From the NCBI RefSeq assembly GCF_009371985.2, contig NZ_VIKU02000007.1, positions 1-64,000 on the forward strand: a DNA stretch of 64,000 nucleotides. Direction: 5' to 3'. The notes below the pieces were generated by a model. The model worked only from the letters and a program-made list of their open reading frames with translations, did no database searches and was not told the DNA's origin. Source of the stretch: Pelagihabitans pacificus. GTDB taxonomy: Bacteria > Bacteroidota > Bacteroidia > Flavobacteriales > Flavobacteriaceae. Of the stretch, positions 1-64,000 are shown piece by piece. Position numbers and translations under genes: made by a program. The first letter of the stretch is position 1. Every line of letters begins with the position of its first letter.

Positions 1-3000
1 GTGCTGCCCGAATCCTGAACCTCCCCAGAACCGAAGTCCTGGTCCGAAGGAGCAAAGGAAGACACCGTACGGCCCGTGCCGCTCACCTGAAGGAGCGAGC
101 CCTGTGGCGGTGCAGTCACATTTATGGTCAATAAATCCGTACAATTAAGGCTTGAGTCGGAAACCACAATCTCCACTTCCGCTGCCGAGGTCCATGGGTT
201 GCCATTTACTTCGGAAAGTGCCCGAAGGCGTACGTAGCGACCTTGTTTCGGAGTAAAGCTTACCGTTTTTAGGCTGCTATTTGCACCCCAAGTGCCTGAA
301 GAGACTGCGGAGCCCCAATCCGTGTCGTTTTCGCTCACGTATATCTCGTAAGAAGCTATCGTACCGTTCAAAACACCATCTTGCCGCGGTAGATAGGTCA
401 ATCCTTCCACTAAAACACTAGTGCCCAGATCAAACTGTATCTCATGGGGTAGTTGATCAATACCGTTCTCCCATTTCGTGTGCCAAAAAGTAGCATCAGA
501 CCCATCGATGGCCAACTCCGGATCATGGCGGGGGTTTGAACTATCCGCAAAATTTATGGTGGTTATCAATGGAGGAAGGGGTGTTGTCAACGTGTAGACA
601 CCTTCTTGTGTCGTCGTTATATTCTCAATTTCAAATCCGGTTGCCGCACTTCCCGGTAGGGTATTCCCATCGGGATCGGATACAGAAAAATCGATTCCCG
701 GAATCGAGATCGCCAAATTTATACCATCACCTTCATTCACTGTTATTTCCTGTTCACCAGAACCCTCTACTCCGTTTACTGTATATATTGGTATTACATC
801 AACACACGAAACAGAACTGCGTACATTGATGGTGAGGTATTTGGTACATCCTTCATCGGAGGTCAATGCATATACCCCGGCATCGGCAGTGGTAACACTT
901 CCTAAGCTATAGTTATCCCCCACTTGCGAACCATTCGGAAGGGTAATTGTAACGCCAAGACCATTCGGTAAAATGCTCAACATCACATCGTCTCCCTCCT
1001 CGACCGTAATCTCGGAAAGGCCACTCTGCCATACCCCATTGATACGATATTCCTGAATAACCTCGTTCTGACAGCCACCGCTCAATCTAAGGTCGATTGT
1101 GGCTATACAACCACTGCTGGTAGTAAGGGCGTAAAGGCCCGTATTGTTCTGTGCGATCAGACCGTTTCCACCATTTATGAAGGTGTCTATTTTGTAGGCC
1201 GATGTGTCTTCAAAATTTGGAAAATCAACAACGGAACTGAATCTATTCTGATCTCTGAAAGGTAAGGTCACGAAGTATTCCTCCCCCGAGGGAACATTGG
1301 CCCGAATATAAACCTCTTGGCCTTCTTCCGCATTGACAATATTTCCACTTTGCCAAGTACCCCCCGAACCTATCCTATACTCAGCGGTAATCGTATTTGG
1401 AGGACAAACAACCACCTCCGGGTTTCCTTGTTGTTTTCCAATTTCATAAAAAGAAGTGATTTCGCTCGCTGATAGGGCTTTGTTATATACCCTTAGCTCA
1501 TCTATCCTACCATCCAGTTCATCGGTAATGCCACTTAGACTCTGTGGCTGACGGTCGTCATAAAACCCCGAGGTCGTAAAGGAAGACTGATATTGTTGGC
1601 TCGTTTCCAACGTAATCTCCCCTGTAGCACTATCAGTACATATCTCTATCCCATTGGCAAATAGTCGCCCTACCTGACCATTAAAGGTGGCCGCGACATG
1701 TACCCACTTGCTAGCGGGTGAATATCCGACATAGCAGTTCACGGAGCTCCCTGTCGAGGTCGGGAACTCCAACTTGTACAAACTATTGTGGAAACCAAAA
1801 AAAAGTTTTGGATAGTCATGGGCCAAAATAGCCACGTTTTTTTCAATTTCATCCCGATAGACCCAGGCCATCACTGTCATCTCGTCCTTGATCGATGCCA
1901 TCGAAGCGGAATAAGGTACTTCTACGATGCTATTACTTTCGAACTCTTTCCCGTCCATTTCCATGGCACTGCCAAATAACCCATCGGCAGTCCAGTAGCT
2001 CTGAGTCACAGGGATGGGATTTTTATCATTGTCTCGCTCGACCATGGTGGCATCGTTACCAAAGTTGGAACTGTCCGCCACATCGATTCCCGAGCCTTCA
2101 TCGAATTTCAAATTCAATACCAAATTAGGTGAGTTGCCAATGGAGATAGCGGAACCTACCTTCACGTGTTCCGCAACGCTGGGTACTCCATTAGTATCAA
2201 GGGCAAAAAGCATATAATATCCAGGGGGTAACAACTCTCTATTAGGAACCTCAACATTATAAGTTCCCTGGTTTGAGGTGAATGATAGTGGAATCCTTCG
2301 CTGCTCATTATTGGTACTGTGAGTAGCAGATGAAAGCCTTATAAAGCTGAATTCCGTAATTCCAGGACTGCCCGTAACCGGCATGGTGCTATTGTAATCT
2401 ACATTATCGGGCGCTTGTATCGTGGGTCTGGCGGCTAAACCACCGCCTGGACCAAAAAGATAAGGAGGGCTATAGATTTCGGCGTCGAGATGGTTATCAC
2501 AGCCCGGGGAATCGCCACAAAGACCTCCCCCACCTACGAAAACCCGACCATCCGGAAGTAAAATACTTACACTGTGATAGGTCCTAGGTATTTGCATAGG
2601 TGCCGTGTCGCTCCAGCTATTGGTAACTGGATCAAAGATTTCACCAACAAATCGCGCACCGAGGTCGCTAAATACCTCTGCAGTAGATAGACCGCCGGTT
2701 ACCAGAACCTTTCCGTCAGGGAGGACAACACTATTGTGCATGGTGCGTGCCCTTTGAAATCCAGATACTTCGGTCACTAGCGGAGTCTCGTTATTGATAT
2801 CTATAATGAATGTCTTGTCACTGGCTGGGGTTCCGCTACTATAGGTCCGGGATCCTCCCACTTTCAACAACTTGCCAATATCATACATTACCGAAGTGCC
2901 CTTCATAGAGTAGACATCACCGGTACGAGCTCCAAGGTTTTGCACGGTCGGATTATTTATGTCGCTCACATCGAGCCAGTGCATGTCGGTACCAGGACCG

Positions 3001-3686
3001 GCATGAAATACTTTTCCGTTGGGAGCCGCCCAAAGCCAGGCATGGTTATCCCCGCGATAAAACCGCTGGGAAGGGTCTGGTTCATCCAAGATATTGTCAT
3101 TACCATCCATCAGCAACTCCCCTTGAATGGACGGAAGTGCTATCCATCCAGTCTCTGAGCTGTAAATCTCGGCATGTTTTCCCCCAATACCACCGCTCCA
3201 GGATCCGCCCAACGTAAACACAGCTCCCGTAGCTAACGTAACATTACCCTGATAGCCTCTGGGCACAATCATATCATCGGCCCTTGTCCAGATTCCGGTG
3301 TTGGGGTCATACAGGCTAACACGTTCGCTCGAGCTTCCGCCGGCAGCCAATATTCTTCCGTCCGCAAGATTATTTATCCCCGGACAAAACATATCGTGAT
3401 TGGTCTGAGTCGCCGTTCTTGGCAGGACCGTGCCCTCGGTACCCAAAGACGGATCGAAGATTTGGGTAAATGTAAAACCATCACCGCCCCCAAAATCATC
3501 GTGGTATTTTGAAGACCAAGTGATGATTCTACCATCTGGAAGATTGGCTACCGCCACAGGTACGATATCGAATGGGATTACGTTGCCCCATGACCCCACT
3601 TGCGAGGGATCTTGGGCATTTCCGTTGAAAATTGAAAAGACTAAAAAAGTTAATAAGGCAATGAAATAGGAGTAGTTGTTTCCCAT
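1..3686 (-). CDS. Galactose oxidase-like secreted multidomain protein (3' end cut by window edge)
   Basis: The frame starts at an ATG at 3686 and runs open through base 1, so at least 1228 residues are visible and the C-terminus is missing. Residues 1-25 form a signal peptide ending N-A-Q. Residues about 30-440 are a kelch-type propeller, followed by the galactose oxidase C-terminal (DUF1929) domain to about 520. Every residue that defines the copper radical site of fungal galactose oxidase has a counterpart: Cys101 in HDMFCPG and Tyr145 in RGYQ (the thioether pair), the stacking Trp217 in DNHAW, Tyr370-His371 in RTYHS, and His456 in THSTNNEQRRIPL. After that come a LamG/concanavalin-like region (about 525-750), Ig-like repeats (about 760-1030) and an F5/8 type C (discoidin) domain (about 1040-1172). 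Known members of this family oxidise primary alcohols of galactosides to aldehydes with release of peroxide. The native substrate here is unknown; the lectin-like modules suggest a surface polysaccharide. A type IX sorting tail may lie beyond the edge. Confidence 0.88.
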   Translation of the reverse strand, partial: MGNNYSYFIALLTFLVFSIFNGNAQDPSQVGSWGNVIPFDIVPVAVANLPDGRIITWSSKYHDDFGGGDGFTFTQIFDPSLGTEGTVLPRTATQTNHDMFCPGINNLADGRILAAGGSSSERVSLYDPNTGIWTRADDMIVPRGYQGNVTLATGAVFTLGGSWSGGIGGKHAEIYSSETGWIALPSIQGELLMDGNDNILDEPDPSQRFYRGDNHAWLWAAPNGKVFHAGPGTDMHWLDVSDINNPTVQNLGARTGDVYSMKGTSVMYDIGKLLKVGGSRTYSSGTPASDKTFIIDINNETPLVTEVSGFQRARTMHNSVVLPDGKVLVTGGLSTAEVFSDLGARFVGEIFDPVTNSWSDTAPMQIPRTYHSVSILLPDGRVFVGGGGLCGDSPGCDNHLDAEIYSPPYLFGPGGGLAARPTIQAPDNVDYNSTMPVTGSPGITEFSFIRLSSATHSTNNEQRRIPLSFTSNQGTYNVEVPNRELLPPGYYMLFALDTNGVPSVAEHVKVGSAISIGNSPNLVLNLKFDEGSGIDVADSSNFGNDATMVERDNDKNPIPVTQSYWTADGLFGSAMEMDGKEFESNSIVEVPYSASMASIKDEMTVMAWVYRDEIEKNVAILAHDYPKLFFGFHNSLYKLEFPTSTGSSVNCYVGYSPASKWVHVAATFNGQVGRLFANGIEICTDSATGEITLETSQQYQSSFTTSGFYDDRQPQSLSGITDELDGRIDELRVYNKALSASEITSFYEIGKQQGNPEVVVCPPNTITAEYRIGSGGTWQSGNIVNAEEGQEVYIRANVPSGEEYFVTLPFRDQNRFSSVVDFPNFEDTSAYKIDTFINGGNGLIAQNNTGLYALTTSSGCIATIDLRLSGGCQNEVIQEYRINGVWQSGLSEITVEEGDDVMLSILPNGLGVTITLPNGSQVGDNYSLGSVTTADAGVYALTSDEGCTKYLTINVRSSVSCVDVIPIYTVNGVEGSGEQEITVNEGDGINLAISIPGIDFSVSDPDGNTLPGSAATGFEIENITTTQEGVYTLTTPLPPLITTINFADSSNPRHDPELAIDGSDATFWHTKWENGIDQLPHEIQFDLGTSVLVEGLTYLPRQDGVLNGTIASYEIYVSENDTDWGSAVSSGTWGANSSLKTVSFTPKQGRYVRLRALSEVNGNPWTSAAEVEIVVSDSSLNCTDLLTINVTAPPQGSLLQVSGTGRTVSSFAPSDQDFGSGEVQDSGS

Positions 3687-3857
3687 GGGTATCGTTTTAA
3701 GTTTGGTCTAATAAAAATATAGGTAATGTCCTGAGGGAAACTAAAATGGGTGCTTAAATTTAGCCGATACGCCCAATAAATCGAGGAAGTGCCGCAGATG
3801 ATCGATGAACTTTAAATATAATCGATTAAACGCAAAATAAAATTTTTTACCGCCTAG

Positions 3858-3884
3858 TGTAACAATCGCTACCTTGGTTCATCT
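3858..3884 (+). promoter_or_regulatory. Possible ECF-type promoter upstream of the sigma factor gene
   Basis: TGTAACA (3858-3864) followed after 14 bases by TCATCT (3879-3884) resembles the AAC-containing -35 and short -10 elements used by many ECF sigma factors, which often transcribe their own operon. It lies about 20 bases before the sigma gene start. The spacing is short for an ECF promoter, so this is a weak call from pattern alone. Confidence 0.25.
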
Positions 3885-3905
3885 TTAAGACAAACCATTC
3901 ACTTT

Positions 3906-4460
3906 TTGAGCCGAAAAAGAGAACATATTGATGCATTGCTACAAGAATGTATTAACGGGAAACAAAGTGCCCAACTTGAAGTTTACAATCGCTATTACAA
4001 GGCCATGTTCAATACCGCCTTCCGAATTGTAAAAAATAGTGCTGAAGCTGAGGATGTGATGCAAGAATCGTTTTTAAACGCGTTTACGAAACTGCACACA
4101 TTTAAAGGAGAGGTCACCTTCGGATCCTGGTTGAAACGAATTGTAGTGAACAACAGTATCTATCATTACCGGAAGCAACAGAAAAAAAATGAAGTTGCGC
4201 TGGAAAATATACTATACAAGGTCGAAGATAATGATGAAGTTGTTTCAGATCATGAGTTGACCGAACTGAAGGCTCAAAAAGTGATGGAAACCATGCGCTG
4301 TTTAAAAGACAATTACAGAATTTCTTTGACCTTACATTTAATCGAAGGATATGACTATGAAGAAATAAGTACTATAATGAATATCAGTTATGCCAATTGC
4401 AGGACTACCATTTCAAGAGCGAAGGAGAGTTTGAGAAAAAAATTAATAAATGCCTACTAA
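3906..4460 (+). CDS. ECF-family RNA polymerase sigma factor
   Basis: A 184-residue sigma-70 family protein of extracytoplasmic-function size. Region 2 spans about residues 25-90 (YNRYYKAMFN, then AEDVMQESFLNAF, the core-binding and -10 recognition helices). Region 4 spans about 125-178 and ends in a helix-turn-helix (EEISTIMNISYANCRTTISRAKE). It would direct RNA polymerase to a small envelope-related regulon. The start chosen is a TTG at 3906, because no in-frame ATG precedes region 2; an upstream ATT is also possible. Its stop codon overlaps the start of the next gene by one base (TAATG), which indicates translational coupling to the anti-sigma-like partner. It heads a four-gene operon whose last two members encode secreted repeat proteins. 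Confidence 0.9.
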   Translation: MSRKREHIDALLQECINGKQSAQLEVYNRYYKAMFNTAFRIVKNSAEAEDVMQESFLNAFTKLHTFKGEVTFGSWLKRIVVNNSIYHYRKQQKKNEVALENILYKVEDNDEVVSDHELTELKAQKVMETMRCLKDNYRISLTLHLIEGYDYEEISTIMNISYANCRTTISRAKESLRKKLINAY

Positions 4461-5020
4461 TGGAAAAAGAAAATTTAGATAATCTGTTTGAAAGGTTGAA
4501 AGGTTCTTTCGACATCGAAGAGCCAACCCAAGGACACCAAGACCGGTTTTTGGAGAAACTTAATGCCTCCAAGGGCGTAACAAGTATCTATAAAAAAAGA
4601 AATTCATGGTGGAAACCCTTCTCCATAGCGGCCTCTGTTGCCATTCTAATTGGTATAGGTTTAGGCGTTTTAAACACCAGGCCTACCCTTGAAGAGCAAG
4701 TTGCGGAGATTTCACCGGAAGTGTCCCAAAGCCATTTTTACTTTGCTAGTCTCATTGAAGAACAAGTGAAGTTGCTGGAAAGTGAAAGCTCACCAGAAAC
4801 CCAGCGCATTGTGGATGACACCATGGCGCAGCTTAACAAATTGAAAGACGATTACAATCAATTGGAGCAAGACCTTGTCAACGGTGGCAACAGTAAATTG
4901 ATCTTAAGTGCGATGATTACTAATTTCCAAACAAGAATCGATCTTTTGCAAGATGTGCTCGACAAAATCGAAACCATTAAAAATTTTAAAAATTACGAAG
5001 ATGAAGACTATACTATTTAA
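4460..5020 (+). CDS. Membrane anti-sigma-like protein
   Basis: A 186-residue protein with an acidic N-terminal cytoplasmic segment (about 1-50), one transmembrane helix (about 57-73, after the basic stretch KKRNSWWKPF) and a predominantly helical, charged extracytoplasmic part with coiled-coil character (about 95-180). The topology and the position directly after an ECF sigma gene fit a sigma-sequestering anti-sigma factor. No zinc-binding HxxxCxxC motif of the ZAS type is present, so the sigma-binding mode would differ. The ATG overlaps the sigma stop codon. An in-frame upstream ATG at 4397 lies inside the sigma gene and is not credible. Its own 3' end overlaps the next gene by 20 bases. The function is inferred from context. 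Confidence 0.7.
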   Translation: MEKENLDNLFERLKGSFDIEEPTQGHQDRFLEKLNASKGVTSIYKKRNSWWKPFSIAASVAILIGIGLGVLNTRPTLEEQVAEISPEVSQSHFYFASLIEEQVKLLESESSPETQRIVDDTMAQLNKLKDDYNQLEQDLVNGGNSKLILSAMITNFQTRIDLLQDVLDKIETIKNFKNYEDEDYTI

Positions 5021-6086
5021 ATATGCGACTATACTTTTCTTGGTCTGCCCAGTAGTGCTTTTGGCACATAACGGCAAACCGAAAGGAAGGTACACCAAAG
5101 AAAAAACCATCAAAAAGGAATTTAATGTCAACTCCGATGCCTTACTAAAAGTAAGTAATAGCTATGGTAATCTGAACATCACCTCCTGGAACGAGAATCG
5201 AATATTGATAGAAGTACATATCAAGACCAATGGGAATAATGAGGAGAAGGTGCAAAAAAAGTTGGACCAAATTACCGTTGATTTCGACGGCAGTAACAGT
5301 ATGGTTTCTGCCAAAACCGTATTTAACAAAGGTAAAAGTAGTTGGGGATGGGGCAACAACAACAAGGTGAATATGCAGATCAACTATACCATTAAGTTGC
5401 CTGTAAAGAACAGTGTAAATCTTAATAACGACTACGGTAGTATCGCGTTGGACCGGATCGACGGTCATGCTAAAATCAACTGTGATTACGGACGATTGGA
5501 CATCGGTGAACTCCGAGGAAGAAATAACCAACTCAATTTTGATTACACCTCGAATTCCACTATCGGCTACATGAACAGTGGTAAAATTTCGGCCGATTAT
5601 TCCGGATTTACCATCGAAAAAGCCGGGGATTTGATAATCAACGCCGACTATACCAACTCAAAGGTGGAAGAAATGGGCAACTTGGAATACTCCTGTGATT
5701 ATGGGAAGATTGAAATTGATGAAGTGAAGAACGTTAACGGAAATGGGGACTATATAAGCGTGCGTTTGGGAACTATTCATGGCAACACGGATATAACGGC
5801 TGATTACGGCTCCATAAAAATTGCTAAATTAGCCTCAGATGCCGGAAATGTTTTCATCAGAACAGATTATACAGGGGTAAAAATAGGCTATGACGATGGA
5901 TATAATTTCGACTTCGAAATCTCGACGTCCTATGCGGGGGTCAGCGGTAAGGAAGATTTTGAGATGAACATTAGCAACGTTAAATCGACCAGTAAATATT
6001 ATAAGGGATATCGAGGATCGGCCAATAGTGGCAACTTAATAACCATAACCAGCGATTATGGGGGTATTACTTTTTATAAAAATTAA
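5001..6086 (+). CDS. Secreted DUF4097-like beta-repeat protein with Asp-Tyr ladder
   Basis: A 361-residue protein with an N-terminal signal peptide (about 1-22, ending L-L-A-H). From residue 40 it follows the DUF4097 'putative adhesin' pattern, which is thought to form a parallel beta solenoid. An Asp-Tyr pair recurs at residues 144, 162, 181, 199, 216, 233, 250, 268 and 289, and again at 352, usually followed by Gly, Thr or Ser. This 17-21-residue period matches one solenoid turn and would stack a column of Asp and Tyr on one face. The start is the ATG at 5001 inside the end of the anti-sigma-like gene (20-base overlap); an in-frame ATG at 4953 lacks a signal peptide. It may be a cell-surface output or stress sensor of the sigma/anti-sigma pair. 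Its molecular role is not known. Confidence 0.75.
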   Translation: MKTILFKYATILFLVCPVVLLAHNGKPKGRYTKEKTIKKEFNVNSDALLKVSNSYGNLNITSWNENRILIEVHIKTNGNNEEKVQKKLDQITVDFDGSNSMVSAKTVFNKGKSSWGWGNNNKVNMQINYTIKLPVKNSVNLNNDYGSIALDRIDGHAKINCDYGRLDIGELRGRNNQLNFDYTSNSTIGYMNSGKISADYSGFTIEKAGDLIINADYTNSKVEEMGNLEYSCDYGKIEIDEVKNVNGNGDYISVRLGTIHGNTDITADYGSIKIAKLASDAGNVFIRTDYTGVKIGYDDGYNFDFEISTSYAGVSGKEDFEMNISNVKSTSKYYKGYRGSANSGNLITITSDYGGITFYKN

Positions 6087-6134
6087 ATCATCATCAATCA
6101 AACCTTGTATGAACGCAGGGTAAAAACTAAAATT

Positions 6135-6860
6135 ATGAAACAATTATTGAGCCTTAGTTTAGTAGTAGTATTAACCACCTCATGTACCGCACAATGGGGA
6201 AAGAGAATTAAAGGAAACGGTAATTCGGTAAGTATCGAACGAAGCGTTGGGGACTATGAGGGTGTGTCGGTATCGGGTTGGTTCGATGTAGACTTAGTGG
6301 ATGGAAACGAGGGAGAACTCACCTTGGAAGGGGAAGAGAATCTTTTGGAATACATCATTACGGAAGTGAGAAATGGAAAGTTGGTCATTAAGGTAGAAAA
6401 AGGCTATAATTTAAAGCCTTCCAATTGGAATGAAGGTATTCGGGTCACCGTACCGGTAGAATCTATAAACAGTGTTGCTTTGTCGGGATCCGGGGATATT
6501 GTAGGCAAAAAGACCCTGAAAGCAACTTCTTTTAGGACCTCGATGTCCGGATCCGGTGATATTACACTTGATATCGAATCGGACAATATGACCGCAAGTA
6601 TGTCGGGATCCGGTGATATAAACTTAAGCGGAACCACTGGAACATTTGAAGCCACAATTTCCGGTTCCGGCGATATAAAAGCCTATGACCTAGAGGCAGA
6701 TGTGGTAGATGCCACCGTATCAGGTTCGGCCGATATCAAGGTGACCGCCAAAGAGATGCTCAAGGCAAGGGTATCGGGCTCCGGAGATATCAGTTATCGG
6801 GGAAATCCTAAAAAACTAGATACAAAAACTTCCGGATCGGGGGATATCTCAAAAGGCTAA
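6135..6860 (+). CDS. DUF2807 (head GIN) lipoprotein with SGSGDI repeats
   Basis: A 241-residue protein starting at the ATG at 6135 (an in-frame start at 6105 gives an N-terminus without a signal). The signal sequence ends in the lipobox TTSC, so Cys17 would be lipidated. The mature part matches the auto-transporter-adhesin-like DUF2807 domain: an N-terminal strand-rich region with WFDVDL, then the hallmark S-G-S-G-D-I turn repeated at residues 117, 138, 157, 176, 196 (SGSADI), 214 and 233. The repeats imply a regular beta solenoid with a Ser/Gly/Asp edge. It is the last gene of the sigma-factor operon, 48 bases after the DUF4097 gene and just before a terminator. Two different solenoid proteins under one ECF sigma factor suggest a shared envelope function; no ligand is known. 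Confidence 0.85.
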   Translation: MKQLLSLSLVVVLTTSCTAQWGKRIKGNGNSVSIERSVGDYEGVSVSGWFDVDLVDGNEGELTLEGEENLLEYIITEVRNGKLVIKVEKGYNLKPSNWNEGIRVTVPVESINSVALSGSGDIVGKKTLKATSFRTSMSGSGDITLDIESDNMTASMSGSGDINLSGTTGTFEATISGSGDIKAYDLEADVVDATVSGSADIKVTAKEMLKARVSGSGDISYRGNPKKLDTKTSGSGDISKG

Positions 6861-6889
6861 ATCAAGAAACGAACATCATCATGCTACAA

Positions 6890-6919
6890 GGGCCTTCGTT
6901 TTACGGAGGCCTTTTTTTT
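6890..6919 (+). terminator. Rho-independent terminator of the sigma-factor operon
   Basis: GGGCCTTCGT and ACGGAGGCCT pair in a roughly 9-base stem with one G-U pair and a short T loop, followed by an eight-T tract. It lies about 30 bases after the DUF2807 stop codon. Confidence 0.75.
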
Positions 6920-6997
6920 GACAAGAGTATCGCTTCCAGAGTAGCGTTCCCGGCTTACCGGCTTTCAGGGGGCATAATTTTACGATGGCAACAAGCC

Positions 6998-8344
6998 TTA
7001 GTTACCGACACTAATTTCCTCCCTTGGTACACGAAGCAACAAAACAATACCTACTAAAAAGAAACTAAAGAGAAAGAGAACCGCGTACCGCATGCTACTG
7101 ATTTCATCGACCACTGCGAAAATAACCATCCCGATAACGATTCCGATTTTTTCGGCCACATCATAAAAACTGAAATAAGAGGTGGTATCTTCCGTAGTCG
7201 GCAAAAACTTGGAATAAGTAGAACGTGCCAATGATTGTACACCCCCCATCACAAGCCCTACCAATCCCGCCGCAATGTAGAATTGGAGGGGCGACACCAT
7301 GAAATAGGCATAGAAGCAGAGGCACATCCAGATGGCGTTCACCGTTATGAGTGTTTTTATATTTCCAAACTTGGCAGATGCCCTTGATGTCGCCACCGCC
7401 CCCAAGACAGCCACCAGTTGTATCACCAGAATGCTCACAATCAATCCTTGGGTCTTCTGATCCGGTCCTGACCAATTGATTTCCTTTTCACCAAAATACA
7501 CCGCCATCAGCATAATCGTTTGTACGGCCATGCTAAAAACAAAAAACGCTCCGAGATAGCGTTTTAAACGTACAGTTTGTTTGAGCTGGGACCAAACCTT
7601 ACCAAGCTCACGAAAACCATTGAGTACCACATTCTTGCTGACCTTGTTACCAAAAGATTCTCCCTTGGGCAATATAAAAAACGTATATTGACTAAAGAGT
7701 GCCCACCATATCCCAACGGTGATAAAAGATACTTTCATTGCCCGGACCTTTGCCAGATTTGCTTCCTGTTCGGTGGTACCGACATCAAAACCGAACCATT
7801 CGGGCTTCATGACCATCGCTAAATTGAGCAATAACAAAAGTACACTGCCGATATACCCTAAAGAAAACCCCTTCGCGCTGATGGCATCCTGTTGTTCCTC
7901 GAAGGCTATGTCGGGGAGGTATGAGTTGTAAAATACAAGGCTGCCCCAGTATCCAATAAGTCCCATGAAATAAAACAAAAGACTTAAATGAATGTAATCG
8001 ATATTGAACCAGTAGAGACCAATACAGCCTAAGCTGCCGAGATAACAAAAAAACTTCATAAAATTCTTTTTGTTACCAATATAATCGGCAATGCCCGACA
8101 GAATCGGGGACATTACGGCAACCGTCAAGAAAGTGAAAGCGGTTACGATCGATATAAGAACCGTTTGTTTCATCTCAAAACCGAAAGCCGCCACGCGCAC
8201 TTCATTCGAGGAAAACAGGGTTGAATAAAACAAGGGAAATATCGAGGATGCGATAGTAAGGGTATATACCGAATTGGCCCAATCATAAAATGCCCACGCA
8301 TTTAATAATTTTTTGCTTCCTTTAATGGGTGTTGGTCTGGCCAT
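6998..8344 (-). CDS. MFS transporter of the UMF1/Atg22-like family
   Basis: A 448-residue polytopic membrane protein. The N-terminus KKLLNAWAFYDWANSVY is the signature of the UMF1 family (related to yeast vacuolar effluxer Atg22), and 11-12 hydrophobic segments follow, including MGGVQSLARSTYSKFLP in the second half. Family members are thought to export small metabolites such as amino acids or sugars. The substrate cannot be told from sequence. The start is set at the ATG at 8344 (MARPTPIKG); an in-frame ATG eight codons upstream adds an unconserved tail. It lies downstream of the M48 protease gene on the same strand, separated by 68 bases, and converges on the sigma-factor operon. Confidence 0.85.
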   Translation of the reverse strand: MARPTPIKGSKKLLNAWAFYDWANSVYTLTIASSIFPLFYSTLFSSNEVRVAAFGFEMKQTVLISIVTAFTFLTVAVMSPILSGIADYIGNKKNFMKFFCYLGSLGCIGLYWFNIDYIHLSLLFYFMGLIGYWGSLVFYNSYLPDIAFEEQQDAISAKGFSLGYIGSVLLLLLNLAMVMKPEWFGFDVGTTEQEANLAKVRAMKVSFITVGIWWALFSQYTFFILPKGESFGNKVSKNVVLNGFRELGKVWSQLKQTVRLKRYLGAFFVFSMAVQTIMLMAVYFGEKEINWSGPDQKTQGLIVSILVIQLVAVLGAVATSRASAKFGNIKTLITVNAIWMCLCFYAYFMVSPLQFYIAAGLVGLVMGGVQSLARSTYSKFLPTTEDTTSYFSFYDVAEKIGIVIGMVIFAVVDEISSMRYAVLFLFSFFLVGIVLLLRVPREEISVGN

Positions 8345-8412
8345 TTTTAAAATAAAAACCGTCCACAAAGGTGAACGGCTTTCAATATACGATTAATACG
8401 CTTAGCGTGGTT

Positions 8413-9222
8413 TCATTTAAAAGTCGTTACCCCAAATTTTGCTGCTTCCTCTTTGGCCAGGGGCGCCCAAGCGGTCAAATTTTGAATACGTGTATCATTG
8501 GATGGGTGCGTGCTCAAAAACTCCGGTGGAGCCTGCCCCCCGCTTTTGGCTTTCATGCGTCTCCAGAGATCTGCGGCCTCATCGGGATTGTATCCGGCGA
8601 TGGCCATAATTTGTAATCCAATACGATCGGCCTCGGTCTCGTGACTTCGACTAAAAGGCAACATGAGTCCAACCGTGGAACCAACACCATATGCCTGATT
8701 AAATGTATTGCGGGTGCGTTCATCTTTAATGGCGATATTGCCGGCAACCGCCCCTAGTTGTTGTAATGTGCCGGCGCTCATGCGTTGCGCACCGTGATCG
8801 GCCAAGGCGTGAGCCACCTCATGGCCCATGACAACCGCCACACCTGTTTCAGTTTGTGTTATAGGTAAAATTCCGGTGTAAAATACAATCTTGCCGCCGG
8901 GCATACACCAAGCGTTCACGGTTTCATCCTTGACCAGATTATATTCCCACTGGTAATCCTTTAAATATCCCGGATATCCGTTCGCTGTGAGCCATCTTTC
9001 GGCTGCGGAAGAGATACGCTGGCCTACCTTGGTAATCATTTGTGCCTCCGCACCACTTTCTACAACATTGTTCTCGCTTAAAAACTGATCGTACTGGGCA
9101 AAAGCCATGGGAAAAATTTGACTGTTGCCATAAAAATTCAACATCTTCTTCCCTGTGAACGGGTTGGTCTTACAGGCGACGACACTTAGAAAAATCGCCA
9201 GAGCCAAAACTATTTTTTTCAT
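8413..9222 (-). CDS. M48-family metalloprotease lipoprotein
   Basis: A 269-residue protein. The signal peptide ends in the lipobox VVAC (Cys17). The catalytic zinc motif HEVAH is at about residues 134-138, and the third zinc ligand is in SHETEADRIGLQIMAIAGY about 55 residues later. These are the hallmarks of the M48 peptidases of the LoiP/BepA/YcaL group, which act in the periplasm on misassembled outer-membrane proteins. The length and the absence of a TPR tail fit the short LoiP-like type. It follows the GH31 gene by 35 bases on the same strand and may be cotranscribed, though its role is probably envelope quality control rather than glucan metabolism. Confidence 0.9.
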   Translation of the reverse strand: MKKIVLALAIFLSVVACKTNPFTGKKMLNFYGNSQIFPMAFAQYDQFLSENNVVESGAEAQMITKVGQRISSAAERWLTANGYPGYLKDYQWEYNLVKDETVNAWCMPGGKIVFYTGILPITQTETGVAVVMGHEVAHALADHGAQRMSAGTLQQLGAVAGNIAIKDERTRNTFNQAYGVGSTVGLMLPFSRSHETEADRIGLQIMAIAGYNPDEAADLWRRMKAKSGGQAPPEFLSTHPSNDTRIQNLTAWAPLAKEEAAKFGVTTFK

Positions 9223-9257
9223 TTTTTATCGTGTTTAGTACTTGAAAAATACGAAAA

Positions 9258-11657
9258 TTATTTCCCTACGATATGTAGTTCGGTAAAATTTTTGTCCACT
9301 ATGAGCGAGTTGTTACCGTTAATTTTCAAATCTTTCAAAGCCACCTTTTCATTGTCAATTTCTATGCCACTAATCTTGAAGGGAAGTCCGTGAAAATTGA
9401 ATTTGAATGATTCATAGGGTGTGATAAACGCACCGTCTTTGTGCTGTTGAATAATCAATTCCTTTGGTTTCCCTATCAGTTTGAACTTTCGAAGGCTATA
9501 CTTTCCTTGGGTATAATCGAACCCTTCCTGGCTATCTTCGTATACCGAGGACAATTCTACTCCCTCTTTGTAGTAAAGGTCTAAAACCAACTCTTCGATT
9601 TGCACCTCTCCCACGTACTGTTGAACAGGATATTTTGGAATTATCGCTCCTTCCTTGATGAACAAGGGCATTTTATCCAAATCCGCAGCTACCCATTTTT
9701 CCTTCCCGCCAACGATAACCTCCTCGGTCCAGAAGTCGTACCATTTCCCTCTCGGAATGTACATGCGTCTCCCCTGGGCGTTCGGTTCCTGTACCGGGCA
9801 CACCAATATATGGTCTCCAAAGATAAACTCATCGGTTCTGAAATGGGTTTGGCTATCCTCTTGGTCGTAATACACCAATGACTGCAGCATCGGAATTCCA
9901 TGTGTGGTATACTGATAGAACATCGTATACAGATATGGAAGCAATTGATACCTCAATTCAATGAACTTTCGAACAATATCGGTTACCTCGGTACCGAACG
10001 ACCACGGTTCTTGGTCTCCATGATCTCCACTGGAATGCACCCTGCAAAATGGATGGAAAACCCCTAACTGTACCCAGCGCGCAAATAGTTCCCCGTTGGG
10101 CTGTTCGGCAAAACCACCGATGTCCGAGCCCACAAACGAATAGCCGCTCATACACATACGCTGCATTTGCACGTTGGCGATCCACAAATGTTCCCATGTC
10201 GCGACATTGTCGCCAGTCCACGTGGAGGAATATCGTTGGGTACCGGCAAAAGCGGCCCTGGTAATTACAAAGGGCCTTTTAGGGTAGACGTATTTCTTAA
10301 CACCTTCATAGGTGGCACGTACCATCTGCATGCCGTACACATTATGTGCCTTGCGGTGCGTACAAGGGTGGCCATCAAAATTATGCCGCGTATCCAAAGG
10401 AGCGGTTTTTGAAGGCACCTCCATCACCGCAGGTTCGTTCATATCGTTCCAAACGGCATCGACTCCCATCTCGGCCATGAATTCCTTGTACAATTCCGCC
10501 CACCATGCCCTTACGTCAGGGTTCGTAAAATCGGGGAAGTTGCATTCTCCTGGCCATACCTTTCCATGCATATAGGGGCCATCTCCGCGCCTACAGAAAT
10601 AGCCTTTCTCCATGGCTTCTTGATATACCCAATAATCCTTGTCTATCTTGATTCCCGGATCGATCATCACGACGGTCTTAAAGCCATCTTCCTTTAACTC
10701 CTTCATCATGCGTTTTGGCTCGGGAAAATGATCTTTATCCCAGGTAAAGCAACGAAATCCGTCCATATAATCGATATCCAAATAGATGGCGTCACAAGGG
10801 ATACGAAGTTCCCTGAACTGTTTTGCTATTTCCTTAACCCTACTTTCCGGGAAATAACTCCATTTTGATTGATGGTATCCTAGCGCCCACAATGGTGGTA
10901 GCTCGGGCGTTCCCGTTAAATCGGTATACAGGCGAACGACCTTTGAAATATCGGGACCAAAAAAGAAATAATAGTTCATCTCGCCACCATCTGCCCAAAA
11001 GCTGGTTACATTTCGCCGTTCATGGGCAAAATCGAAATAGGAACGAAACGTATTGTCAAAGAAGATACCATAGGCCTTATTTTGGTGAAGTCCTATATAA
11101 AATGGAATAGCCTTGTACAAGGGGTCTTGGTCCTTACCATAGGCGTATTGGTCGGTAACCCAGTTGTTGACCCTTTTGCCTTTTAGGTTCAAATGGGTGG
11201 CTTTATCGCCCATACCGTAAAAGCTCTCGCCCGTCTGGGTTATCTTGCTCATCTTAACGGTATTTCCACCATACTCGTAGTTCTCTTCCCAGTGAAAACC
11301 TATTTCGTCTTCGTTGAAGATATTACCCTCAAGGTCCGATATCTGGATTCGTAAGCTGGCCTTATCGACCAATATTTTCACTCGGGTAGTCTCAATATAA
11401 TACTCATTATCGGTCTCTGTGACCTCCAAGCGATTGTAACCCCTACTGGCATCTTCGCTTACCGCGTATGAGAAGTCGGGTTCGAAGGTATGACCGGTAG
11501 CGTATCGAAAACGGATTGTGCTATTACGCATAACCGTAATTTGGAGAATGACGCCGTTTTCCGTGGTAAAATAAAGTTTGTCGGTGTCTTGCTTAAAATC
11601 TATTATTTGGTTGGGGTATAGATTCCCTTTGTATTCCAGTTCAGTATTCGTGATCAT
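9258..11657 (-). CDS. GH31 alpha-glucosidase family protein, cytoplasmic
   Basis: A 799-residue glycoside hydrolase family 31 enzyme with an N-terminal beta-sandwich (about 1-245), a catalytic (beta/alpha)8 barrel (about 250-600) and a DUF5110-like C-terminal sheet region. The nucleophile is Asp405 in WNDMNEP and the acid/base is Asp483 in TGDN. There is no signal peptide, so it should act in the cytoplasm on alpha-glucosides or malto-oligosaccharide ends. It is the fourth gene after glgE, maltokinase and glgB on the same strand (101 bases after glgB), which argues for a role in trimming the alpha-glucan made by those enzymes. Alpha-xylosidase activity also occurs in GH31 and cannot be excluded. 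Confidence 0.93.
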   Translation of the reverse strand: MITNTELEYKGNLYPNQIIDFKQDTDKLYFTTENGVILQITVMRNSTIRFRYATGHTFEPDFSYAVSEDASRGYNRLEVTETDNEYYIETTRVKILVDKASLRIQISDLEGNIFNEDEIGFHWEENYEYGGNTVKMSKITQTGESFYGMGDKATHLNLKGKRVNNWVTDQYAYGKDQDPLYKAIPFYIGLHQNKAYGIFFDNTFRSYFDFAHERRNVTSFWADGGEMNYYFFFGPDISKVVRLYTDLTGTPELPPLWALGYHQSKWSYFPESRVKEIAKQFRELRIPCDAIYLDIDYMDGFRCFTWDKDHFPEPKRMMKELKEDGFKTVVMIDPGIKIDKDYWVYQEAMEKGYFCRRGDGPYMHGKVWPGECNFPDFTNPDVRAWWAELYKEFMAEMGVDAVWNDMNEPAVMEVPSKTAPLDTRHNFDGHPCTHRKAHNVYGMQMVRATYEGVKKYVYPKRPFVITRAAFAGTQRYSSTWTGDNVATWEHLWIANVQMQRMCMSGYSFVGSDIGGFAEQPNGELFARWVQLGVFHPFCRVHSSGDHGDQEPWSFGTEVTDIVRKFIELRYQLLPYLYTMFYQYTTHGIPMLQSLVYYDQEDSQTHFRTDEFIFGDHILVCPVQEPNAQGRRMYIPRGKWYDFWTEEVIVGGKEKWVAADLDKMPLFIKEGAIIPKYPVQQYVGEVQIEELVLDLYYKEGVELSSVYEDSQEGFDYTQGKYSLRKFKLIGKPKELIIQQHKDGAFITPYESFKFNFHGLPFKISGIEIDNEKVALKDLKINGNNSLIVDKNFTELHIVGK

Positions 11658-11758
11658 AACAATGTATCAATTGGGAAACGCAAAAAAAGCACTTTAAAAC
11701 CTAAAAATGAAAAGATATCATGTGGAATTGACGACTATTACATTTTCTTCGACCAACG

Positions 11759-13657
11759 CTACTCAAAAATGACAATACTCAAAGGCGGCAGCGTCATTTC
11801 GACCGATTTTTTATGACCATGCCAAGGAGTATTTTGCAATTTTGAAATATCGGATGCCATTCCAGACCCTCCGTACTTCTTGTCATCGCTATTGAAGATT
11901 TCCTTCGGCTGTCCCGATTTTTTAGGGACACCTATTCGATATTTCTCGCGGGGGGTCGGAGTGAGATTCAGGGCTATATAGATATCGTTTTTGGGGTCGT
12001 TCCCTTTTCGGATATAGGTCAGCACGCAGTTCTCGTGGTCCCCGTAGTCGATCCATTGGAAGCCTTCCGGGCTGAACTGTCTTTCATACAAGGCTGGGTA
12101 GTTTTTGTACAGCTTGTTCAACTCCTTGATGGTCTCCTGTATGCCCGCATGTCCTTCATACTGGGTAAGATGCCAGTCCAGACTTTCTTGGAAATTCCAT
12201 TCGGAAGTCTGCCCGAATTCTCCACCCATAAAAATGAGATTGGTGCCGGGATGCGTGAACATATAGCCGTACAGCAGTCGCAGATTGGCAAATCGCTGCC
12301 ATTCATCACCGGGCATTCGATACACCAATGATTGTTTGCCATAGACGACCTCATCGTGCGAAAACGGAAGCATAAAGTTCTCGGTAAAAGCATAGGTCAT
12401 ACTAAAGGTGAGGTCATTTTGATGGTATTTGCGATATACGGGGTCTTTTTTGAAATATTCCAAGGTATCGTGCATCCAACCCATCATCCATTTCATACCA
12501 AAACCCAGTCCTCCTAAATTCACGGGTTTGGAAACCCCGGTAAACGCGGTCGATTCTTCGGCGATGGTCTGTACATCAGGGAAATTTCCATAGACAGTTT
12601 CGTTCAATTCCCGAATAAAGCTCATCGCTTCCAGATTTTCATTGTTCCCGTACATATTCGGCTCCCATTCCCCTTCCTCCCTGGAGTAATCCAAGTACAG
12701 CATAGAAGCTACCGCATCGACCCTTAGGGCATCGGCATGATAGTGATCCAACCAGAATAGCGCATTGCTAATCAGGAACGCCCGAACCTCATTTCTGCCG
12801 TAGTTGAAAATGAGGCTCTTCCAATCAGGGTGATAGCCCCTTCGCCTGTCGGGATGTTCATAGAGGTGTGATCCATCAAAGAATCCAAGTCCGTGGGCAT
12901 CTTCCGGAAAATGCGAGGGTACCCAGTCCAAGATGACCCCGATGTTGTTCTGGTGTAGCTTGTCGACCAACAATTTAAAACCTTCCGGTTCGCCAAATCG
13001 CGATGTGGGAGCAAAATACCCCGTGAGTTGGTACCCCCATGAGGGATCGTACGGATATTCCATAACAGGCATAAACTCTACGTGGGTGAATCCCATCTCC
13101 TTTACATAGTTCACCAAATCGACCGCTAGCTCGTGATAGGATAAGAATTCGTTTCCCTCCTTCCGTTTCCAGGAACCTAGATGCACTTCATAAACCGAGA
13201 AAGGGGCGTCCAAGGCATTATTCGCCTTTCGGTTTTCCATCCATTTTTTATCCTTCCATCTATACGTCCCGTCCCACACGATCGATGCCGTATGCGGGGG
13301 TTTTTCGCAATATCGGGCAAACGGGTCGGCCTTTTCGGTGGCAACACCGTGGTTATGGGAACGGATATAATATTTGTAGACTTCACCTTTGCCTACATTG
13401 GGGATAAATCCCTCCCAAATGCCACTCTCGTCCCAGCGCACATTCAACGGGTGTTCGTGATCCAACCAGTAGTTAAAGTCACCGATTACCGAAACGGACT
13501 TCGCGGTCGGGGCCCAAACGGCAAAATAGGTTCCTTCCACCCCATCGACCTCCATCGGATGTGACCCCAATTTTTCGTAGAGTTTAAAATGCTTCCCGGA
13601 TTTAAAGAGGTTTATATCAAAGTCAGTAAATAAACTGTGTGGTATTACTTTACCCAT
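11759..13657 (-). CDS. glgB: 1,4-alpha-glucan branching enzyme
   Basis: A 632-residue GH13 branching enzyme of normal length. It has an N-terminal CBM48 domain (about 25-125, with GTYFAVWAPTAKSVSVIGDFN) and then the barrel with YEVHLGSWKR and the region I-IV motifs: DWVPSHF, ALRVDAVASM (nucleophile Asp314), TIAEEST (acid/base Glu367) and FSHDEV (His434-Asp435). It transfers short alpha-1,4 chains to make alpha-1,6 branches in glycogen. It lies between maltokinase (130 bases upstream) and GH31, which matches the GlgE route in which GlgE elongates and GlgB branches. Confidence 0.97.
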   Translation of the reverse strand: MGKVIPHSLFTDFDINLFKSGKHFKLYEKLGSHPMEVDGVEGTYFAVWAPTAKSVSVIGDFNYWLDHEHPLNVRWDESGIWEGFIPNVGKGEVYKYYIRSHNHGVATEKADPFARYCEKPPHTASIVWDGTYRWKDKKWMENRKANNALDAPFSVYEVHLGSWKRKEGNEFLSYHELAVDLVNYVKEMGFTHVEFMPVMEYPYDPSWGYQLTGYFAPTSRFGEPEGFKLLVDKLHQNNIGVILDWVPSHFPEDAHGLGFFDGSHLYEHPDRRRGYHPDWKSLIFNYGRNEVRAFLISNALFWLDHYHADALRVDAVASMLYLDYSREEGEWEPNMYGNNENLEAMSFIRELNETVYGNFPDVQTIAEESTAFTGVSKPVNLGGLGFGMKWMMGWMHDTLEYFKKDPVYRKYHQNDLTFSMTYAFTENFMLPFSHDEVVYGKQSLVYRMPGDEWQRFANLRLLYGYMFTHPGTNLIFMGGEFGQTSEWNFQESLDWHLTQYEGHAGIQETIKELNKLYKNYPALYERQFSPEGFQWIDYGDHENCVLTYIRKGNDPKNDIYIALNLTPTPREKYRIGVPKKSGQPKEIFNSDDKKYGGSGMASDISKLQNTPWHGHKKSVEMTLPPLSIVIFE

Positions 13658-13787
13658 ATTTTTTATTTTTTTCTAGTTGATGCATTTTATCGGTATTATG
13701 TCTTCGTGGTCTACAGGGCTTTCGACCCGTACTGGTATTCGTCCTATACAGCCCTAGTTGCCATACCAACACTGGTCGGTGGAGCGG

Positions 13788-15422
13788 TTACCACTTGTCA
13801 TTGATAATCCCCAAAATACCTTCGAGCGGAATGACCGCCCAACTGGGTCTCGAGTTCATTTCATAGCCGAGTTCGTATACGGCCTTTTCGAGCATACAGT
13901 ACTTTAAAATGAAAATACGTTCCTGCCGATACCCGATGTTCAGGTTATTGGCCTGAATAATGGTTACATAGGACTCCAAGAAAACCCCGATAAAAAATTT
14001 ATACAAGATTTCACCGGCCTTAAAGAGATTCTCCTGGGAATACGGGTATTTTTCCCCATTATTGAAAATAGTCGCATAGATCGCATAGTGGAAAGATCTG
14101 AAAATCCCGGCTACGTCTTTTAAGGGAGGATGCTTTACCTTTCGATCGCGAATGGTACTCTCGGGTTCTCCCTCAAAATCCAGCAGATAAAAATCATCGC
14201 CTTGCACTAAAATCTGCCCCAAGTGATAATCGCCATGGATCCGTATACGCTCACCTTTGAGCTTTGTCCAATCGAATTGTACAAAACGTCTTCGAATTTC
14301 GTTTTTTCGTTCCAAAAATTCCTTGACCAATTCTGCCGCCCGCCCTTCCAATTTGTGTAAGTTGTTCTCCACACTGTTCAAGCGATTTTGAAATTGGTAC
14401 AACAACCGATTCTTCAACCATACCTCATAATCACTGTTAAAATGTTTTGGTGTAAATGCAGTATCCTCGAACTCGGAGCCCAGGGCTACGTGCATTTCAG
14501 CGGTACGCCTCGCCATGATCTGTAACCTTAAAAAGATACTAAGTCCGGCCCAATCGATGATTTCCGGAGGAACATCCTTTATCTTCAAACGTTCGAACAA
14601 TTCGGTCGACGGTAATCGATCAACATTAATTTTTTTATACTCCAAATTACTAAAGACCTTATCGACTTCTTTTAACATAAAGTCCCAGGCGTCGCCTTCG
14701 TTGGGTACCAGTTTTTGTAAGAGCGCAATGGTAATGTTATCATTGTCCTTGTCGAGGATACTGATGCTTCCCAAATAGGCGGGAGTATTCTTAAAACCCT
14801 TTTTCTCAGATAGGAACTGGCTCATTTCGAAGTCAGGGTTTTTGTCGGGGTAGATTCTTCGGAAAAACTTGATGACCGAGGAGTCATTATAAATAATCGA
14901 AGTGTTGCTTTGTTCCATCCCCATAAATCTCGAAGACTCATAGGCAGTGTCGGTAAAATAGGAGCTCTTATGATAACGTACGGGCGTTAAATCGTTTGGT
15001 ACGGAAGTCATGATGCGTTCAAATACCAACTTTCTAAAGGCTTCCAGATTTATGGCATCAATGATATAACCGGCCTGTCCACTGATGGTCAGGGGTAGTA
15101 TTCTTTCTTCTTTGGCAAAACTCCCGTCAGTTACAAAAGCGATGGGAAGAAAGTAATGTTGATAAAAGGCTTCATTAAAATTCACCTCTAGCAATAATCC
15201 ATAATACACCTCACCATGTTGCTGAATTCTGAAGTATTGGTGAAGTTCTATGTACTTTAAACTGCTCGATTTACCCCCATACCAACGCTGCCTCAATATG
15301 TAGTCTTCCAACACGTCTGATAAAAACACCTTGATAAACGCTGGATCGTCCAACAGATTCTCCCAGTTCGAATCGAAGACATATGGTGGGCGTAGTAGTT
15401 TTTCAGACTTTTTTTTAGACAT
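13788..15422 (-). CDS. mak: Maltokinase
   Basis: A 544-residue protein with the maltokinase N-terminal cap (about 20-130, including RQRWYGGKS) and a kinase fold related to aminoglycoside phosphotransferases. The catalytic loop is HGDYHLGQ (His396-Asp398) and the metal-binding motif is LLDFEGEP (Asp415), both specific for maltokinases (Pep2). It makes maltose-1-phosphate from maltose and ATP. It starts 2 bases after the glgE stop codon, so the two are surely cotranscribed, and its product is the GlgE substrate. In many bacteria a trehalose synthase (TreS) is fused or adjacent; this protein has no TreS domain. It is somewhat longer than actinobacterial enzymes. Confidence 0.92.
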   Translation of the reverse strand: MSKKKSEKLLRPPYVFDSNWENLLDDPAFIKVFLSDVLEDYILRQRWYGGKSSSLKYIELHQYFRIQQHGEVYYGLLLEVNFNEAFYQHYFLPIAFVTDGSFAKEERILPLTISGQAGYIIDAINLEAFRKLVFERIMTSVPNDLTPVRYHKSSYFTDTAYESSRFMGMEQSNTSIIYNDSSVIKFFRRIYPDKNPDFEMSQFLSEKKGFKNTPAYLGSISILDKDNDNITIALLQKLVPNEGDAWDFMLKEVDKVFSNLEYKKINVDRLPSTELFERLKIKDVPPEIIDWAGLSIFLRLQIMARRTAEMHVALGSEFEDTAFTPKHFNSDYEVWLKNRLLYQFQNRLNSVENNLHKLEGRAAELVKEFLERKNEIRRRFVQFDWTKLKGERIRIHGDYHLGQILVQGDDFYLLDFEGEPESTIRDRKVKHPPLKDVAGIFRSFHYAIYATIFNNGEKYPYSQENLFKAGEILYKFFIGVFLESYVTIIQANNLNIGYRQERIFILKYCMLEKAVYELGYEMNSRPSWAVIPLEGILGIINDKW

Positions 15423-15424
15423 CT

Positions 15425-17362
15425 CTATTTCCTAATATGGAACAGGTGAAAGGGAAGATTGGGACTTAATTCCACGTAGTTCCATTCACTGTTCCAAATG
15501 TAGCTATTATTACTGATCATATCGAACAATTGAACCGCCTCCCCATGATGTATTCCCAATTGGGACATTGGCAACTGAACATGGCCTATTTGCGTATGGT
15601 GTGGGTCAAGGCTAATGACCAATAAGGTCTCATCGGTTCGGTCATCGCTCCATTTATAAAAGGCAATCAGGTTTTCATTTTCAACGGCACAGAATTGAAT
15701 ATTGTTCGTTTGCTGCAGCGAAGCATGTTCTTTTCGTACCGCATTTATTTGGGAAATGAGATACGTTAGTTTGTTCTCGGCACTCCAGTCCCAATGTCGT
15801 ATTTCATATTTCTCCGAGTTCAAGTACTCTTCCTTTCCGGGCATGGCATCGGTCACCATGTATTCGAACACTGGGCCATAAATACCCAAATTACCACTTA
15901 AGGTGGCCGCCAGTGCGTAGCGTATCAAGTGCATGGCATCATTGGCTCCTTGAAGGTGGTACGGATTAATATCAGGTGTATTCGGCCAAAAATTCGGCCG
16001 AAAGTATTCTTTCATCTCCGACTGGGTCAACTCGACCATATACTCTATCAACTCGTGTTTCCTTACCCGCCAGGTGAAGTAGGTGTACGATTGCGAAAAG
16101 CCTTGTTTGGCCAATTGTTGCATTACCTTCGGACGCGAAAAAGCCTCTGCCAAAAAGAGCACGTCGGGATGTTCTTTCTTCACCTGCATCATCAACCAGT
16201 TCCAAAAGTAATAGGGCTTGGTATGCGGGTTATCTACCCGAAATATGCGTACGCCGCAGTGTACCCAATGCAGGGTGATGCTCAAAAGTTCGGCCCACAG
16301 CTCTTTATAGGCTTTGGATTCGAAATAGAAGTTAACGATGTCCTGGTATTTCTTCGGCGGGTTTTCCGCATACTGGATGGTTCCATCGGGTCTTTGCCGG
16401 AACCATTCAGGATGTTCGGTGATGTACGGATGGTCGGGTGCCGCTTGAAATGCGAGGTCCATCGCGACTTCAATACCCATTTCCTTTGCCTGCCCGACCA
16501 AGGCCTTGAAGTCTTTCTCTGTACCTAATTCAGGATGAACGGCCTTATGCCCCCCATACCTGGAACCTATCGCCCATGGCACTCCCGAATCTCCCTCTTG
16601 GGCTTCGACCGCATTATTCTTTCCCTTTCGGTTTACCTCCCCTATGGGATGAATAGGTGGAAAATAGAGCACGTCGAAGCCCATATCGGCAATTCTCGGA
16701 AGCAGCCTGTTACAATCCCTAAAAGTCCCGTGCTTGTGTGGTTCTGGTGAAGCAGACCTTGGAAAAAACTCATACCATGTGCTAAAGTTGGCCTTTTTTC
16801 TATCTACATATACTTGGAGCAGATGGCTTTTGTTGGCTAAACTACGTTGTGGAAAATCAAGGAACAATCGATGCAGCTTTTCAGAGGTGGCCTCTTGTAC
16901 TGCCGCCTCGTATTTATCTTCGTCTTGAAAGAGCCGTATCGTTTTTTTGAGGTAAGGGTCCATTTTTTTGGATGCCTTTTTCAGCAGAAACTTCACATAC
17001 TGCACCCCATCCAATAATTCGCTCCTTACATACTGTCCATCTTTTAGTTTGGCCTCGATACCATGCTGCCAATTCAGGGCATGGTCTACCCAGCCACGTA
17101 TCTGATACTCGTAAAATCCCTGTTTGGTCACTGAGAATGAGGCATTGAAGACATCTTGGCCCAAATGCGCCATCCTGATTGTTTGTGGCTCCCTGTCATT
17201 TTCATGTTTGAAAAGTATCTCAGCCTCTACTACATCGTGTCCGTCGGCCAATACATCGGCATAGACCGTAATCTTTTCCCCAACGACCCGCTTAATAAAA
17301 AAAGCCCCTCCCTGGAGCTGTGGTGACACATTTTCGATGACCACCCGTTGCTGTCTCAGCAT
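15425..17362 (-). CDS. glgE: Alpha-1,4-glucan:maltose-1-phosphate maltosyltransferase
   Basis: A 645-residue GH13 subfamily 3 enzyme. The N-terminal beta-sandwich domain (about 1-110) opens with RVVIENVSPQLQGG, a family signature. The barrel contains FPPIHPIGEVNRKGKNN, the nucleophile Asp377 in FRVDNPHTKP and the acid/base Glu406 in FLAEAFSRPK. GlgE uses maltose-1-phosphate to extend linear alpha-1,4-glucan in the cytoplasm. It is the first gene of a minus-strand run glgE-mak-glgB-GH31. About 200 bases separate its start from the divergent collagen-like lipoprotein gene, so its promoter should lie there, although no clear TAnnTTTG element was found on this strand. Confidence 0.96.
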   Translation of the reverse strand: MLRQQRVVIENVSPQLQGGAFFIKRVVGEKITVYADVLADGHDVVEAEILFKHENDREPQTIRMAHLGQDVFNASFSVTKQGFYEYQIRGWVDHALNWQHGIEAKLKDGQYVRSELLDGVQYVKFLLKKASKKMDPYLKKTIRLFQDEDKYEAAVQEATSEKLHRLFLDFPQRSLANKSHLLQVYVDRKKANFSTWYEFFPRSASPEPHKHGTFRDCNRLLPRIADMGFDVLYFPPIHPIGEVNRKGKNNAVEAQEGDSGVPWAIGSRYGGHKAVHPELGTEKDFKALVGQAKEMGIEVAMDLAFQAAPDHPYITEHPEWFRQRPDGTIQYAENPPKKYQDIVNFYFESKAYKELWAELLSITLHWVHCGVRIFRVDNPHTKPYYFWNWLMMQVKKEHPDVLFLAEAFSRPKVMQQLAKQGFSQSYTYFTWRVRKHELIEYMVELTQSEMKEYFRPNFWPNTPDINPYHLQGANDAMHLIRYALAATLSGNLGIYGPVFEYMVTDAMPGKEEYLNSEKYEIRHWDWSAENKLTYLISQINAVRKEHASLQQTNNIQFCAVENENLIAFYKWSDDRTDETLLVISLDPHHTQIGHVQLPMSQLGIHHGEAVQLFDMISNNSYIWNSEWNYVELSPNLPFHLFHIRK

Positions 17363-17564
17363 AAAGTTTACTTTTGATTGGTTGTGTTAAAAATAGGGAA
17401 TTACCGCTAATCTAAATGGCCCTTATTGATAATTTTTGACGATACCATGAAGATATACCGGCAAAAAAGCATTTTTGGAACGCTTTTTGAAAACGTTAAA
17501 AAAAATACATCGATAGGCTTCATGATGAAGTTGTATCGACAACATAATAGTAAAAACAGATACC

Positions 17565-18143
17565 ATGAAAAAAGCGACTTTAGTACTCGGAGCATTTTTA
17601 ACCCTATTTTTTATATCCTGCGAAGGACCACAAGGCCCTCCCGGATTTGATGGCTTGGATGGTCTTGACGGCCTAGATGGTCAGGATGGCATACAGGGAC
17701 AGGTTTTTGAAATCGAAGGGATAAATTTCGGTTATGATGCCGGTAGCAATCTATGGACCGCCTTGGAGACCTTTGCCGACTATACCAATTTTGAAATTTT
17801 TGAATCCGATGCCGTGTTGGTATATCGATTCGACGGGCAAATTGACCTAAGCGATGGCAGTACGGCCGATGCCTGGAGTCTTGTTCCCCAAAACTTCTTT
17901 GTTCCGGAGGGAACCATTCAATACACGGTAGCCCATACCTTTGTAGATTTCGAAATCTTCATTGACGGCAATTTTGATCTTTCGCTGCTTGATCCCATAT
18001 TCACCGACGATCAAATTTTCCGGGTAGTCATCGTTCCTAGTGAGTTCTTGCAGAACAACGATATCGACAAAAGCAACATTTCTTCCGTTATGGGAAAAAT
18101 GGGGCTCGAATTGAACGAGGTGCAAAAGATCCATATCGATTGA
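17565..18143 (+). CDS. Collagen-like repeat lipoprotein
   Basis: A 192-residue protein with a lipoprotein signal ending FISC (Cys19), followed at once by a short Gly-X-Y stretch (about 21-46: GPQGPPGFDG, then repeated GLDGLDG). The remaining 140 residues are acidic, lack Cys in the mature part and look beta-rich. Flavobacterial genomes carry many such collagen-like anchored proteins. The Gly-X-Y part may trimerise and hold the C-terminal domain away from the outer membrane. No enzyme motif is visible. It is a single gene with its own strong terminator. Confidence 0.75.
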   Translation: MKKATLVLGAFLTLFFISCEGPQGPPGFDGLDGLDGLDGQDGIQGQVFEIEGINFGYDAGSNLWTALETFADYTNFEIFESDAVLVYRFDGQIDLSDGSTADAWSLVPQNFFVPEGTIQYTVAHTFVDFEIFIDGNFDLSLLDPIFTDDQIFRVVIVPSEFLQNNDIDKSNISSVMGKMGLELNEVQKIHID

Positions 18144-18163
18144 ATACATTGTAAATAAACGTT

Positions 18164-18197
18164 AAACCCTGTCCTTAAAACAAGGACAGGGTTTTTT
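18164..18197 (+). terminator. Rho-independent terminator
   Basis: A perfect 13-base stem, AAACCCTGTCCTT (18164-18176) with AAGGACAGGGTTT (18182-18194), a five-base loop and a run of six Ts. It lies 20 bases after the collagen-like lipoprotein stop codon. Confidence 0.93.
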
Positions 18198-18213
18198 GTG
18201 TATGGGAATATGT

Positions 18214-18221
18214 TATTTTTG
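18214..18221 (+). promoter_or_regulatory. Bacteroidota-type -7 promoter element for msrB
   Basis: TATTTTTG matches the TAnnTTTG -7 consensus. A TTTG at 18195-18198 could serve as the -33 element, though the 15-base gap is a little short. It would leave a leader of about 40 bases to the msrB ATG. Confidence 0.5.
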
Positions 18222-18266
18222 AAAGGAAAAGAAAAACGATTCGACGAATACTGAAAATTGAAAAAT

Positions 18267-18767
18267 ATGATAAAGAAAATAGCACTGGGACTCTGTTTGA
18301 TTTTTGTAGGATGCAAAGGCAATTCCCAAAAAAAGGAAATGGTCGCGGACCAGACCGAAGAGACCGAGACCACCTATAAAGTGTCAAAGACGGAAGAGGA
18401 ATGGCGAAAAGAGTTGACCGACGAAGAATTCTACGTACTCCGCAAAGCGGCTACCGAGAATGCCTTTACGAGCGACCTTTTAGATAATAAGAAAAAAGGC
18501 ACCTACGTATGTGCGGGATGTGGAACGCCTCTTTTTGAAAGCGAGACAAAGTTCGATTCAGGCACCGGATGGCCCAGTTTTTATCAGGAAATCGAAGGCA
18601 ATGTGGCGTACGATGTAGACTATAAGATCGGCTACGCGCGGACCGAAGAACATTGCGCAACCTGCGGAGGCCATTTAGGACATGTATTTGATGACGGACC
18701 AGCGCCCACAGGCAAACGACATTGCATCAACGGAGTGGCTTTGGATTTCGTGCCGGAATCCAAGTAA
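18267..18767 (+). CDS. msrB: Peptide-methionine (R)-S-oxide reductase, lipoprotein
   Basis: A 166-residue MsrB. The lipobox is VGC (Cys16), so the enzyme should sit on the envelope and repair oxidised methionine in secreted proteins. The domain covers about 40-165. Two CxxC zinc pairs are present (Cys82/85 in CAGCG, Cys130/133 in CATCGG), along with the substrate motif FDSGTGWPSF and the catalytic Cys153 in RHCINGVALDF. The start is the ATG at 18267, which directly begins the signal peptide; a TTG three codons upstream is an alternative. The gene is probably transcribed alone or with the following DUF1572 gene, from the promoter just upstream. Confidence 0.95.
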   Translation: MIKKIALGLCLIFVGCKGNSQKKEMVADQTEETETTYKVSKTEEEWRKELTDEEFYVLRKAATENAFTSDLLDNKKKGTYVCAGCGTPLFESETKFDSGTGWPSFYQEIEGNVAYDVDYKIGYARTEEHCATCGGHLGHVFDDGPAPTGKRHCINGVALDFVPESK

Positions 18768-18780
18768 ATTTCAAAGTACC

Positions 18781-18832
18781 AAATCCCAAATTCCAAAGAG
18801 CGTATCGAAGGCTAGCCTGGAATTTGGGATTT
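18781..18832. repeat. Perfect inverted repeat, first copy of a small dispersed element
   Basis: AAATCCCAAATTCCA (18781-18795) and TGGAATTTGGGATTT (18818-18832) are perfect 15-base reverse complements around a 22-base loop, starting 13 bases after the msrB stop. The sequence just before it (CAAAGTACC) and the left arm are matched by a second copy near 60.36 kb. The RNA would form a hairpin followed by a short T run, so it may also work as a weak terminator or an mRNA 3' stabiliser. Confidence 0.7.
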
Positions 18833-18859
18833 TTCGAAAAGGACCCAAACTTAGCTTGT

Positions 18860-19387
18860 ATGTTACAGTCTTCCGATTATTTAAGAAGCGTTTTCTTCGA
18901 ATTTCGCCGTTACAAAACATTGGGCGACAAAACGTTCGAACAGCTTTCGGAGGAAGACGTTCATTGGAAGTATCGGGAAACGGATAATAGTGTCGCCTTG
19001 ATCGTAAAACATTTGGTGGGCAACATGAAGAGTCGATGGACGCATTTTTTGACCCAAGACGGTGAAAAGCCATGGAGAAATCGCGAAACAGAGTTTGAAG
19101 GTGCCTATGCTTCAAAATCGGAATTAATAAATGCGTGGGAAGAAGGCTGGAAATGTCTGTTCGATGCACTGGCTTCGGTGAATGACCGGAATTTTGACAC
19201 AACCATCAGAATCAGGAACGAGGAACATACCATCATTGAAGCGGTAAATCGGCAATTGGCGCACTATGCAAGCCATATAGGGCAAATTGTACTGCTGGGT
19301 AAGATGATCAAAGGTATCGATTGGATTTCACTCTCGATTCCGAAAGGAGGTTCGGAGGCCTTCAACAAGGAAATGTTTGGAAGTTGA
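18860..19387 (+). CDS. DUF1572 (DinB-superfamily) protein
   Basis: A 175-residue protein. The opening YLRSVFFEFRRYKTLGDKTFEQL and the segment SVALIVKHLVGNMKSRW are typical of DUF1572, a four-helix DinB/YfiT-like fold. His residues in IVKHLVGN and QLAHYASHIGQI are placed where the family binds a metal. Members act as thiol-dependent transferases or are uncharacterised; the substrate here is unknown. The start is set at the ATG at 18860, because an in-frame ATG at 18722 lies inside msrB and would translate the inverted repeat. It converges with mazG. Confidence 0.8.
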   Translation: MLQSSDYLRSVFFEFRRYKTLGDKTFEQLSEEDVHWKYRETDNSVALIVKHLVGNMKSRWTHFLTQDGEKPWRNRETEFEGAYASKSELINAWEEGWKCLFDALASVNDRNFDTTIRIRNEEHTIIEAVNRQLAHYASHIGQIVLLGKMIKGIDWISLSIPKGGSEAFNKEMFGS

Positions 19388-19489
19388 ACCGTTTGGCGCT
19401 TAGTTGGCGTTGAAAAGGTACAGTTTGACCCACGTCTGATGTATAATCGGAAAAGTAATCTCTTCAAAAATCGAACGTAGCGTTCGTGC

Positions 19490-20263
19490 CTAAACTTCCT
19501 TTGCCTCGTTCCAGAACACATCCATCTCTGCCAACGTCATTTCCTTCAACGATTTTCCCAGGTCCTTTGCTTTTCCTTCCAGGTATTCAAAACGTTTGAT
19601 GAACTTTTTATTCGTGCGTTCCAGGGCGTTCTCAGGATTAATGCCCAAAAATCGGGCGTAATTGACCATTGAAAACAATACGTCACCGAATTCCGATTCC
19701 CTACGATCGGCGTGACCTTGTTTCACTTCCTCCTGAAACTCACCCAATTCTTCCTGCAATTTTTCCCAAACCTGTTCAGGTCGTTCCCAATCAAAACCTA
19801 CCCCCGCTACCTTATCCTGGATACGATTCGCTTTTACGAGTGCCGGCAATCCGTTTGGCACCCCCTCGAGCACGCTTTTCTTCCCTTCCCTTAATTTAAT
19901 GTTCTCCCAGTTTCGCTTTACCTCCTCCTCATCAGCTACCTCCACGTCGCCGTAAATATGCGGATGTCTGGTAATCAACTTCTCGCAGATATCATTGCAA
20001 ACATCCGCAATGTCGAAGTCCTTGGTCTCACTTCCGATCTTCGCATAAAATACGATATGCAACAACACGTCGCCAAGCTCTTTTTTAATCTCCTCGAGAT
20101 CGTCGTCCAAAATAGCATCGCCCAATTCATAGGTTTCCTCGATCGTCAAATGTCGAAGGCTTTGCATCGTCTGCTTTTTGTCCCATGGGCATTGAGCACG
20201 AAGTTCATCCATAATGGTCAACAAACGGTCAAAGGCTTTGAGTTGGTCTTCTCTGGAGTTCAT
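19490..20263 (-). CDS. mazG: Nucleoside triphosphate pyrophosphohydrolase
   Basis: A 257-residue MazG with two MazG-like domains. The first has CPWDKKQTMQSL, EETYELGDAI and EEIKKELGDVLLH, which carry the Glu and Asp residues that bind magnesium. The second is the C-terminal half with EELGEFQEEV and EFGDVLFSMVNYARFLG. It hydrolyses NTPs to NMP and pyrophosphate, cleaning the pool or damping ppGpp responses. The start is set at the ATG at 20263 (MNSREDQL); an in-frame ATG nine codons earlier precedes the conserved region. It has no operon partner in view. Confidence 0.95.
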   Translation of the reverse strand: MNSREDQLKAFDRLLTIMDELRAQCPWDKKQTMQSLRHLTIEETYELGDAILDDDLEEIKKELGDVLLHIVFYAKIGSETKDFDIADVCNDICEKLITRHPHIYGDVEVADEEEVKRNWENIKLREGKKSVLEGVPNGLPALVKANRIQDKVAGVGFDWERPEQVWEKLQEELGEFQEEVKQGHADRRESEFGDVLFSMVNYARFLGINPENALERTNKKFIKRFEYLEGKAKDLGKSLKEMTLAEMDVFWNEAKEV

Positions 20264-20393
20264 AGCGATGTGGTTTCGGCAAAAGTACAAAGACCTACCC
20301 TTTTAGGGTATGGAAAATATAGTGTATTTTAGAAGTCGCCCGATGAATCACAACACACTCACGGCACACCGTTAAAAATCAAATACCACCCAA

Positions 20394-21227
20394 ATGAAAA
20401 CGAGAAGAGGCTTCTTAAAACAACTAAGCATCGGTACCTTGGGAATGGGGATGTTACCTACTCTGGCCTGGACCAACACCAATGAGCAACAATTCGGAGT
20501 ACAACTGTATTCTTTTCGAAAGGCAATGGCCAAAGACCCATTGATGACCTTGCAACAGATCGCTGCCATCGGTATCAAGGAAATTGAATCGGCAAGAAGC
20601 AAAAAGGGGCTGTATTACGGCCTTTCTCCCGAGGAAATGAAAACTGCCTGCGTGGATTTAGGTATGACCCTGAAAAGTGGGCATGTAGCATTAGACGATA
20701 ACTTTCAAGATACCATGGAGCAAGCCGTGGCCTCCGGTCAGGAATATGTGATTTGTTCCTCCATGCCAAGTCGGGGACAAACCGTGGACAACTACAAAAA
20801 AGTGGCGGAGGCGTTCAACAAAGCGGGGGAAGCTTGCAAAAAAGTAGGACTTAAATTCGGCTATCATAACCATGAATACGAATTCGAATCGGAAAATGGG
20901 CAAGTATTATACGATGTTTTAATGGATAACACCGATCCTGATTTAGTACATATGGAACTCGACCTCGGCTGGGTAATCGTCGGTGGAAAAGATCCCTTGG
21001 ATTATTTTAAAAAATACCCAGGGCGTTTTCCCTTGTGGCATTTGAAAGATATGAACATGAAAAAAAGGGAAAGCACCGAGTTCGGTAAGGGTGGATTGGA
21101 TATCAAGACCCTCATGCGACACCAAGAGGCATCCGGTGTCAAACATATTTTTATCGAGCAGGAAGAGTACGCCAGTACTCCAATTGAAAGCATGAAACAC
21201 AACATGGCCTATTTAAGAAATCTCTAA
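20394..21227 (+). CDS. Sugar phosphate isomerase/epimerase-like protein, exported
   Basis: A 277-residue TIM-barrel protein of the xylose isomerase-like (AP endonuclease 2) family. The N-terminus KTRRGFLKQLSIGTLGMG resembles a twin-arginine signal. Motifs include FGVQLYSFRKAM at the first strand, FGYHNHEYEF, MELDLGWVIVGG and IFIEQEEY, with the metal-binding Glu, His and Asp residues expected for the fold. In this phylum such exported members often sit in sugar or inositol gene clusters, but no true sugar cluster is present here. The gene is 10 bases upstream of the deacylase-like lipoprotein gene, with which it is probably cotranscribed. Confidence 0.85.
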   Translation: MKTRRGFLKQLSIGTLGMGMLPTLAWTNTNEQQFGVQLYSFRKAMAKDPLMTLQQIAAIGIKEIESARSKKGLYYGLSPEEMKTACVDLGMTLKSGHVALDDNFQDTMEQAVASGQEYVICSSMPSRGQTVDNYKKVAEAFNKAGEACKKVGLKFGYHNHEYEFESENGQVLYDVLMDNTDPDLVHMELDLGWVIVGGKDPLDYFKKYPGRFPLWHLKDMNMKKRESTEFGKGGLDIKTLMRHQEASGVKHIFIEQEEYASTPIESMKHNMAYLRNL

Positions 21228-21237
21228 TCCCATACCA

Positions 21238-22884
21238 ATGAAACCGAAAGGAGTCCCCGTGATTTTTACGCTTGTTTTTTTATTGTTAGGTTGTACTGAA
21301 CAGCAGACCTATGACATCCTCATTAAAAATGGACAGCTGGTCGATGGTTCCGGCGAGACCCCTTATCTCGGTGATATCGCTATCAATGCAGATACGATAG
21401 CAGCTATCGGAAATCTCGATAAAGCCCGAGGTAAAAAGCAAATCGACGCCACCGGATTGACGGTGGCCCCAGGCTTTATCAATATGTTGAGTTGGGCAAA
21501 TGTTTCACTCATCGAAGACGGGCGCTCCCAAAGCGATATCCGCCAAGGGGTTACCTTGGAAGTACTCGGCGAAGGTTCCTCCATGGGACCATTGAACGAA
21601 GCCATGAAATCAAAAATGAAGGAAAATCAAGGCGATATCAAATATGATATCCCATGGACGACCTTGGGCGAGTATCTGGATTATTTGGAAAACAAGGGAA
21701 TCGCTACCAACGTAGCCTCTTTTGTGGGCAATGCGACCCTGCGCGAACACGTCATCGGCATCGAGAAAAGACCTCCTACCGGAGAAGAGATGGAAACCAT
21801 GAAGTCATTGCTCCGTCAGGGTATGGAAGAAGGGGCCGTGGGACTCTCCACTTCCTTAATTTACGTACCGAGCGGTCATGCCGCGACCGAAGAGATCATT
21901 GAATTGGCCAAGATAGCGGCCGAATACGATGGTATGTACATTTCCCATATCCGGGATGAGGAGGGAAAGTTGTTGGAAGCGGTACAGGAGCTGCTTACCA
22001 TTGCCGAAAAAGCCGCTATCCGCTCCGAAATCTATCATTTCAAGGCCTCGGGTAATGCCAACTGGCATTTATTGGATAGCGCCATACAAATGGTCAACAA
22101 TGCTCGAACAAAGGGTCTCCCTATCACAACCGACATGTACATGTATAACGCCAGTTCCACAGGACTCAACGTAGTATTGCCGGCTTGGGCCAAGGAAGGT
22201 GGCCATAACGCTACCATGAAGCTTATCGAAGACCCGGAGAAAAGAAAGCGGATGATGGATGAAATCGATTTTCACGTGCCTCCTGAAAAAATTCTATTGG
22301 TCGGCTTTCGGAATAAAGATTTAAGAAGCCACATTGGCAAAACCCTCGCCGATGTCGCCAAGGAACGCAACAAATCGCCGAATGAAACCTTGGTCGATTT
22401 GATTTATGAAGACAATAGCAGAATTCAAGTAGTTTATTTCTCCATGTCTGAGGAAAATATCAAGAAAAAGTTGGCACTGCCTTATATGGCCATTTGCTCC
22501 GACGCAGGTTCCTACACCAATGAAGGGGTATTTTTGGAGCAGAGCACGCATCCCAGGGCCTATGGGTCTTTTGCCAGGTTGTTGGGCCACTATGTTCGCG
22601 AGGAAAAAGTGATTCCTTTGGAAGAGGCCATATACAAGCTCACCACCTTGCCCGCTACCAATCTGAAGCTTGAAAAAAGAGGAGCCCTCCGTGAAGGCTA
22701 CTATGCCGATGTGGTCATCTTTGATGCGGACAAAATAAGGGACAATGCCACTTTTGGAAAACCCCATCAATATGCTACAGGCATGCATCATGTATTTGTA
22801 AATGGTGGCCAGGTGCTGAACGAGGGCGAACATACCGGTACCTTTACCGGAAGATTCGTGAAAGGACCGGGATGGAAACCCTAA
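21238..22884 (+). CDS. D-aminoacylase-family amidohydrolase lipoprotein lacking the HxH site
   Basis: A 548-residue protein with lipobox LLLGC (Cys19) and an amidohydrolase composite barrel like N-acyl-D-amino-acid deacylases. The usual first-strand HxH after PGF is replaced: the sequence reads PGFINMLSWANVSL (Leu84 and Trp86 at the histidine positions). The metal-bridging Cys expected after EV.G is also absent (EVLGEGSSMG). Later ligands appear kept: His in YISHIRDE, His in IYHFKASG and Asp in ICSDAGSY. The protein may use one metal, act on a different substrate, or no longer be a deacylase. It sits between an exported isomerase-like gene (10-base gap) and a lactonase gene (58-base gap) on the same strand. 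Confidence 0.85.
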   Translation: MKPKGVPVIFTLVFLLLGCTEQQTYDILIKNGQLVDGSGETPYLGDIAINADTIAAIGNLDKARGKKQIDATGLTVAPGFINMLSWANVSLIEDGRSQSDIRQGVTLEVLGEGSSMGPLNEAMKSKMKENQGDIKYDIPWTTLGEYLDYLENKGIATNVASFVGNATLREHVIGIEKRPPTGEEMETMKSLLRQGMEEGAVGLSTSLIYVPSGHAATEEIIELAKIAAEYDGMYISHIRDEEGKLLEAVQELLTIAEKAAIRSEIYHFKASGNANWHLLDSAIQMVNNARTKGLPITTDMYMYNASSTGLNVVLPAWAKEGGHNATMKLIEDPEKRKRMMDEIDFHVPPEKILLVGFRNKDLRSHIGKTLADVAKERNKSPNETLVDLIYEDNSRIQVVYFSMSEENIKKKLALPYMAICSDAGSYTNEGVFLEQSTHPRAYGSFARLLGHYVREEKVIPLEEAIYKLTTLPATNLKLEKRGALREGYYADVVIFDADKIRDNATFGKPHQYATGMHHVFVNGGQVLNEGEHTGTFTGRFVKGPGWKP

Positions 22885-22942
22885 TTTGTTTCCATACCTT
22901 ATCTAAATTGAAGAAACGAACTAATGCATCAAAACAATACCT

Positions 22943-23833
22943 ATGAAAACGAGCCTTGCCTTACTTTTACTCTTAACGACTTTTATCTCCTGCGAAGCGC
23001 AAAATCCCGGGATTATTGCCAAGGGGGCCCAACTTACCTTGGTCGCCGACGGTTATGATTTCACCGAAGGCCCCGCAGTGGCCGCCAACGGTGATGTCTA
23101 CTTCACCGACCAGCCTAACGACCGCATCGTCAAATGGAACGCTGCCGACAATTCGGTTACCGATTGGATGAAGCCGTCAGGGCGTTCCAACGGACTGTAT
23201 TTCGATCATATGGGCAATCTGCTTTCCTGTGCGGATGAGAAGAACGAATTATGGCAAATTGATCCCGAGAAGAAGGTCACCGTGCTAGTCGACAATTTTG
23301 AGGGAAAATGTTTGGGCGGACCCAACGACTTATGGGTCGATCCCAAAGGAGGCATCTATTTCACGGATCCCCTGTATGAAAGACCTTGGTGGAACCATAC
23401 CGAACCCCAAATCCCGGAACGACGCGTTTACTATATATCTCCGGACAAAAGGGAGCTGACCATTGTAGCGGAAGGTTTTGTGATGCCCAATGGGATTATC
23501 GGTTCCGCGGATGGCAAAACACTATACATTGCCGATATCAAGGATGGGAAGACCTATGTATATGCCGTGAACGAAGACGGTAGCCTTTCCGACCGAACCC
23601 TATTTTGTGAATTGGGCTCGGACGGCATGACCCTAGACAATCAAGGGAATGTGTATCTGACCGGGGATGGGGTAACGGTTTTTGATAAAAATGGGAAACA
23701 AATCCATCACATCCAAGTTCCCGAAAAATGGACGGCCAATGTTACTTTTGGAGGCCTAGATCAGAAAACCTTGTTCATTACGGCGATGGATTCAGTGTAT
23801 ACGCTTGCCATGAATGTGCACGGGGTTCGCTAA
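22943..23833 (+). CDS. SMP-30/gluconolactonase-family lipoprotein
   Basis: A 296-residue six-bladed propeller protein. The signal ends FISC (Cys17). Propeller motifs include FTEGPAVAANGDVYFTD, RSNGLYFD, GGPNDLWVDPKGGIYFTDP and VMPNGIIGS, where the Glu, Asn and Asp residues line the divalent metal site of the SMP-30/gluconolactonase family. It probably hydrolyses a sugar lactone in the periplasm or at the outer membrane. It is the third gene of a likely operon with the isomerase-like and deacylase-like genes. Confidence 0.9.
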   Translation: MKTSLALLLLLTTFISCEAQNPGIIAKGAQLTLVADGYDFTEGPAVAANGDVYFTDQPNDRIVKWNAADNSVTDWMKPSGRSNGLYFDHMGNLLSCADEKNELWQIDPEKKVTVLVDNFEGKCLGGPNDLWVDPKGGIYFTDPLYERPWWNHTEPQIPERRVYYISPDKRELTIVAEGFVMPNGIIGSADGKTLYIADIKDGKTYVYAVNEDGSLSDRTLFCELGSDGMTLDNQGNVYLTGDGVTVFDKNGKQIHHIQVPEKWTANVTFGGLDQKTLFITAMDSVYTLAMNVHGVR

Positions 23834-23957
23834 TCAGCCTTCGGTGCGCCTAAAGAGCAACACAGTATTAAGCAAATCAAATAAAGAGAGTTTATATTAC
23901 TAAAAATCCGTATCTTAAAGTAATCTTTTCTCAGTACACTGTATAAATAGCGAGGTG

Positions 23958-24416
23958 ATGGGATGGAAAAATCTGTTTAGCGAAAAAGAGGCGCAGGAAA
24001 CCATTGACCGTATCAACGCCCTTACTCCCGAAACCCAACCCAAGTGGGGTAAGATGAATGTCGCCCAAATGTTGGCCCATTGTAATGTGGCCTATGAATT
24101 GGTGTATACAAACAAGCATCCCAGACCTAAGGGGTTCCAGAAGTTCATGATCAAACTTTTTGCTAAAAATAGTGTAGTGGGCCCCAAACCATACAAAAAA
24201 AACAGCCGAACCGCACCTATATTCTTAATAAGCGACCAGCGGGAATTTGAGGAAGAAAAAAACAGGCTGATAGCGCATATCAAAAAGACCCAACAACTAG
24301 GAGGCACCCATTTCGAAGGTAAGGAATCACACGCATTCGGTCCCTTGACCGAAAAAGAGTGGAACACCCTCTTTTCCAAACATTTAGATCATCATTTACA
24401 ACAATTCGGGGTATAG
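23958..24416 (+). CDS. DUF1569 family protein (DinB-like)
   Basis: A 152-residue protein. WGKMNVAQMLAHCNVAYE near residue 35-50 and a C-terminal DHHL motif (SKHLDHHLQQFGV) are characteristic of DUF1569, a DinB-like helical fold with a histidine metal site. No substrate is known. The start is taken as the ATG at 23958; a GTG immediately before it is possible. It converges on the DUF5916 gene with only 6 bases between the stop codons. Confidence 0.8.
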   Translation: MGWKNLFSEKEAQETIDRINALTPETQPKWGKMNVAQMLAHCNVAYELVYTNKHPRPKGFQKFMIKLFAKNSVVGPKPYKKNSRTAPIFLISDQREFEEEKNRLIAHIKKTQQLGGTHFEGKESHAFGPLTEKEWNTLFSKHLDHHLQQFGV

Positions 24417-24422
24417 CCCCTG

Positions 24423-26636
24423 TCATCTCACCAAATCGAACATTCGGGTATATTTTATAATAATGCTGTTATTCAATGGCTCATTGTCAAACACATTGTA
24501 ATTCCAGACAATAAAGAGTCCGGTATTGGCCTGCTGCAACCAACCGAAACGAATGTTCGCCGCCCAAAGTTTGTCCGAGGTATTATGCTGAATGAGTCCT
24601 TGTAAATAAATATTGGGTCTAAAGGCATACGACAAGCGTGTACTTAAGATATTGGCCGTAAAATTTCCAACGGGAAGTTGGTAGTTGTTGTATAAAAAAG
24701 TTAGCTCCGAATTGAACTTATCCCCGATTCGCCATCGCCCGGTGATGCTTTCCACAAAACGTGTTCCGCCAAAAGACCCCCCGATGACCGAACGGATATT
24801 GATCGACAACGGATTGCTTCGGTTGGTGAAGAATACAATCTGTGATTCGGCATGGTTATACGTTCCGGGCTGTATCACCACATCCTGTCCGCGTGAAATA
24901 TCAAAGGCATTGACCACCCCCTCCGTAGTAATGTTCAGACCGGTATGAAGTTCGTTACCGCTTTTCCATTCAAAATGGTTGTCGATATGAAGGAAACTCG
25001 TTTCCAGAAATCCATCAAAATTCCAATAGCCTCGATAGGAGATGTGGGGTCGGTATTCCAGAATCTTCGCATTCGGATTTTTTGGGCGTAAATGGTACAG
25101 CACCAAACCCTCTGGCTTACGGAAGGCCGAACGCAGTAAAAAACCTACCTCCGGATTAAAACCCTGCCCTACTTCCGTGTACGCGGCACGCATTTCCCAA
25201 TTGTTCCAATTATAATCGGTCTGGAACTTGAATGAATGGGCATTGATGGTGTCGTTAGGGTCTTCCGTCTTTGCAAAGAAACCGGACATCCGGGCCTTTC
25301 TACCCAACCCTAATTTTCCGTCCAGGGCCAAGGTTCGATTGTAATTGTCCGATTGCAAACCCTCTTTATTGACAAATACAGCCCCTAAGGCAGTACGCCC
25401 CTTGAATTCATGATTAACCCTGGCCAAGGTAAAGTTGTTTTCCTCAATCCCGTTTTCCGCTACCTCTTCTGTAAACATCGAAAGAAAGCCCACGTTGGTA
25501 CGATTCAATTTACCGGAAAGTCGGGCCCCACCGATGATGGGCACCACACTGCCATTCTCTCCAATACCGACGCGACGGCTAAAAAAAAGGTCGACCTCTC
25601 CAGGACTTCCCACGCTGAACAAACCTGCATTTTCCAAAAAAAACGGCCGTTTTTCAGGAAAGAAGAGATTAAAACGGTCCAAATTTACTTGCTGGTCATC
25701 TACTTCGACCTGGGCAAAATCGGTGTTGTACGTAAGGTCCAAAGTAAGGCTAGGCGTTACACTAAACTTAACATCGCCCCCTACTTCGGCATCGAATCTA
25801 TTTTTGGGATCGACATCGTTAAAGTCTTTGTCCATTCGACCCAGCACATACGGAATCAGTTTTAAATTCCCGGGGGAAGGAAGATTCAAACCGGTAAGTG
25901 TACCCGCTAGGGATAGACGTTTCAAATCCAACCCTACCGGCATGGATGCCCAATAAACTATTTCGTTGGTCTTTCGAATATTTCTCCGGAAGTTGATTCC
26001 CCAATCCTTCCCCGCCTGAAATCGTAAGGTACGGACCGGAATCGCAAATTCGGCACTCCATCCATAATCGTTCACTTGGGTGCGCACTACGAAGGAAGCA
26101 TCCCAATTAAGATTAAATCCACCAATAGTACCCCCTTGTTGGCGATTGGCATTGAAATTTCCCTGGCCTTCATTGTCTACTTGCGCGTCATACTCCACCG
26201 CTAGGGAATTGGTACCGAAAACAAATCCGTTTTGCCCGTCTTTATAGGTATCCAATATAAAAAGAAAGGCATCGGTATTATCGAGATCGGCATCGCGTCG
26301 CGCATCCGATACCACCAAATTCTCGGGGCGTGCGTCATAACAGACCACCGATACATAAAACGTCTCTTTCGTATAAGCGACGCGCACATCGGTCTTTTCG
26401 GTAGCCGGCCGTCCAAAATTCGGTTGGGCTTGGGTAAAATCTCCAAAGGGTTCGATTTGCTGCCAAATCGGATCATCCATTACCTCCCCGTCGATCACAG
26501 GCCCCGTTTCCAACGCTACAGCGGTTGCTGTCGGCCTTTCCTTTACGTCTGAAACGGTCGTTACCTGTGCGACAAAACGTATCGGCACTATTAAAAACAA
26601 AAGAAAAATAATCGGTAGTGGAAGGAAACGCGTCAA
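24423..26636 (-). CDS. DUF5916 outer-membrane protein with CBM9-like domain
   Basis: A roughly 737-residue protein. After a signal peptide ending RFVAQ comes a carbohydrate-binding family 9-like domain (GPVIDGEVMDDPIWQ, then a beta-sandwich of about 180 residues), followed by the DUF5916 region, which is rich in aromatic-terminated strands typical of an outer-membrane beta-barrel (FFLENAGLFSVG, LFFSRRVGIG). Such proteins are common in marine Bacteroidota, often with peptidase or polysaccharide genes; the function is unknown. The start is uncertain: the first in-frame ATG (26735) lies beyond the terminator of the preceding gene, so the TTG at 26636, which gives a clean signal peptide, is preferred. 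Confidence 0.82.
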   Translation of the reverse strand: MTRFLPLPIIFLLFLIVPIRFVAQVTTVSDVKERPTATAVALETGPVIDGEVMDDPIWQQIEPFGDFTQAQPNFGRPATEKTDVRVAYTKETFYVSVVCYDARPENLVVSDARRDADLDNTDAFLFILDTYKDGQNGFVFGTNSLAVEYDAQVDNEGQGNFNANRQQGGTIGGFNLNWDASFVVRTQVNDYGWSAEFAIPVRTLRFQAGKDWGINFRRNIRKTNEIVYWASMPVGLDLKRLSLAGTLTGLNLPSPGNLKLIPYVLGRMDKDFNDVDPKNRFDAEVGGDVKFSVTPSLTLDLTYNTDFAQVEVDDQQVNLDRFNLFFPEKRPFFLENAGLFSVGSPGEVDLFFSRRVGIGENGSVVPIIGGARLSGKLNRTNVGFLSMFTEEVAENGIEENNFTLARVNHEFKGRTALGAVFVNKEGLQSDNYNRTLALDGKLGLGRKARMSGFFAKTEDPNDTINAHSFKFQTDYNWNNWEMRAAYTEVGQGFNPEVGFLLRSAFRKPEGLVLYHLRPKNPNAKILEYRPHISYRGYWNFDGFLETSFLHIDNHFEWKSGNELHTGLNITTEGVVNAFDISRGQDVVIQPGTYNHAESQIVFFTNRSNPLSINIRSVIGGSFGGTRFVESITGRWRIGDKFNSELTFLYNNYQLPVGNFTANILSTRLSYAFRPNIYLQGLIQHNTSDKLWAANIRFGWLQQANTGLFIVWNYNVFDNEPLNNSIIIKYTRMFDLVR

Positions 26637-26687
26637 GTTGGTCGAGGTTGGTTTATATTTAAAAATAGCATGATTTTCCCGAATAAA

Positions 26688-26718
26688 AAAAGCCCTGACG
26701 CCAACCGTCAGGGCTTTT
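26688..26718 (-). terminator. Rho-independent terminator after the DUF2853 gene
   Basis: A perfect 13-base stem (AAAAGCCCTGACG with CGTCAGGGCTTTT) and five-base loop. Read on the minus strand it is followed by a seven-T run, 38 bases after the DUF2853 stop codon. Confidence 0.93.
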
Positions 26719-26755
26719 CTCGAACCGGAACCCAAAGTTCCACGGTCTTTATCGA

Positions 26756-27088
26756 TTAGCCCAACTCATGTGCCACCAAGTAATAAAAGGCAGGTCGACT
26801 TTTCATACGGATACCTGACATCTTATCGGCTACTGCATGAATAGCGGCCATGGCCTTATCCTTATCGGTCACGCCTAATTTTTTCTCCACGAAATTTCTA
26901 CGAACGGTTTCCAATTCGGACTCGTCCTGGCTAGAGACCAAGGTAGCATCTTTATTATCGACCATTGATTTTAAGCTATTCACATAGCCATCCAATTGAT
27001 CGTGATCAATATTGGAAACACCACATTCATTCAATTGCTTCACCGCGGTTGCCTTTAAGGCCGCTAACTTGTCATCTCTTTCGCTCAT
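26756..27088 (-). CDS. DUF2853 family protein
   Basis: A 110-residue soluble, all-helical small protein. LKATAVKQLNECGV at the N-terminus and FVEKKLGV followed by KSRPAFYYLVAHELG at the C-terminus match DUF2853. No catalytic motif, signal peptide or membrane segment is visible. It is transcribed alone: its own promoter region faces the serine hydrolase gene, and a strong terminator lies downstream. The function is unknown. Confidence 0.85.
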   Translation of the reverse strand: MSERDDKLAALKATAVKQLNECGVSNIDHDQLDGYVNSLKSMVDNKDATLVSSQDESELETVRRNFVEKKLGVTDKDKAMAAIHAVADKMSGIRMKSRPAFYYLVAHELG

Positions 27089-27328
27089 TGTACTTATTTT
27101 AGGGTTATTAGATAGTGTGTTGAAACTGTTTCAATTTAACATGAACAAGTTAAAAAATTTCTTTAACAAAAAAATGAAAACCAGTCTAGAAATTTAGTTT
27201 TCACCATTAAATGAGTCAAAAAAGTATCAAAAAAACCTATCTTGGTGCCTCTATTTAAAAAATCGATAATTTCCCCCGTAGATTCGACCTTTCCTATGAG
27301 TAGTAATTTCCTAACTAAAACAAAAAAA

Positions 27329-28564
27329 ATGAAGAAATTGATTCCTTGGTATTGTAGCGCCTTACTTTTTATTTCCACTGGAAACCTTAGTGGTCAATTA
27401 GCGGTCGAAAGTTCCTCAAAGATACCGGGAATTTCGACCGATCGGTTAGAACGGTACGACACCTTTCTGCAAAAAGAAATCAACGAGGGGCGTCTTCCAG
27501 GCGCAGTTTCCTATATCGTACGTAAAGGAGAGGTCGTACATAAGGCGGCTTATGGGTACAGCAGTCTAAAAGACAAGGCAAGCATGCGTGAAGATCAAAT
27601 ACTGCATATCATGTCAATGACCAAACCCATCGTTACCGTTGGTTTCATGATGCTATACGAAGAAGGACACTTTTTCCTAACAGATCCTGTATCCAAATAC
27701 CTTCCACAGTTCAAAGACCTCAGGGTAGCCACTGATGTGACCAAGGGCCTTGATCAAACAACGGAACCGGCCAACAAAGAAATTACTATTCATCAAATTT
27801 TAACCCACACCGCAGGGTTCTCCCATGGTCTTGGAGGAAACGAATTGGACAATGCCATTGCCAAGGCCCTTTACTACGAGCCCCAAGAGAATATCGAAGA
27901 CCGGGTGAACACTTTGGTAACCCTCCCGATGATCGGTCAGCCCGGGGAGCAATGGTATTATAGTGCCTCCCCGGACGTGCTATCGTTGCTCATCGAACAT
28001 TTCTCGGGTATCAGCACGGCGGAATTCCTTCAACAACGAATTTTTGGCCCGTTAGGCATGAATGATACCGGCTATAATATCGACAAGAAAGACCAGGCCC
28101 GTTGGGGACCCGTTCATAATATCAATGAGGAAGGAAAGATGGTTGTTTCGGAGGACCAACTACCCATTGAAGGAAATACGGTATTCGGCGGAACGCACGG
28201 GCTCTTCTCAACCGCTGCCGATTATATGCTTTTTTGTCGAATGTTATTGAATGGTGGTTCATGGAACGGTATCCGGTTTTTAAGTCCGAAGACCCTCGAC
28301 ATTATGACCATGAACCAAGTAGGCGCTCTGTACCAAGCCCCTGGTCAAGGATTTGGACTCGGTTTTGGTGTCACTACGGATGTCGCCAATAGTAAAAGTT
28401 TGGGCTCCAAGGGACAGTACTATTGGAGTGGCGCTTATTGCACGTATTTCTTTATCGATCCCCAGGAAGAGCTGATCGCCATTTTAATGACTCAGGTACA
28501 ACCCTATAATAATTACTACGGAAGCATACTGCGGCAATTCGTGTATCAATCCCTCACCGATTAA
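27329..28564 (+). CDS. Serine hydrolase of the class C beta-lactamase fold
   Basis: A 411-residue secreted protein (signal about 1-22, ending LSGQ). The S-x-x-K motif is SMTK (Ser96, Lys99). The second motif is Tyr-Ser-Ala in WYYSASPD, in place of the Tyr-x-Asn of true AmpC enzymes, which fits esterase or peptidase relatives of the family. A GGTHGLFSTAADY segment forms the third motif region near residue 290. It probably hydrolyses an ester or D-amino acid peptide in the periplasm. The start is the ATG at 27329, which immediately begins the signal peptide; an in-frame start at 27242 adds a tail without one. Confidence 0.88.
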   Translation: MKKLIPWYCSALLFISTGNLSGQLAVESSSKIPGISTDRLERYDTFLQKEINEGRLPGAVSYIVRKGEVVHKAAYGYSSLKDKASMREDQILHIMSMTKPIVTVGFMMLYEEGHFFLTDPVSKYLPQFKDLRVATDVTKGLDQTTEPANKEITIHQILTHTAGFSHGLGGNELDNAIAKALYYEPQENIEDRVNTLVTLPMIGQPGEQWYYSASPDVLSLLIEHFSGISTAEFLQQRIFGPLGMNDTGYNIDKKDQARWGPVHNINEEGKMVVSEDQLPIEGNTVFGGTHGLFSTAADYMLFCRMLLNGGSWNGIRFLSPKTLDIMTMNQVGALYQAPGQGFGLGFGVTTDVANSKSLGSKGQYYWSGAYCTYFFIDPQEELIAILMTQVQPYNNYYGSILRQFVYQSLTD

Positions 28565-28614
28565 TATTTCTGGCGTAAATTATTTATCTTCAGACCAACA
28601 AATAACCGACGCGG

Positions 28615-29340
28615 ATGATCGCCTATCTTTTTGAATTTATCGGAACCGCTATGCTCTTGCTGCTGGGGAACGGTATTGTTGCGAATGTCGTTTTAAAAAA
28701 CACCAAAGGTTCCGATGCGGGTTGGGTCGGTATAGCACTGGCTTGGGGAATCGCCGTTTTTGTCGCGGTGTTCATTGCTGCCGATGCCAGTGGTGCCCAC
28801 TTGAACCCGGCAGTTACATTAGGCCTCGCCGTAATTGGGAAGTTTTCCTGGGAGTTGGTTCCAGGCTATATGCTAGCCCAGGTACTGGGGGCCATGATGG
28901 GCTCTACATTGGTATGGCTTAGCTATAAAAAGCAATACGATGCCACGGGGGATCCCGAAGCCTTACGTGCCACTTTTTGTACCAGTCCGGCGGTACGGAG
29001 TCCGTTTTGGAATCTGGTTACCGAAATCATCGGCACCTTCGTGCTGGTTTTTGGGGTATTCTTTATCGCAGGGGGTACCTTCGGGGAAGAACCTGTATCA
29101 TTGGGATCACTCGATGCCCTTCCCGTAGCACTTTTGGTAATGGGAATCGGTTTTGGGTTGGGCGGACCTACCGGTTATGCCATTAATCCTGCAAGGGATT
29201 TCGGCCCGAGAATCATGCATGCGCTGCTTCCACTTCGCGGTAAGGGAACCAGCGACTGGAAATACGCTTTAATCCCCATTCTGGGTCCCTTGTTGGGAGG
29301 CGGATTAGCGGGTTTGATATACGTAGGAATCGGTATGTAA
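28615..29340 (+). CDS. glpF: MIP-family channel, glycerol facilitator type
   Basis: A 241-residue protein with six transmembrane segments and two half helices. The two NPA boxes are HLNPAVTLG (Asn64) and INPARDFGPR (Asn190). Asp194 after the second box marks the aquaglyceroporin (GlpF) branch rather than water-only channels. It lets glycerol and small neutral solutes cross the inner membrane. No glycerol kinase lies nearby; the neighbours are a serine hydrolase upstream and an esterase gene 19 bases downstream, so it may share a transcript with the esterase. Confidence 0.93.
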   Translation: MIAYLFEFIGTAMLLLLGNGIVANVVLKNTKGSDAGWVGIALAWGIAVFVAVFIAADASGAHLNPAVTLGLAVIGKFSWELVPGYMLAQVLGAMMGSTLVWLSYKKQYDATGDPEALRATFCTSPAVRSPFWNLVTEIIGTFVLVFGVFFIAGGTFGEEPVSLGSLDALPVALLVMGIGFGLGGPTGYAINPARDFGPRIMHALLPLRGKGTSDWKYALIPILGPLLGGGLAGLIYVGIGM

Positions 29341-29359
29341 TAAAAATAATACGAAAAAC

Positions 29360-30241
29360 ATGAGACAACTAGTTACCCTAATAATGGCAATGAATCTTGC
29401 ACAGCTTTCCATCGCCCAAGAGATTGTTGAACTGCCCCATGAGAATGCCGAAGGGGTCGAGTGGGAAAATGGGGAAAAGGAATATTATTCCAAAATTTGG
29501 GACAATCAGGTCGTCACCAACGTTTCCATTCCGACCATGGAAGTATTTCGCCCGGAACAGCCGAACGGAACGGCCGTGATCGTGGCCCCTGGGGGTGGGC
29601 TCTATGCCTTGAGCATTCAAAGCGAGGGTACCGACGTAGCCAAGTGGTTAAATCAAAAGGGCATTACGGCCTTCGTGCTAAAATACAGATTGGTACCCAC
29701 CGGCGAAGATGGAGTACAGGATATCACCGACGACAGTTCGCCCGATCCCTCGAAAATTTTAAAAAAAGTCGAGCCGGTATTGCCCTACTCGGTAGCAGAC
29801 GGTCTTGCCGCGATTCGCCATGTGCGCGTGAACGCCGCAGACTATTCCATAAATCCTGAAAAAATAGGTTTTATGGGATTTTCTGCCGGAGGGGCTGTCA
29901 CCATGGGGGTCGCCTATGGTTATAGCAAACCCGACCGTCCTAATTTTTTGGTGCCCGTATACCCGTGGACCTACGCCATGCCTGTTAAGGAAGTACCTGC
30001 CGATGCCCCGCCCATGTTGGTCATTTGTGCCAGTGACGACCCCTTGGGATTGGCTGGTGGCAGTACGGAGCTTTATGCCTCTTGGTTAAAAGCCGCCAAA
30101 CCAGTGGGACTTCATATGTACGCCAAGGGCGGCCACGGATTTGGGATGAAGCAACAAGGCCTACCCTCCGATAGTTGGATCTCCCGATTCTATGACTGGT
30201 CGGTTGCGGAGGGTATTACGGAACACGTGGGTGGCCAATAA
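29360..30241 (+). CDS. Secreted alpha/beta hydrolase (esterase)
   Basis: A 293-residue secreted protein (signal ending IAQ). It has an oxyanion segment VIVAPGGGLYALS, the nucleophile elbow G-F-S-A-G-G (MGFSAGGAV) and the catalytic His in KGGHGFGMK; the acidic residue is probably Asp in CASDDPLG. This resembles acetyl xylan esterase/BD-FAE-like enzymes that strip acyl groups from carbohydrates. It lies 42 bases upstream of an SGNH hydrolase gene, a pairing that suggests joint deacylation of a glycan or glycolipid. Confidence 0.88.
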   Translation: MRQLVTLIMAMNLAQLSIAQEIVELPHENAEGVEWENGEKEYYSKIWDNQVVTNVSIPTMEVFRPEQPNGTAVIVAPGGGLYALSIQSEGTDVAKWLNQKGITAFVLKYRLVPTGEDGVQDITDDSSPDPSKILKKVEPVLPYSVADGLAAIRHVRVNAADYSINPEKIGFMGFSAGGAVTMGVAYGYSKPDRPNFLVPVYPWTYAMPVKEVPADAPPMLVICASDDPLGLAGGSTELYASWLKAAKPVGLHMYAKGGHGFGMKQQGLPSDSWISRFYDWSVAEGITEHVGGQ

Positions 30242-30283
30242 CAGCATTGGGTCGTTTGTATATTACCAAAAGTATCTAACTGA

Positions 30284-30928
30284 ATGAAATACCTGTATCT
30301 CTTTCCACTTTTCTTAATGACCCTTGGCCAAGCCCAGGAAGCATCAGATTTTATGGAGGAGGTCGATGCCATTCAAAAGAAATACGACACCTTATGGGAT
30401 GCCTCGAAAGAAACCATCGTCTTTACAGGAAGCTCTAGCGTACGGATTTGGAACGATTTGCAAGAGCGCTTTCCCGACTATCAGATCGTCAACACGGGTT
30501 TTGGAGGGTCGCAAGCCACCGATCTGCTCGCTTATTCGGATGCCTTGGTACTTCGCTTTAAACCCAGAAAAGTATTTATTTACGAAGGGGACAATGACCT
30601 TTCGGCAAAAAAGAAACCTCGGGCCATTGTAAAGACCCTGGCCAACATCATCGCTCGAATTCGGGAACAGAACGCGGCCGCCGAAATCGTATTGATCGCT
30701 GCCAAACCCAGTATCGTTCGTTGGCAAATGAAACGGAAATACAAAAAACTGAATCGCAAATTGAAACGGTGGAGCCAAAAAGATTCCTTGATCGACTTTG
30801 CGGATGTTTGGAAACCCATGCTCGAGGGCCGAAAGATCAACGAAGAACTATTTATTGAAGACGGTTTGCATATGAACGGGAAGGGCTATGATATCTGGTA
30901 CGAAGTGCTAAAGCCGTACGTTAAATGA
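30284..30928 (+). CDS. SGNH/GDSL hydrolase
   Basis: A 214-residue secreted protein (signal ending LGQAQ). Block I is FTGSSSVRIW (catalytic Ser), block II has the Gly in NTGFGGSQ, block III is EGDNDLS (Asn of the oxyanion hole) and block V is EDGLHMNGKGY (Asp and His). The family includes acetyl esterases, thioesterases and lipases. It follows the alpha/beta esterase and precedes the GH20 hexosaminidase gene, so deacetylation of amino-sugar glycans is a reasonable inference. Confidence 0.9.
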   Translation: MKYLYLFPLFLMTLGQAQEASDFMEEVDAIQKKYDTLWDASKETIVFTGSSSVRIWNDLQERFPDYQIVNTGFGGSQATDLLAYSDALVLRFKPRKVFIYEGDNDLSAKKKPRAIVKTLANIIARIREQNAAAEIVLIAAKPSIVRWQMKRKYKKLNRKLKRWSQKDSLIDFADVWKPMLEGRKINEELFIEDGLHMNGKGYDIWYEVLKPYVK

Positions 30929-31053
30929 CAAAAGACCGGACCGGGTATAGTGTATTTATTTGACAAAATGCAATTTCAAACACTAATGAAGAATCGACCG
31001 TTTCGAATAGAAGTACAAATCAACCGACTACAAATAATAAACACCTAGATACG

Positions 31054-32670
31054 ATGAAATCGACCCTTATTAAAAGTCTCCTCTTTTCCCTTGGCATAAT
31101 TGCCTTCTTATCGTGTGAAACAGAAAAAAAGAAACGGGTATTGCAGTTTCCGACCACCAATTTGGCGGCTGAAAATATGATCCCAAAACCTTTAAAAGTG
31201 ATTGCTGCCGAAGGCGGATTTGCCCTAGACCGCTTTTCGGCCATCTACACTTCCGAAACGGCGACCGGATTCGAGGATGTCGGCGGATTCCTGGCGGAAA
31301 AAATTAAGGCAAAGACCAATTTGGATATCCCCGTGAATAGTGGGCCACAGGAGAACCGGGAAGGCGTCATTTACATCAATCAATCCGACAGTCTCGAAAT
31401 GAATGCTCCGGAAGCCTATCAATTGCACATCACCACAGATTCGGTGATCCTGAACGCCAATACGGTAGAGGGCGCCTTCCGAGGCGTACAGACACTCCGG
31501 CAGATCATTTCGGAAGCATCGAACGATACCCTGGCCGACTATCCCGTATGGACCATTCCCACCGGAAAAATCATTGATAGACCCTCTTTTGAATATCGAG
31601 GCAGCATGTTGGATGTCGCCCGGCATTTCTTTAACGTGGAAGACGTGAAAAAGTATATCGATCTTCTGGCCTACTATAAATACAATGTACTGCACCTGCA
31701 CCTAACCGACGATCAGGGATGGCGTATCGAGATTAAATCATGGCCCAAACTCACCGAAATAGGAGGTAGCACCGAGGTGGGTGGCGAAGCTGGCGGTTTC
31801 TACACCCAAGAGGATTATAAGGGTATTGTGGCCTATGCCGCCAAGCACCATATCACAATAGTGCCCGAAGTCGATATGCCGGGCCATACAAATGCGGCCT
31901 CTGTCTCCTATCCCTTTCTGAATGGAAACGGTAAAACGCCTGAATTGTACGAAGGCATGAAGGTAGGTTTTAGCACCTTCGACACGCGAAAAGATACGGT
32001 CTATCAATTCATTGACGACGTGGTACGGGAAATCGCCGCAATGACGCCCGGGCCCTATTTTCATATCGGAGGCGATGAAAGCCATGTGACCAAAAAGAAT
32101 GATTACATCTATTTTGTGGAGCGGGTCGAAAAAATCGTACAAAAACACGGGAAACGTATGATCGGCTGGGACGAAGTGGCGACCGCCGATATCGATTCCA
32201 CCTCAATCGCCCAGTTCTGGGCCAGTACCGAAAACGCACAGTTAGCCGTGGAAAAAGGCATGAAAATCATTATGAGTCCGGCAAAAAAAGCCTATCTCGA
32301 CATGCAATACGATACGCTCTCCAAACACGGATTGCACTGGGCGGCCTATATCCCGGTAGACACTGCCTATATCTGGACGCCCGAGGAATATGAAGGCATC
32401 CCCTTGGAAAATATCCTAGGTTTGGAGGCGCCACTCTGGTCCGAAACCATTAGCAACATCGATGAGTTGGAGTATTTGGCCTTTCCCCGTGCCATCGGCT
32501 ATTCAGAATTAAGCTGGACGCCCAGGGAAAACCGCGATTGGGAAAACTACAAGATACGGTTGGCCAATCAGGCCCCCTTCCTCGATAGGATGAACGTGCA
32601 GTACTACCCCTCGCCTTTGATCGATTGGAAAAAGAGCAAGTATACATACGAAGAGATTCCAAAGGACTAA
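31054..32670 (+). CDS. Beta-N-acetylhexosaminidase (GH20) lipoprotein
   Basis: A 538-residue protein with lipobox FLSC (Cys21). The GH20b domain (about 40-170) precedes the catalytic barrel (about 175-510). The catalytic Asp-Glu pair is in FHIGGDESH (Asp341, Glu342), supported by HLHLTDDQGWRIEIKSWP and VPEVDMPGH. It cleaves terminal N-acetylglucosamine or N-acetylgalactosamine from chitin fragments or glycans at the cell surface. It is the last complete gene before the A+T-rich decayed patch; base composition changes visibly about 60 bases after its stop. Confidence 0.95.
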   Translation: MKSTLIKSLLFSLGIIAFLSCETEKKKRVLQFPTTNLAAENMIPKPLKVIAAEGGFALDRFSAIYTSETATGFEDVGGFLAEKIKAKTNLDIPVNSGPQENREGVIYINQSDSLEMNAPEAYQLHITTDSVILNANTVEGAFRGVQTLRQIISEASNDTLADYPVWTIPTGKIIDRPSFEYRGSMLDVARHFFNVEDVKKYIDLLAYYKYNVLHLHLTDDQGWRIEIKSWPKLTEIGGSTEVGGEAGGFYTQEDYKGIVAYAAKHHITIVPEVDMPGHTNAASVSYPFLNGNGKTPELYEGMKVGFSTFDTRKDTVYQFIDDVVREIAAMTPGPYFHIGGDESHVTKKNDYIYFVERVEKIVQKHGKRMIGWDEVATADIDSTSIAQFWASTENAQLAVEKGMKIIMSPAKKAYLDMQYDTLSKHGLHWAAYIPVDTAYIWTPEEYEGIPLENILGLEAPLWSETISNIDELEYLAFPRAIGYSELSWTPRENRDWENYKIRLANQAPFLDRMNVQYYPSPLIDWKKSKYTYEEIPKD

Positions 32671-32729
32671 CTCAAAAGAGGCACCCCGTCGTCACTTTTA
32701 ATGTCAAGCTAGGCGTATAACGATGTGTT

Positions 32730-33065
32730 TTGCATCTATCGAAATTAGTTAAAAGTGAGTTGCTGCGTCTACATAAAGCCGGAGCAACAATTCTTGCCGG
32801 AAATGATACGCCAAACTTTGGCATTAATTATGGAGATGATTTGCATAAAGAACCACTAATATATAATGAAGCCAGAACTTCAAATCCCGAGGTATTAAAA
32901 TCTGCAACGGGAAACCCAAGTGGTATTTTTCAATTGAAAGATATCGGCAAAATTGAAGTAGGGTTATTTGCTAATATGCTTTTATTCGAAGGTAATCCTC
33001 TTGAATACCCAACCTCTTTAAAAAGAGGCAAGCACATTTGGAAAAACGGAGAAATAATAAAATAA
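32730..33065 (+). pseudogene. 3' fragment of an imidazolonepropionase-like amidohydrolase gene
   Basis: About 111 residues that correspond only to the C-terminus of secreted amidohydrolases: LLRLHKAGATILAGNDTPNFG, then EVLKSATGNPSGIFQLKDIGKIEVG and LLFEGNPLE. Family members are about 430 residues or more, so some 300 N-terminal residues, including all HxH metal ligands, are missing. No ATG begins the frame (only a TTG), and the stretch between HKEPLIYNEA and NPEVLKSAT looks shortened. The DNA is more A+T-rich than the GH20 gene before it. The fragment ends where a cassette-junction-like block begins. Confidence 0.75.
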
Positions 33066-33254
33066 CATGCTACGGCACCGTATACAATTAGTTGATGGTA
33101 TATGCCTACATGTAAACCCCGAGGGTCGGGGCTCACGAGTTTTCAATTTGGTGTGTACTTGCAAGATTAAGTGTTATTGCTTTCCGCGCGCCTTCCACAA
33201 GCTCAGGGTCGTTGGAGGTACCACACAACTGCTCATTCCTGAGACCGTTATCTG
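33063..33254 (+). other. Possible attC-like (cassette junction) block
   Basis: A roughly 190-base non-coding block that begins TAACATGCTAC directly at the stop codon of the amidohydrolase fragment and ends GACCGTTATCTG. Integron attC sites typically start with a YAAC-type and end with a GTTA-type core. Inside is a small hairpin, CCCCGA and TCGGGG (33118-33132). The junction ACCGTTATCTG recurs as ACCGTTAGCTG at 33554-33564, right before the next short gene. Pairing of the outer arms is only partial, so the call is tentative. Confidence 0.35.
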
Positions 33255-33524
33255 AAATCGAAATATGACAAAAACGGGGAAAGAACAAAACTTGAACAAT
33301 ATGAAAACTATAAAGATGGCACTAAAAATATTCCTGGAATTGGATTTGGTGCATCCGGAAATTTGCCTGGCGAAATGCCAAGCGCCGGATTTTCATCTGA
33401 ATCACCCCTAACAGTATATTATTCGGAATTTCAAGTTTTGCGAGATACGGCTTTGAAGTACGATTTTCCTAAGGAACAGAAATTTGACTCAATTATTCGC
33501 AGTCGAATTGAAAAATGTAAGTAA
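33243..33524 (+). pseudogene. Start-less coding remnant of an unrecognised protein
   Basis: An open frame with protein-like composition but no usable start: it reads through TKLEQYENYKDGTKNIPGIG and FPKEQKFDSIIRSRIEKCK to a TAA at 33522. An ATG at 33265 lies in another frame and stops after 48 codons, so a frameshift or a 5' truncation is likely. I do not recognise the family. It lies between two copies of the ACCGTTAkCTG junction, as a cassette-borne gene would. Confidence 0.4.
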
Positions 33525-33553
33525 AAAGGGTATAGAATTAATTGCTAGTGCAA

Positions 33554-33564
33554 ACCGTTAGCTG
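33554..33564 (+). repeat. ACCGTTAGCTG junction repeat
   Basis: The second occurrence of the motif seen at 33244-33254 (ACCGTTATCTG). It stands 19 bases before the ATG of the following 108-residue gene, as would be expected for the right core of a cassette recombination site. It is short, so chance is possible. Confidence 0.35.
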
Positions 33565-33582
33565 CGATATTTGAAACGAACT

Positions 33583-33909
33583 ATGGAAAGAATTGTGATT
33601 GTTGCATACAGACCGCTACCAGGAAAAAGTGAACAACTAAAGTCATTGTCCTTAAAACATTGGGAACTGCTCTATGATATAGGCTTGGTTTCTTATCGCA
33701 AACCAATAATCATGGAATCCCAAGAAGGCGATATCATTGAAGTTTTCGGTTGGAAATCCAAAACGGCCATGGAACAAGCGCATTCAAATCCAAAGGTCCA
33801 AGAAATGTGGATAGAATACTCAAAGGTTTGTGAATATGTACCGATTGGAGCGATAAAGGAATCGGAAAATCTGTTTTCCGAATTTACTCCCATAAATATA
33901 CCCAAATAA
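33583..33909 (+). CDS. Small ABM/NIPSNAP-like ferredoxin-fold protein
   Basis: A 108-residue protein whose pattern (RIVIVAYRPLPGKSEQLKSL, then EVFGWKSKTAMEQAHSNPKVQEMW) is that of dimeric alpha/beta barrel proteins such as antibiotic-biosynthesis-monooxygenase-like or NIPSNAP-like domains. No signal peptide is present. The start is the ATG at 33583; a TTG four codons upstream is less likely. As a small single-domain gene following a junction repeat in an A+T-rich patch, it is a plausible mobile cassette gene. The substrate is unknown. Confidence 0.6.
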   Translation: MERIVIVAYRPLPGKSEQLKSLSLKHWELLYDIGLVSYRKPIIMESQEGDIIEVFGWKSKTAMEQAHSNPKVQEMWIEYSKVCEYVPIGAIKESENLFSEFTPINIPK

Positions 33910-34133
33910 CAAAAGTACGAACCACTGTCAACACATAAAACGCATTGCCGGTTGGTGTGTTCCCAGAAAACCAGTATTTTTAATGGAATTAATGTACGGT
34001 CGACAGGGACCATAAGGGAGTGGACTTGACGTGTCGCGTGCCAGTGCTACCAAATTTAGCGAACAGCTGCTCGCCATGAGTCAGCTACGCTTTTTATACA
34101 TGACTCTTGACGGTGATGTGAGAAAAATGTAGA
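33910..34133. other. Non-coding spacer in the cassette-like patch
   Basis: Begins TAACAAAAGTACG right at the stop codon of the preceding gene, again like a cassette end, but no closing GTTA core was found. Short inverted segments (GAGTCA and TGACTC near 34.08-34.12 kb) could form a hairpin. No gene is seen. Confidence 0.4.
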
Positions 34134-34520
34134 ATGACTCATTACGAAACGGAAATAAAAAGAATTAGAAAGAAAATCTACTCGAACCAAGGACAAATAG
34201 ATACCGTTATTGGGGTTCGCAATTATATCGACAATAATTATGACATCAATTTGAATTTAGATTTTTTGTCACACCTTCGATACGTGTCCAAATATCATTT
34301 GTTACGTTTATTCAAGAGATATTACGGTCAAACGCCAAAACAATACCTGACCGACGTACGGATTAAAAAATCGAAAGAATGTCTAAAGAGTGGAATGAAA
34401 GTAACGGAAACTTGTTTCGCTGTTGGATTTGAGAGCTTAAGCTCTTTCAGCACACTTTTTAAAAATAGAAACGGATTGACTCCTCGCGAATTTCAAAAAA
34501 GAGCAATTTTCGAGAAGTAA
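34134..34520 (+). CDS. AraC-family helix-turn-helix regulator
   Basis: A 128-residue protein that is essentially only the AraC DNA-binding domain (about 25-122), with two helix-turn-helix units. The second carries CFAVGFESLSSFSTLFKNRNGLTPREFQKR, the family's most conserved region. No ligand-binding domain is present. It ends 48 bases before a VOC-family gene on the same strand; AraC-VOC neighbours are frequent in flavobacteria and may form a small regulator-enzyme pair. Confidence 0.88.
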   Translation: MTHYETEIKRIRKKIYSNQGQIDTVIGVRNYIDNNYDINLNLDFLSHLRYVSKYHLLRLFKRYYGQTPKQYLTDVRIKKSKECLKSGMKVTETCFAVGFESLSSFSTLFKNRNGLTPREFQKRAIFEK

Positions 34521-34568
34521 ATTTGATTTTGATTTTGGAATTTGCCTAAATAATCTAAAACAAAAAAA

Positions 34569-34964
34569 ATGAGGGTTACGTTGATAAGTATTCCAGTTCG
34601 AGACCAAGAAAAGGCATTAAAATTCTATACTGAAAAATTAGGTTTCATTAAAAAGAAGGATGTACCATTGGAAGGTGGTAATAGATGGCTGACCCTGGTC
34701 TCCAAGGAATCACAGGACGGACCTGAATTATTATTGGAACCGGCACCAAATCATTTTGAACCATCAAAAGTCTTTCAAGATGCATTGATGGATGCTGGGA
34801 TTCCCTACACGCAATTTGATGTTGAAGATGTTCAAAATGAATATGACCGACTTACAAATCTCGGTGTTGTATTCAGTATAAAACCAACTGAAATGGGAAC
34901 AGTAAAAATTGCCGTGTTCAATGACACCTGTGGAAATAATATTCAACTCGTGGAGGAATTGTAA
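34569..34964 (+). CDS. VOC superfamily protein (glyoxalase/bleomycin-resistance fold)
   Basis: A 131-residue single VOC domain: LISIPVRDQEKALKFYTEKLGF at the N-terminus and VKIAVFNDTCGNNIQLVEEL at the C-terminus, with paired beta-alpha-beta-beta-beta modules. Conserved Gln/Glu near the end could bind a metal. The reaction cannot be predicted; lactoylglutathione lyase, dioxygenase and antibiotic-binding members share the fold. It is the partner of the AraC-type regulator gene directly upstream. Confidence 0.85.
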   Translation: MRVTLISIPVRDQEKALKFYTEKLGFIKKKDVPLEGGNRWLTLVSKESQDGPELLLEPAPNHFEPSKVFQDALMDAGIPYTQFDVEDVQNEYDRLTNLGVVFSIKPTEMGTVKIAVFNDTCGNNIQLVEEL

Positions 34965-35919
34965 AAAACCCTAGTCGAGTTCCCTGAAGTTCAGCAATAT
35001 ATATTTCTTACTTAAAATACAGCTGGTGACAATATCCCCTATTCCCAGTGTGCAGCACAAGTGCATAGAGTCTCTTTTGTTGTACTGCTTGGTGCCTGAA
35101 AAGGCTGGCGAAGACCTCTCTGCCCCCTTCTATTTTCAGCTCTAATCGATAAAAGGAAACGACTATATTTATGAAAAATATAGACTTAGCTATAAACATG
35201 CCAGCCATGATCATTGGTATTACGTATGAAAAATTTCATATTGCTAGCAGCTTCTTTCGTTTTGTCCAGGAATTGTGCACTACATGCCAAGGGCGCTATT
35301 CCAAAAGATCAAATCTATAATGGCAATTACCTTGAATTTGAATCCCTAGCGTGTTGAATACAACTTCGTTCAGCCCGGCCTTGTGGATAATTGCATATTT
35401 CATGGGAAGGTAGCTTGTTTTTGAAAGCAGTGATTACAAATTGATAAAATAATATTTGCTGTTTATCAATGGAAAAAGTATAGATCCGAGTCGAATTAAA
35501 AACGAGGGAAAGCCAACGGACAACAAGGTAGAACCGCAAATCGAAACCGGTAACTTAATTTAATTCACCGAAAACCCCAGCTCTTTGAAGCGAGCAAGCA
35601 AAGAACAGCGACTACACCAGAGGTCGTATCCTCCTAGATATAAGTTGCCCATTAGTTCAGCGTTATTGGTGAATTGCACCGGAATTCTTTATTTTAGACA
35701 TTGAGTGTTGGTCAACCCAATTCCGTAGCTAACGAATCTATTTTACAAATTTTCGCAGATAATCATCCTTCGGGAAATTCCTACCGACATGTAATTTTAT
35801 CTGAATTCTCCCATAAGGAAAACGATATGCTTCAATCGGATATAGGGTGATTGCGTTTATAATAATAGCTTTTGTATCAACCTCAACAAACTGATTTTAG
35901 TACTTTGAAAATTAAAAAG
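34965..35919. other. Gene-poor 955-base stretch with decayed fragments
   Basis: A+T-rich sequence with many stops in all frames. A short minus-strand frame at 35008-35214 looks protein-like at its end (RGYCHQLYFK) but is not recognised. A lipoprotein-like fragment lies at 35226-35357. No tRNA, terminator or insertion-sequence end was identified. It separates the cassette-like patch from the DUF3140/photolyase operon. Confidence 0.6.
35226..35357 (+). pseudogene. Truncated lipoprotein-like remnant
   Basis: 43 codons beginning MKNFILLAASFVLSRNC, a signal-peptide-like start with a Cys at position 17, then AKGAIPKDQIYNGNYLEFE and an early stop. It resembles the beginning of a secreted protein whose remainder is lost. 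The fragment has no identifiable family. Confidence 0.3.
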
Positions 35920-36261
35920 ATGGCAAAATCAAAGGATGAAATCTATTCGGAGTTTTATGATCTGGTCAATATGACTCCCAGCGAATTAAAAGATTGGCTG
36001 GAAACCGACAAATCAAAAAGTGTAGGTCAGGATAGTGGCGATGGCGAGGCCATTGGTCATAAGAGTGGTAAAAAAATTATCGATATCAAAGAAACCAAAA
36101 AAGATAATCTAAGCGAGGATCACTACGACCATATGAGTAAGGTCATCGGTTACATCAAACGGCATAAGGCACAACAGCCTGATAGTGATATCAAAGAATC
36201 CGATTGGCGGTATAGCCTTAAAAACTGGGGGCACGATCCTTGTAAGGAAATAGACTGTTAA
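35920..36261 (+). CDS. DUF3140 family protein, first paralogue
   Basis: A 113-residue soluble protein with EIYSEFYDLVNMTPSELKDWLET at the N-terminus, IGHKSGKKIIDI in the middle and WRYSLKNWGHDP at the C-terminus, the three conserved blocks of DUF3140. It is highly charged and probably a small helical nucleic-acid- or protein-binding factor. It ends Cys-Lys-Glu-Ile-Asp-Cys, a pair absent from its neighbour. The start is the ATG at 35920, which directly precedes the conserved block. It is first in a four-gene operon with spacings of 11, 4 and 6 bases ahead of a second paralogue and two photolyase-family genes. Confidence 0.82.
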   Translation: MAKSKDEIYSEFYDLVNMTPSELKDWLETDKSKSVGQDSGDGEAIGHKSGKKIIDIKETKKDNLSEDHYDHMSKVIGYIKRHKAQQPDSDIKESDWRYSLKNWGHDPCKEIDC

Positions 36262-36272
36262 AAACATGCGAT

Positions 36273-36611
36273 ATGGCTGATTACGATAAAGAAGAAATCT
36301 GGAGAGAATTTCAGGAAAAACAAAATATGTCCAATGCGGAATTGGAGGAATGGCTCGAAACCGAAACCTCCAAAAATGCCGGGAAGGAGATGGAAAATGG
36401 GGAAACCATAGGGCATCGTGCCGGAAGGTCGATCCTCAAGATAAAGCAAAAGAAAAAATCAGAGCTTACCGAATCCAATTGGGACCGAATCAATGAGACC
36501 GTAGGCGTGTATCATCAAAAAATAAATCCCTCACAAAAACCTAACGACAATATTGAAAATAGCAATTGGTATTATTCCCTGAAAAATTGGGGCCATGACG
36601 CGTTAAAATAA
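36273..36611 (+). CDS. DUF3140 family protein, second paralogue
   Basis: A 112-residue protein homologous along its whole length to the preceding gene product, with the same blocks: EIWREFQEKQNMSNAELEEWLET, IGHRAGRSILKI and WYYSLKNWGHDA. The two have clearly diverged, so this is an old duplication rather than an assembly artefact. It ends 4 bases before the DASH cryptochrome gene, which makes a shared transcript nearly certain. Known DUF3140 proteins are uncharacterised; association with photolyases suggests a role in DNA damage or light stress. Confidence 0.82.
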   Translation: MADYDKEEIWREFQEKQNMSNAELEEWLETETSKNAGKEMENGETIGHRAGRSILKIKQKKKSELTESNWDRINETVGVYHQKINPSQKPNDNIENSNWYYSLKNWGHDALK

Positions 36612-36615
36612 AAAT

Positions 36616-37911
36616 ATGGGTACAGGATTGGTATGGTTTAGAAATGATTTGCGGTCTCAGGATAATGTGTCGGTCAAAAAAGCGATGGATCAAAACGAGT
36701 ACGTACTAGGTGTTTATGTTTTCGACCCGAAAATGTTTGAATCCGATGCATTTGGCTTTAAAAAAACTGAAAAATATCGGGCAAAATTTCTAATTGAATC
36801 CGTGTCGGAATTAAGGAAAAACCTGGAAGCACTCAACATTACGTTACTGGTCTATTCGGAGAACCCTGAAATTGTGATTCCGAACCTTATTGAAGAGCAC
36901 GGCATAGCCACTGTTTTTTTACAAAAGGAATGGACAAAAGAGGAGCAGGAGGTTTTGATCAATGTAAAGCAAGAGGTTCCCAAGGCGACCGAGTGGGTAG
37001 AAAGCTATGATCAGTTTTTATATCATCCTGAAGATATCCCCTTCGAAATAGCCAACGTCCCCAACGTTTTTACCAATTTCAGAAAGAAGTGCGAAAAGTA
37101 CGGCAGCATACGAAAACCGATTGGCGTGGAACCTCTTTCGAATAAAAATCTGTTAGCCCAAACGAAGCCAATACCACAGTTAAAGGATTTGGGATTTGAC
37201 GCCTTTGAGACCGATACAAGAACGGCTTTTCCCTTTCGCGGAGGGGAAAACCATGCTATTGAACGAATTCAGCAATACTTCTGGGATACCAAAAAACTTT
37301 CCTACTATAAAAAAACACGGAACGGTCTAATAGGCACGGATTACAGTTCCAAATTATCCGCTTGGTTGGCCAACGGAAGTATTTCACCCCGAACCATTTA
37401 TGAAGAGGTTAAAAAATACGAGCAAAGAATAGGGAAGAACGACTCGACCTATTGGCTTGTTTTTGAATTAATATGGAGAGACTTTTTTAAGTATATCTCC
37501 CTCAAACACGGTAATGATATTTTTAAAATCGGTGGTATTTTGCATAAAGAGTATGATTGGAAATCCGATAAAGACCTCGTTGATCAATGGATACATGGCA
37601 AAACGGACGAACCATTCGTCAATGCCAATATGATCGAGCTCATGGAAACCGGTTGGATGAGCAATCGGGGCCGCCAAAATGTCGCTTCCTTTTTTGCCAA
37701 GGAACAGGAATTGGACTGGCGTATCGGGGCGGCCTATTTTGAGTCCCTACTTTTAGACTATGATGTACACAGTAACTACGGAAATTGGATGTACGTTGCA
37801 GGAGTGGGGAACGATCCGAGAGATCGTAAATTCAATATAAAGTCGCAGGCCGAACGATACGACCCCAATCAAAAGTTCCAAAATCTTTGGCTTCAAACCA
37901 CCTTATTTTAA
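36616..37911 (+). CDS. DASH-family cryptochrome/photolyase
   Basis: A 431-residue protein. The N-terminal alpha/beta antenna domain starts LVWFRNDLRSQDN. The FAD-binding helical domain has GTDYSSKLSAWLANGSISPRTIYEEV, FELIWRDFFKY and GWMSNRGRQNVASF followed by DWRIGAAYFESLLLDYD and SNYGNWMYVAG, the DASH signature. DASH proteins repair cyclobutane dimers, mainly in single-stranded DNA, using blue/UV-A light. There is no signal peptide. It lies between the DUF3140 pair and the FeS photolyase in one operon. Confidence 0.95.
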   Translation: MGTGLVWFRNDLRSQDNVSVKKAMDQNEYVLGVYVFDPKMFESDAFGFKKTEKYRAKFLIESVSELRKNLEALNITLLVYSENPEIVIPNLIEEHGIATVFLQKEWTKEEQEVLINVKQEVPKATEWVESYDQFLYHPEDIPFEIANVPNVFTNFRKKCEKYGSIRKPIGVEPLSNKNLLAQTKPIPQLKDLGFDAFETDTRTAFPFRGGENHAIERIQQYFWDTKKLSYYKKTRNGLIGTDYSSKLSAWLANGSISPRTIYEEVKKYEQRIGKNDSTYWLVFELIWRDFFKYISLKHGNDIFKIGGILHKEYDWKSDKDLVDQWIHGKTDEPFVNANMIELMETGWMSNRGRQNVASFFAKEQELDWRIGAAYFESLLLDYDVHSNYGNWMYVAGVGNDPRDRKFNIKSQAERYDPNQKFQNLWLQTTLF

Positions 37912-37917
37912 GAAATT

Positions 37918-39453
37918 ATGACCGTACGGCTTCTTTTAGGAGATCAATTGAATCACAAACATTCCTGGTATTCGGGTACTGCCGATGACGAGGTATTTTA
38001 TTTTATCGCGGAGATGCGCCAAGAAACCGATTACACCCGCCATCACATACAGAAAGTGGTCGCATTTTTTCAAAGTATGCGAAATTTTAAAGATTGGCTC
38101 GAGGAACGTGGTCACCAGGTGATTTATTATCGATTGGATGACAACAACAACGAGCAGGATTTGACCAAAAATCTGCAAAAAATCATTAAGGATCAAAAAG
38201 CGGATAGGTTTGAGTACCAACTACCGGACGAATATCGTTTGGATGAGCAATTAAAAGAGTTTTGCAAATCGTTGGATATTGAAACCAAATCCTTTGATAC
38301 GGAACACTTTTTAACCTCAAGAACCGATTTAACGGAGTTTTACGAAGGAAAGAAACAATTGACCATGGAGTATTTCTATCGCCACATGCGCAAAAAATAT
38401 GATATCATGATGGTGAACGACTCCAATCCGGAAGGCGGTAAATGGAATTACGATAAAAGCAATCGAAACAAATGGAAAGGGGAGCATGAGATCCCGCACG
38501 AACGAGGTTTCCGTAAAGAGGTATCCGACATTGTTGATATGATTCAAAAACACGGTGTGGAAACCATAGGAAACATAGACGCTACCAATTTCAGTTGGCC
38601 AACATCCAGGGAAGACTGTCTTTCCGTTTTGAACTATTTCCGTAAAAACTTGTTGATACACTTTGGCGATTACCAAGACGCCATGCATACCGATGAAAAA
38701 TTCCTGTTTCACAGCCGTCTTTCCTTTGCGATGAACAGTAAAATGTTACATCCCAAGGAAGTTGTTGAAGCGGTCATCGATTATTGGAGAGATCACAAAG
38801 ACGATATCGACATATCACAGGTAGAAGGATTCGTTCGGCAAATTATTGGTTGGCGGGAATATATGCGTGGTATTTATTGGAAGGAAATGCCGGGATACCG
38901 AAGAAGCAACAAACTGGATAACCAGAATTCGTTACCCGATTTCTATTGGACAGCGAATACAAAAATGAATTGTTTGCACCATTCGATAAAACAGAGTCTT
39001 GATGAGGCGTACGCGCATCATATACAAAGATTGATGATCACGGGTAATTATGCATTGCTCACGATGACACATCCCGATGAAGTGTGTGATTGGTATTTGG
39101 GAATTTATATCGATGCAATCGAATGGGTCGAAATAACCAACACAAGAGGTATGAGCCAATTTGCCGATGGAGGTATCGTTGCTACAAAGCCTTATGTATC
39201 CAGTGGCAGCTATGTAAATAAAATGAGTAATTACTGTAAAAGCTGTCATTATAAAGTTTCCAAAAAAACCAGTGAAGACGCCTGCCCTTTTAATGCTCTA
39301 TACTGGAATTTTTTGGATGAAAAGCAAGAGCATTTCAAAGACAACCAGCGCATGAACATGATGATGGCTATGTTGAACAAAATGGACAAAGATCAACTGA
39401 ATGCTATGAAAAAGAGAGCTAAAGCGATTATTAAAAACCCTACGGACTTCTAA
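37918..39453 (+). CDS. FeS-type bacterial (6-4) photolyase
   Basis: A 511-residue member of the FeS-BCP/CryPro class. The N-terminal domain starts RLLLGDQLNHKHSWY. The C-terminal FAD domain contains FGDYQDAMHTDEKFLFHSRLS and GFVRQIIGWREYMRG. Four cysteines that would hold a 4Fe-4S cluster are present: one in MNCLHH and three in NYCKSC and DACPFN. Characterised members repair (6-4) photoproducts. Together with the DASH protein upstream (6-base gap) the operon covers both main classes of UV lesion. Confidence 0.95.
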   Translation: MTVRLLLGDQLNHKHSWYSGTADDEVFYFIAEMRQETDYTRHHIQKVVAFFQSMRNFKDWLEERGHQVIYYRLDDNNNEQDLTKNLQKIIKDQKADRFEYQLPDEYRLDEQLKEFCKSLDIETKSFDTEHFLTSRTDLTEFYEGKKQLTMEYFYRHMRKKYDIMMVNDSNPEGGKWNYDKSNRNKWKGEHEIPHERGFRKEVSDIVDMIQKHGVETIGNIDATNFSWPTSREDCLSVLNYFRKNLLIHFGDYQDAMHTDEKFLFHSRLSFAMNSKMLHPKEVVEAVIDYWRDHKDDIDISQVEGFVRQIIGWREYMRGIYWKEMPGYRRSNKLDNQNSLPDFYWTANTKMNCLHHSIKQSLDEAYAHHIQRLMITGNYALLTMTHPDEVCDWYLGIYIDAIEWVEITNTRGMSQFADGGIVATKPYVSSGSYVNKMSNYCKSCHYKVSKKTSEDACPFNALYWNFLDEKQEHFKDNQRMNMMMAMLNKMDKDQLNAMKKRAKAIIKNPTDF

Positions 39454-39796
39454 GAAGAAAAAGTGAAAGCAGCTTTAGCTCGATTATGGGGAGATTTTAA
39501 CGACTGAAAAGGAATCGATTTTAAGAATCATAAAGATTATTTCGGTCGCGTTTCACGTTCCTCGCTGCTGTTAAAACCGTTTTCTTACTTTTTACTGTTT
39601 GTACCCATTGTTCTTAGATATCCCAACGTAACCAGGGTATGGGCCACGTTTGTATGTACCGTCTACTTTCATTCCCAGTACCCCAAAACCTGTGAGGGGA
39701 TTTTTCACTATATTTCCATGAAAATGCGTAGACTTCACATGGTACCGGATGGGTATTCGTTTTAACCGGTACTGAAAAAGGTATATCAATATCAAC
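39454..39796. other. 343-base intergenic region with possible remnant
   Basis: No complete gene. A minus-strand frame at 39592-39798 contains a protein-like stretch (KNPLTGFGVLGMKVDGTYKR) without family assignment, perhaps the decayed end of a periplasmic protein. No convincing terminator was seen for the photolyase operon. The LytTR gene promoter should lie here. Confidence 0.4.
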
Positions 39797-40630
39797 ATGG
39801 TTACAGAACGATTTGATTTAAAAAAGACAGTCCGGTTTTTACCTCAAATCATGTTGGTAGGCATAGGAATAGGAACCGCCAATTACGTTATGCACCAAAA
39901 TCTCAATTGGCTTCAGTATACGATTCAATCGTTATCGACTAGTTTCATTATCGGGTATACATTAATCGCTATAGAATCCCATAAATCCTGGTTTGAACTG
40001 CATTTCAAACCTAGGTGGAAACTATATCTCGTAATCTCAGTTGCATACTTTTTAGCTGCTTTTATTGCTACGGAAACCGAACAAATAATCAGATCATTGG
40101 TTTTTCAAGAGCAGCAATACCAGATTTTATCGGCCGGCAACATGTATCTGTTTAACGGAATCATATCGTTGGTCTTGGGAATCGGTTTTTTTCAATACGC
40201 CTTTTCGACGACTAAGAACCATTTATCGGTTGACTCTCAAAAAAAATCACCTAAGCAAAAGCAAGAAACCCCGCAAAATTCACAGTCTTCGGTTCCTATT
40301 AGCCATATTCCCATTAAGAAAGGTGAAAATATTTTATTTGTTCCCATTGAAAATATAGTCTATTTCGAGGCTTTCGACAATTACTCTTTCGTTTACGATA
40401 AAAAGGGTGAGAAAAAACTCTGTGATTACTCACTGCTTTTTCTTGAAACAAGATTAGGCGAGGAATTTTCCAGGGTCCACAGAAAATACATTGTTAACAA
40501 AGGTCATATTGAACAAATAAAACCCCATTTAAATGGCCGTTACGTAATTTTGTTTGGTAATCAAATCTCCCCCGTTATGAGTAGTAAAAGTTACTCAGCG
40601 ACCATTCGGAAACTTATTAAGATTGAATAA
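39797..40630 (+). CDS. Membrane-anchored LytTR transcription regulator
   Basis: A 277-residue protein with four transmembrane segments in the first 145 residues, a Gln/Ser-rich linker (about 150-175) and a C-terminal LytTR DNA-binding domain (about 178-277: IPIENIVYFEAFDNYSFV, then FSRVHRKYIVN, which is the domain core). Such membrane LytTR proteins lack a receiver domain and probably respond to a membrane signal. It stands alone between the photolyase operon and a lipoprotein gene, so its target is not evident. Confidence 0.9.
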   Translation: MVTERFDLKKTVRFLPQIMLVGIGIGTANYVMHQNLNWLQYTIQSLSTSFIIGYTLIAIESHKSWFELHFKPRWKLYLVISVAYFLAAFIATETEQIIRSLVFQEQQYQILSAGNMYLFNGIISLVLGIGFFQYAFSTTKNHLSVDSQKKSPKQKQETPQNSQSSVPISHIPIKKGENILFVPIENIVYFEAFDNYSFVYDKKGEKKLCDYSLLFLETRLGEEFSRVHRKYIVNKGHIEQIKPHLNGRYVILFGNQISPVMSSKSYSATIRKLIKIE

Positions 40631-40834
40631 CGCGCGTAACTGACCTTTTAGCACCACCATTTAGATGGTTAGATTAAATCACTTACCATTAATAGCGTAT
40701 CATTCACTTGCTATTTCGACCATTCACCCTTCTTCCCTTTTTTACCATCCTATTTTTATGCTATTTGCGGTGGTCCTACGGGATTCATTCTAACTAACAA
40801 CAATTAGAAGTATGAACGATAAAAAGGTAATTCA

Positions 40835-41329
40835 ATGAGATTAATCCTAATTTTCGGAGTATTGGGTACACTACTACTTAATCTTTATTCATGCAAGACC
40901 GGTAACTCAAAAGGACTCGGGGAAAAATCAACCAACTACAATCATCCTGTAAGAGTACTTTATATGTCTTCGATCGAGGCATTTAATCAAGGTAAACTGG
41001 ATTCATTTTTGGGAAATTTTGACTCGGATATCAGAATGTACGGGACAGACGGTACCTACTTTGGAATTGATGCGTTGCGTGAACGATTTGCAGATGTATT
41101 TAAGCAATTTCCAAATGTAAGGATGGAAATACTGGAATTGGATCTTGAAATTTTATCGGATGAAATAGTCTTGGTAGACTTCAAATGGAAAGTATACCCG
41201 ATGGGCCAAGGGCCATCGTACAGTGGTCTAGGGTCTGGAATCTACCTTTATCAAGACGATAACTGGACAGAAATCCTGGAAGCCGAAAAAGTTACTCACA
41301 TCGATAAAGAATTGGCAAGGCCCGAGTAA
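40835..41329 (+). CDS. SnoaL/NTF2-like lipoprotein
   Basis: A 164-residue protein with lipobox YSC (Cys20). The mature domain (about 45-160) has the cone-shaped NTF2/SnoaL pattern: SIEAFNQGKLDSFLGNFDSDIRMYG, then IDALRERFADVFKQFPNVRM and a beta-rich end. Members bind small molecules or act as isomerases or cyclases; no catalytic residues can be assigned. It is 14 bases upstream of a membrane protein gene and probably cotranscribed with it. Confidence 0.75.
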   Translation: MRLILIFGVLGTLLLNLYSCKTGNSKGLGEKSTNYNHPVRVLYMSSIEAFNQGKLDSFLGNFDSDIRMYGTDGTYFGIDALRERFADVFKQFPNVRMEILELDLEILSDEIVLVDFKWKVYPMGQGPSYSGLGSGIYLYQDDNWTEILEAEKVTHIDKELARPE

Positions 41330-41343
41330 ATCAATCCGAACTT

Positions 41344-42000
41344 ATGGAAATAGTACACCAATCAAATATTATACTTCATGTCGTAACAGGTTCCATTGCG
41401 CTACTACTAGGACTCATTGCCCTGCTAAGTACGAAAGGGGATACGCTGCATACCAGAAGTGGAAAATATTTTTTGAGATTTATCTCGGTTGTTATTTTAA
41501 CCGGTTTGATAGGCGTTTTCATCTTTGGCAGAAACACATTCTTACTGGTCATTACGGTATTAAGTGGATATGTTTCCTTCTCCGGTTATAGGACATTGGT
41601 GCTGAAAACCAATGAACCTAAAATAACGGATATTTTGGTTGCCGTTGGTAGTCTACTGGTGCTGGCATATTTTTTATATTATTTTAAGTCCATAGGTATG
41701 ATATGGTCTCCAATTATCATCTATAGCACTGTTGGTGCTTTTCTGTTTATTGTGATATATGATTTTCTAAGGTATTTCATTTCAACAGAGAAGTATAAAA
41801 TGCATAAAATATGGCTTTATGAACATATTTATAAAATGACCAGTGCCTTTGCGGCTCTTTTGTCCGCATTTATTGGAACGGTGTTTGAAAAATACCAACC
41901 GCATAGTCAATATATTCCATCAGTTATGGGAATACTGATCATAATAGGTTTTATGGTTTACTTTAAAAAATTCGGATTAAAAAAACTACCAAAATCTTAA
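41344..42000 (+). CDS. Seven-helix membrane protein, DUF2306-like
   Basis: A 218-residue protein with about seven hydrophobic helices. The first includes HVVTGSIALLLGLIALLSTKGDTLHTRSGKYF, and conserved His residues occur in loops (HTRSGK, KMHKIWLYEH), a layout similar to DUF2306 proteins. The histidines might bind heme or metal. The function is unknown. It follows the SnoaL-like lipoprotein by 14 bases. Confidence 0.65.
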   Translation: MEIVHQSNIILHVVTGSIALLLGLIALLSTKGDTLHTRSGKYFLRFISVVILTGLIGVFIFGRNTFLLVITVLSGYVSFSGYRTLVLKTNEPKITDILVAVGSLLVLAYFLYYFKSIGMIWSPIIIYSTVGAFLFIVIYDFLRYFISTEKYKMHKIWLYEHIYKMTSAFAALLSAFIGTVFEKYQPHSQYIPSVMGILIIIGFMVYFKKFGLKKLPKS

Positions 42001-42328
42001 TAAGTGTAACGTTCGGAACTACAGAAAGTATGCCAACAAGAAACTGAAAAAATGATGCTTTTCAACCCGTATTCGCTCCATTAGTTTTCATCGGACTCCA
42101 ATGCTTTTCCAGAAATTGTCCGGCCCTGTTCGAAATTGTGACTTACCGTATTCAACCCTTGCTTGTACGGCCATCGATTAAATGGTTATTGAAGACCTTT
42201 CACGTAGGTTATTTATGCAGGTAGCGGCACAGCAGGGAACAGATGCTTCCTGGTACTGGGAGGTTGTTTCCTGCCTGCACTTATACATTCGCAAAGCGAT
42301 TTTGGCAAAAAAAAGGTTAAAAATCCAT
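42001..42328. other. Intergenic region before the MarR operator
   Basis: About 330 bases with no gene I can support; a 63-codon frame at 42182 has no family features and runs into the operator region. Confidence 0.5.
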
Positions 42329-42371
42329 ATTTATTTGATATATCAATTATATTTGTGTCAAACAAATAAAT
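42329..42371. promoter_or_regulatory. Palindromic operator upstream of the MarR gene
   Basis: Contains the perfect 12-base palindrome TTGATATATCAA (42335-42346) nested in wider arms, ATTTATTTG (42329-42337) and CAAATAAAT (42363-42371). The palindrome abuts a -7 element and lies 27 bases before the regulator's ATG. The size and symmetry suit a MarR dimer, implying autorepression. Confidence 0.65.
42348..42355 (+). promoter_or_regulatory. -7 promoter element of the MarR-S41 operon
   Basis: TATATTTG is an exact match to TAnnTTTG, between the palindrome and the start codon. A well spaced -33 TTG is not obvious, which would fit a regulated promoter. Confidence 0.55.
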
Positions 42372-42373
42372 GA

Positions 42374-42823
42374 ATGCAACTAGCGCTCCCGTCGGAAACG
42401 ATATTTCACTCCATAGAAAGCACCATTAAGGAATATCGAAGATTTGCTCAGCAGAACATCTCCGAAAAAATAAAGGATATGACATTAGATCAGGGAATGG
42501 TTCTCATTTTTCTCAACGAATATCCGGAGCTGACACAAAAGGAAATCGCCGAATTGGTATTCAAGGATAACGGGTCTATGACCCGAATGATCAACACCAT
42601 GGTTCAAAAAAAATATTTGAAACGTTCCATACACAAAGAGGACCGGAGACGGTATAAAATTGAAATCACCGACAAGGGGATGGAAGTATTGCAACTTCTG
42701 CCCCCAATCATACATCATAACAGAAATTCATCACTAAAAGGAATCACAAAAAACGAAATCACGCAATTGGAAAATACCTTAAACAAGATAAGGACCAATT
42801 GCCTAAAAAAAACGAAATCATGA
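42374..42823 (+). CDS. MarR-family transcriptional regulator
   Basis: A 149-residue winged-helix protein: dimerising helices at both ends and the DNA-binding core ELTQKEIAELVFKDNGSMTRMINTMVQKKYLKRSIHKEDRRRYKIEITDKG (about 55-105), including the D-R-R-x-x-x-I wing. It most likely represses its own promoter at the palindrome just upstream until a ligand binds. Its stop codon overlaps the start of the S41 protease gene (ATGA), so the two are translated together. Confidence 0.92.
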   Translation: MQLALPSETIFHSIESTIKEYRRFAQQNISEKIKDMTLDQGMVLIFLNEYPELTQKEIAELVFKDNGSMTRMINTMVQKKYLKRSIHKEDRRRYKIEITDKGMEVLQLLPPIIHHNRNSSLKGITKNEITQLENTLNKIRTNCLKKTKS

Positions 42824-44157
42824 AAACTGCAAACACCCTTTCCCTTGTTCTAGCCCTTTTTCTCCTTCTTCTCTCCTATTGCACACAGGCTCAGGAGAAC
42901 CCGGCCCCATTGACTCGACAAGAACGGCAAACCGTCTTGGATTCCATTGCCAGTAAACTTGACCAAAATTATGTCTTCCCCGAGATGGCCACCCAAATGA
43001 TCGAAAACCTCCGAACCAGGCAAGGTAAAGGAGCTTACAAGGATATTCGCGATCCCCAGGAGTTTGCCGCGCTGCTCACCACCGACCTGCAAGCCGTAAG
43101 TAAGGACAAACATCTACGGGTGTCTTTTGAACCCAGGCAAATTGCCGAACAACAACAGACCGTAACCGCGGAAGACAGCATCGCCTATTTGAATCGTTAT
43201 ATTGCGAGTCTAAAACGAGGTAATTTTGGTTTCAAGGAATTGAAAATCCTTGAGGGGAATATTGGCTATCTAGATCTGCGCAGCTTTTCAAATGTGGAAT
43301 ATGGAGGGGAAACGGCCGTGTCCGCCATGAATTTCTTAAGTAATACCGATGCGATGATCATTGACCTTCGCAACAACGGAGGCGGCAGTCCGGCGATGAT
43401 ACAACTCATCACGAGTTATCTCTTTGGTAGCGATCCCGTTCATTTGAACAACTTCTACTGGCGCCCCACCGATTCCAACTCCCAGACATGGACTCTGCCC
43501 CATGTGTCCGGCAAACGCAGTCCGGATACCCCGGTCTATGTGTTGACAAGTCCCAATACCTTCTCCGCAGCGGAGGAGTTCAGCTACAATCTCAAGAATC
43601 TGGAACGTGCCACCTTAATCGGGAAAACCACGGGAGGGGGCGCCCATCCTGGTGGTTCTGTTGTGGCTACCGATCGATTTACCATCTGGGTTCCAACGGG
43701 TCGCGCCATCAACCCCATTACCAATACGAACTGGGAGGGAACCGGAGTGAGTCCGCATATTGAGGTTCCTGTGCAGGAGGCGTTGGAGGTCGCCCATATC
43801 AAAGCCCTTGAAAGTTTAATGGAGCAGCAGACCGACGAAGAACGCAAAGCGTTTTATGAATGGCCGATTACCCGATTGAAGGCTCTGAAAAATCCCGTAC
43901 GTTTAGATGTGACGACCCTTCAAACCTTTGTCGGAAGTTATGGCCCCCGCAAAATAAGTATGGAAAACGGTACACTGTTTTATCAAAGGGACAATGGAAC
44001 AAAATATGAACTGTACCCCTACGGCGATCGTGAGTTCATGTTAAAAGGGTTGGACAGTTTTCGCATCCGTTTTATCACGGAAGGCGACCAAGTACGCGCG
44101 CTGCAGGGATTGTATAGCAATGGCCGTACAGACAAAAATCACAAAGACAAGGAATAA
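42820..44157 (+). CDS. S41-family (C-terminal processing/IRBP-like) peptidase
   Basis: A 445-residue protein with a signal peptide or lipobox-like end (LLLLSYC, Cys21), an N-terminal three-helix domain (about 30-125) of the IRBP type, and the S41 catalytic domain. There is the tail-binding segment IIDLRNNGGGSP (about 180-191) and the nucleophile Ser249 in SPNTFSAAEEF, followed by GKTTGGGAHPGG. No PDZ domain is visible. It should act on peptides in the periplasm. The start overlaps the MarR stop codon (ATGA). Control of such a peptidase by MarR suggests induction by an exogenous compound. Confidence 0.9.
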   Translation: MKTANTLSLVLALFLLLLSYCTQAQENPAPLTRQERQTVLDSIASKLDQNYVFPEMATQMIENLRTRQGKGAYKDIRDPQEFAALLTTDLQAVSKDKHLRVSFEPRQIAEQQQTVTAEDSIAYLNRYIASLKRGNFGFKELKILEGNIGYLDLRSFSNVEYGGETAVSAMNFLSNTDAMIIDLRNNGGGSPAMIQLITSYLFGSDPVHLNNFYWRPTDSNSQTWTLPHVSGKRSPDTPVYVLTSPNTFSAAEEFSYNLKNLERATLIGKTTGGGAHPGGSVVATDRFTIWVPTGRAINPITNTNWEGTGVSPHIEVPVQEALEVAHIKALESLMEQQTDEERKAFYEWPITRLKALKNPVRLDVTTLQTFVGSYGPRKISMENGTLFYQRDNGTKYELYPYGDREFMLKGLDSFRIRFITEGDQVRALQGLYSNGRTDKNHKDKE

Positions 44158-44830
44158 GGCTACACTCATTTCGTTCAGATTGCTACCGCTGTTTAAGATA
44201 GTTTCGGAAATTATGGAGTGAACTGTTATGACCTGTGTGGCCAAGGGTATAATCATACTAAAAAAAGCGCTGATTACAGGATATTATTGGCGTACGTAAA
44301 ATGCCTTTGGTGATTGCCCGATAGCCTCTTACCGACGCTCTGATAGAGTAGTTGTATATCTCCAAAAACATCTAAAGTAGATATCCAATAGCCGGTTTCA
44401 GACCTGTCAAACGGCGTTTGGGCTAAAGAAAACGATTGGTTTAGTGAAAACCATCGGAATATAAAAGAACCTCCATTACAGCGTTACCCATACCTTTCCT
44501 ACGATAATAAATAGTATCATGACTTTATAAGAAGAAGTCTTGAGCGAGAAATGAGAAGCATCATATATCCGTTGCCGTGTCTACCATGACATAAAATCGC
44601 TTTACCAGTTTTACATCAGTAGTAAATAGTAATCTGTCGTAATTTACTTACAGAAATATTAACACAATACTTTTCTTTAAACTGCGTTGAATTACACGCG
44701 TTAAGTAAAGTTTCCCTTGTTGTTCGAACAACGGAAAAGTACATCCACTTTGAGTGGTGATTTCAATAAGAACAACAATCAATGGGCCGAATCTTAACCC
44801 AATCCCATATCAACACTTTAGATATAATAC
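44158..44830. other. 673-base non-coding region with a palindrome
   Basis: No gene recognised. The notable element is a perfect 14-base palindrome, GTTGTTCGAACAAC, at 44719-44732, about 100 bases before the next gene. It could be an operator or a small hairpin. No terminator with a T tract was seen after the S41 gene. Confidence 0.5.
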
Positions 44831-45487
44831 ATGAAGTCAACCAAAATCATTATCCTGGTGTTTCTTACAGGTCTTTTTCAAAGTTGCGCCACGACCCGTT
44901 ACAAACCTATTAACCCTACGGCGCTTACCTATCGGTCTGAAAATTCTACCGATAACCTAATCTTGGAATATAGATACAATCTCTTAAAAGATAAATATGC
45001 AAAAAAGGAATTGAAGAAAAGCATTAGGGTAGTTGCAATCAAAGTTATTAATAATTCCAATAAAGACATCATTTTTGGTAAGGACGTCTATCTTACCTTC
45101 ATGGATGGTAGTGAAGTTGAAATACTTCCTTCCAACATAGCTTTCAAAAAGCTAAGGCAAGGAACCGCGGAATACTTACTATATTTATTGTTAACACCTG
45201 TGAATCTTTATATTGGGAATACCGAACAAGGTAGGGATAATACCACGGTAATTCCTATTGGCTTGGGCTTGGGCCCTGGATTATCTTTTGGAAATATGAT
45301 TGCCGCCGGTTCTGCCAATCAGAAATTTAAGGCTAACCTTTTCGAAAACAATCTTGTAAATACTACTATCGGCAAAGGAAAAACTGTATACGGTTTGGTA
45401 GCCATTAAAACCCAGAGCCAAAGGGCACTTACTATCAAGACCTTCAAGCAAGACATTGTAGAGCCGGTAGCGTTTCCGGAAAACTAA
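44831..45487 (+). CDS. Lipoprotein of unknown function
   Basis: A 218-residue protein with lipobox FQSC (Cys19). The mature part is beta-rich in its first half (LEYRYNLLKDKYAKKELKKS, then VAIKVINNSNKDIIFGKDVYL) and carries one hydrophobic glycine-rich stretch (about 136-156) that may insert in a membrane. No domain recognised. It converges on the amidohydrolase-fusion gene with 25 bases between stop codons. Confidence 0.7.
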   Translation: MKSTKIIILVFLTGLFQSCATTRYKPINPTALTYRSENSTDNLILEYRYNLLKDKYAKKELKKSIRVVAIKVINNSNKDIIFGKDVYLTFMDGSEVEILPSNIAFKKLRQGTAEYLLYLLLTPVNLYIGNTEQGRDNTTVIPIGLGLGPGLSFGNMIAAGSANQKFKANLFENNLVNTTIGKGKTVYGLVAIKTQSQRALTIKTFKQDIVEPVAFPEN

Positions 45488-45512
45488 CCGCCTGAAATCA
45501 AAATCTGGTTCT

Positions 45513-48500
45513 CTAATGCGGTATGCCGGGCAAGCCTTCGGGTTTTTTGGTTTGCCAATTGAAGGACTCGGCCTTTTGAGGTATAGGCCAAACCTCATCC
45601 AAGGTATTGGCTTCGTACACCCTCCCGTTTTTGATAACATGCGTGAGCGTTTTGGTATGACGCAAGTTCTCCAACGGGTTTTTTTCCAAAATCAATAGGT
45701 CCGCCAACTTGCCAACTTCCAAGCTGCCCAGGTCCCCATCCAGTCCTATGGCCTCCGCTCCCGTAATGGTTGCCACCCTTAGTGCATCATGATTATCCAT
45801 ACCCCCACTGGCCACTGACCACAGTTCCCAATGAAAGCCAAGGCCCTGTAACTGTCCGTGACTGCCGATACCGGCCAAACCACCTGCTTCGACCAGTGCT
45901 GTCATAAACTCGGCGTGTTTCTTGAACACGTGTTCCTCGTCCATAAACCAGCCTGGCCGTCTTCGACTCTTTCGCGCCAGTTCCTTGTAGGGCGTGAAAT
46001 ACTGTAGCTTTTTATCGCCCCAAACGTTTTCCCTGGAGTAATAGTAGTTCTCCGCCCACGGGCCACCGTAGGAAACCAACAGGGTGGGAGTCACCGCCAT
46101 CTGTGATTCCGCTACTGTTTTAATCACATCCTCATATATGGGATAAATAGGAAGGGAATGCTCGTGCCCTGGATACCCATCTATCAACTGGGTCATGTTC
46201 AGTTTAAAATCGAGTCCGCCTTCGGTAGTAGGCATTAATTTCAATTCCTTACAGGCTTCGATGACCCACTGCCGCTGTTGGCGGTTCCCTACCAAGTACA
46301 TTTTAATGGTCTTGGTATCGAAATAATCGCTATACTGTTTTAGCACTTCCTTGGTCTGCTCCAAACTTTCCAACTGATAGCCCCAAAAGCCCAATCCGGG
46401 ACCGGTACTATAAATCCGTGGACCATCGACCATCCCCGCTTCTACCATATCGGCGTAGGTCAGGACATCGGTAGTACCCGTTTGGGGATCTCGCGTAGTC
46501 GTGACCCCATAGGCAAGGTTGGCAGCATACATCCATACCTGGTTTTTGTGTATGGTCCAAGCCGGGCGTAAATGGGCATGGGTATCTACGAAGCCGGGAG
46601 TTAGGGTTTTGCCAGAGACGTCGATTTCTTCGGTGCCTTGAGGAACTGTAAGACTACCGGAAGAACCTATTGCCTTGATCCGATTGTTCTCTATCAGGAT
46701 ATCGCCATTTTCAATGACTTCCTTGCCTTTCATGGTGATGATTCGGCCGCCTTTCAACAAAAGCGTTCCCCTCGGGGTATCCTTTTTATAGAACACCCTG
46801 ATCTTAAATTCCTCCGCGTTGAACTTGGGATCTTTTTTATCCGTATCCTCTTTTTTATCCGTATCGGTGGTATCTTGCGTTTTCCCGGAATCCTTCAGTT
46901 CTTTTTCTTTCTTCTTCGCCGTGGCCAAACTGTCGGCAAATTGCCTCCCTGCCAAAACATCGTATCGAAAGTGGCTGCTGCCCAACGACCAATGTACCCT
47001 TTTACTATCGGAAGACCAATAAGGGAATTCGCCCCCAATGACCGTTAATTTCATTGCTGGAAAGGCGGCTTTATCGGCTTTTGCCAAAGAAACGGTGGGC
47101 GTTTTTCCATAACGTGGAATCGTTGCCACATAGATATCGTTATTGATTTTCGCCAAAACCGATTTGCCATCGGGCGAGATTCGTATTTCATCGGGCTTGG
47201 AAGATTTATCCTTGTCATCGGCTTCTTGTTTGGTGGGCAGTACATGATGTTCATCCAACAAATCCTGAGATCCGTAGGTCACGATTCCCTTTAATTTAAT
47301 GTGTTCCTTTTCATCGGTTCCATCCCACCTGATAGACAGTAGTCCCTTCTCCGGATTGTTCAAATACACCCGGTCATCGGTTTTGATAAAATGGGGTTGC
47401 ACCCGACCCTTCGATTTATCGATCATATTGATAGGGCCTCCCTTGGAATCAATCCAGACCAAATCTTCGAACATGCGTCTAGAGTAGAGTCCCAATAAAT
47501 CTTGAAAGCTTTGGGTAGTGCCCCGATGAAAAGCAATTCGGTCGGATTTATAGGACCATTCGGGATAGGTGTACAGCCCGGTTTGACGCGTTAATTCTAC
47601 TGGGCGCGGTCTTCCTTCGACATTCACTTTCATCACGTGGCCACCACCTTCTTTCCAAGTGGTAAAAGCGATAAATTTGCCATCGGGGGACCAAGCGGGA
47701 TGTGCTTCGATATAATTATGATCGGTCAAACGCCTTGGGGTGCCGTTAGGGAAATCCATCACATACAATCGATTCAAGGCAGTGAAAGCCAATCGGGATC
47801 CATCAGGGGACGGTTTGGCATCCCGAATCTGTGTGGCCAAGGCTTCCTCAGCGTCCTCGATAGGATATTTGAAGGCCAAACGAGGTCCCATATCGATTTG
47901 TACATCGGCAGTGAAAGGTATTTCGACCGCTGTATTGGTTTCCAAGGAAATGGAATAGATCTTTCCGCCATAGGAAGCAATGAGGTTTTTACTGTCGGGC
48001 GTGAACGACATGGCTGGCAACACCCCCAGGGGTGCAATCGATTCCTGCTCGTCGCGTTGCACCGGATACGCCAACCACCGTTCATCACCGGTATTTAAAT
48101 CCCGTAGTACCAAACCCGTCTCGGCCTCGAAACGGGAACCGTAGACCAGCCACTTCCCATCGGGAGATAAGGTAGGCGTAAAAGCGGATCCATATTTAGA
48201 GGTAATCACGGCCATATCACCATCCTCCATATCATAGGTACCTATTTGGTATTGGGGCAGTTGCGCGTTATAGTTCCAAGCGTTGCGACGTTGCGAAAAA
48301 TAGAGTAGCTTGCCATCGGCACTGAAGGCTGGATCGATAAGCTTCAGCTCTTTTGGCTTGTCGACCAATTGGCTACCGCCACCGCCATCCCTATGATAGA
48401 TATGGGGTTTAATATTTCGACGACCCTTGACGCCCACCAGGTAATCTCCATCAGGTGTCCATTCCGCAGAGAAGAAATTGTGTTTCTTTTCTTCCGTGAT

Positions 48501-48899
48501 CTGTTTTTGTTCTTTGGTAGCCAAATCCATGGTCCAGATATTGTCTGAACCGCTCTTATCGGAAATATAGACCAACGTCTTCCCATCGGGGCTATACCTC
48601 GGATGCACATCGTAGGGCATCCCAGCTGTAATGCGGGTCGCCTTTCCACCCGTTATTGGAATCGTGTACAAGTCCCCCATCAAATCAAAAACGACGGTCC
48701 TCCCGTCGGGGCTTACGTCCAACGAAATCCAGGTACCCTTGTCGGTACTAAAGGAGACCGTTCGTTCCGGTTCCAACGGAAGTTCTTCCGTCGCTTTTTT
48801 AAGGGTATCGTTTTCGAGGGTTTGCTGTTGGGCAAAAATTGAGTTAAGGCTACATAACCCCCATAGGGCTATGAGCAAAAAGTGGTTGCAAGTGCGCAT
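45513..48899 (-). CDS. Beta-propeller/amidohydrolase fusion protein
   Basis: A 1128-residue secreted protein (signal ending IFAQQ). Residues about 45-690 form TolB/PD40-type propeller repeats (SPDGRTVVF, SPDGKTLVYISD, TPDGDYLVG, SPDGSRLAF, SPDGKFIAF). A Lys/Asp-rich linker near 690-720 follows. The C-terminal 400 residues are an amidohydrolase with intact HxH in GFVDTHAHLRPAW and the later ADLLILEKNPLE end that is typical of imidazolonepropionase-like members. The propeller may feed peptides or cyclic amides to the hydrolase. Family members are common in Bacteroidota and Proteobacteria but lack a defined substrate. It is a single gene with its own promoter. Confidence 0.9.
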   Translation of the reverse strand: MRTCNHFLLIALWGLCSLNSIFAQQQTLENDTLKKATEELPLEPERTVSFSTDKGTWISLDVSPDGRTVVFDLMGDLYTIPITGGKATRITAGMPYDVHPRYSPDGKTLVYISDKSGSDNIWTMDLATKEQKQITEEKKHNFFSAEWTPDGDYLVGVKGRRNIKPHIYHRDGGGGSQLVDKPKELKLIDPAFSADGKLLYFSQRRNAWNYNAQLPQYQIGTYDMEDGDMAVITSKYGSAFTPTLSPDGKWLVYGSRFEAETGLVLRDLNTGDERWLAYPVQRDEQESIAPLGVLPAMSFTPDSKNLIASYGGKIYSISLETNTAVEIPFTADVQIDMGPRLAFKYPIEDAEEALATQIRDAKPSPDGSRLAFTALNRLYVMDFPNGTPRRLTDHNYIEAHPAWSPDGKFIAFTTWKEGGGHVMKVNVEGRPRPVELTRQTGLYTYPEWSYKSDRIAFHRGTTQSFQDLLGLYSRRMFEDLVWIDSKGGPINMIDKSKGRVQPHFIKTDDRVYLNNPEKGLLSIRWDGTDEKEHIKLKGIVTYGSQDLLDEHHVLPTKQEADDKDKSSKPDEIRISPDGKSVLAKINNDIYVATIPRYGKTPTVSLAKADKAAFPAMKLTVIGGEFPYWSSDSKRVHWSLGSSHFRYDVLAGRQFADSLATAKKKEKELKDSGKTQDTTDTDKKEDTDKKDPKFNAEEFKIRVFYKKDTPRGTLLLKGGRIITMKGKEVIENGDILIENNRIKAIGSSGSLTVPQGTEEIDVSGKTLTPGFVDTHAHLRPAWTIHKNQVWMYAANLAYGVTTTRDPQTGTTDVLTYADMVEAGMVDGPRIYSTGPGLGFWGYQLESLEQTKEVLKQYSDYFDTKTIKMYLVGNRQQRQWVIEACKELKLMPTTEGGLDFKLNMTQLIDGYPGHEHSLPIYPIYEDVIKTVAESQMAVTPTLLVSYGGPWAENYYYSRENVWGDKKLQYFTPYKELARKSRRRPGWFMDEEHVFKKHAEFMTALVEAGGLAGIGSHGQLQGLGFHWELWSVASGGMDNHDALRVATITGAEAIGLDGDLGSLEVGKLADLLILEKNPLENLRHTKTLTHVIKNGRVYEANTLDEVWPIPQKAESFNWQTKKPEGLPGIPH

Positions 48900-48925
48900 G
48901 AACGGTTCGTTTTAAAAGAATAGGC

Positions 48926-48956
48926 TAAATATAACCATTGCACCCTAACCCCCAAA
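48926..48956 (-). promoter_or_regulatory. Promoter of the propeller/amidohydrolase gene
   Basis: On the minus strand TTTG (48956-48953) is followed after 19 bases by TATATTTA (48933-48926), one base from the TAnnTTTG consensus. It is placed 26 bases upstream of the ATG. Confidence 0.6.
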
Positions 48957-48957
48957 C

Positions 48958-48990
48958 ACAAAAAAGGCCCTGAACATGTCCAGGGCCTCA
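48958..48990 (-). terminator. Terminator of the ruvX-def-DUF5606 genes
   Basis: On the minus strand AGGCCCTG pairs with CAGGGCCT around a short loop and is followed by a T run, about 20 bases after the DUF5606 stop codon. Confidence 0.85.
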
Positions 48991-49009
48991 TACTTTCGAT
49001 GGGTTACAG

Positions 49010-49420
49010 TTACTCCTCGGAATCACCCTTCTCCGAAAAATTGGTTATTCCATGGTCATGGAGTATGTTGTACCATTGAATTACTTTTTTGATGTCGCTC
49101 GGGTACACGCGATCTTCATCGTAATCGGGTAGCACCTCGAAAAAATATTCCTCCAGTTTTATTTTGTCTTCTTTATGACCAATGGAGGTTTTGCCTCCTT
49201 TTTCTTTCACTTGAATATTTAGGAACACTTGACGAAGTGGAATTTCCTCCTCCAAGGTATAAATTGCGATTTCCGAAAGAACGCTCACATTGTTTCGTAA
49301 ACCCACGGTCACTTTCTTGCCATCGAGCAACGATTCCGCCACAAATCCCGTGCGTGTTTGCGTTACTAATTTGAACAGCCCTGGTTTGCCTCCAATGGCC
49401 AATATTTTTTCTAAACCCAT
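49010..49420 (-). CDS. DUF5606 family protein
   Basis: A 136-residue soluble protein. The N-terminus GLEKILAIGGKPGLFKLVTQTRTGFVAESL is the defining DUF5606 block, and a second block reads YPSDIKKVIQWYNILHDHGI. This small protein is nearly universal next to peptide deformylase in flavobacteria, which suggests a conserved but unknown link to translation or protein maturation. It is separated from def by 53 bases and ends at a terminator. Confidence 0.88.
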   Translation of the reverse strand: MGLEKILAIGGKPGLFKLVTQTRTGFVAESLLDGKKVTVGLRNNVSVLSEIAIYTLEEEIPLRQVFLNIQVKEKGGKTSIGHKEDKIKLEEYFFEVLPDYDEDRVYPSDIKKVIQWYNILHDHGITNFSEKGDSEE

Positions 49421-49473
49421 TTTCCTTTTAAAAATTCGAACGCAAATATGCTATTTTTTAACTGATTCCCCAC

Positions 49474-50067
49474 CTATCCCCTTGCTTTTTTCAGCTCAGG
49501 GAAACGCATTCGGTAATCCACTAAAATCTTTCCTTGCGAGATATTCTTCAAGCGTCCCTTTAATAAGCGTCTTTTTAGGGGCGATAATTTATCGGTAAAA
49601 AGTATTCCTTGTATATGGTCGTATTCATGTTGAATTACCCTTGCAAGAAGCCCATCATAGGTCTCCCTATGTGGTTTGAAATTTTCGTCGAGATACGATA
49701 TCGTAATCGTGTCTTTTCTTTTGACATCTTCCCGTATGTCCGGGATGCTGAGACAACCTTCGTTAAAAGTCCATTCATCACCTTTCTCCTGCTCTATTTC
49801 GGCATTGATAAATACCTTCTTAAAACCGTTCAGGGCCCGCTGTTCTTCTTTTGACAAATCCTCATCATCGGCAAAAGGGGTAGTATCGACCAAAAAAAGA
49901 CGAATGGGGAGTCCTATCTGTGGAGCCGCCAATCCAACACCATTTGCATTGTACATCGTCTCCCACATGTTCTCGACCAACGCTTTTAGGTTAGGGTAAT
50001 CTTTGTCTATCCCGGCCGCCACCTTGCGCAACACGGGATCTCCGTAGGCAATAATCGGTAAAGTCAT
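49474..50067 (-). CDS. def: Peptide deformylase
   Basis: A 197-residue enzyme with the three family motifs in order: GVGLAAPQIG (43-52), EGCLSIP (103-109, Cys metal ligand) and QHEYDH (146-151, two His ligands and the catalytic Glu). It removes the formyl group from nascent proteins. Its start overlaps the ruvX stop codon (ATGA), so the two genes are translationally coupled. Confidence 0.97.
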   Translation of the reverse strand: MTLPIIAYGDPVLRKVAAGIDKDYPNLKALVENMWETMYNANGVGLAAPQIGLPIRLFLVDTTPFADDEDLSKEEQRALNGFKKVFINAEIEQEKGDEWTFNEGCLSIPDIREDVKRKDTITISYLDENFKPHRETYDGLLARVIQHEYDHIQGILFTDKLSPLKRRLLKGRLKNISQGKILVDYRMRFPELKKARG

Positions 50068-50480
50068 TCAATACGGTTTAAGTAGGCCTGCAAAATCAAT
50101 GTGGCACTGATCTCATCTACCAAAGCCTTGTTTCTTCTTTTCTTTTTTTTTACTCCGCCCTCTATCATCGACCGAACGGCTAATTTTGAGGTGAAGCGTT
50201 CGTCCTGTCGTTCGATCGGTATCTGTGGGAACAATTTCGTCAATCTCTTGATAACAGGTTGAATCAGGGCTTCCGATTCGGATGGGGTATTGTCCATCTG
50301 CTTAGGCTCCCCTATTACAAAGCCCGTTACGTTTTCGGTCTTGGTATAGTCCTTTAGGAAGCTAAACAGCTCGTGGGTGGGAACGGTTGTCAAACCGGAT
50401 GCGATCAGTTGCAACTCATCGGTAATCGCAATTCCGGTTCTTTTCTTTCCATAATCCAAGGCTACAATTCTTCCCACCAT
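50064..50480 (-). CDS. ruvX: RuvX/YqgF-type Holliday junction resolvase-like nuclease
   Basis: A 138-residue RNase H-fold protein: VGRIVALDYGKKRTGIAITDE at the N-terminus with the first catalytic Asp, GFVIGEPKQMDNTPSE in the middle, and ERQDERFTSKLA followed by ALVDEISATLILQAYL at the end. Roles in 16S rRNA maturation and recombination are known for the family. The start is the ATG at 50480; an in-frame ATG at 50549 lies upstream of the -7 promoter element and cannot be used. Confidence 0.95.
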   Translation of the reverse strand: MVGRIVALDYGKKRTGIAITDELQLIASGLTTVPTHELFSFLKDYTKTENVTGFVIGEPKQMDNTPSESEALIQPVIKRLTKLFPQIPIERQDERFTSKLAVRSMIEGGVKKKKRRNKALVDEISATLILQAYLNRIE

Positions 50481-50491
50481 CAATTTTTTGG

Positions 50492-50499
50492 CAAAAATA
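50492..50499 (-). promoter_or_regulatory. -7 element of the ruvX-def operon
   Basis: TATTTTTG on the minus strand matches TAnnTTTG exactly, only 11 bases before the ruvX ATG, so the mRNA would have a very short leader. It also decides the ruvX start. Confidence 0.6.
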
Positions 50500-50553
50500 G
50501 CCCATAAATTGTTATAAGTATAAAATTGAAAGCCGAATTCATTCATCACCTCC

Positions 50554-50561
50554 TATATTTG
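50554..50561 (+). promoter_or_regulatory. -7 element of dapD
   Basis: TATATTTG matches TAnnTTTG; a TTG at 50526-50528 is a possible -33 box (25-base gap). It is 20 bases before the dapD ATG and divergent from the ruvX promoter. Confidence 0.55.
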
Positions 50562-50581
50562 CAGAAATTTTACGCGCAAGC

Positions 50582-51397
50582 ATGACCGAAACAAGAACAA
50601 TCATAGAAAATGCCTGGGAAAACCGGGAGCTTTTAAAGGAATCGACCACACAGGCAGCCATCCGCAAGGTGATTGGCCTATTGGATGTCGGTAAATTGCG
50701 TTGTGCAGAACCGACCGAACACGGCTGGCAAATTAACGAATGGGTCAAAAAGGGCGTAGTGCTCTACTTTCCGATACAAAAAATGGAAACTTTGGAAACG
50801 GGAATCTTCGAATACCACGACAAAATACCGTTGAAACGAGGCTATGCGGAAAAAGGAATCCGCGTGGTACCGCACGCCGTGGCAAGGCACGGGGCCTTCA
50901 TTGCTTCCGGTACCATTTTGATGCCCAGCTATGTAAATATCGGTGCCTATGTAGACGAGGGAACCATGGTTGATACCTGGGCAACCGTCGGTAGCTGTGC
51001 CCAAATAGGCAAAAACGTCCATTTAAGTGGGGGGGTCGGAATCGGCGGCGTATTGGAGCCATTACAGGCCGCACCCGTCATCATTGAGGACAATGCCTTT
51101 ATCGGCTCAAGATGTATTGTAGTCGAAGGGGTTCGAGTTGAACAAGAGGCAGTTCTTGGGGCCAATGTGGTATTGACGGCATCGACCAAAATAATCGACG
51201 TTACAGGAGAAGATCCTATAGAATTAAAAGGTAGGGTCCCCGCCCGCTCGGTTGTTATACCAGGGAGCTACACCAAGCAATTCCCTGCCGGGGAATATCA
51301 AGTGCCTTGCGCTTTGATAATTGGCACCCGAAAAGAGAGCACCAATAAAAAGACTTCTTTGAACGATGCGCTAAGGGAATATGATGTAGCCGTTTAG
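50582..51397 (+). CDS. dapD: Tetrahydrodipicolinate N-succinyltransferase
   Basis: A 271-residue enzyme with an N-terminal helical domain (about 1-95), a left-handed beta-helix of hexapeptide repeats (about 105-235: PSYVNIGAYVDEGTMVDTWATVGSCAQIG) and a short C-terminal segment. GGVGIGGVLEPLQAAP is a DapD signature. It succinylates tetrahydrodipicolinate in lysine and meso-diaminopimelate synthesis for peptidoglycan. It is transcribed divergently from ruvX-def. Confidence 0.97.
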   Translation: MTETRTIIENAWENRELLKESTTQAAIRKVIGLLDVGKLRCAEPTEHGWQINEWVKKGVVLYFPIQKMETLETGIFEYHDKIPLKRGYAEKGIRVVPHAVARHGAFIASGTILMPSYVNIGAYVDEGTMVDTWATVGSCAQIGKNVHLSGGVGIGGVLEPLQAAPVIIEDNAFIGSRCIVVEGVRVEQEAVLGANVVLTASTKIIDVTGEDPIELKGRVPARSVVIPGSYTKQFPAGEYQVPCALIIGTRKESTNKKTSLNDALREYDVAV

Positions 51398-51450
51398 TTT
51401 TTTGTAGGAATTTTATAATGAAACATACTTTTTTTCCGTTTTTTCTGTTA

Positions 51451-51458
51451 TAATTTTG
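51451..51458 (+). promoter_or_regulatory. -7 element upstream of the glycosyltransferase gene
   Basis: TAATTTTG matches TAnnTTTG, 35 bases before the ATG at 51494. No matching -33 box was seen at the usual distance. Confidence 0.45.
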
Positions 51459-51493
51459 TTACCAAACCGAGACACCTACTTATTAGCAGCGTC

Positions 51494-52288
51494 ATGAACA
51501 ACCAAAAAGAGAAAATATCGGCATTGATTATCTCCTACAATGAGATTGGATATATCGAAAAATGTGTTGAATCGGTCACCTTCGCCGATGAAATTATCGT
51601 AGTGGATTCCTACAGTACCGACGGCACCTATGAATACCTAAAAAACCATCCCAAGGTAAGGGTCATTCAACATCCTTTCTCGAATTTTACCTTACAAAAA
51701 GCCTATGCCCTAAAGCAGGCGCAAAACGACTGGGTATTGTTTTTGGATGCGGATGAAGTGGTGTCGGAAGATTTAAAAAACGAAATTATAGCTACCGTAA
51801 ACAGTGATACCGATATTGCGGCTTACTGGTTCTATCGAAGGTTTATGTTCCAAAACAGTCCGTTGCACTTTAGCGGATGGCAAACCGATAAGAATTACCG
51901 GCTTTTCAGAAAAAGCAAGGCACAATTCTCCGATAAGAAAATCGTACATGAAACCCTTGATGTGGATGGGAAATCTGGTATCCTTAAGGAGAAATTGACC
52001 CATTATTGTTACAAGAATTACGAGGACTATAAGGGCAAGATGCTTCGTTATGGTAGACTAAAGGCCAAGGAATCTTTTTACAGGGAAAAACAATTCAACT
52101 ATATTTCCTACGTCGTCAAGCCCCTTTGGAAATTCTTTAATCACTACGTTATCAGGCTCGGTTTTCTCGATGGCAGGAAGGGAATCATCATTTCCTATCT
52201 CAATGCCCTTTCCGATTTGGAGCGTTTCAGGGAACTAAAGAAATTGGAGAAAAAGAACGAGCTTGCCTATTACCTGCTGATGCCATAA
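51494..52288 (+). CDS. Family 2 glycosyltransferase, LPS-core type
   Basis: A 264-residue GT2 enzyme resembling WaaE/KdtX core beta-1,4-glucosyltransferases. The nucleotide-binding start is ALIISYNEIGYIEKCVESV, followed by IIVVDSYSTDGT and the metal site FLDADE. FHFSGW-like and YRLFRK segments lie in the second half. It probably adds a sugar to lipopolysaccharide or another envelope glycan on the cytoplasmic side. Its 3' end overlaps the next gene, on the opposite strand, by 19 bases. Confidence 0.9.
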   Translation: MNNQKEKISALIISYNEIGYIEKCVESVTFADEIIVVDSYSTDGTYEYLKNHPKVRVIQHPFSNFTLQKAYALKQAQNDWVLFLDADEVVSEDLKNEIIATVNSDTDIAAYWFYRRFMFQNSPLHFSGWQTDKNYRLFRKSKAQFSDKKIVHETLDVDGKSGILKEKLTHYCYKNYEDYKGKMLRYGRLKAKESFYREKQFNYISYVVKPLWKFFNHYVIRLGFLDGRKGIIISYLNALSDLERFRELKKLEKKNELAYYLLMP

Positions 52289-53082
52289 TAGGTCCAGACA
52301 CTTTTCTTTTGCCTAACTTCCTTACGGATTACCTGATTCTTAGCAATGGCCTCCGGGGTCTTGTAGCCCCGCTCATGGTCTAAATGCACACATACTGCGC
52401 TATAGCGCAATTGCTTTGACTTTACTCCATAATTTAATAGTCGTTCCCCAAATTCCCTATCTTCCCCACCATATTGCATACGCTCATCGAATCCGTTGAC
52501 GTTTAGGATGTCTTTTTTCCAACCCGATGAGTTGTGCCCGTTCCAACTTGCATTTGTAGGGGTTACGGCGTTGAAAAATTTGGAAATGAATCCTCTAGCG
52601 GTAAGCTTATTGTTTTTAAACGTTTTAGGAATGCCCATCTCCTTTAACCATTGAATGTTAAAACAGTTTTGTTTTCTAATATCCTCCTTGGTAATGGCAA
52701 GCGAGATATTCATAGGCAGCATATAATAGCCACCGGAAATGAAATACCCGGGTTCCTTGTTGATGTAATGTACCTGCACAAAATCCTCCCTTGGAATACA
52801 ATCCCCATCAGTCATAATAATGTACTCCGCCCTACATTCCAAAATAGCCTTATTGAGGATTCTACACTTTTGAAAACCATCGTCTTCCTGCCACACATGT
52901 TTGATCTGGAAAGACAATTCATTTCGTAGCCGATAGATAAGTTCCTTGGTTTCATAGGTAGAACCATCATCTGCCACTACAACCTCAAAATCTTTATAGG
53001 TCTGGTAGTGAAACCCCCATAAAACCTTCTCTAACCATTCGGGCTTATTATAGGTACTAACGATGACACTGACAGTGCTCAT
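52270..53082 (-). CDS. Family 2 glycosyltransferase with galactosyltransferase-like C-terminus
   Basis: A 270-residue GT2 enzyme: VSVIVSTYNKPEWLEKVL, VVADDGS and the metal motif TDGDCIPR, then NASWNGHNSSGWKKDILNVNGFDERMQYGGEDREFGERL, the pattern of GT2 proteins carrying a Glyco_transf_7C domain. It is on the opposite strand from the other glycosyltransferases around it, and its last 19 bases overlap the end of the preceding gene, which may limit simultaneous expression. Confidence 0.9.
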   Translation of the reverse strand: MSTVSVIVSTYNKPEWLEKVLWGFHYQTYKDFEVVVADDGSTYETKELIYRLRNELSFQIKHVWQEDDGFQKCRILNKAILECRAEYIIMTDGDCIPREDFVQVHYINKEPGYFISGGYYMLPMNISLAITKEDIRKQNCFNIQWLKEMGIPKTFKNNKLTARGFISKFFNAVTPTNASWNGHNSSGWKKDILNVNGFDERMQYGGEDREFGERLLNYGVKSKQLRYSAVCVHLDHERGYKTPEAIAKNQVIRKEVRQKKSVWTYYGISR

Positions 53083-53225
53083 TAAATTGGATTGTGATGG
53101 TTTTTTACAAATGTAGTTTTTTGAAGACGATCGCCAAACTAATTAAAAACTTAAAAACACCTGCCATTTTCCGATGTGGTAAATTAGCTATCTTTACCCT
53201 CGACAATGGTAGTTCGGAGATCCCT

Positions 53226-54293
53226 ATGAAGTTCCTGGTAATACAACAAAAAATGATTGGCGATGTTCTGACCAGTACCATTATCTGTGAAAACCTAAGA
53301 CATTTATATCCCGACGGCGAGATTCATTTTATAGCGAATGAGAGTACCTTGCCGGTACTTCAAAACAACCCTGATATTGATAAAATAATCACCTTCAAAA
53401 ATGAGCATCGTACCAATAAAAGGGCCTTATACCGTTTCTTAAAAAAGATAAAAAAGGAAAGGTATGACGCTGTTATCGATGCATACGGGAAATTGGAAAG
53501 CAACCTGATGACTTATTTTTCAGGGGCCAAGTACAAGATTTCACATCATAAATGGTATACCCAATGGCTCTACACGGATACTGTGGAAGAAAATCTTCAT
53601 CCAAACAAGAGCCTACCACTGGCCGTAGAGAATCGATTGCAGCTATTGAATCCGTTATTGGGGCATAAAAATCAATTCCAGACGCGTCCGAAAATCTATC
53701 TTTCACAGAGCGAAGTCGATTCGGCTTCCACTAAAATAGATAGGGTTCGCACGTACCGAGGACAAAAGATAGTGATGATCAGTATCCTAGGAAGTAGTAA
53801 TTTAAAAACCTATCCGGCCGAATACATGGCCAAGGTCATAGACACCATCGCGGATAACACCCGAGTAAGGTTACTTTTTAATTATATTCCCAGTCAGGAA
53901 AAAGAAGCGAGGACTATTTTTGACAAATGCAAGCCAACCACCCGAGAAAAAGTTGCTTTTGATTTTTATGCTCCATCCCTCAGGGATTTTATTGTTTTGT
54001 TGTCGCAATGCAACGCTTTGATTGGAAACGAAGGCGGAGCCGTAAACATGGCGAAAGCGTTGAATGTACCCACCTTCTGTATTTTTAGCCCGTTCATTAT
54101 AAAGGGAGCATGGCATAACGAAACTGGAAAAGAACATCATGGGGAGCATCTCAAAGACTACCGCCCGGAACTTTTTACAGGTCTTAACAAGAAGGACATC
54201 AAAGAAAACATAGCAACATTATATCAAGCCTTTGAACCCGATCTTTTCAAAATAAATCTGGTCGATTTTCTCGATACATATTGTAAAGAATAA
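53226..54293 (+). CDS. Family 9 glycosyltransferase (heptosyltransferase-like)
   Basis: A 355-residue GT9 protein. KFLVIQQKMIGDVLTSTIICENLRHLYP is the N-terminal acceptor domain start, and LIGNEGGAVNMAKALNVPTFCIFSP is the donor-site region (equivalent of the GGDTG motif region). It probably transfers a heptose or similar sugar onto the LPS core. The start is the ATG at 53226; an in-frame ATG at 53094 would add an unconserved 44-residue extension. The next GT2 gene starts 3 bases after its stop. Confidence 0.9.
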   Translation: MKFLVIQQKMIGDVLTSTIICENLRHLYPDGEIHFIANESTLPVLQNNPDIDKIITFKNEHRTNKRALYRFLKKIKKERYDAVIDAYGKLESNLMTYFSGAKYKISHHKWYTQWLYTDTVEENLHPNKSLPLAVENRLQLLNPLLGHKNQFQTRPKIYLSQSEVDSASTKIDRVRTYRGQKIVMISILGSSNLKTYPAEYMAKVIDTIADNTRVRLLFNYIPSQEKEARTIFDKCKPTTREKVAFDFYAPSLRDFIVLLSQCNALIGNEGGAVNMAKALNVPTFCIFSPFIIKGAWHNETGKEHHGEHLKDYRPELFTGLNKKDIKENIATLYQAFEPDLFKINLVDFLDTYCKE

Positions 54294-54296
54294 GGT

Positions 54297-55247
54297 ATGA
54301 ACAAAACTCCAACGAAAAAGCACCGATACGATGTTGCCATCATCATTGTCAACTACAACTCATCGGAGTATACCATTCAATGCATAGAAAGGGTATTGGA
54401 AAAAAGCAAAAGCCCCTTATCCCTACAGATTATCATAGTCGATAATGCATCAGAGGAAAAAGATTTTACATTTCTTCAAAATTTTATCTTTAAGTTAAAT
54501 AGCGAAAAAGTCATCCTTCATCGAAGCAGGATCAATACTGGTTTTGGTGGTGGAAACATGTATGGGGTACAGCAAGCCAATGCCGAATACTATCTTTTTT
54601 TGAATAATGATACCCTCTTGATGAATGATGCAGTCAGCTACTGTCATGATTTCATGGAAAAGACGGAGGATGCGGCTGTTTGTGGTGCCCAAATTTACAA
54701 TGAGTATCATAAAAAAGAGGTTAGTTTTGACCATTTCACCTCTTTTGCCCGGGAGGTTTTCGGAAAAAAGGCGATTGAATCCCTGCTTTCCAAACCCGAT
54801 AGAAGAAAGACCTATACAAATCCCATTGCCGTAGATTACGTAAATGGAAGTTTTATGTTTTTTCGTGCTTCGGACTTTAATGCCGTAGGCGGCTTCGACA
54901 CCAACATATTCCTCTATTTCGAAGAAAGTGATATTTGCCATAGACTAAGGAAAAATGGCAGGTACACCTATTTTTTACCCACGCCATCCTACCTGCATTA
55001 TCAAGGAAAGAGTATCGATAAAACCGGAATACCTATCGCCACAAAAATCGAATTGAAGACCTCGATGTTCTACGTGATACGGAAAAACTACGGATATCTA
55101 CACTACCAATTGCTTCGACTGTTCTTTGTCTTTCGGTACGGACTTACCACTTTGATAAAACCCAAATACGCCCCGCTTTTTCACCGTATCCTAATTGGAC
55201 TACCCCTCGGAAAATCCTTGAAACAAAAACAGCAAATCCGTGACTGA
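54297..55247 (+). CDS. Family 2 glycosyltransferase (rhamnosyltransferase-like)
   Basis: A 316-residue GT2 protein: VAIIIVNYNSSEYTIQCIERVL, IIIVDNAS, the metal-site motif FLNNDT and the acceptor region YFEESDICHRLRKNGRYTYFLP. This is the common WbbL-like arrangement for O-antigen or exopolysaccharide synthesis. Its C-terminal 40 residues are basic and hydrophobic, which suggests membrane association. It is cotranscribed with the GT9 gene (3-base gap). Confidence 0.92.
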   Translation: MNKTPTKKHRYDVAIIIVNYNSSEYTIQCIERVLEKSKSPLSLQIIIVDNASEEKDFTFLQNFIFKLNSEKVILHRSRINTGFGGGNMYGVQQANAEYYLFLNNDTLLMNDAVSYCHDFMEKTEDAAVCGAQIYNEYHKKEVSFDHFTSFAREVFGKKAIESLLSKPDRRKTYTNPIAVDYVNGSFMFFRASDFNAVGGFDTNIFLYFEESDICHRLRKNGRYTYFLPTPSYLHYQGKSIDKTGIPIATKIELKTSMFYVIRKNYGYLHYQLLRLFFVFRYGLTTLIKPKYAPLFHRILIGLPLGKSLKQKQQIRD

Positions 55248-55294
55248 TGTGATGAAGTGATTCGGGGAGAATGTATTTTATCGTTATAAATGGT

Positions 55295-55873
55295 ATGCAA
55301 ACAAAAGAAAACCTTTCCGGGGAAATCAACAAGGCAATCCAAGTTCTGGAAAAAGGGGGCCTCATAGTTTACCCTACCGATACGATTTGGGGCATCGGTT
55401 GCGATGCGACCAACGAGGATGCAGTGGAGAGAATCTACCAACTAAAAAAAAAGGAAGACACCAAAACACTCAGTTGCCTGGTGGCGAATGACTTTATGCT
55501 CGAAAAGTATTTGGAAAAAGTTCCTGAGATAGCCTACGATATCATTGACCTAAGCGAAAAGCCCGTAACTATTATTTATGACAAACCGAAGGGTGTGGCC
55601 AAAAATCTAATCCCCCCGGATAATACGCTGGCCATACGGGTTGCATCCGACAAGTTTTGCCGGTATCTCATCAATAAATTCGGAAAGCCTTTGGTAGCTA
55701 CCGATGCGAACATTTCAGGGCGACCAACTCCCCTGGATTTTCAAGAAATCGATGAAGCGATTTTAAAAGGTGCCGACTATGTGGTAAATTTGAACCGCAA
55801 CCAGAAAACCGGAACACCCTCGTCTATCATTAAATTAGGCAATGACAGCACTGTAAAAATAATTAGGGAGTGA
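55295..55873 (+). CDS. tsaC: L-threonylcarbamoyladenylate synthase
   Basis: A 192-residue YrdC/Sua5-domain protein: NKAIQVLEKGGLIVYPTDTIWGIGCDATN, KKKEDTKTLSCLV (KRxx-type loop), IPPDNTLAIRV and KPLVATDANISGRPTP. It makes threonylcarbamoyl-AMP for the t6A modification of tRNAs reading ANN codons. Short YrdC type without the Sua5 extension. The ATG at 55295 is chosen as start because conservation begins there; an ATG at 55271 is also possible. Confidence 0.93.
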   Translation: MQTKENLSGEINKAIQVLEKGGLIVYPTDTIWGIGCDATNEDAVERIYQLKKKEDTKTLSCLVANDFMLEKYLEKVPEIAYDIIDLSEKPVTIIYDKPKGVAKNLIPPDNTLAIRVASDKFCRYLINKFGKPLVATDANISGRPTPLDFQEIDEAILKGADYVVNLNRNQKTGTPSSIIKLGNDSTVKIIRE

Positions 55874-56018
55874 CCATATCAAAAATAAAATCACTTATCC
55901 TCCCTTTTTCCTCCTGACAAGCCAGAAAGAGGAACAGAATGGTCACCTTGTGTCTGCAAAAATAAAGTAGCAAAGAAAGACACGGATACATAAAACCGAG
56001 GGCAATTCCACAGCCGAT

Positions 56019-57449
56019 ATGTCGATAAAAAACTACAAACAAGCCTTAAAAAGTCCGGTCTTTGAAATTGTCCAGGCGTCCGCCCACGAATTGGGTGTCG
56101 ATAGTTACGTAATCGGGGGGTTTGTTCGCGATTACCTCTTAAAAAGGGGAATGCCCAAAGACATCGATATTGTAGCAGTGGGCAGTGGTATCGCCCTTGC
56201 CAAAAGGGTGGCATCCAAATTAAAGGGGAATCCCCACGTATCGGTCTTTAAGAATTTCGGGACGGCCATGATCAAACACGGAGATCTGGAACTCGAGTTT
56301 GTGGGTGCCCGAAAGGAAAGTTATGACCGCAGCAGTAGAAAACCGGTTGTAGAAGACGGCACCCTTGAAGATGATCAAAAAAGAAGGGACTTTACCATTA
56401 ACGCCTTAGCGCTATCTTTACAGGAAAAGAACTTTGGAAACCTACTCGATCCCTTCGATGGCTTAGGTGACCTCGAAAGAAAACTAATTCGTACGCCCCT
56501 TGATCCCGACATCACTTATTCCGATGACCCGCTGCGAATGATGCGGGCGATTCGATTTGCGACACAGTTGCGGTTCACTATTCAGATAAGGTCGTTACAG
56601 TCCATTACTGCAAATAAGGAACGTATCAATATCGTCTCCAAGGAACGCATTGTAGACGAATTACATAAAATACTGGCCAGCCAAAAACCCTCAATTGGTT
56701 TCTCATTATTGCATAAAACGGGGCTTTTATCCAATATTTTGCCTGAACTCACGGCCTTGGAAGGTATCGAGGAAATAGAGGGTCAACGTCACAAAGATAA
56801 TTTTTGGCATACCTTGGAGGTGGTCGACAACATTAGTGGGAAAACCGACGACATTTGGTTGCGATGGGCGGCCTTACTGCACGATATTGGAAAAGCCCCT
56901 ACCAAAAAATTCCATAAAAAAATCGGGTGGACCTTTCACGGGCACGAGTTCGTTGGCTCCAAAATGGTATATAAACTCTTTAAACGTCTCAGGATGCCCT
57001 TGAACGACAAAATGAGATTTGTTCAAAAAATGGTATTGATGAGCTCCCGACCCATTGTATTATCGGAAGACTATGTCACCGATTCGGCTGTACGGCGTTT
57101 GGTGTACGACGCAGGAGACTATGTCGATGACTTGATGACCCTTTGTGAGGCCGATATCACAACCAAAAACCCGAAAAAACAACGCAAATACAAAAACAAC
57201 TTTAAAAAAGTACGGCAAAAAATCATAGAGGTAGAAGAGCGTGACCACATTCGCAATTTTCAACCTCCGATAAGCGGCGAAGAGATTATGAGAACCTTTG
57301 ATCTAAGGCCTTCCAAAGAAATCGGGGTTATCAAAGATGCGATTAAAGAAGCTATTTTGGAAGGGGAAATTCCCAATGAGTATGATGCCGCTAAAGAGTA
57401 CATGCTAAAAAAAGGAATTGAGCTGGGCCTTTCCATAGCTGCGGGATAG
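56019..57449 (+). CDS. cca: CCA tRNA nucleotidyltransferase with HD domain
   Basis: A 476-residue class II nucleotidyltransferase. The catalytic head has [21 protein letters not shown] (D-x-D metal site), [11 protein letters not shown] and the neck motif [12 protein letters not shown]. An HD phosphohydrolase domain follows at about residues 265-350 ([14 protein letters not shown]). It adds or repairs the 3' CCA end of tRNAs; the HD domain may remove cyclic phosphates. It is 145 bases downstream of the tsaC gene. Confidence 0.95.
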
Positions 57450-57538
57450 GAGCGTTTTTCAACGCAAGATGAAGTAGCGCATTTCTTTTTTGCTATAAAA
57501 GTGACCCGTTTCGGATGGCCTCTCTATTTTATCCAAAC

Positions 57539-57572
57539 TTGAAGTACTAAAGAAAAAGATATGGTAATTTTG
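57539..57572 (+). promoter_or_regulatory. Promoter of the heme A synthase gene
   Basis: TTG (57539-57541) and TAATTTTG (57565-57572), separated by 23 bases, agree with the flavobacterial TTG-N17-23-TAnnTTTG consensus. The start codon follows 22 bases later. Confidence 0.65.
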
Positions 57573-57594
57573 CAAAAAAATTGAACCCACCGCT

Positions 57595-58629
57595 ATGCAC
57601 CTCAACTTCCGGAAAACTGCAAAAGTATCACTAGTCTTGGTTTACTTGGTCATCGCCGCGGGAGCAATTGTTCGCATGACAGGCAGCGGTATGGGCTGTC
57701 CCGACTGGCCCAAATGCTTTGGGTATTACATTCCGCCAACCGAGGCTATCGAATTACAGTGGCAATCCGGGAAGGCGTATAAAAAAGGGCAAGTTATCAT
57801 CGTTGATGAGTCGCTTCAGGTAGCGAAGGAAGATTTTAATACAGGCTCCACCTATTCAGAAGCCAACTGGGAACCATATACCAAACATGAATATGCGCTA
57901 TTCAATCCATGGCATACGTGGATCGAGTTCATCAACCGGCTATTGGGTGCCTTGGCCGGTTTGGCAACCTTAATTATGGCCATTGCCTCATTTCGTTTTT
58001 GGAGGAAAAAGAAAGTGGTAACGATTGTATCCGTATTGACGGTTTTGGCAATGGGTTTTCAAGCTTGGTTGGGTGCTACGGTCGTGTACTCGGTCTTGGA
58101 ACCGGTAAAAATCACCATTCACATGGTCATGGCATTGATTATTGTTGCCATGTTACTTTACCTCATTTATCGAACCAAGGATCGCAGCGCAACCTTTAAA
58201 TACGACAAGCCACTGGTCGTTTTTGTCGTGCTCGCGGCAATCATTACCTTGACGCAAATAATTCTGGGTACCCAAGTACGTCAGTTCGTAGACCACCAAA
58301 TCGATATGGTAGGTGATACTGCCAAAAATCTATGGTTGCAAAATCCCTCCATATCATTTTACATCCATCGTTCGTATTCCATCCTAGTAGTGCTACTGAA
58401 TATATACCTCGGGGTTAGAATTTACCGCAAAGGTTTGGGATACTCTAAAATAAACTGGATATTGGCGATTATCTTTTTAGAAGTGGTCAGCGGCATGCTC
58501 ATGTACTATTTGGATTTTCCCTTCGCCACACAGCCTATCCACTTAATACTGGCCTCACTACTCTTTGGTACACAGTTTTATTTGGTTTTGGAAGTGCTAA
58601 ATGTCAAGAAAAGTCCTAAAACTTCGTAA
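57595..58629 (+). CDS. ctaA: Heme A synthase (COX15/CtaA)
   Basis: A 344-residue membrane protein with eight predicted helices. GSGMGCPDWPKCFG after the first helix is the family hallmark, and conserved heme-ligating histidines lie in EFINRLLGALAG (adjacent HTW), TIHMVMALIIV, YIHRSYS and QPIHLILAS. It oxidises heme O to heme A for cytochrome oxidases. The long acidic loop between helices 1 and 2 (about 45-100) is typical of Bacteroidota forms. Confidence 0.95.
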   Translation: MHLNFRKTAKVSLVLVYLVIAAGAIVRMTGSGMGCPDWPKCFGYYIPPTEAIELQWQSGKAYKKGQVIIVDESLQVAKEDFNTGSTYSEANWEPYTKHEYALFNPWHTWIEFINRLLGALAGLATLIMAIASFRFWRKKKVVTIVSVLTVLAMGFQAWLGATVVYSVLEPVKITIHMVMALIIVAMLLYLIYRTKDRSATFKYDKPLVVFVVLAAIITLTQIILGTQVRQFVDHQIDMVGDTAKNLWLQNPSISFYIHRSYSILVVLLNIYLGVRIYRKGLGYSKINWILAIIFLEVVSGMLMYYLDFPFATQPIHLILASLLFGTQFYLVLEVLNVKKSPKTS

Positions 58630-58655
58630 CTTTGCCTTCACCTTAATTTGGGGCA

Positions 58656-59150
58656 ATGATCTACAAAATCAGGATTATCTTGGATGCCGAGGAAGATATC
58701 TTTAGGGACATCGAAATCACGGCCGATAGCACTTTGGAAGAACTACACAACGCTATCTCCCAGGCCTTTGGCTTCTTGGGCAACGAGATGGCTTCTTTCT
58801 ATACCTGTGATGAACAATGGAACCAAGAAGAGGAAATAGCCCTTTTCGACATGAGTGAAGGAGGCGGCCAAGCGAGGCTGATGAGCGAAACTTTGTTGGA
58901 GGATGTTGTTACCGAACAGAATCCCAAACTGATTTATGTGTACGACTTCCTGAGCATGTGGACCTTTTTCGTAGAATTGGCCGACATCGTTGAAAAGGAA
59001 GATGGCCGTGCTTATCCCAACCTGCTTTTTAGTTTTGGGGAATTACCCGATTCACCTCCCGAGAAAAGGTTCGAGGCCGACCCCACCTTTGATTTTGATG
59101 ATACTTTCGAAAATTATGATGATCTCGATTTCGATGAAAATTGGAATTGA
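58656..59150 (+). CDS. pRiA4b ORF-3-like (IS1096 TnpR-like) protein
   Basis: A 164-residue acidic protein of the 'plasmid pRiA4b ORF-3' family: MIYKIRIILDAEEDIFRDIEI, then LEELHNAISQAFGF and YVYDFLSMWTFFVELADI. Despite the family name there is no transposase or plasmid gene nearby, and chromosomal copies are usual in flavobacteria. The last 25 residues are almost only Asp, Glu, Phe and Tyr. The function is unknown. Confidence 0.85.
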   Translation: MIYKIRIILDAEEDIFRDIEITADSTLEELHNAISQAFGFLGNEMASFYTCDEQWNQEEEIALFDMSEGGGQARLMSETLLEDVVTEQNPKLIYVYDFLSMWTFFVELADIVEKEDGRAYPNLLFSFGELPDSPPEKRFEADPTFDFDDTFENYDDLDFDENWN

Positions 59151-59221
59151 TGACGACAATTAGCTTCAAAGTCATCCTACATAGAGGCCCTAATGTAAAA
59201 TTCTTAAAATAAACGAATTCA

Positions 59222-60280
59222 ATGATTAATTTGTACCCGACCCAAATTGAAACCATTTCACTGCACCGTGTGGGCAACAAAAATAAAAATGAGGGTGTTT
59301 TCCTATCCCAACAGCCATTTGCCTTGAACGACGAGACAACAGGACTACTCAAGGAATATTTTTTCAAACCCTTTCGGGAAAAAGAGGAAAACTATTTTAA
59401 ACTATCCAATGAAGTAGATCTAGAGTTCAATACCTTATACAAGATAGCCTCCGAAATTTTCAACGACCCGGCTAGCATGCATAACAATTCCAAAAAGGTA
59501 GCGACCCATTTGTTCGAGCAATCAAATCACCCCCATATCAAAAGTGGCGAAGTATACATCACCTATCTAAGCAATGTGCTCTTGGATAATGTAAAAGTAG
59601 ATGCCATCGGTATTTTTAAAAGCGAAGTGAAAAATGATTTTCTTCAGTTCGAGGAAAAAGGGAGCAATCTCGATATTGTGATACAGCAGGGTGTCAACGT
59701 AAACAAACTCGATAAGGGATGCCTTATTTTTAATGTAGACAAAGAAAACGGTTACAAAGTGCTTTCCGTGGACGGCAACCGATATGACACCAAATATTGG
59801 TTAGAAGATTTTCTAGGGGTCGACGTGTTGGCAGATGAAAACTTTTATACCAAGAACTACCTTAAATTTTGTCAAAACTTTGCCAAGGATGTGGTATTGC
59901 CGGCAGAAGATAAACAGCAAGAGGTATTGTTCATGAACCGGGCAGTGAACCATTTCGCAAAAAACGATGCTTTTGAAGAAAGTAATTTTTTAAACGAGGT
60001 CATCGAAAATCCTGAATTGATTCCCGAATTCAAACACTACAAAGTGGAAAAGGGGCCCAAATACAGTATTGAGGACGTGTCGAACTTTGACATTGCCAAC
60101 AAGGCCGTATCCGATGCTCGAAAAAAAATCAAGAACGTCATTAATCTGGATACCAATATTCAAATAAAGATGGACTTCATCAATCCGGAATCGGCGCAAA
60201 AATTCGTAGAAAAAGGTTGGGACGAGGAACGCCAGATGTACTATTATCTAGTATACTTCAACAAAGAGGAAAAAAGTTAA
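59222..60280 (+). CDS. Nucleoid-associated protein (NdpA/YejK family)
   Basis: A 352-residue protein following the 37-kDa nucleoid-associated protein family: it starts with a ISLHRVGNK segment, has IYITYLSNVLLDNVKVDAIGIFKSE in the centre and a C-terminal lysine-rich region with VINLDTNIQIKM. Family members bind DNA in the nucleoid or anti-phage contexts; the exact role is unclear. It is followed by the 211-base gap containing the second dispersed repeat. Confidence 0.88.
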   Translation: MINLYPTQIETISLHRVGNKNKNEGVFLSQQPFALNDETTGLLKEYFFKPFREKEENYFKLSNEVDLEFNTLYKIASEIFNDPASMHNNSKKVATHLFEQSNHPHIKSGEVYITYLSNVLLDNVKVDAIGIFKSEVKNDFLQFEEKGSNLDIVIQQGVNVNKLDKGCLIFNVDKENGYKVLSVDGNRYDTKYWLEDFLGVDVLADENFYTKNYLKFCQNFAKDVVLPAEDKQQEVLFMNRAVNHFAKNDAFEESNFLNEVIENPELIPEFKHYKVEKGPKYSIEDVSNFDIANKAVSDARKKIKNVINLDTNIQIKMDFINPESAQKFVEKGWDEERQMYYYLVYFNKEEKS

Positions 60281-60360
60281 TCGAAGTAAACGACCTCGGG
60301 GCAAGCCTGGAACATTTTAATCCCGATCATCGAATAAAGAATTCTGAAAATGTCAAGTAC

Positions 60361-60395
60361 AAATCCCAACTATCCTGTATTGGATTTTGGGATTT
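60361..60395. repeat. Second copy of the small dispersed inverted repeat
   Basis: AAATCCCAA (60361-60369) and TTGGGATTT (60387-60395) are reverse complements. The flank AAGTAC before it matches the flank of the copy at 18.78 kb. Further TTTGGAATTTG segments follow up to 60432, so the element is longer but degenerate. Confidence 0.55.
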
Positions 60396-60415
60396 TATAT
60401 TTGGAATTTGTAGAG

Positions 60416-60447
60416 TTGGTTTTTGGAATTTGATTTCCGTACTTTTG
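60416..60447 (+). promoter_or_regulatory. Promoter of lpdA
   Basis: TTG (60416-60418) and TACTTTTG (60440-60447), separated by 21 bases, fit the flavobacterial consensus. The -33 box lies in the tail of the dispersed repeat. The ATG is 44 bases downstream. Confidence 0.65.
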
Positions 60448-60491
60448 CACCTGCTTTTGGCAACTTCAATTTAATCTCAAAAATTTTAGAT

Positions 60492-61883
60492 ATGGGCAAT
60501 TTCGATGTTATTGTTTTGGGCAGCGGACCGGGCGGGTACGTTACTGCGATACGGGCTTCACAATTAGGGTTCAAAACCGCTATAGTCGAGAAAGAAAGTC
60601 TTGGCGGCGTTTGTCTTAACTGGGGTTGTATTCCCACCAAAGCCCTATTGAAATCTGCTCAGGTATTCGAATACCTCAAACATGCATCGGACTATGGACT
60701 AAAGGCCGAAGGTGTCGACAAAGACTTTGATTCAGTAATCAAACGAAGTCGTTCGGTTGCCGATGGCATGAGCAAAGGGGTACAGTTTTTAATGAAGAAG
60801 AACAAGATTGAAGTTATCAATGGCTATGGTACCCTAAAACCAGGAAAAAAGGTGTCGGTGAAGGCAGAAGATGGAAAGGAAACCGAATACAGCGCTTCCC
60901 ACATCATCATCGCAACGGGAGCCCGAAGCCGTGAATTGCCAAGTCTTCCGCAAGACGGACAAAAAATTATTGGGTACCGCAAGGCCATGACCTTGGAAAA
61001 CCAACCCAAAAAAATGGTGGTCGTAGGCAGCGGTGCGATTGGAATCGAATTTGCCTACTTCTACAACGCCATGGGAACAGAGGTCACCGTGGTGGAGTTT
61101 CTACCCAATATCGTCCCGGTCGAAGACGAGGATGTTTCCAAACAATTGGAACGAAGCTTTAAAAAATCGGGCATCAAGATCATGACCTCCTCCGAGGTCA
61201 CCAAGGTAGATACCTCGGGAGAGGGCGTCAAAGTGTTCGTAAAAACAAATAAGGGGGAAGAGACCTTGGAGGCGGATGTAGTACTCTCAGCCGTGGGTAT
61301 TAAATCGAATATAGAGAACATCGGGTTGGAAGAGGTAGGTATTGCCACCGATAGGGACAAAATCATGGTCAATGACTACTACCAAACCAACATACCGGGA
61401 TATTATGCCATCGGGGATGTTACTCCCGGTCAGGCTTTGGCGCATGTAGCTTCCGCTGAAGGAATCCTGTGTGTCGAAAAAATTGCCGGGATGCATGTTG
61501 AACCATTGGATTACGGAAACATCCCTGGATGTACCTACTGCATGCCCGAAGTAGCCTCGGTCGGACTAACTGAAAAGCAGGCCAAGGAACAAGGATATGA
61601 AATCAAAGTGGGCAAATTTCCGTTTTCCGCTAGTGGAAAAGCAAAAGCGGCAGGTGCTTCCGATGGTTTTGTAAAGGTAATCTTCGATGCGAAATACGGC
61701 GAATGGTTGGGATGCCATATGATCGGTGTCGGTGTCACCGATATGATTGCGGAAGCAGTGGTTGCACGAAAACTGGAAACCACTGGTCATGAAGTACTCA
61801 AGGCCGTTCACCCCCACCCTACCATGAGCGAAGCAGTGATGGAAGCGGTGGCAGATGCCTATGATGAAGTGATTCACCTCTAA
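60492..61883 (+). CDS. lpdA: Dihydrolipoyl dehydrogenase
   Basis: A 463-residue flavoprotein disulfide reductase: FAD motif VIVLGSGPGGYVTAIRA, redox disulfide Cys41-Cys46 in GVCLNWGCIPTK, NAD-binding GSGAIGIEFAYF, the second FAD motif YAIGDVTPGQALAHVAS and the catalytic His in HPHPTMSE. It is the E3 subunit of 2-oxoacid dehydrogenase complexes. The start is the ATG at 60492; an in-frame ATG at 60423 would lie inside the promoter. It is followed 1 base after its stop by a membrane-protein gene. Confidence 0.97.
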   Translation: MGNFDVIVLGSGPGGYVTAIRASQLGFKTAIVEKESLGGVCLNWGCIPTKALLKSAQVFEYLKHASDYGLKAEGVDKDFDSVIKRSRSVADGMSKGVQFLMKKNKIEVINGYGTLKPGKKVSVKAEDGKETEYSASHIIIATGARSRELPSLPQDGQKIIGYRKAMTLENQPKKMVVVGSGAIGIEFAYFYNAMGTEVTVVEFLPNIVPVEDEDVSKQLERSFKKSGIKIMTSSEVTKVDTSGEGVKVFVKTNKGEETLEADVVLSAVGIKSNIENIGLEEVGIATDRDKIMVNDYYQTNIPGYYAIGDVTPGQALAHVASAEGILCVEKIAGMHVEPLDYGNIPGCTYCMPEVASVGLTEKQAKEQGYEIKVGKFPFSASGKAKAAGASDGFVKVIFDAKYGEWLGCHMIGVGVTDMIAEAVVARKLETTGHEVLKAVHPHPTMSEAVMEAVADAYDEVIHL

Positions 61884-61884
61884 A

Positions 61885-62436
61885 ATGAAGCTTACAAACA
61901 GAAACCTTCATAGGGATATCGCCTATTTCTATATCGGGCTCATTATCGCATTCTCGTTTTCGGGTATTATTCTAAACCACCGTCAAGATTGGTATCCGAT
62001 GGATTATAGTTATGATACAAAAGAGGTGCAACTCGATTTGCCTTTGGATATAGAGACCTTGGATTCCGAGGAATATATCAAAAAGATTTCCGAAGAGTGG
62101 GACTTGGCGTCCGACTATGATGGACACCGAATACGGGGCAAGGAGCTAAGGGTATTCTATAAAGACAATATTATCTTGGATGCCGATATTGAAACCGGCA
62201 ACGCCCTACTGGAATACAAACGAAAAGTACCTATTCTAGGACACACGATGACCCTTCATAAATCGACGAATAATTTTTGGATTTGGTATTCCGATATTTT
62301 TGGGGTCGCCATGTTGACTATCGCCATCACCGGCATGATGATCACCAAAGGTAGTAACAGCTTCAAAAAAAGAGGCTGGAAACTGGCTTTGGCAGGCCTC
62401 ATTTTTCCTTTTATATTTTTAATACTATTCCCATAA
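61885..62436 (+). CDS. PepSY-associated transmembrane protein
   Basis: A 183-residue protein with a helix near the N-terminus (RDIAYFYIGLIIAFSFSGIILNHR, with a conserved HR at its end), a soluble PepSY-like middle (about 45-120) and two C-terminal helices around WIWYSDIFGVAMLTIAITGMMI. The pattern belongs to PepSY-associated TM proteins linked to iron or copper uptake. It starts 1 base after lpdA, so it is cotranscribed with it, and is followed by the DUF3817 gene. Confidence 0.8.
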   Translation: MKLTNRNLHRDIAYFYIGLIIAFSFSGIILNHRQDWYPMDYSYDTKEVQLDLPLDIETLDSEEYIKKISEEWDLASDYDGHRIRGKELRVFYKDNIILDADIETGNALLEYKRKVPILGHTMTLHKSTNNFWIWYSDIFGVAMLTIAITGMMITKGSNSFKKRGWKLALAGLIFPFIFLILFP

Positions 62437-62440
62437 GCAT

Positions 62441-62737
62441 ATGTTGGCAGCATTGAGAATCACCGCGATACTTGAGGGCATCTCCTATCTTTCACTTTTT
62501 GCCATCACAATGCCGCTGAAATACATGGCCGATATTCCGCTACCCAACAAATATGTCGGCTATGCGCATGGGGTACTTTTTATTATTTATCTGGTTTTAG
62601 CCATACTATTCTGCATGAACAAAAAATGGGGTTTTAAACGCATGGCCATTTTAATCCTTGCCTCTCTTCTTCCCTTCGCTACGTTTTACGTAGATCAAAA
62701 ATACCTTTCGAAGGTTTCCCCCGAAATAGTTGCCTGA
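62441..62737 (+). CDS. DUF3817 membrane protein
   Basis: A 98-residue protein with three helices. LRITAILEGISYLSLF at the start and KYVGYAHGVLFIIYLVLAI in the middle match DUF3817, and the final helix ends at FATFYVDQKYL. The function is unknown. It is 4 bases after the PepSY-type gene, the third of a tight operon led by lpdA. Confidence 0.85.
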   Translation: MLAALRITAILEGISYLSLFAITMPLKYMADIPLPNKYVGYAHGVLFIIYLVLAILFCMNKKWGFKRMAILILASLLPFATFYVDQKYLSKVSPEIVA

Positions 62738-62960
62738 ATACCCTAAAACAGGGAATGTATTACATCGCCTTTATTAATTAACGGCTATTTTGATGGGGTC
62801 TTTCGGGCGGATAGCAAGGAAGAAATACGTCTAAATGCCGTCTTATGGATTTTCTATGGTTTGGGAGGCAGCCTTGCGATGTGGTGTTCTTAAATATGGG
62901 TGAGATCAGCAAAGCGAAGGACTTGTATCGATTGAAACAAATGTTCAAAAGACGAGCCTC

Positions 62961-63374
62961 CTATAGAAAACTGTGTATGGCCAGGTCATAGCTTTGAAGT
63001 CCGAATCCCAGAATAACGCCTTTGGCACCCGGCGAGATATGGGAGACATGCCGGAAGTCTTCCCTCTTAAAGGTATTGGAAATATGCACCTCGACCACGG
63101 GGGTTTCAATGGCTTTTACCGCATCGCCGATTCCGACGGAAGTATGGGTATAGGCGGCGGCGTTGAGTACAATGCCGTCATAGGAAAAACCTACTTCCTG
63201 TAGTTTTCCGATAAGCTCACCCTCGATATTGGATTGAAAATATTCGAGCTGCACTTCCTTGAACTTGAACTGTAATTGGGAAAAATAGTCCGCAAAGGTT
63301 CGGTCGCCATATACTTCGGGCTCCCGTTTTCCCAAAAGGTTCAGGTTGGGTCCGTTTATAATGATTAGCTTCAT
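62961..63374 (-). CDS. aroQ: Type II 3-dehydroquinate dehydratase
   Basis: A 137-residue enzyme of the dodecameric type II class: IINGPNLNLLGKREPEVYG (catalytic Tyr), GIVLNAAAYTHTSVGIGDA, VEVHISNTFKREDFRH (catalytic His) and the C-terminal segment GVILGFGLQSYDLAI. It removes water from 3-dehydroquinate in the shikimate pathway. The 220-base gap after it, up to the DUF3817 gene, holds no supported gene; a 31-codon frame at 62895 is unrecognised. Confidence 0.97.
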   Translation of the reverse strand: MKLIIINGPNLNLLGKREPEVYGDRTFADYFSQLQFKFKEVQLEYFQSNIEGELIGKLQEVGFSYDGIVLNAAAYTHTSVGIGDAVKAIETPVVEVHISNTFKREDFRHVSHISPGAKGVILGFGLQSYDLAIHSFL

Positions 63375-63452
63375 TTGCTAAAAGTAACGAATTGTTACAC
63401 ATTATAAAAAAAGGAAAATGCTCTTGGACAGAAGACGTCTTGCGGAGCAAGA

Positions 63453-63974
63453 TTACCTGCCACGGAGGGTACGCTTCGATAAAAAGGTGTAAACAAAACC
63501 CATCGTTACCGTAGACCAGGTATCCGGATCGTTTTGAATTGCGGAATATGAGAAGTTTATTTCGGAGCCCGGCCCTACTTGGAACCCAATTTGGGGACGA
63601 TAGTAAAACCCTCCTTCATTATCATCATTGATTCCAAATGCCTGCCCTACATCACCTCCGAACGAAAACGATTTACCCGGCCAGACACGAATTGAAAGTG
63701 CGACTGGAAGAAAATCAACACTTGGTAATTTTTCACGAACTACCTCGTCCCTGAAAGTTTCGGGAAAACCATGAACGATACCGGTCTTAATACCTAAATC
63801 AAAAGTCTTGTTGGGAGCCCACATATATCCGATATCTGCCCCAATCACCAGGCCGACCAGATCGTTGTATTCCCCAAGCGGTATTCCACCATGGGCTCCA
63901 ATTTTGAATCCCTCCTGGGCCGACATGTTGAAACCAAAAAAACAAATGGTCAGTAATAAAAATACTTTTTTCAT
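63453..63974 (-). CDS. Outer-membrane beta-barrel protein
   Basis: A 173-residue protein with a signal peptide (about 1-19, ending MSAQ) and alternating hydrophobic/polar strands with aromatic ends (FKIGAHGGIPLGEYNDLVGLVIGADIGYMW, and a last strand WSTVTMGFVYTFLSKR). It fits a small eight-stranded porin-like or OmpW/OmpX-like barrel of the 'porin family protein' type seen in this phylum. No ligand can be suggested. It begins 26 bases from the window edge, so its promoter is not fully in view. Confidence 0.8.
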   Translation of the reverse strand: MKKVFLLLTICFFGFNMSAQEGFKIGAHGGIPLGEYNDLVGLVIGADIGYMWAPNKTFDLGIKTGIVHGFPETFRDEVVREKLPSVDFLPVALSIRVWPGKSFSFGGDVGQAFGINDDNEGGFYYRPQIGFQVGPGSEINFSYSAIQNDPDTWSTVTMGFVYTFLSKRTLRGR

Positions 63975-64000
63975 TGGGAAATGAATTTCAATACTAAAGC

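Follow-up and report, generated by a model that had tools for sequence, protein, structure and literature searches.

The role of bacterial galactose oxidases is poorly known, and in 2013 knowledge of bacterial galactose-oxidase-like genes was called very limited (PMC3543389, in the part available). The same source describes FbfB of Stigmatella aurantiaca, a bacterial galactose-oxidase-like gene that is required for fruiting bodies and adjoins a glycosyltransferase gene. In Streptomyces, the copper radical oxidase GlxA (4unm, 5lxz) works with the glycan synthase CslA (available text of PMC11022532), and in Burkholderia galactose-oxidase genes lie beside sco (PMC4736821, likewise in part). Solved enzymes include GaoA of Fusarium graminearum (1gof, 1k3i), a member of AA5 subfamily 2, and a bacterial galactose oxidase of Pseudoarthrobacter siccitolerans (9g43, 9g8h). 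No publication on 9g43 was found among the literature matches listed, in which one review cites P. siccitolerans solely regarding another enzyme.

The DNA analysed here, called the window, comprises 64,000 nucleotides of Pelagihabitans pacificus (GCF_009371985.2, NZ_VIKU02000007.1, positions 1-64,000) and begins at base 1 of the contig, C20. The galactose-oxidase-family protein encoded at its start shares with the P. siccitolerans enzyme the catalytic module (46% identity and 1.9 Å over 487 columns), the Cys, Tyr, Trp, Arg and His positions and a discoidin domain. However, the discoidin domain is N-terminal in the P. siccitolerans enzyme according to PDB record data, whereas in the window protein it lies on the C-terminal side, and the probable type IX tail of the window protein was counted as a further difference. 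With GaoA the protein shares six active-site residues and 210 of 469 aligned residues (1gof alignment; 40% and 2.3 Å by structure), but in GaoA the discoidin domain precedes the propeller. Identity to GlxA by structure was 20%, and the score of 151.9 bits for the GlxA equivalog (NCBIfam NF052501) compared with a cut-off of 800 led us to reject that assignment. GlxA is membrane-anchored beside CslA, whereas the window protein has a probable type IX tail and no CslA-like gene was seen adjacent to its gene.

Results and Discussion

Domain organization of the window protein

ORF analysis, Pfam and sequence matches placed the galactose-oxidase-family gene at 3..3686 on the minus strand, as a single unbroken frame of 1228 aa (residues 1-1228) that is still open where the contig ends, so that its 3' end is cut. 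The N-terminal 24 residues (3615..3686, minus strand) resemble a Sec signal peptide as judged by eye. The catalytic module (residues 28-510; 2157..3605, minus strand), delimited by Pfam, the structure model and alignment, combines a propeller with kelch motifs and a galactose-oxidase-like early-set domain (residues 420-510). It is followed by a LamG-like domain found by Pfam (residues 589-743; 1458..1922, minus strand), a repeat region (about residues 760-1040; 567..1409, minus strand) and an F5/8C discoidin domain found by Pfam and sequence matches (residues 1049-1171; 174..542, minus strand). An earlier note on this DNA, made from the sequence, had placed the discoidin domain after LamG and Ig-like repeats, and the Pfam result bears out this order. 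The Ig-like nature of the repeats fared less well: no Pfam match was obtained in the window protein at E up to 0.01, and Ig-family matches were found in a relative (L044), the best barely above the cut-off and the rest under it. Residues ~842-1036 resemble repeats of other long proteins in the genus. Among the solved chains listed, the closest to the F5/8C domain was domain 1 of Fusarium galactose oxidase, with 106 bits compared to 76 bits for sialidase chains. The early-set family PF09118 gave two matches over the cut-off in the genome of the strain and none in 14 control genomes. Within the window, no Rfam match reached the gathering score and no match to phage records was detected.

Family placement

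The match to a solved galactose oxidase (505 bits, E 4.8e-150) exceeds chance. GaoA and CgrAAO scored 447 and 357 bits, compared to 45 bits for glyoxal oxidase and 110 bits for GlxA. The two CgrAAO chains, 6ryx and 6ryv, gave 357 and 353 bits, and CgrAlcOx (5c86) gave 300 bits. The structure model had a pLDDT of 87.8, and its top structural match was 9g43. The low rmsd to galactose oxidases makes it unlikely that Cys101 and Tyr145 lie apart in the model. In a single tree, which contained no glyoxal oxidase or GlxA rows, the 34 flavobacterial rows formed a clade of their own (100/98), next to a group that includes 9g8h and 6ryv, the latter fungal. Alignment, Pfam and the modelled fold together revealed the Cys-Tyr pair, the axial Tyr, the two His residues and the kelch propeller with early-set domain that mark family AA5. 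The window protein is almost certainly a member of this galactose-oxidase / copper radical oxidase family, and sequence, model and tree all support the galactose-oxidase assignment made in the earlier note. The score of 45.5 bits to 9n3u and the structural comparison (21%, 4.6 Å) excluded AA5 subfamily 1 (glyoxal oxidase). A subfamily 2 label is provisionally suggested, since the sequence scored higher with GaoA and CgrAAO than with glyoxal oxidase and GlxA; bacterial AA5 proteins may lie outside both named subfamilies (PMC11267884, in the part available).

Active site residues

Alignment with 1gof and with the relatives matched Cys101 to the thioether partner Cys228 (3384..3386), Tyr145 to the radical residue Tyr272 (3252..3254), Tyr370-His371 to the copper ligands Tyr495 and His496 (2574..2579) and His456 to the copper ligand His581 (2319..2321), all on the minus strand. 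The equivalents of these five residues, each named in the earlier note, were invariant in all 34 flavobacterial catalytic domains and in 14/14 other rows of the set. Five distant relatives lacking the Trp (L084-L087, L123) served as outgroup only. The tryptophan that separates galactose oxidase from glyoxal oxidase had also been claimed as retained, at Trp217. It is retained, but the stacking tryptophan Trp290 corresponds to Trp163 within the motif GGSWSGG (3198..3200, minus strand), and Trp217 was rejected for this position as it aligns with Trp336 of 1gof. The conclusion survives because both tryptophans are present and invariant in 34/34 flavobacterial rows.

The alignments also matched Arg211 (3054..3056, minus strand) to Arg330, which contacts galactose (available part of PMC11267884). 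The Trp290/Arg330 pair of galactose 6-oxidases thus corresponds to Trp163 and Arg211, and the equivalents of W163, R211 and F339 were invariant in all 34 flavobacterial rows. The 1gof positions F194, Q326, Y329 and F464 are likewise retained in the window protein. In contrast, Q406 of galactose oxidase is replaced by Ser283 and is Gln in none of the 34 flavobacterial relatives, so substrate preference may differ.

The missing C-terminus and type IX secretion

No C-terminal sorting domain was found inside the window, since the gene is truncated too early to include one. The earlier note had proposed to look for a type IX sorting signal, and such a domain was detected over the cut-off in all five full-length relatives scanned. 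Furthermore, a fragment at the end of another contig of the same genome (C12) carries a sorting domain with 37.8 bits (cut-off 27), and synteny makes this fragment the probable missing tail of the window gene. As no exact overlap of at least 15 bases was found between the ends of C20 and C12, the C-terminus of the window gene is probable, not proved. Two SprA_N matches over the cut-off within one 2423-aa frame of the genome point to a SprA homologue of the type IX machinery.

Genomic surroundings of the window gene

A divergent operon-like group lies next to the window gene (3906..6860, plus strand) and is kept in relatives, as found by Pfam and from the relatives' loci. It encodes an ECF sigma factor (3906-4460), a small protein (4397-5020) and a further protein (4953-6086), both without Pfam match, and a DUF2807 protein (6105-6860), all on the plus strand. 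The label DUF4097 for 4953-6086 had been given by eye. The window copy thus occupies a second conserved site, adjoining the ECF sigma operon and away from visible capsule genes. In the tree, the group of the window gene (four rows from the sigma site, then G052) contained no capsule-linked copies. In one relative (G005), however, the sigma-site copy has capsule-type sugar-nucleotide genes directly downstream. The opposite flank, read from contig C12, opens with Lon followed by a cytidylate-kinase-like gene.

Linkage of AA5 genes to capsule export

AA5 genes were rare in the Flavobacteriaceae, being found in 16 of 397 genomes; because at most three or four candidates were scored per genome, copy numbers may be low. 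In an order-wide sample AA5 was found in 4/395 genomes, all of which were already in the Flavobacteriaceae sample, so this is not an independent replication. Of the 26 AA5 matches listed, one of which (G083) is an incomplete domain truncated where its contig ends, 14 had a Wzc gene for capsule export no more than 10 kb away, compared to 0.33 copies expected from random placement; these 14 came from 10 of the 16 genomes. None of 200,000 simulated runs reached 10/16 genomes; in the simulation genes were placed independently and shared ancestry was ignored, the 10 kb limit was fixed only once the pattern had been noticed, and the counts are not independent since the genomes share ancestry. The remaining 12 matches were not near Wzc. 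The second AA5 copy of P. pacificus is one of the 14 linked copies. Beyond the sample of 26 matches, a linked AA5 copy was found in G009, and linked N-terminal fragments were found at contig ends in G003 and G004. Culturable relatives that carry AA5 include Winogradskyella epiphytica and Gelidibacter mesophilus. The label PL1 for the gene beside this paralogue was unsupported, as Pfam gave a Big_9 domain only. In Burkholderiales relatives, a Wzc-like kinase was present in 3/6 loci and SCO in 6/6, whereas the same query found no SCO copper chaperone gene in the flavobacterial loci examined. The AA5-Wzc linkage in Flavobacteriaceae is to our reading new: it was undescribed in the titles and abstract openings of the literature matches listed, which cover few subscription journals.

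Proposed function

We favour a surface galactose 6-oxidase that acts on the strain's own exopolysaccharide, and give this full chain a probability of roughly 0.4. The protein would be exported by Sec and would then bind one copper ion in the propeller, where Cys101 and Tyr145 would form the thioether radical cofactor. A type IX sorting tail would take the enzyme to the cell surface, and the LamG and discoidin modules would anchor it to a glycan. There it would oxidise exposed galactose or N-acetylgalactosamine residues at the C6 hydroxyl, giving an aldehyde, with reduction of O2 to H2O2. The likeliest substrate would be the strain's own exopolysaccharide or capsule, and the aldehydes could cross-link the matrix. 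The protein is very probably an active copper radical oxidase and its substrate probably a galactoside, while a role on a self-glycan is put at somewhat less than an even chance. The complete invariant active site, the further retained 1gof positions, the galactose-oxidase fold, the sorting tails, SprA, the AA5-Wzc linkage within and beyond the sample of 26, the Burkholderiales Wzc-like kinases and the sugar-nucleotide genes of G005 were counted for this reading. Counted against it were the position at the sigma site, the capsule-free tree group, the 12 unlinked matches, the shared ancestry behind the linkage counts and their late-set 10 kb limit, the loss of Q406 and the lack of SCO in the flavobacterial loci examined. 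We also know of no galactose-containing capsule in this strain, which was counted against it as well. So was the finding that some AA5 enzymes with the Trp/Arg pair are not galactose-selective (PMC11267884, in the part available). As the window copy is not beside capsule genes, its capsule role would be carried over from the paralogue in the same genome.

The same enzyme might act instead on external galactose-rich polysaccharides such as algal agar, porphyran or carrageenan and aid attachment or degradation. Discoidin and LamG modules, as carried by the window protein, are common in glycan-binding enzymes, and three GH16 genes over the cut-off, of unassigned GH16 subtype, were found in the genome; GH16 includes agarases but also laminarinases. 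Agarose can be modified by fungal galactose oxidase (available part of PMC9914589). However, Pfam detected no glycan-uptake or agarase-type gene among the ten neighbours scanned (to window position 17362; three of ten had no match), the C12 side opens with Lon and the cytidylate-kinase-like gene, and the relatives are linked to capsule export. We regard this reading as unlikely. The earlier note had suggested both roles; self-surface glycans gain from the gene context of the relatives, while nothing seen in that context favours an attack on algal galactans.

Capsule linkage would also be left unexplained if the enzyme served mainly as a source of H2O2, for antagonism of competitors or peroxidase feeding, with the glycan oxidised mattering little. 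AA5 enzymes produce H2O2 by mechanism, and in Streptomyces the peroxidase DtpA partners GlxA (PMC4736821, in the part available), yet such a use appears decidedly improbable. We would give as little weight to an AA5_2-type alcohol or aryl-alcohol oxidase with little galactose activity. The CgrAAO and CgrAlcOx scores, the absence of Gln at the Q406 position in the flavobacterial rows and AstAAO, which prefers aryl alcohols despite having the Trp (available text of PMC11267884), are in line with it, but W163, R211 and F339 are invariant and galactose oxidases are the closest among solved enzymes. A non-catalytic surface adhesin retaining an old enzyme core would fit the finding that, in some relatives, Wzc adjoins long surface proteins rich in repeats that are built alike but lack AA5. 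A dead core would not keep all catalytic residues invariant in 34/34 rows, and in 6/23 capsule loci without AA5 the protein adjoining Wzc has a GSDH domain, also of an oxidoreductase family, making an adhesin very unlikely.

With the favoured reading, the capsule-export link gives a testable answer as to the role of bacterial galactose oxidases, namely the own polysaccharide as substrate. Were this so, bacteria would have in enzymatic C6 oxidation a way of finishing exported glycans, useful for producing aldehyde-bearing, cross-linkable polysaccharides. A wider version, which we consider rather doubtful, is that capsule or exopolysaccharide export in flavobacteria ends with an oxidation step. 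A giant secreted oxidoreductase encoded beside Wzc, be it an AA5 galactose oxidase or a GSDH sugar dehydrogenase, would oxidise the exported glycan of its producer, and the matrix would thereby be cured or cross-linked. Recruitment of galactose oxidases would then have happened more than once, in Flavobacteriaceae and in Burkholderiales; GlxA would be a third case of a different kind. The window copy would serve the same coat from its second site. In two of the three GSDH proteins scanned the sorting domain was under the cut-off and in the third it was absent at E up to 1e-5, so type IX export is less sure for them than for the AA5 proteins. Beyond the sample of 26 matches, a linked AA5 copy was found in G009, and linked N-terminal fragments were found at contig ends in G003 and G004.

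Active site and domain structure

The galactose-oxidase-family (AA5) gene lies at positions 3-3686 of the window on the minus strand, where an uninterrupted frame of 1228 residues runs off the contig; base 1 of the window is base 1 of contig C20, and the genome comprises 4.56 Mb in 22 contigs. Kelch motifs, a galactose-oxidase early-set domain, LamG and F5/8C were identified by Pfam. The top relatives of solved structure were galactose oxidases, with 505 bits for 9g43 from Pseudoarthrobacter siccitolerans and at most 447 bits for the chains from Fusarium; scores against GlxA and glyoxal oxidase were 110 and 45 bits, respectively.

In a pairwise alignment with 1gof, the Fusarium structure, 210 of 469 aligned residues were identical. 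Cys101, Tyr145, Tyr370, His371 and His456, named as active-site residues in the earlier note, aligned with C228, Y272, Y495, H496 and H581 of 1gof, respectively. The second-shell Trp was also retained, but not at the residue first proposed: W290 of 1gof aligned with W163, and W217 was rejected as its equivalent since it aligned with W336. The galactose oxidase pocket positions F194, Q326, Y329, R330 and F464 were retained, and Q406 was replaced by Ser283. Across 34 flavobacterial catalytic domains, C101, Y145, W163, R211, W217, F339, Y370, H371 and H456 were all invariant. The F194 position was F in 28 of these domains, Y329 was Y in 30 and Q326 was Q in 15, and none carried Q at the Q406 position. 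In the other 14 rows, which comprise bacterial relatives together with two PDB chains, the C, Y, Y, H and H were always present and the Trp was found in 8.

An AlphaFold2 model built from an 18-row alignment had a mean pLDDT of 87.8 and a pTM of 0.91. Foldseek placed 9g43 first (46% identity, 1.9 A), with 1gof at 40% identity and 2.3 A; identities to GlxA and glyoxal oxidase were 20% and 21%. Superposition on the known structures suggests that the six active-site residues converge in the model. The safest statement is that this is a galactose-oxidase-family enzyme whose sequence is intact over the part present. It is a variant of a known enzyme kind, with an order of parts and genomic partners unlike those of characterised AA5_2 enzymes. 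For the latter, N-terminal CBM13 and CBM32 modules are listed (PMC3620520), whereas here the discoidin domain is on the C-terminal side, with LamG, repeats and a sorting tail.

The G+C content of the gene was 47.9% compared to 43.7% for the whole window, and that of the second AA5 copy of this genome, on contig C2, was 46.0% compared to 42.5% in its surroundings.

The missing C-terminus and probable type IX export

A type IX sorting domain scored above the cut-off in all five full-length relatives scanned with Pfam and in 4 of 4 with NCBIfam. In G235, G389 and likewise G197, the gene order was sigma operon, AA5 and Lon; the Lon gene of the window genome is found close to where contig C12 ends. 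The probable missing C-terminus is an open-ended frame of 149 residues in the final 450 bases of C12, which is directed towards Lon and whose sorting domain scores 37.8 bits (cut-off 27); no overlap joining the ends of C20 and C12 was found. A homologous fragment is present at the corresponding contig end of G007. Parts of the C12 tail region recur elsewhere in the window genome (on C1), and this recurrence may have caused the assembly break. A SprA homologue, a type IX component, is also encoded. Secretion of the protein through this system is very probable.

The stretch before the sorting tail (L129:10995-11444 and G000:C1:1705092-1705898) occurs twice more within a frame of 911 residues on contig C1, and several copies were seen in G230.

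Distribution and genomic neighbourhoods

This kind of AA5 was rare, being found in 16 of 397 Flavobacteriaceae genomes and 12 of 237 genera. AA5 was detected in 4 of 395 genomes at order level and in 5 of 395 at phylum level, three of the latter (G558, G574 and G642) having distant forms without the Trp. Named bearers were Croceitalea, Winogradskyella, Gelidibacter and Maribacter, in addition to uncultured records. The window genome has two copies, and a catalytic match was found in at least 7 of the 10 genomes of its genus; among the matches listed, an eighth genome (G004) has N-terminal fragments at contig ends only.

Flavobacterial AA5 neighbourhoods were of two main kinds, a capsule-export cluster and an ECF sigma operon. 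The former contains WbpM-like, Wza and Wzc genes, often with DegT and CpsB/CapC; families were set by Pfam for the cluster of the window genome. The latter, the site of the window gene, includes a DUF2807 protein and in several genomes also Lon. Of 26 AA5 hits in the Flavobacteriaceae sample, 14 were within 10 kb of Wzc compared to 0.33 expected under random placement, 11 were at the sigma/Lon site by our own tally of neighbourhoods, and one (G052) was elsewhere. A Wzc-linked copy was present in 10 of the 16 AA5 genomes, a number reached in 0 of 200,000 simulations, although linked genomes are not independent events because they share ancestry.

Within the genus and outside that sample, G009 has a capsule-linked copy, and G003 and G004 have capsule-linked N-terminal AA5 fragments at contig ends. 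A capsule-linked copy was not seen in G008, whose capsule contig stops beside WbpM. In G005, sugar-nucleotide genes occupy the other flank of the sigma-site copy.

Tandem AA5 genes of 1729 and 2139 residues were found between Wzc and CpsB/CapC in G001 (L047:1065-12901), and AA5 pairs also flank the capsule cluster in G184, G143 and G293. Genes at 9258-17362 of the window code for a GH31 glycosidase, a GH13 protein resembling branching enzymes, a protein with no Pfam match and a GlgE-like maltosyltransferase. Together they resemble a gene group for alpha-glucan metabolism that is conserved next to the sigma site in relatives.

Phylogeny and possible role of the window copy

In a tree of 48 rows, the 34 flavobacterial rows formed one clade (support 100/98). 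The window gene clustered with three other sigma-site copies (99/92) and then with G052 (100/100). Capsule-linked copies occupied another part of the clade, and the starred branches require at least two changes of the capsule-linked label. Capsule linkage in this genome thus belongs to the paralogue and not to the window gene, whose own role is inferred. The earlier note had offered either algal galactans or self-surface glycans as substrate; the capsule linkage of relatives, which goes beyond that observation, favours a glycan of the organism itself over algal galactan.

SCO and GSDH genes in related loci

Tblastn against plasmids returned 37 records, from which eight loci (six Burkholderiales, one Streptomyces and one Sinorhizobium) were examined. 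Within flanks of 9-10 kb, the Burkholderiales AA5 loci contained an SCO homologue in 6/6 and a Wzc-like kinase in 3/6; neither was found in the flanks of the Streptomyces and Sinorhizobium loci. On plasmids L117, L118 and L122 (Burkholderiales), genes for an SCO chaperone and for a Wzc-like tyrosine autokinase both lie near the galactose-oxidase gene. For certain Burkholderia, sco had already been reported next to galactose-oxidase genes in a paper that also shows a requirement of Sco for GlxA maturation (PMC4736821). SCO was not found in the flavobacterial AA5 loci searched with one SCO query.

AA5 directly follows Wzc in G001, G184, G143 and G293 and lies on the other cluster flank in most remaining genomes. 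We also inspected 23 capsule loci without AA5, six from genomes that carry AA5 at another place and 17, drawn from a 100-genome sample, from genomes where no AA5 was seen. Wzc was adjoined by a giant GSDH (glucose/sorbosone dehydrogenase) protein in six loci (three by Pfam, three by similarity) and by a giant kelch, malectin or PKD protein in three. Neither type was seen in the other 14, among which the L113 contig ends there and L109 has no labelled Wzc. The parallel between AA5 and GSDH beside Wzc is imperfect, given the two positions of AA5 relative to Wzc described above. The giant GSDH proteins (L093, L094, L096, L097, L100 and L101) have about 1900-2060 residues, and the three that were scanned also contain malectin, CBM6 and PKD domains. 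GSDH proteins likewise adjoin AA5 in G009, there at the sigma site, and in Winogradskyella and Gelidibacter; G003 and G008 have fragments in the same order as the sigma-site GSDH and AA5 of G009.
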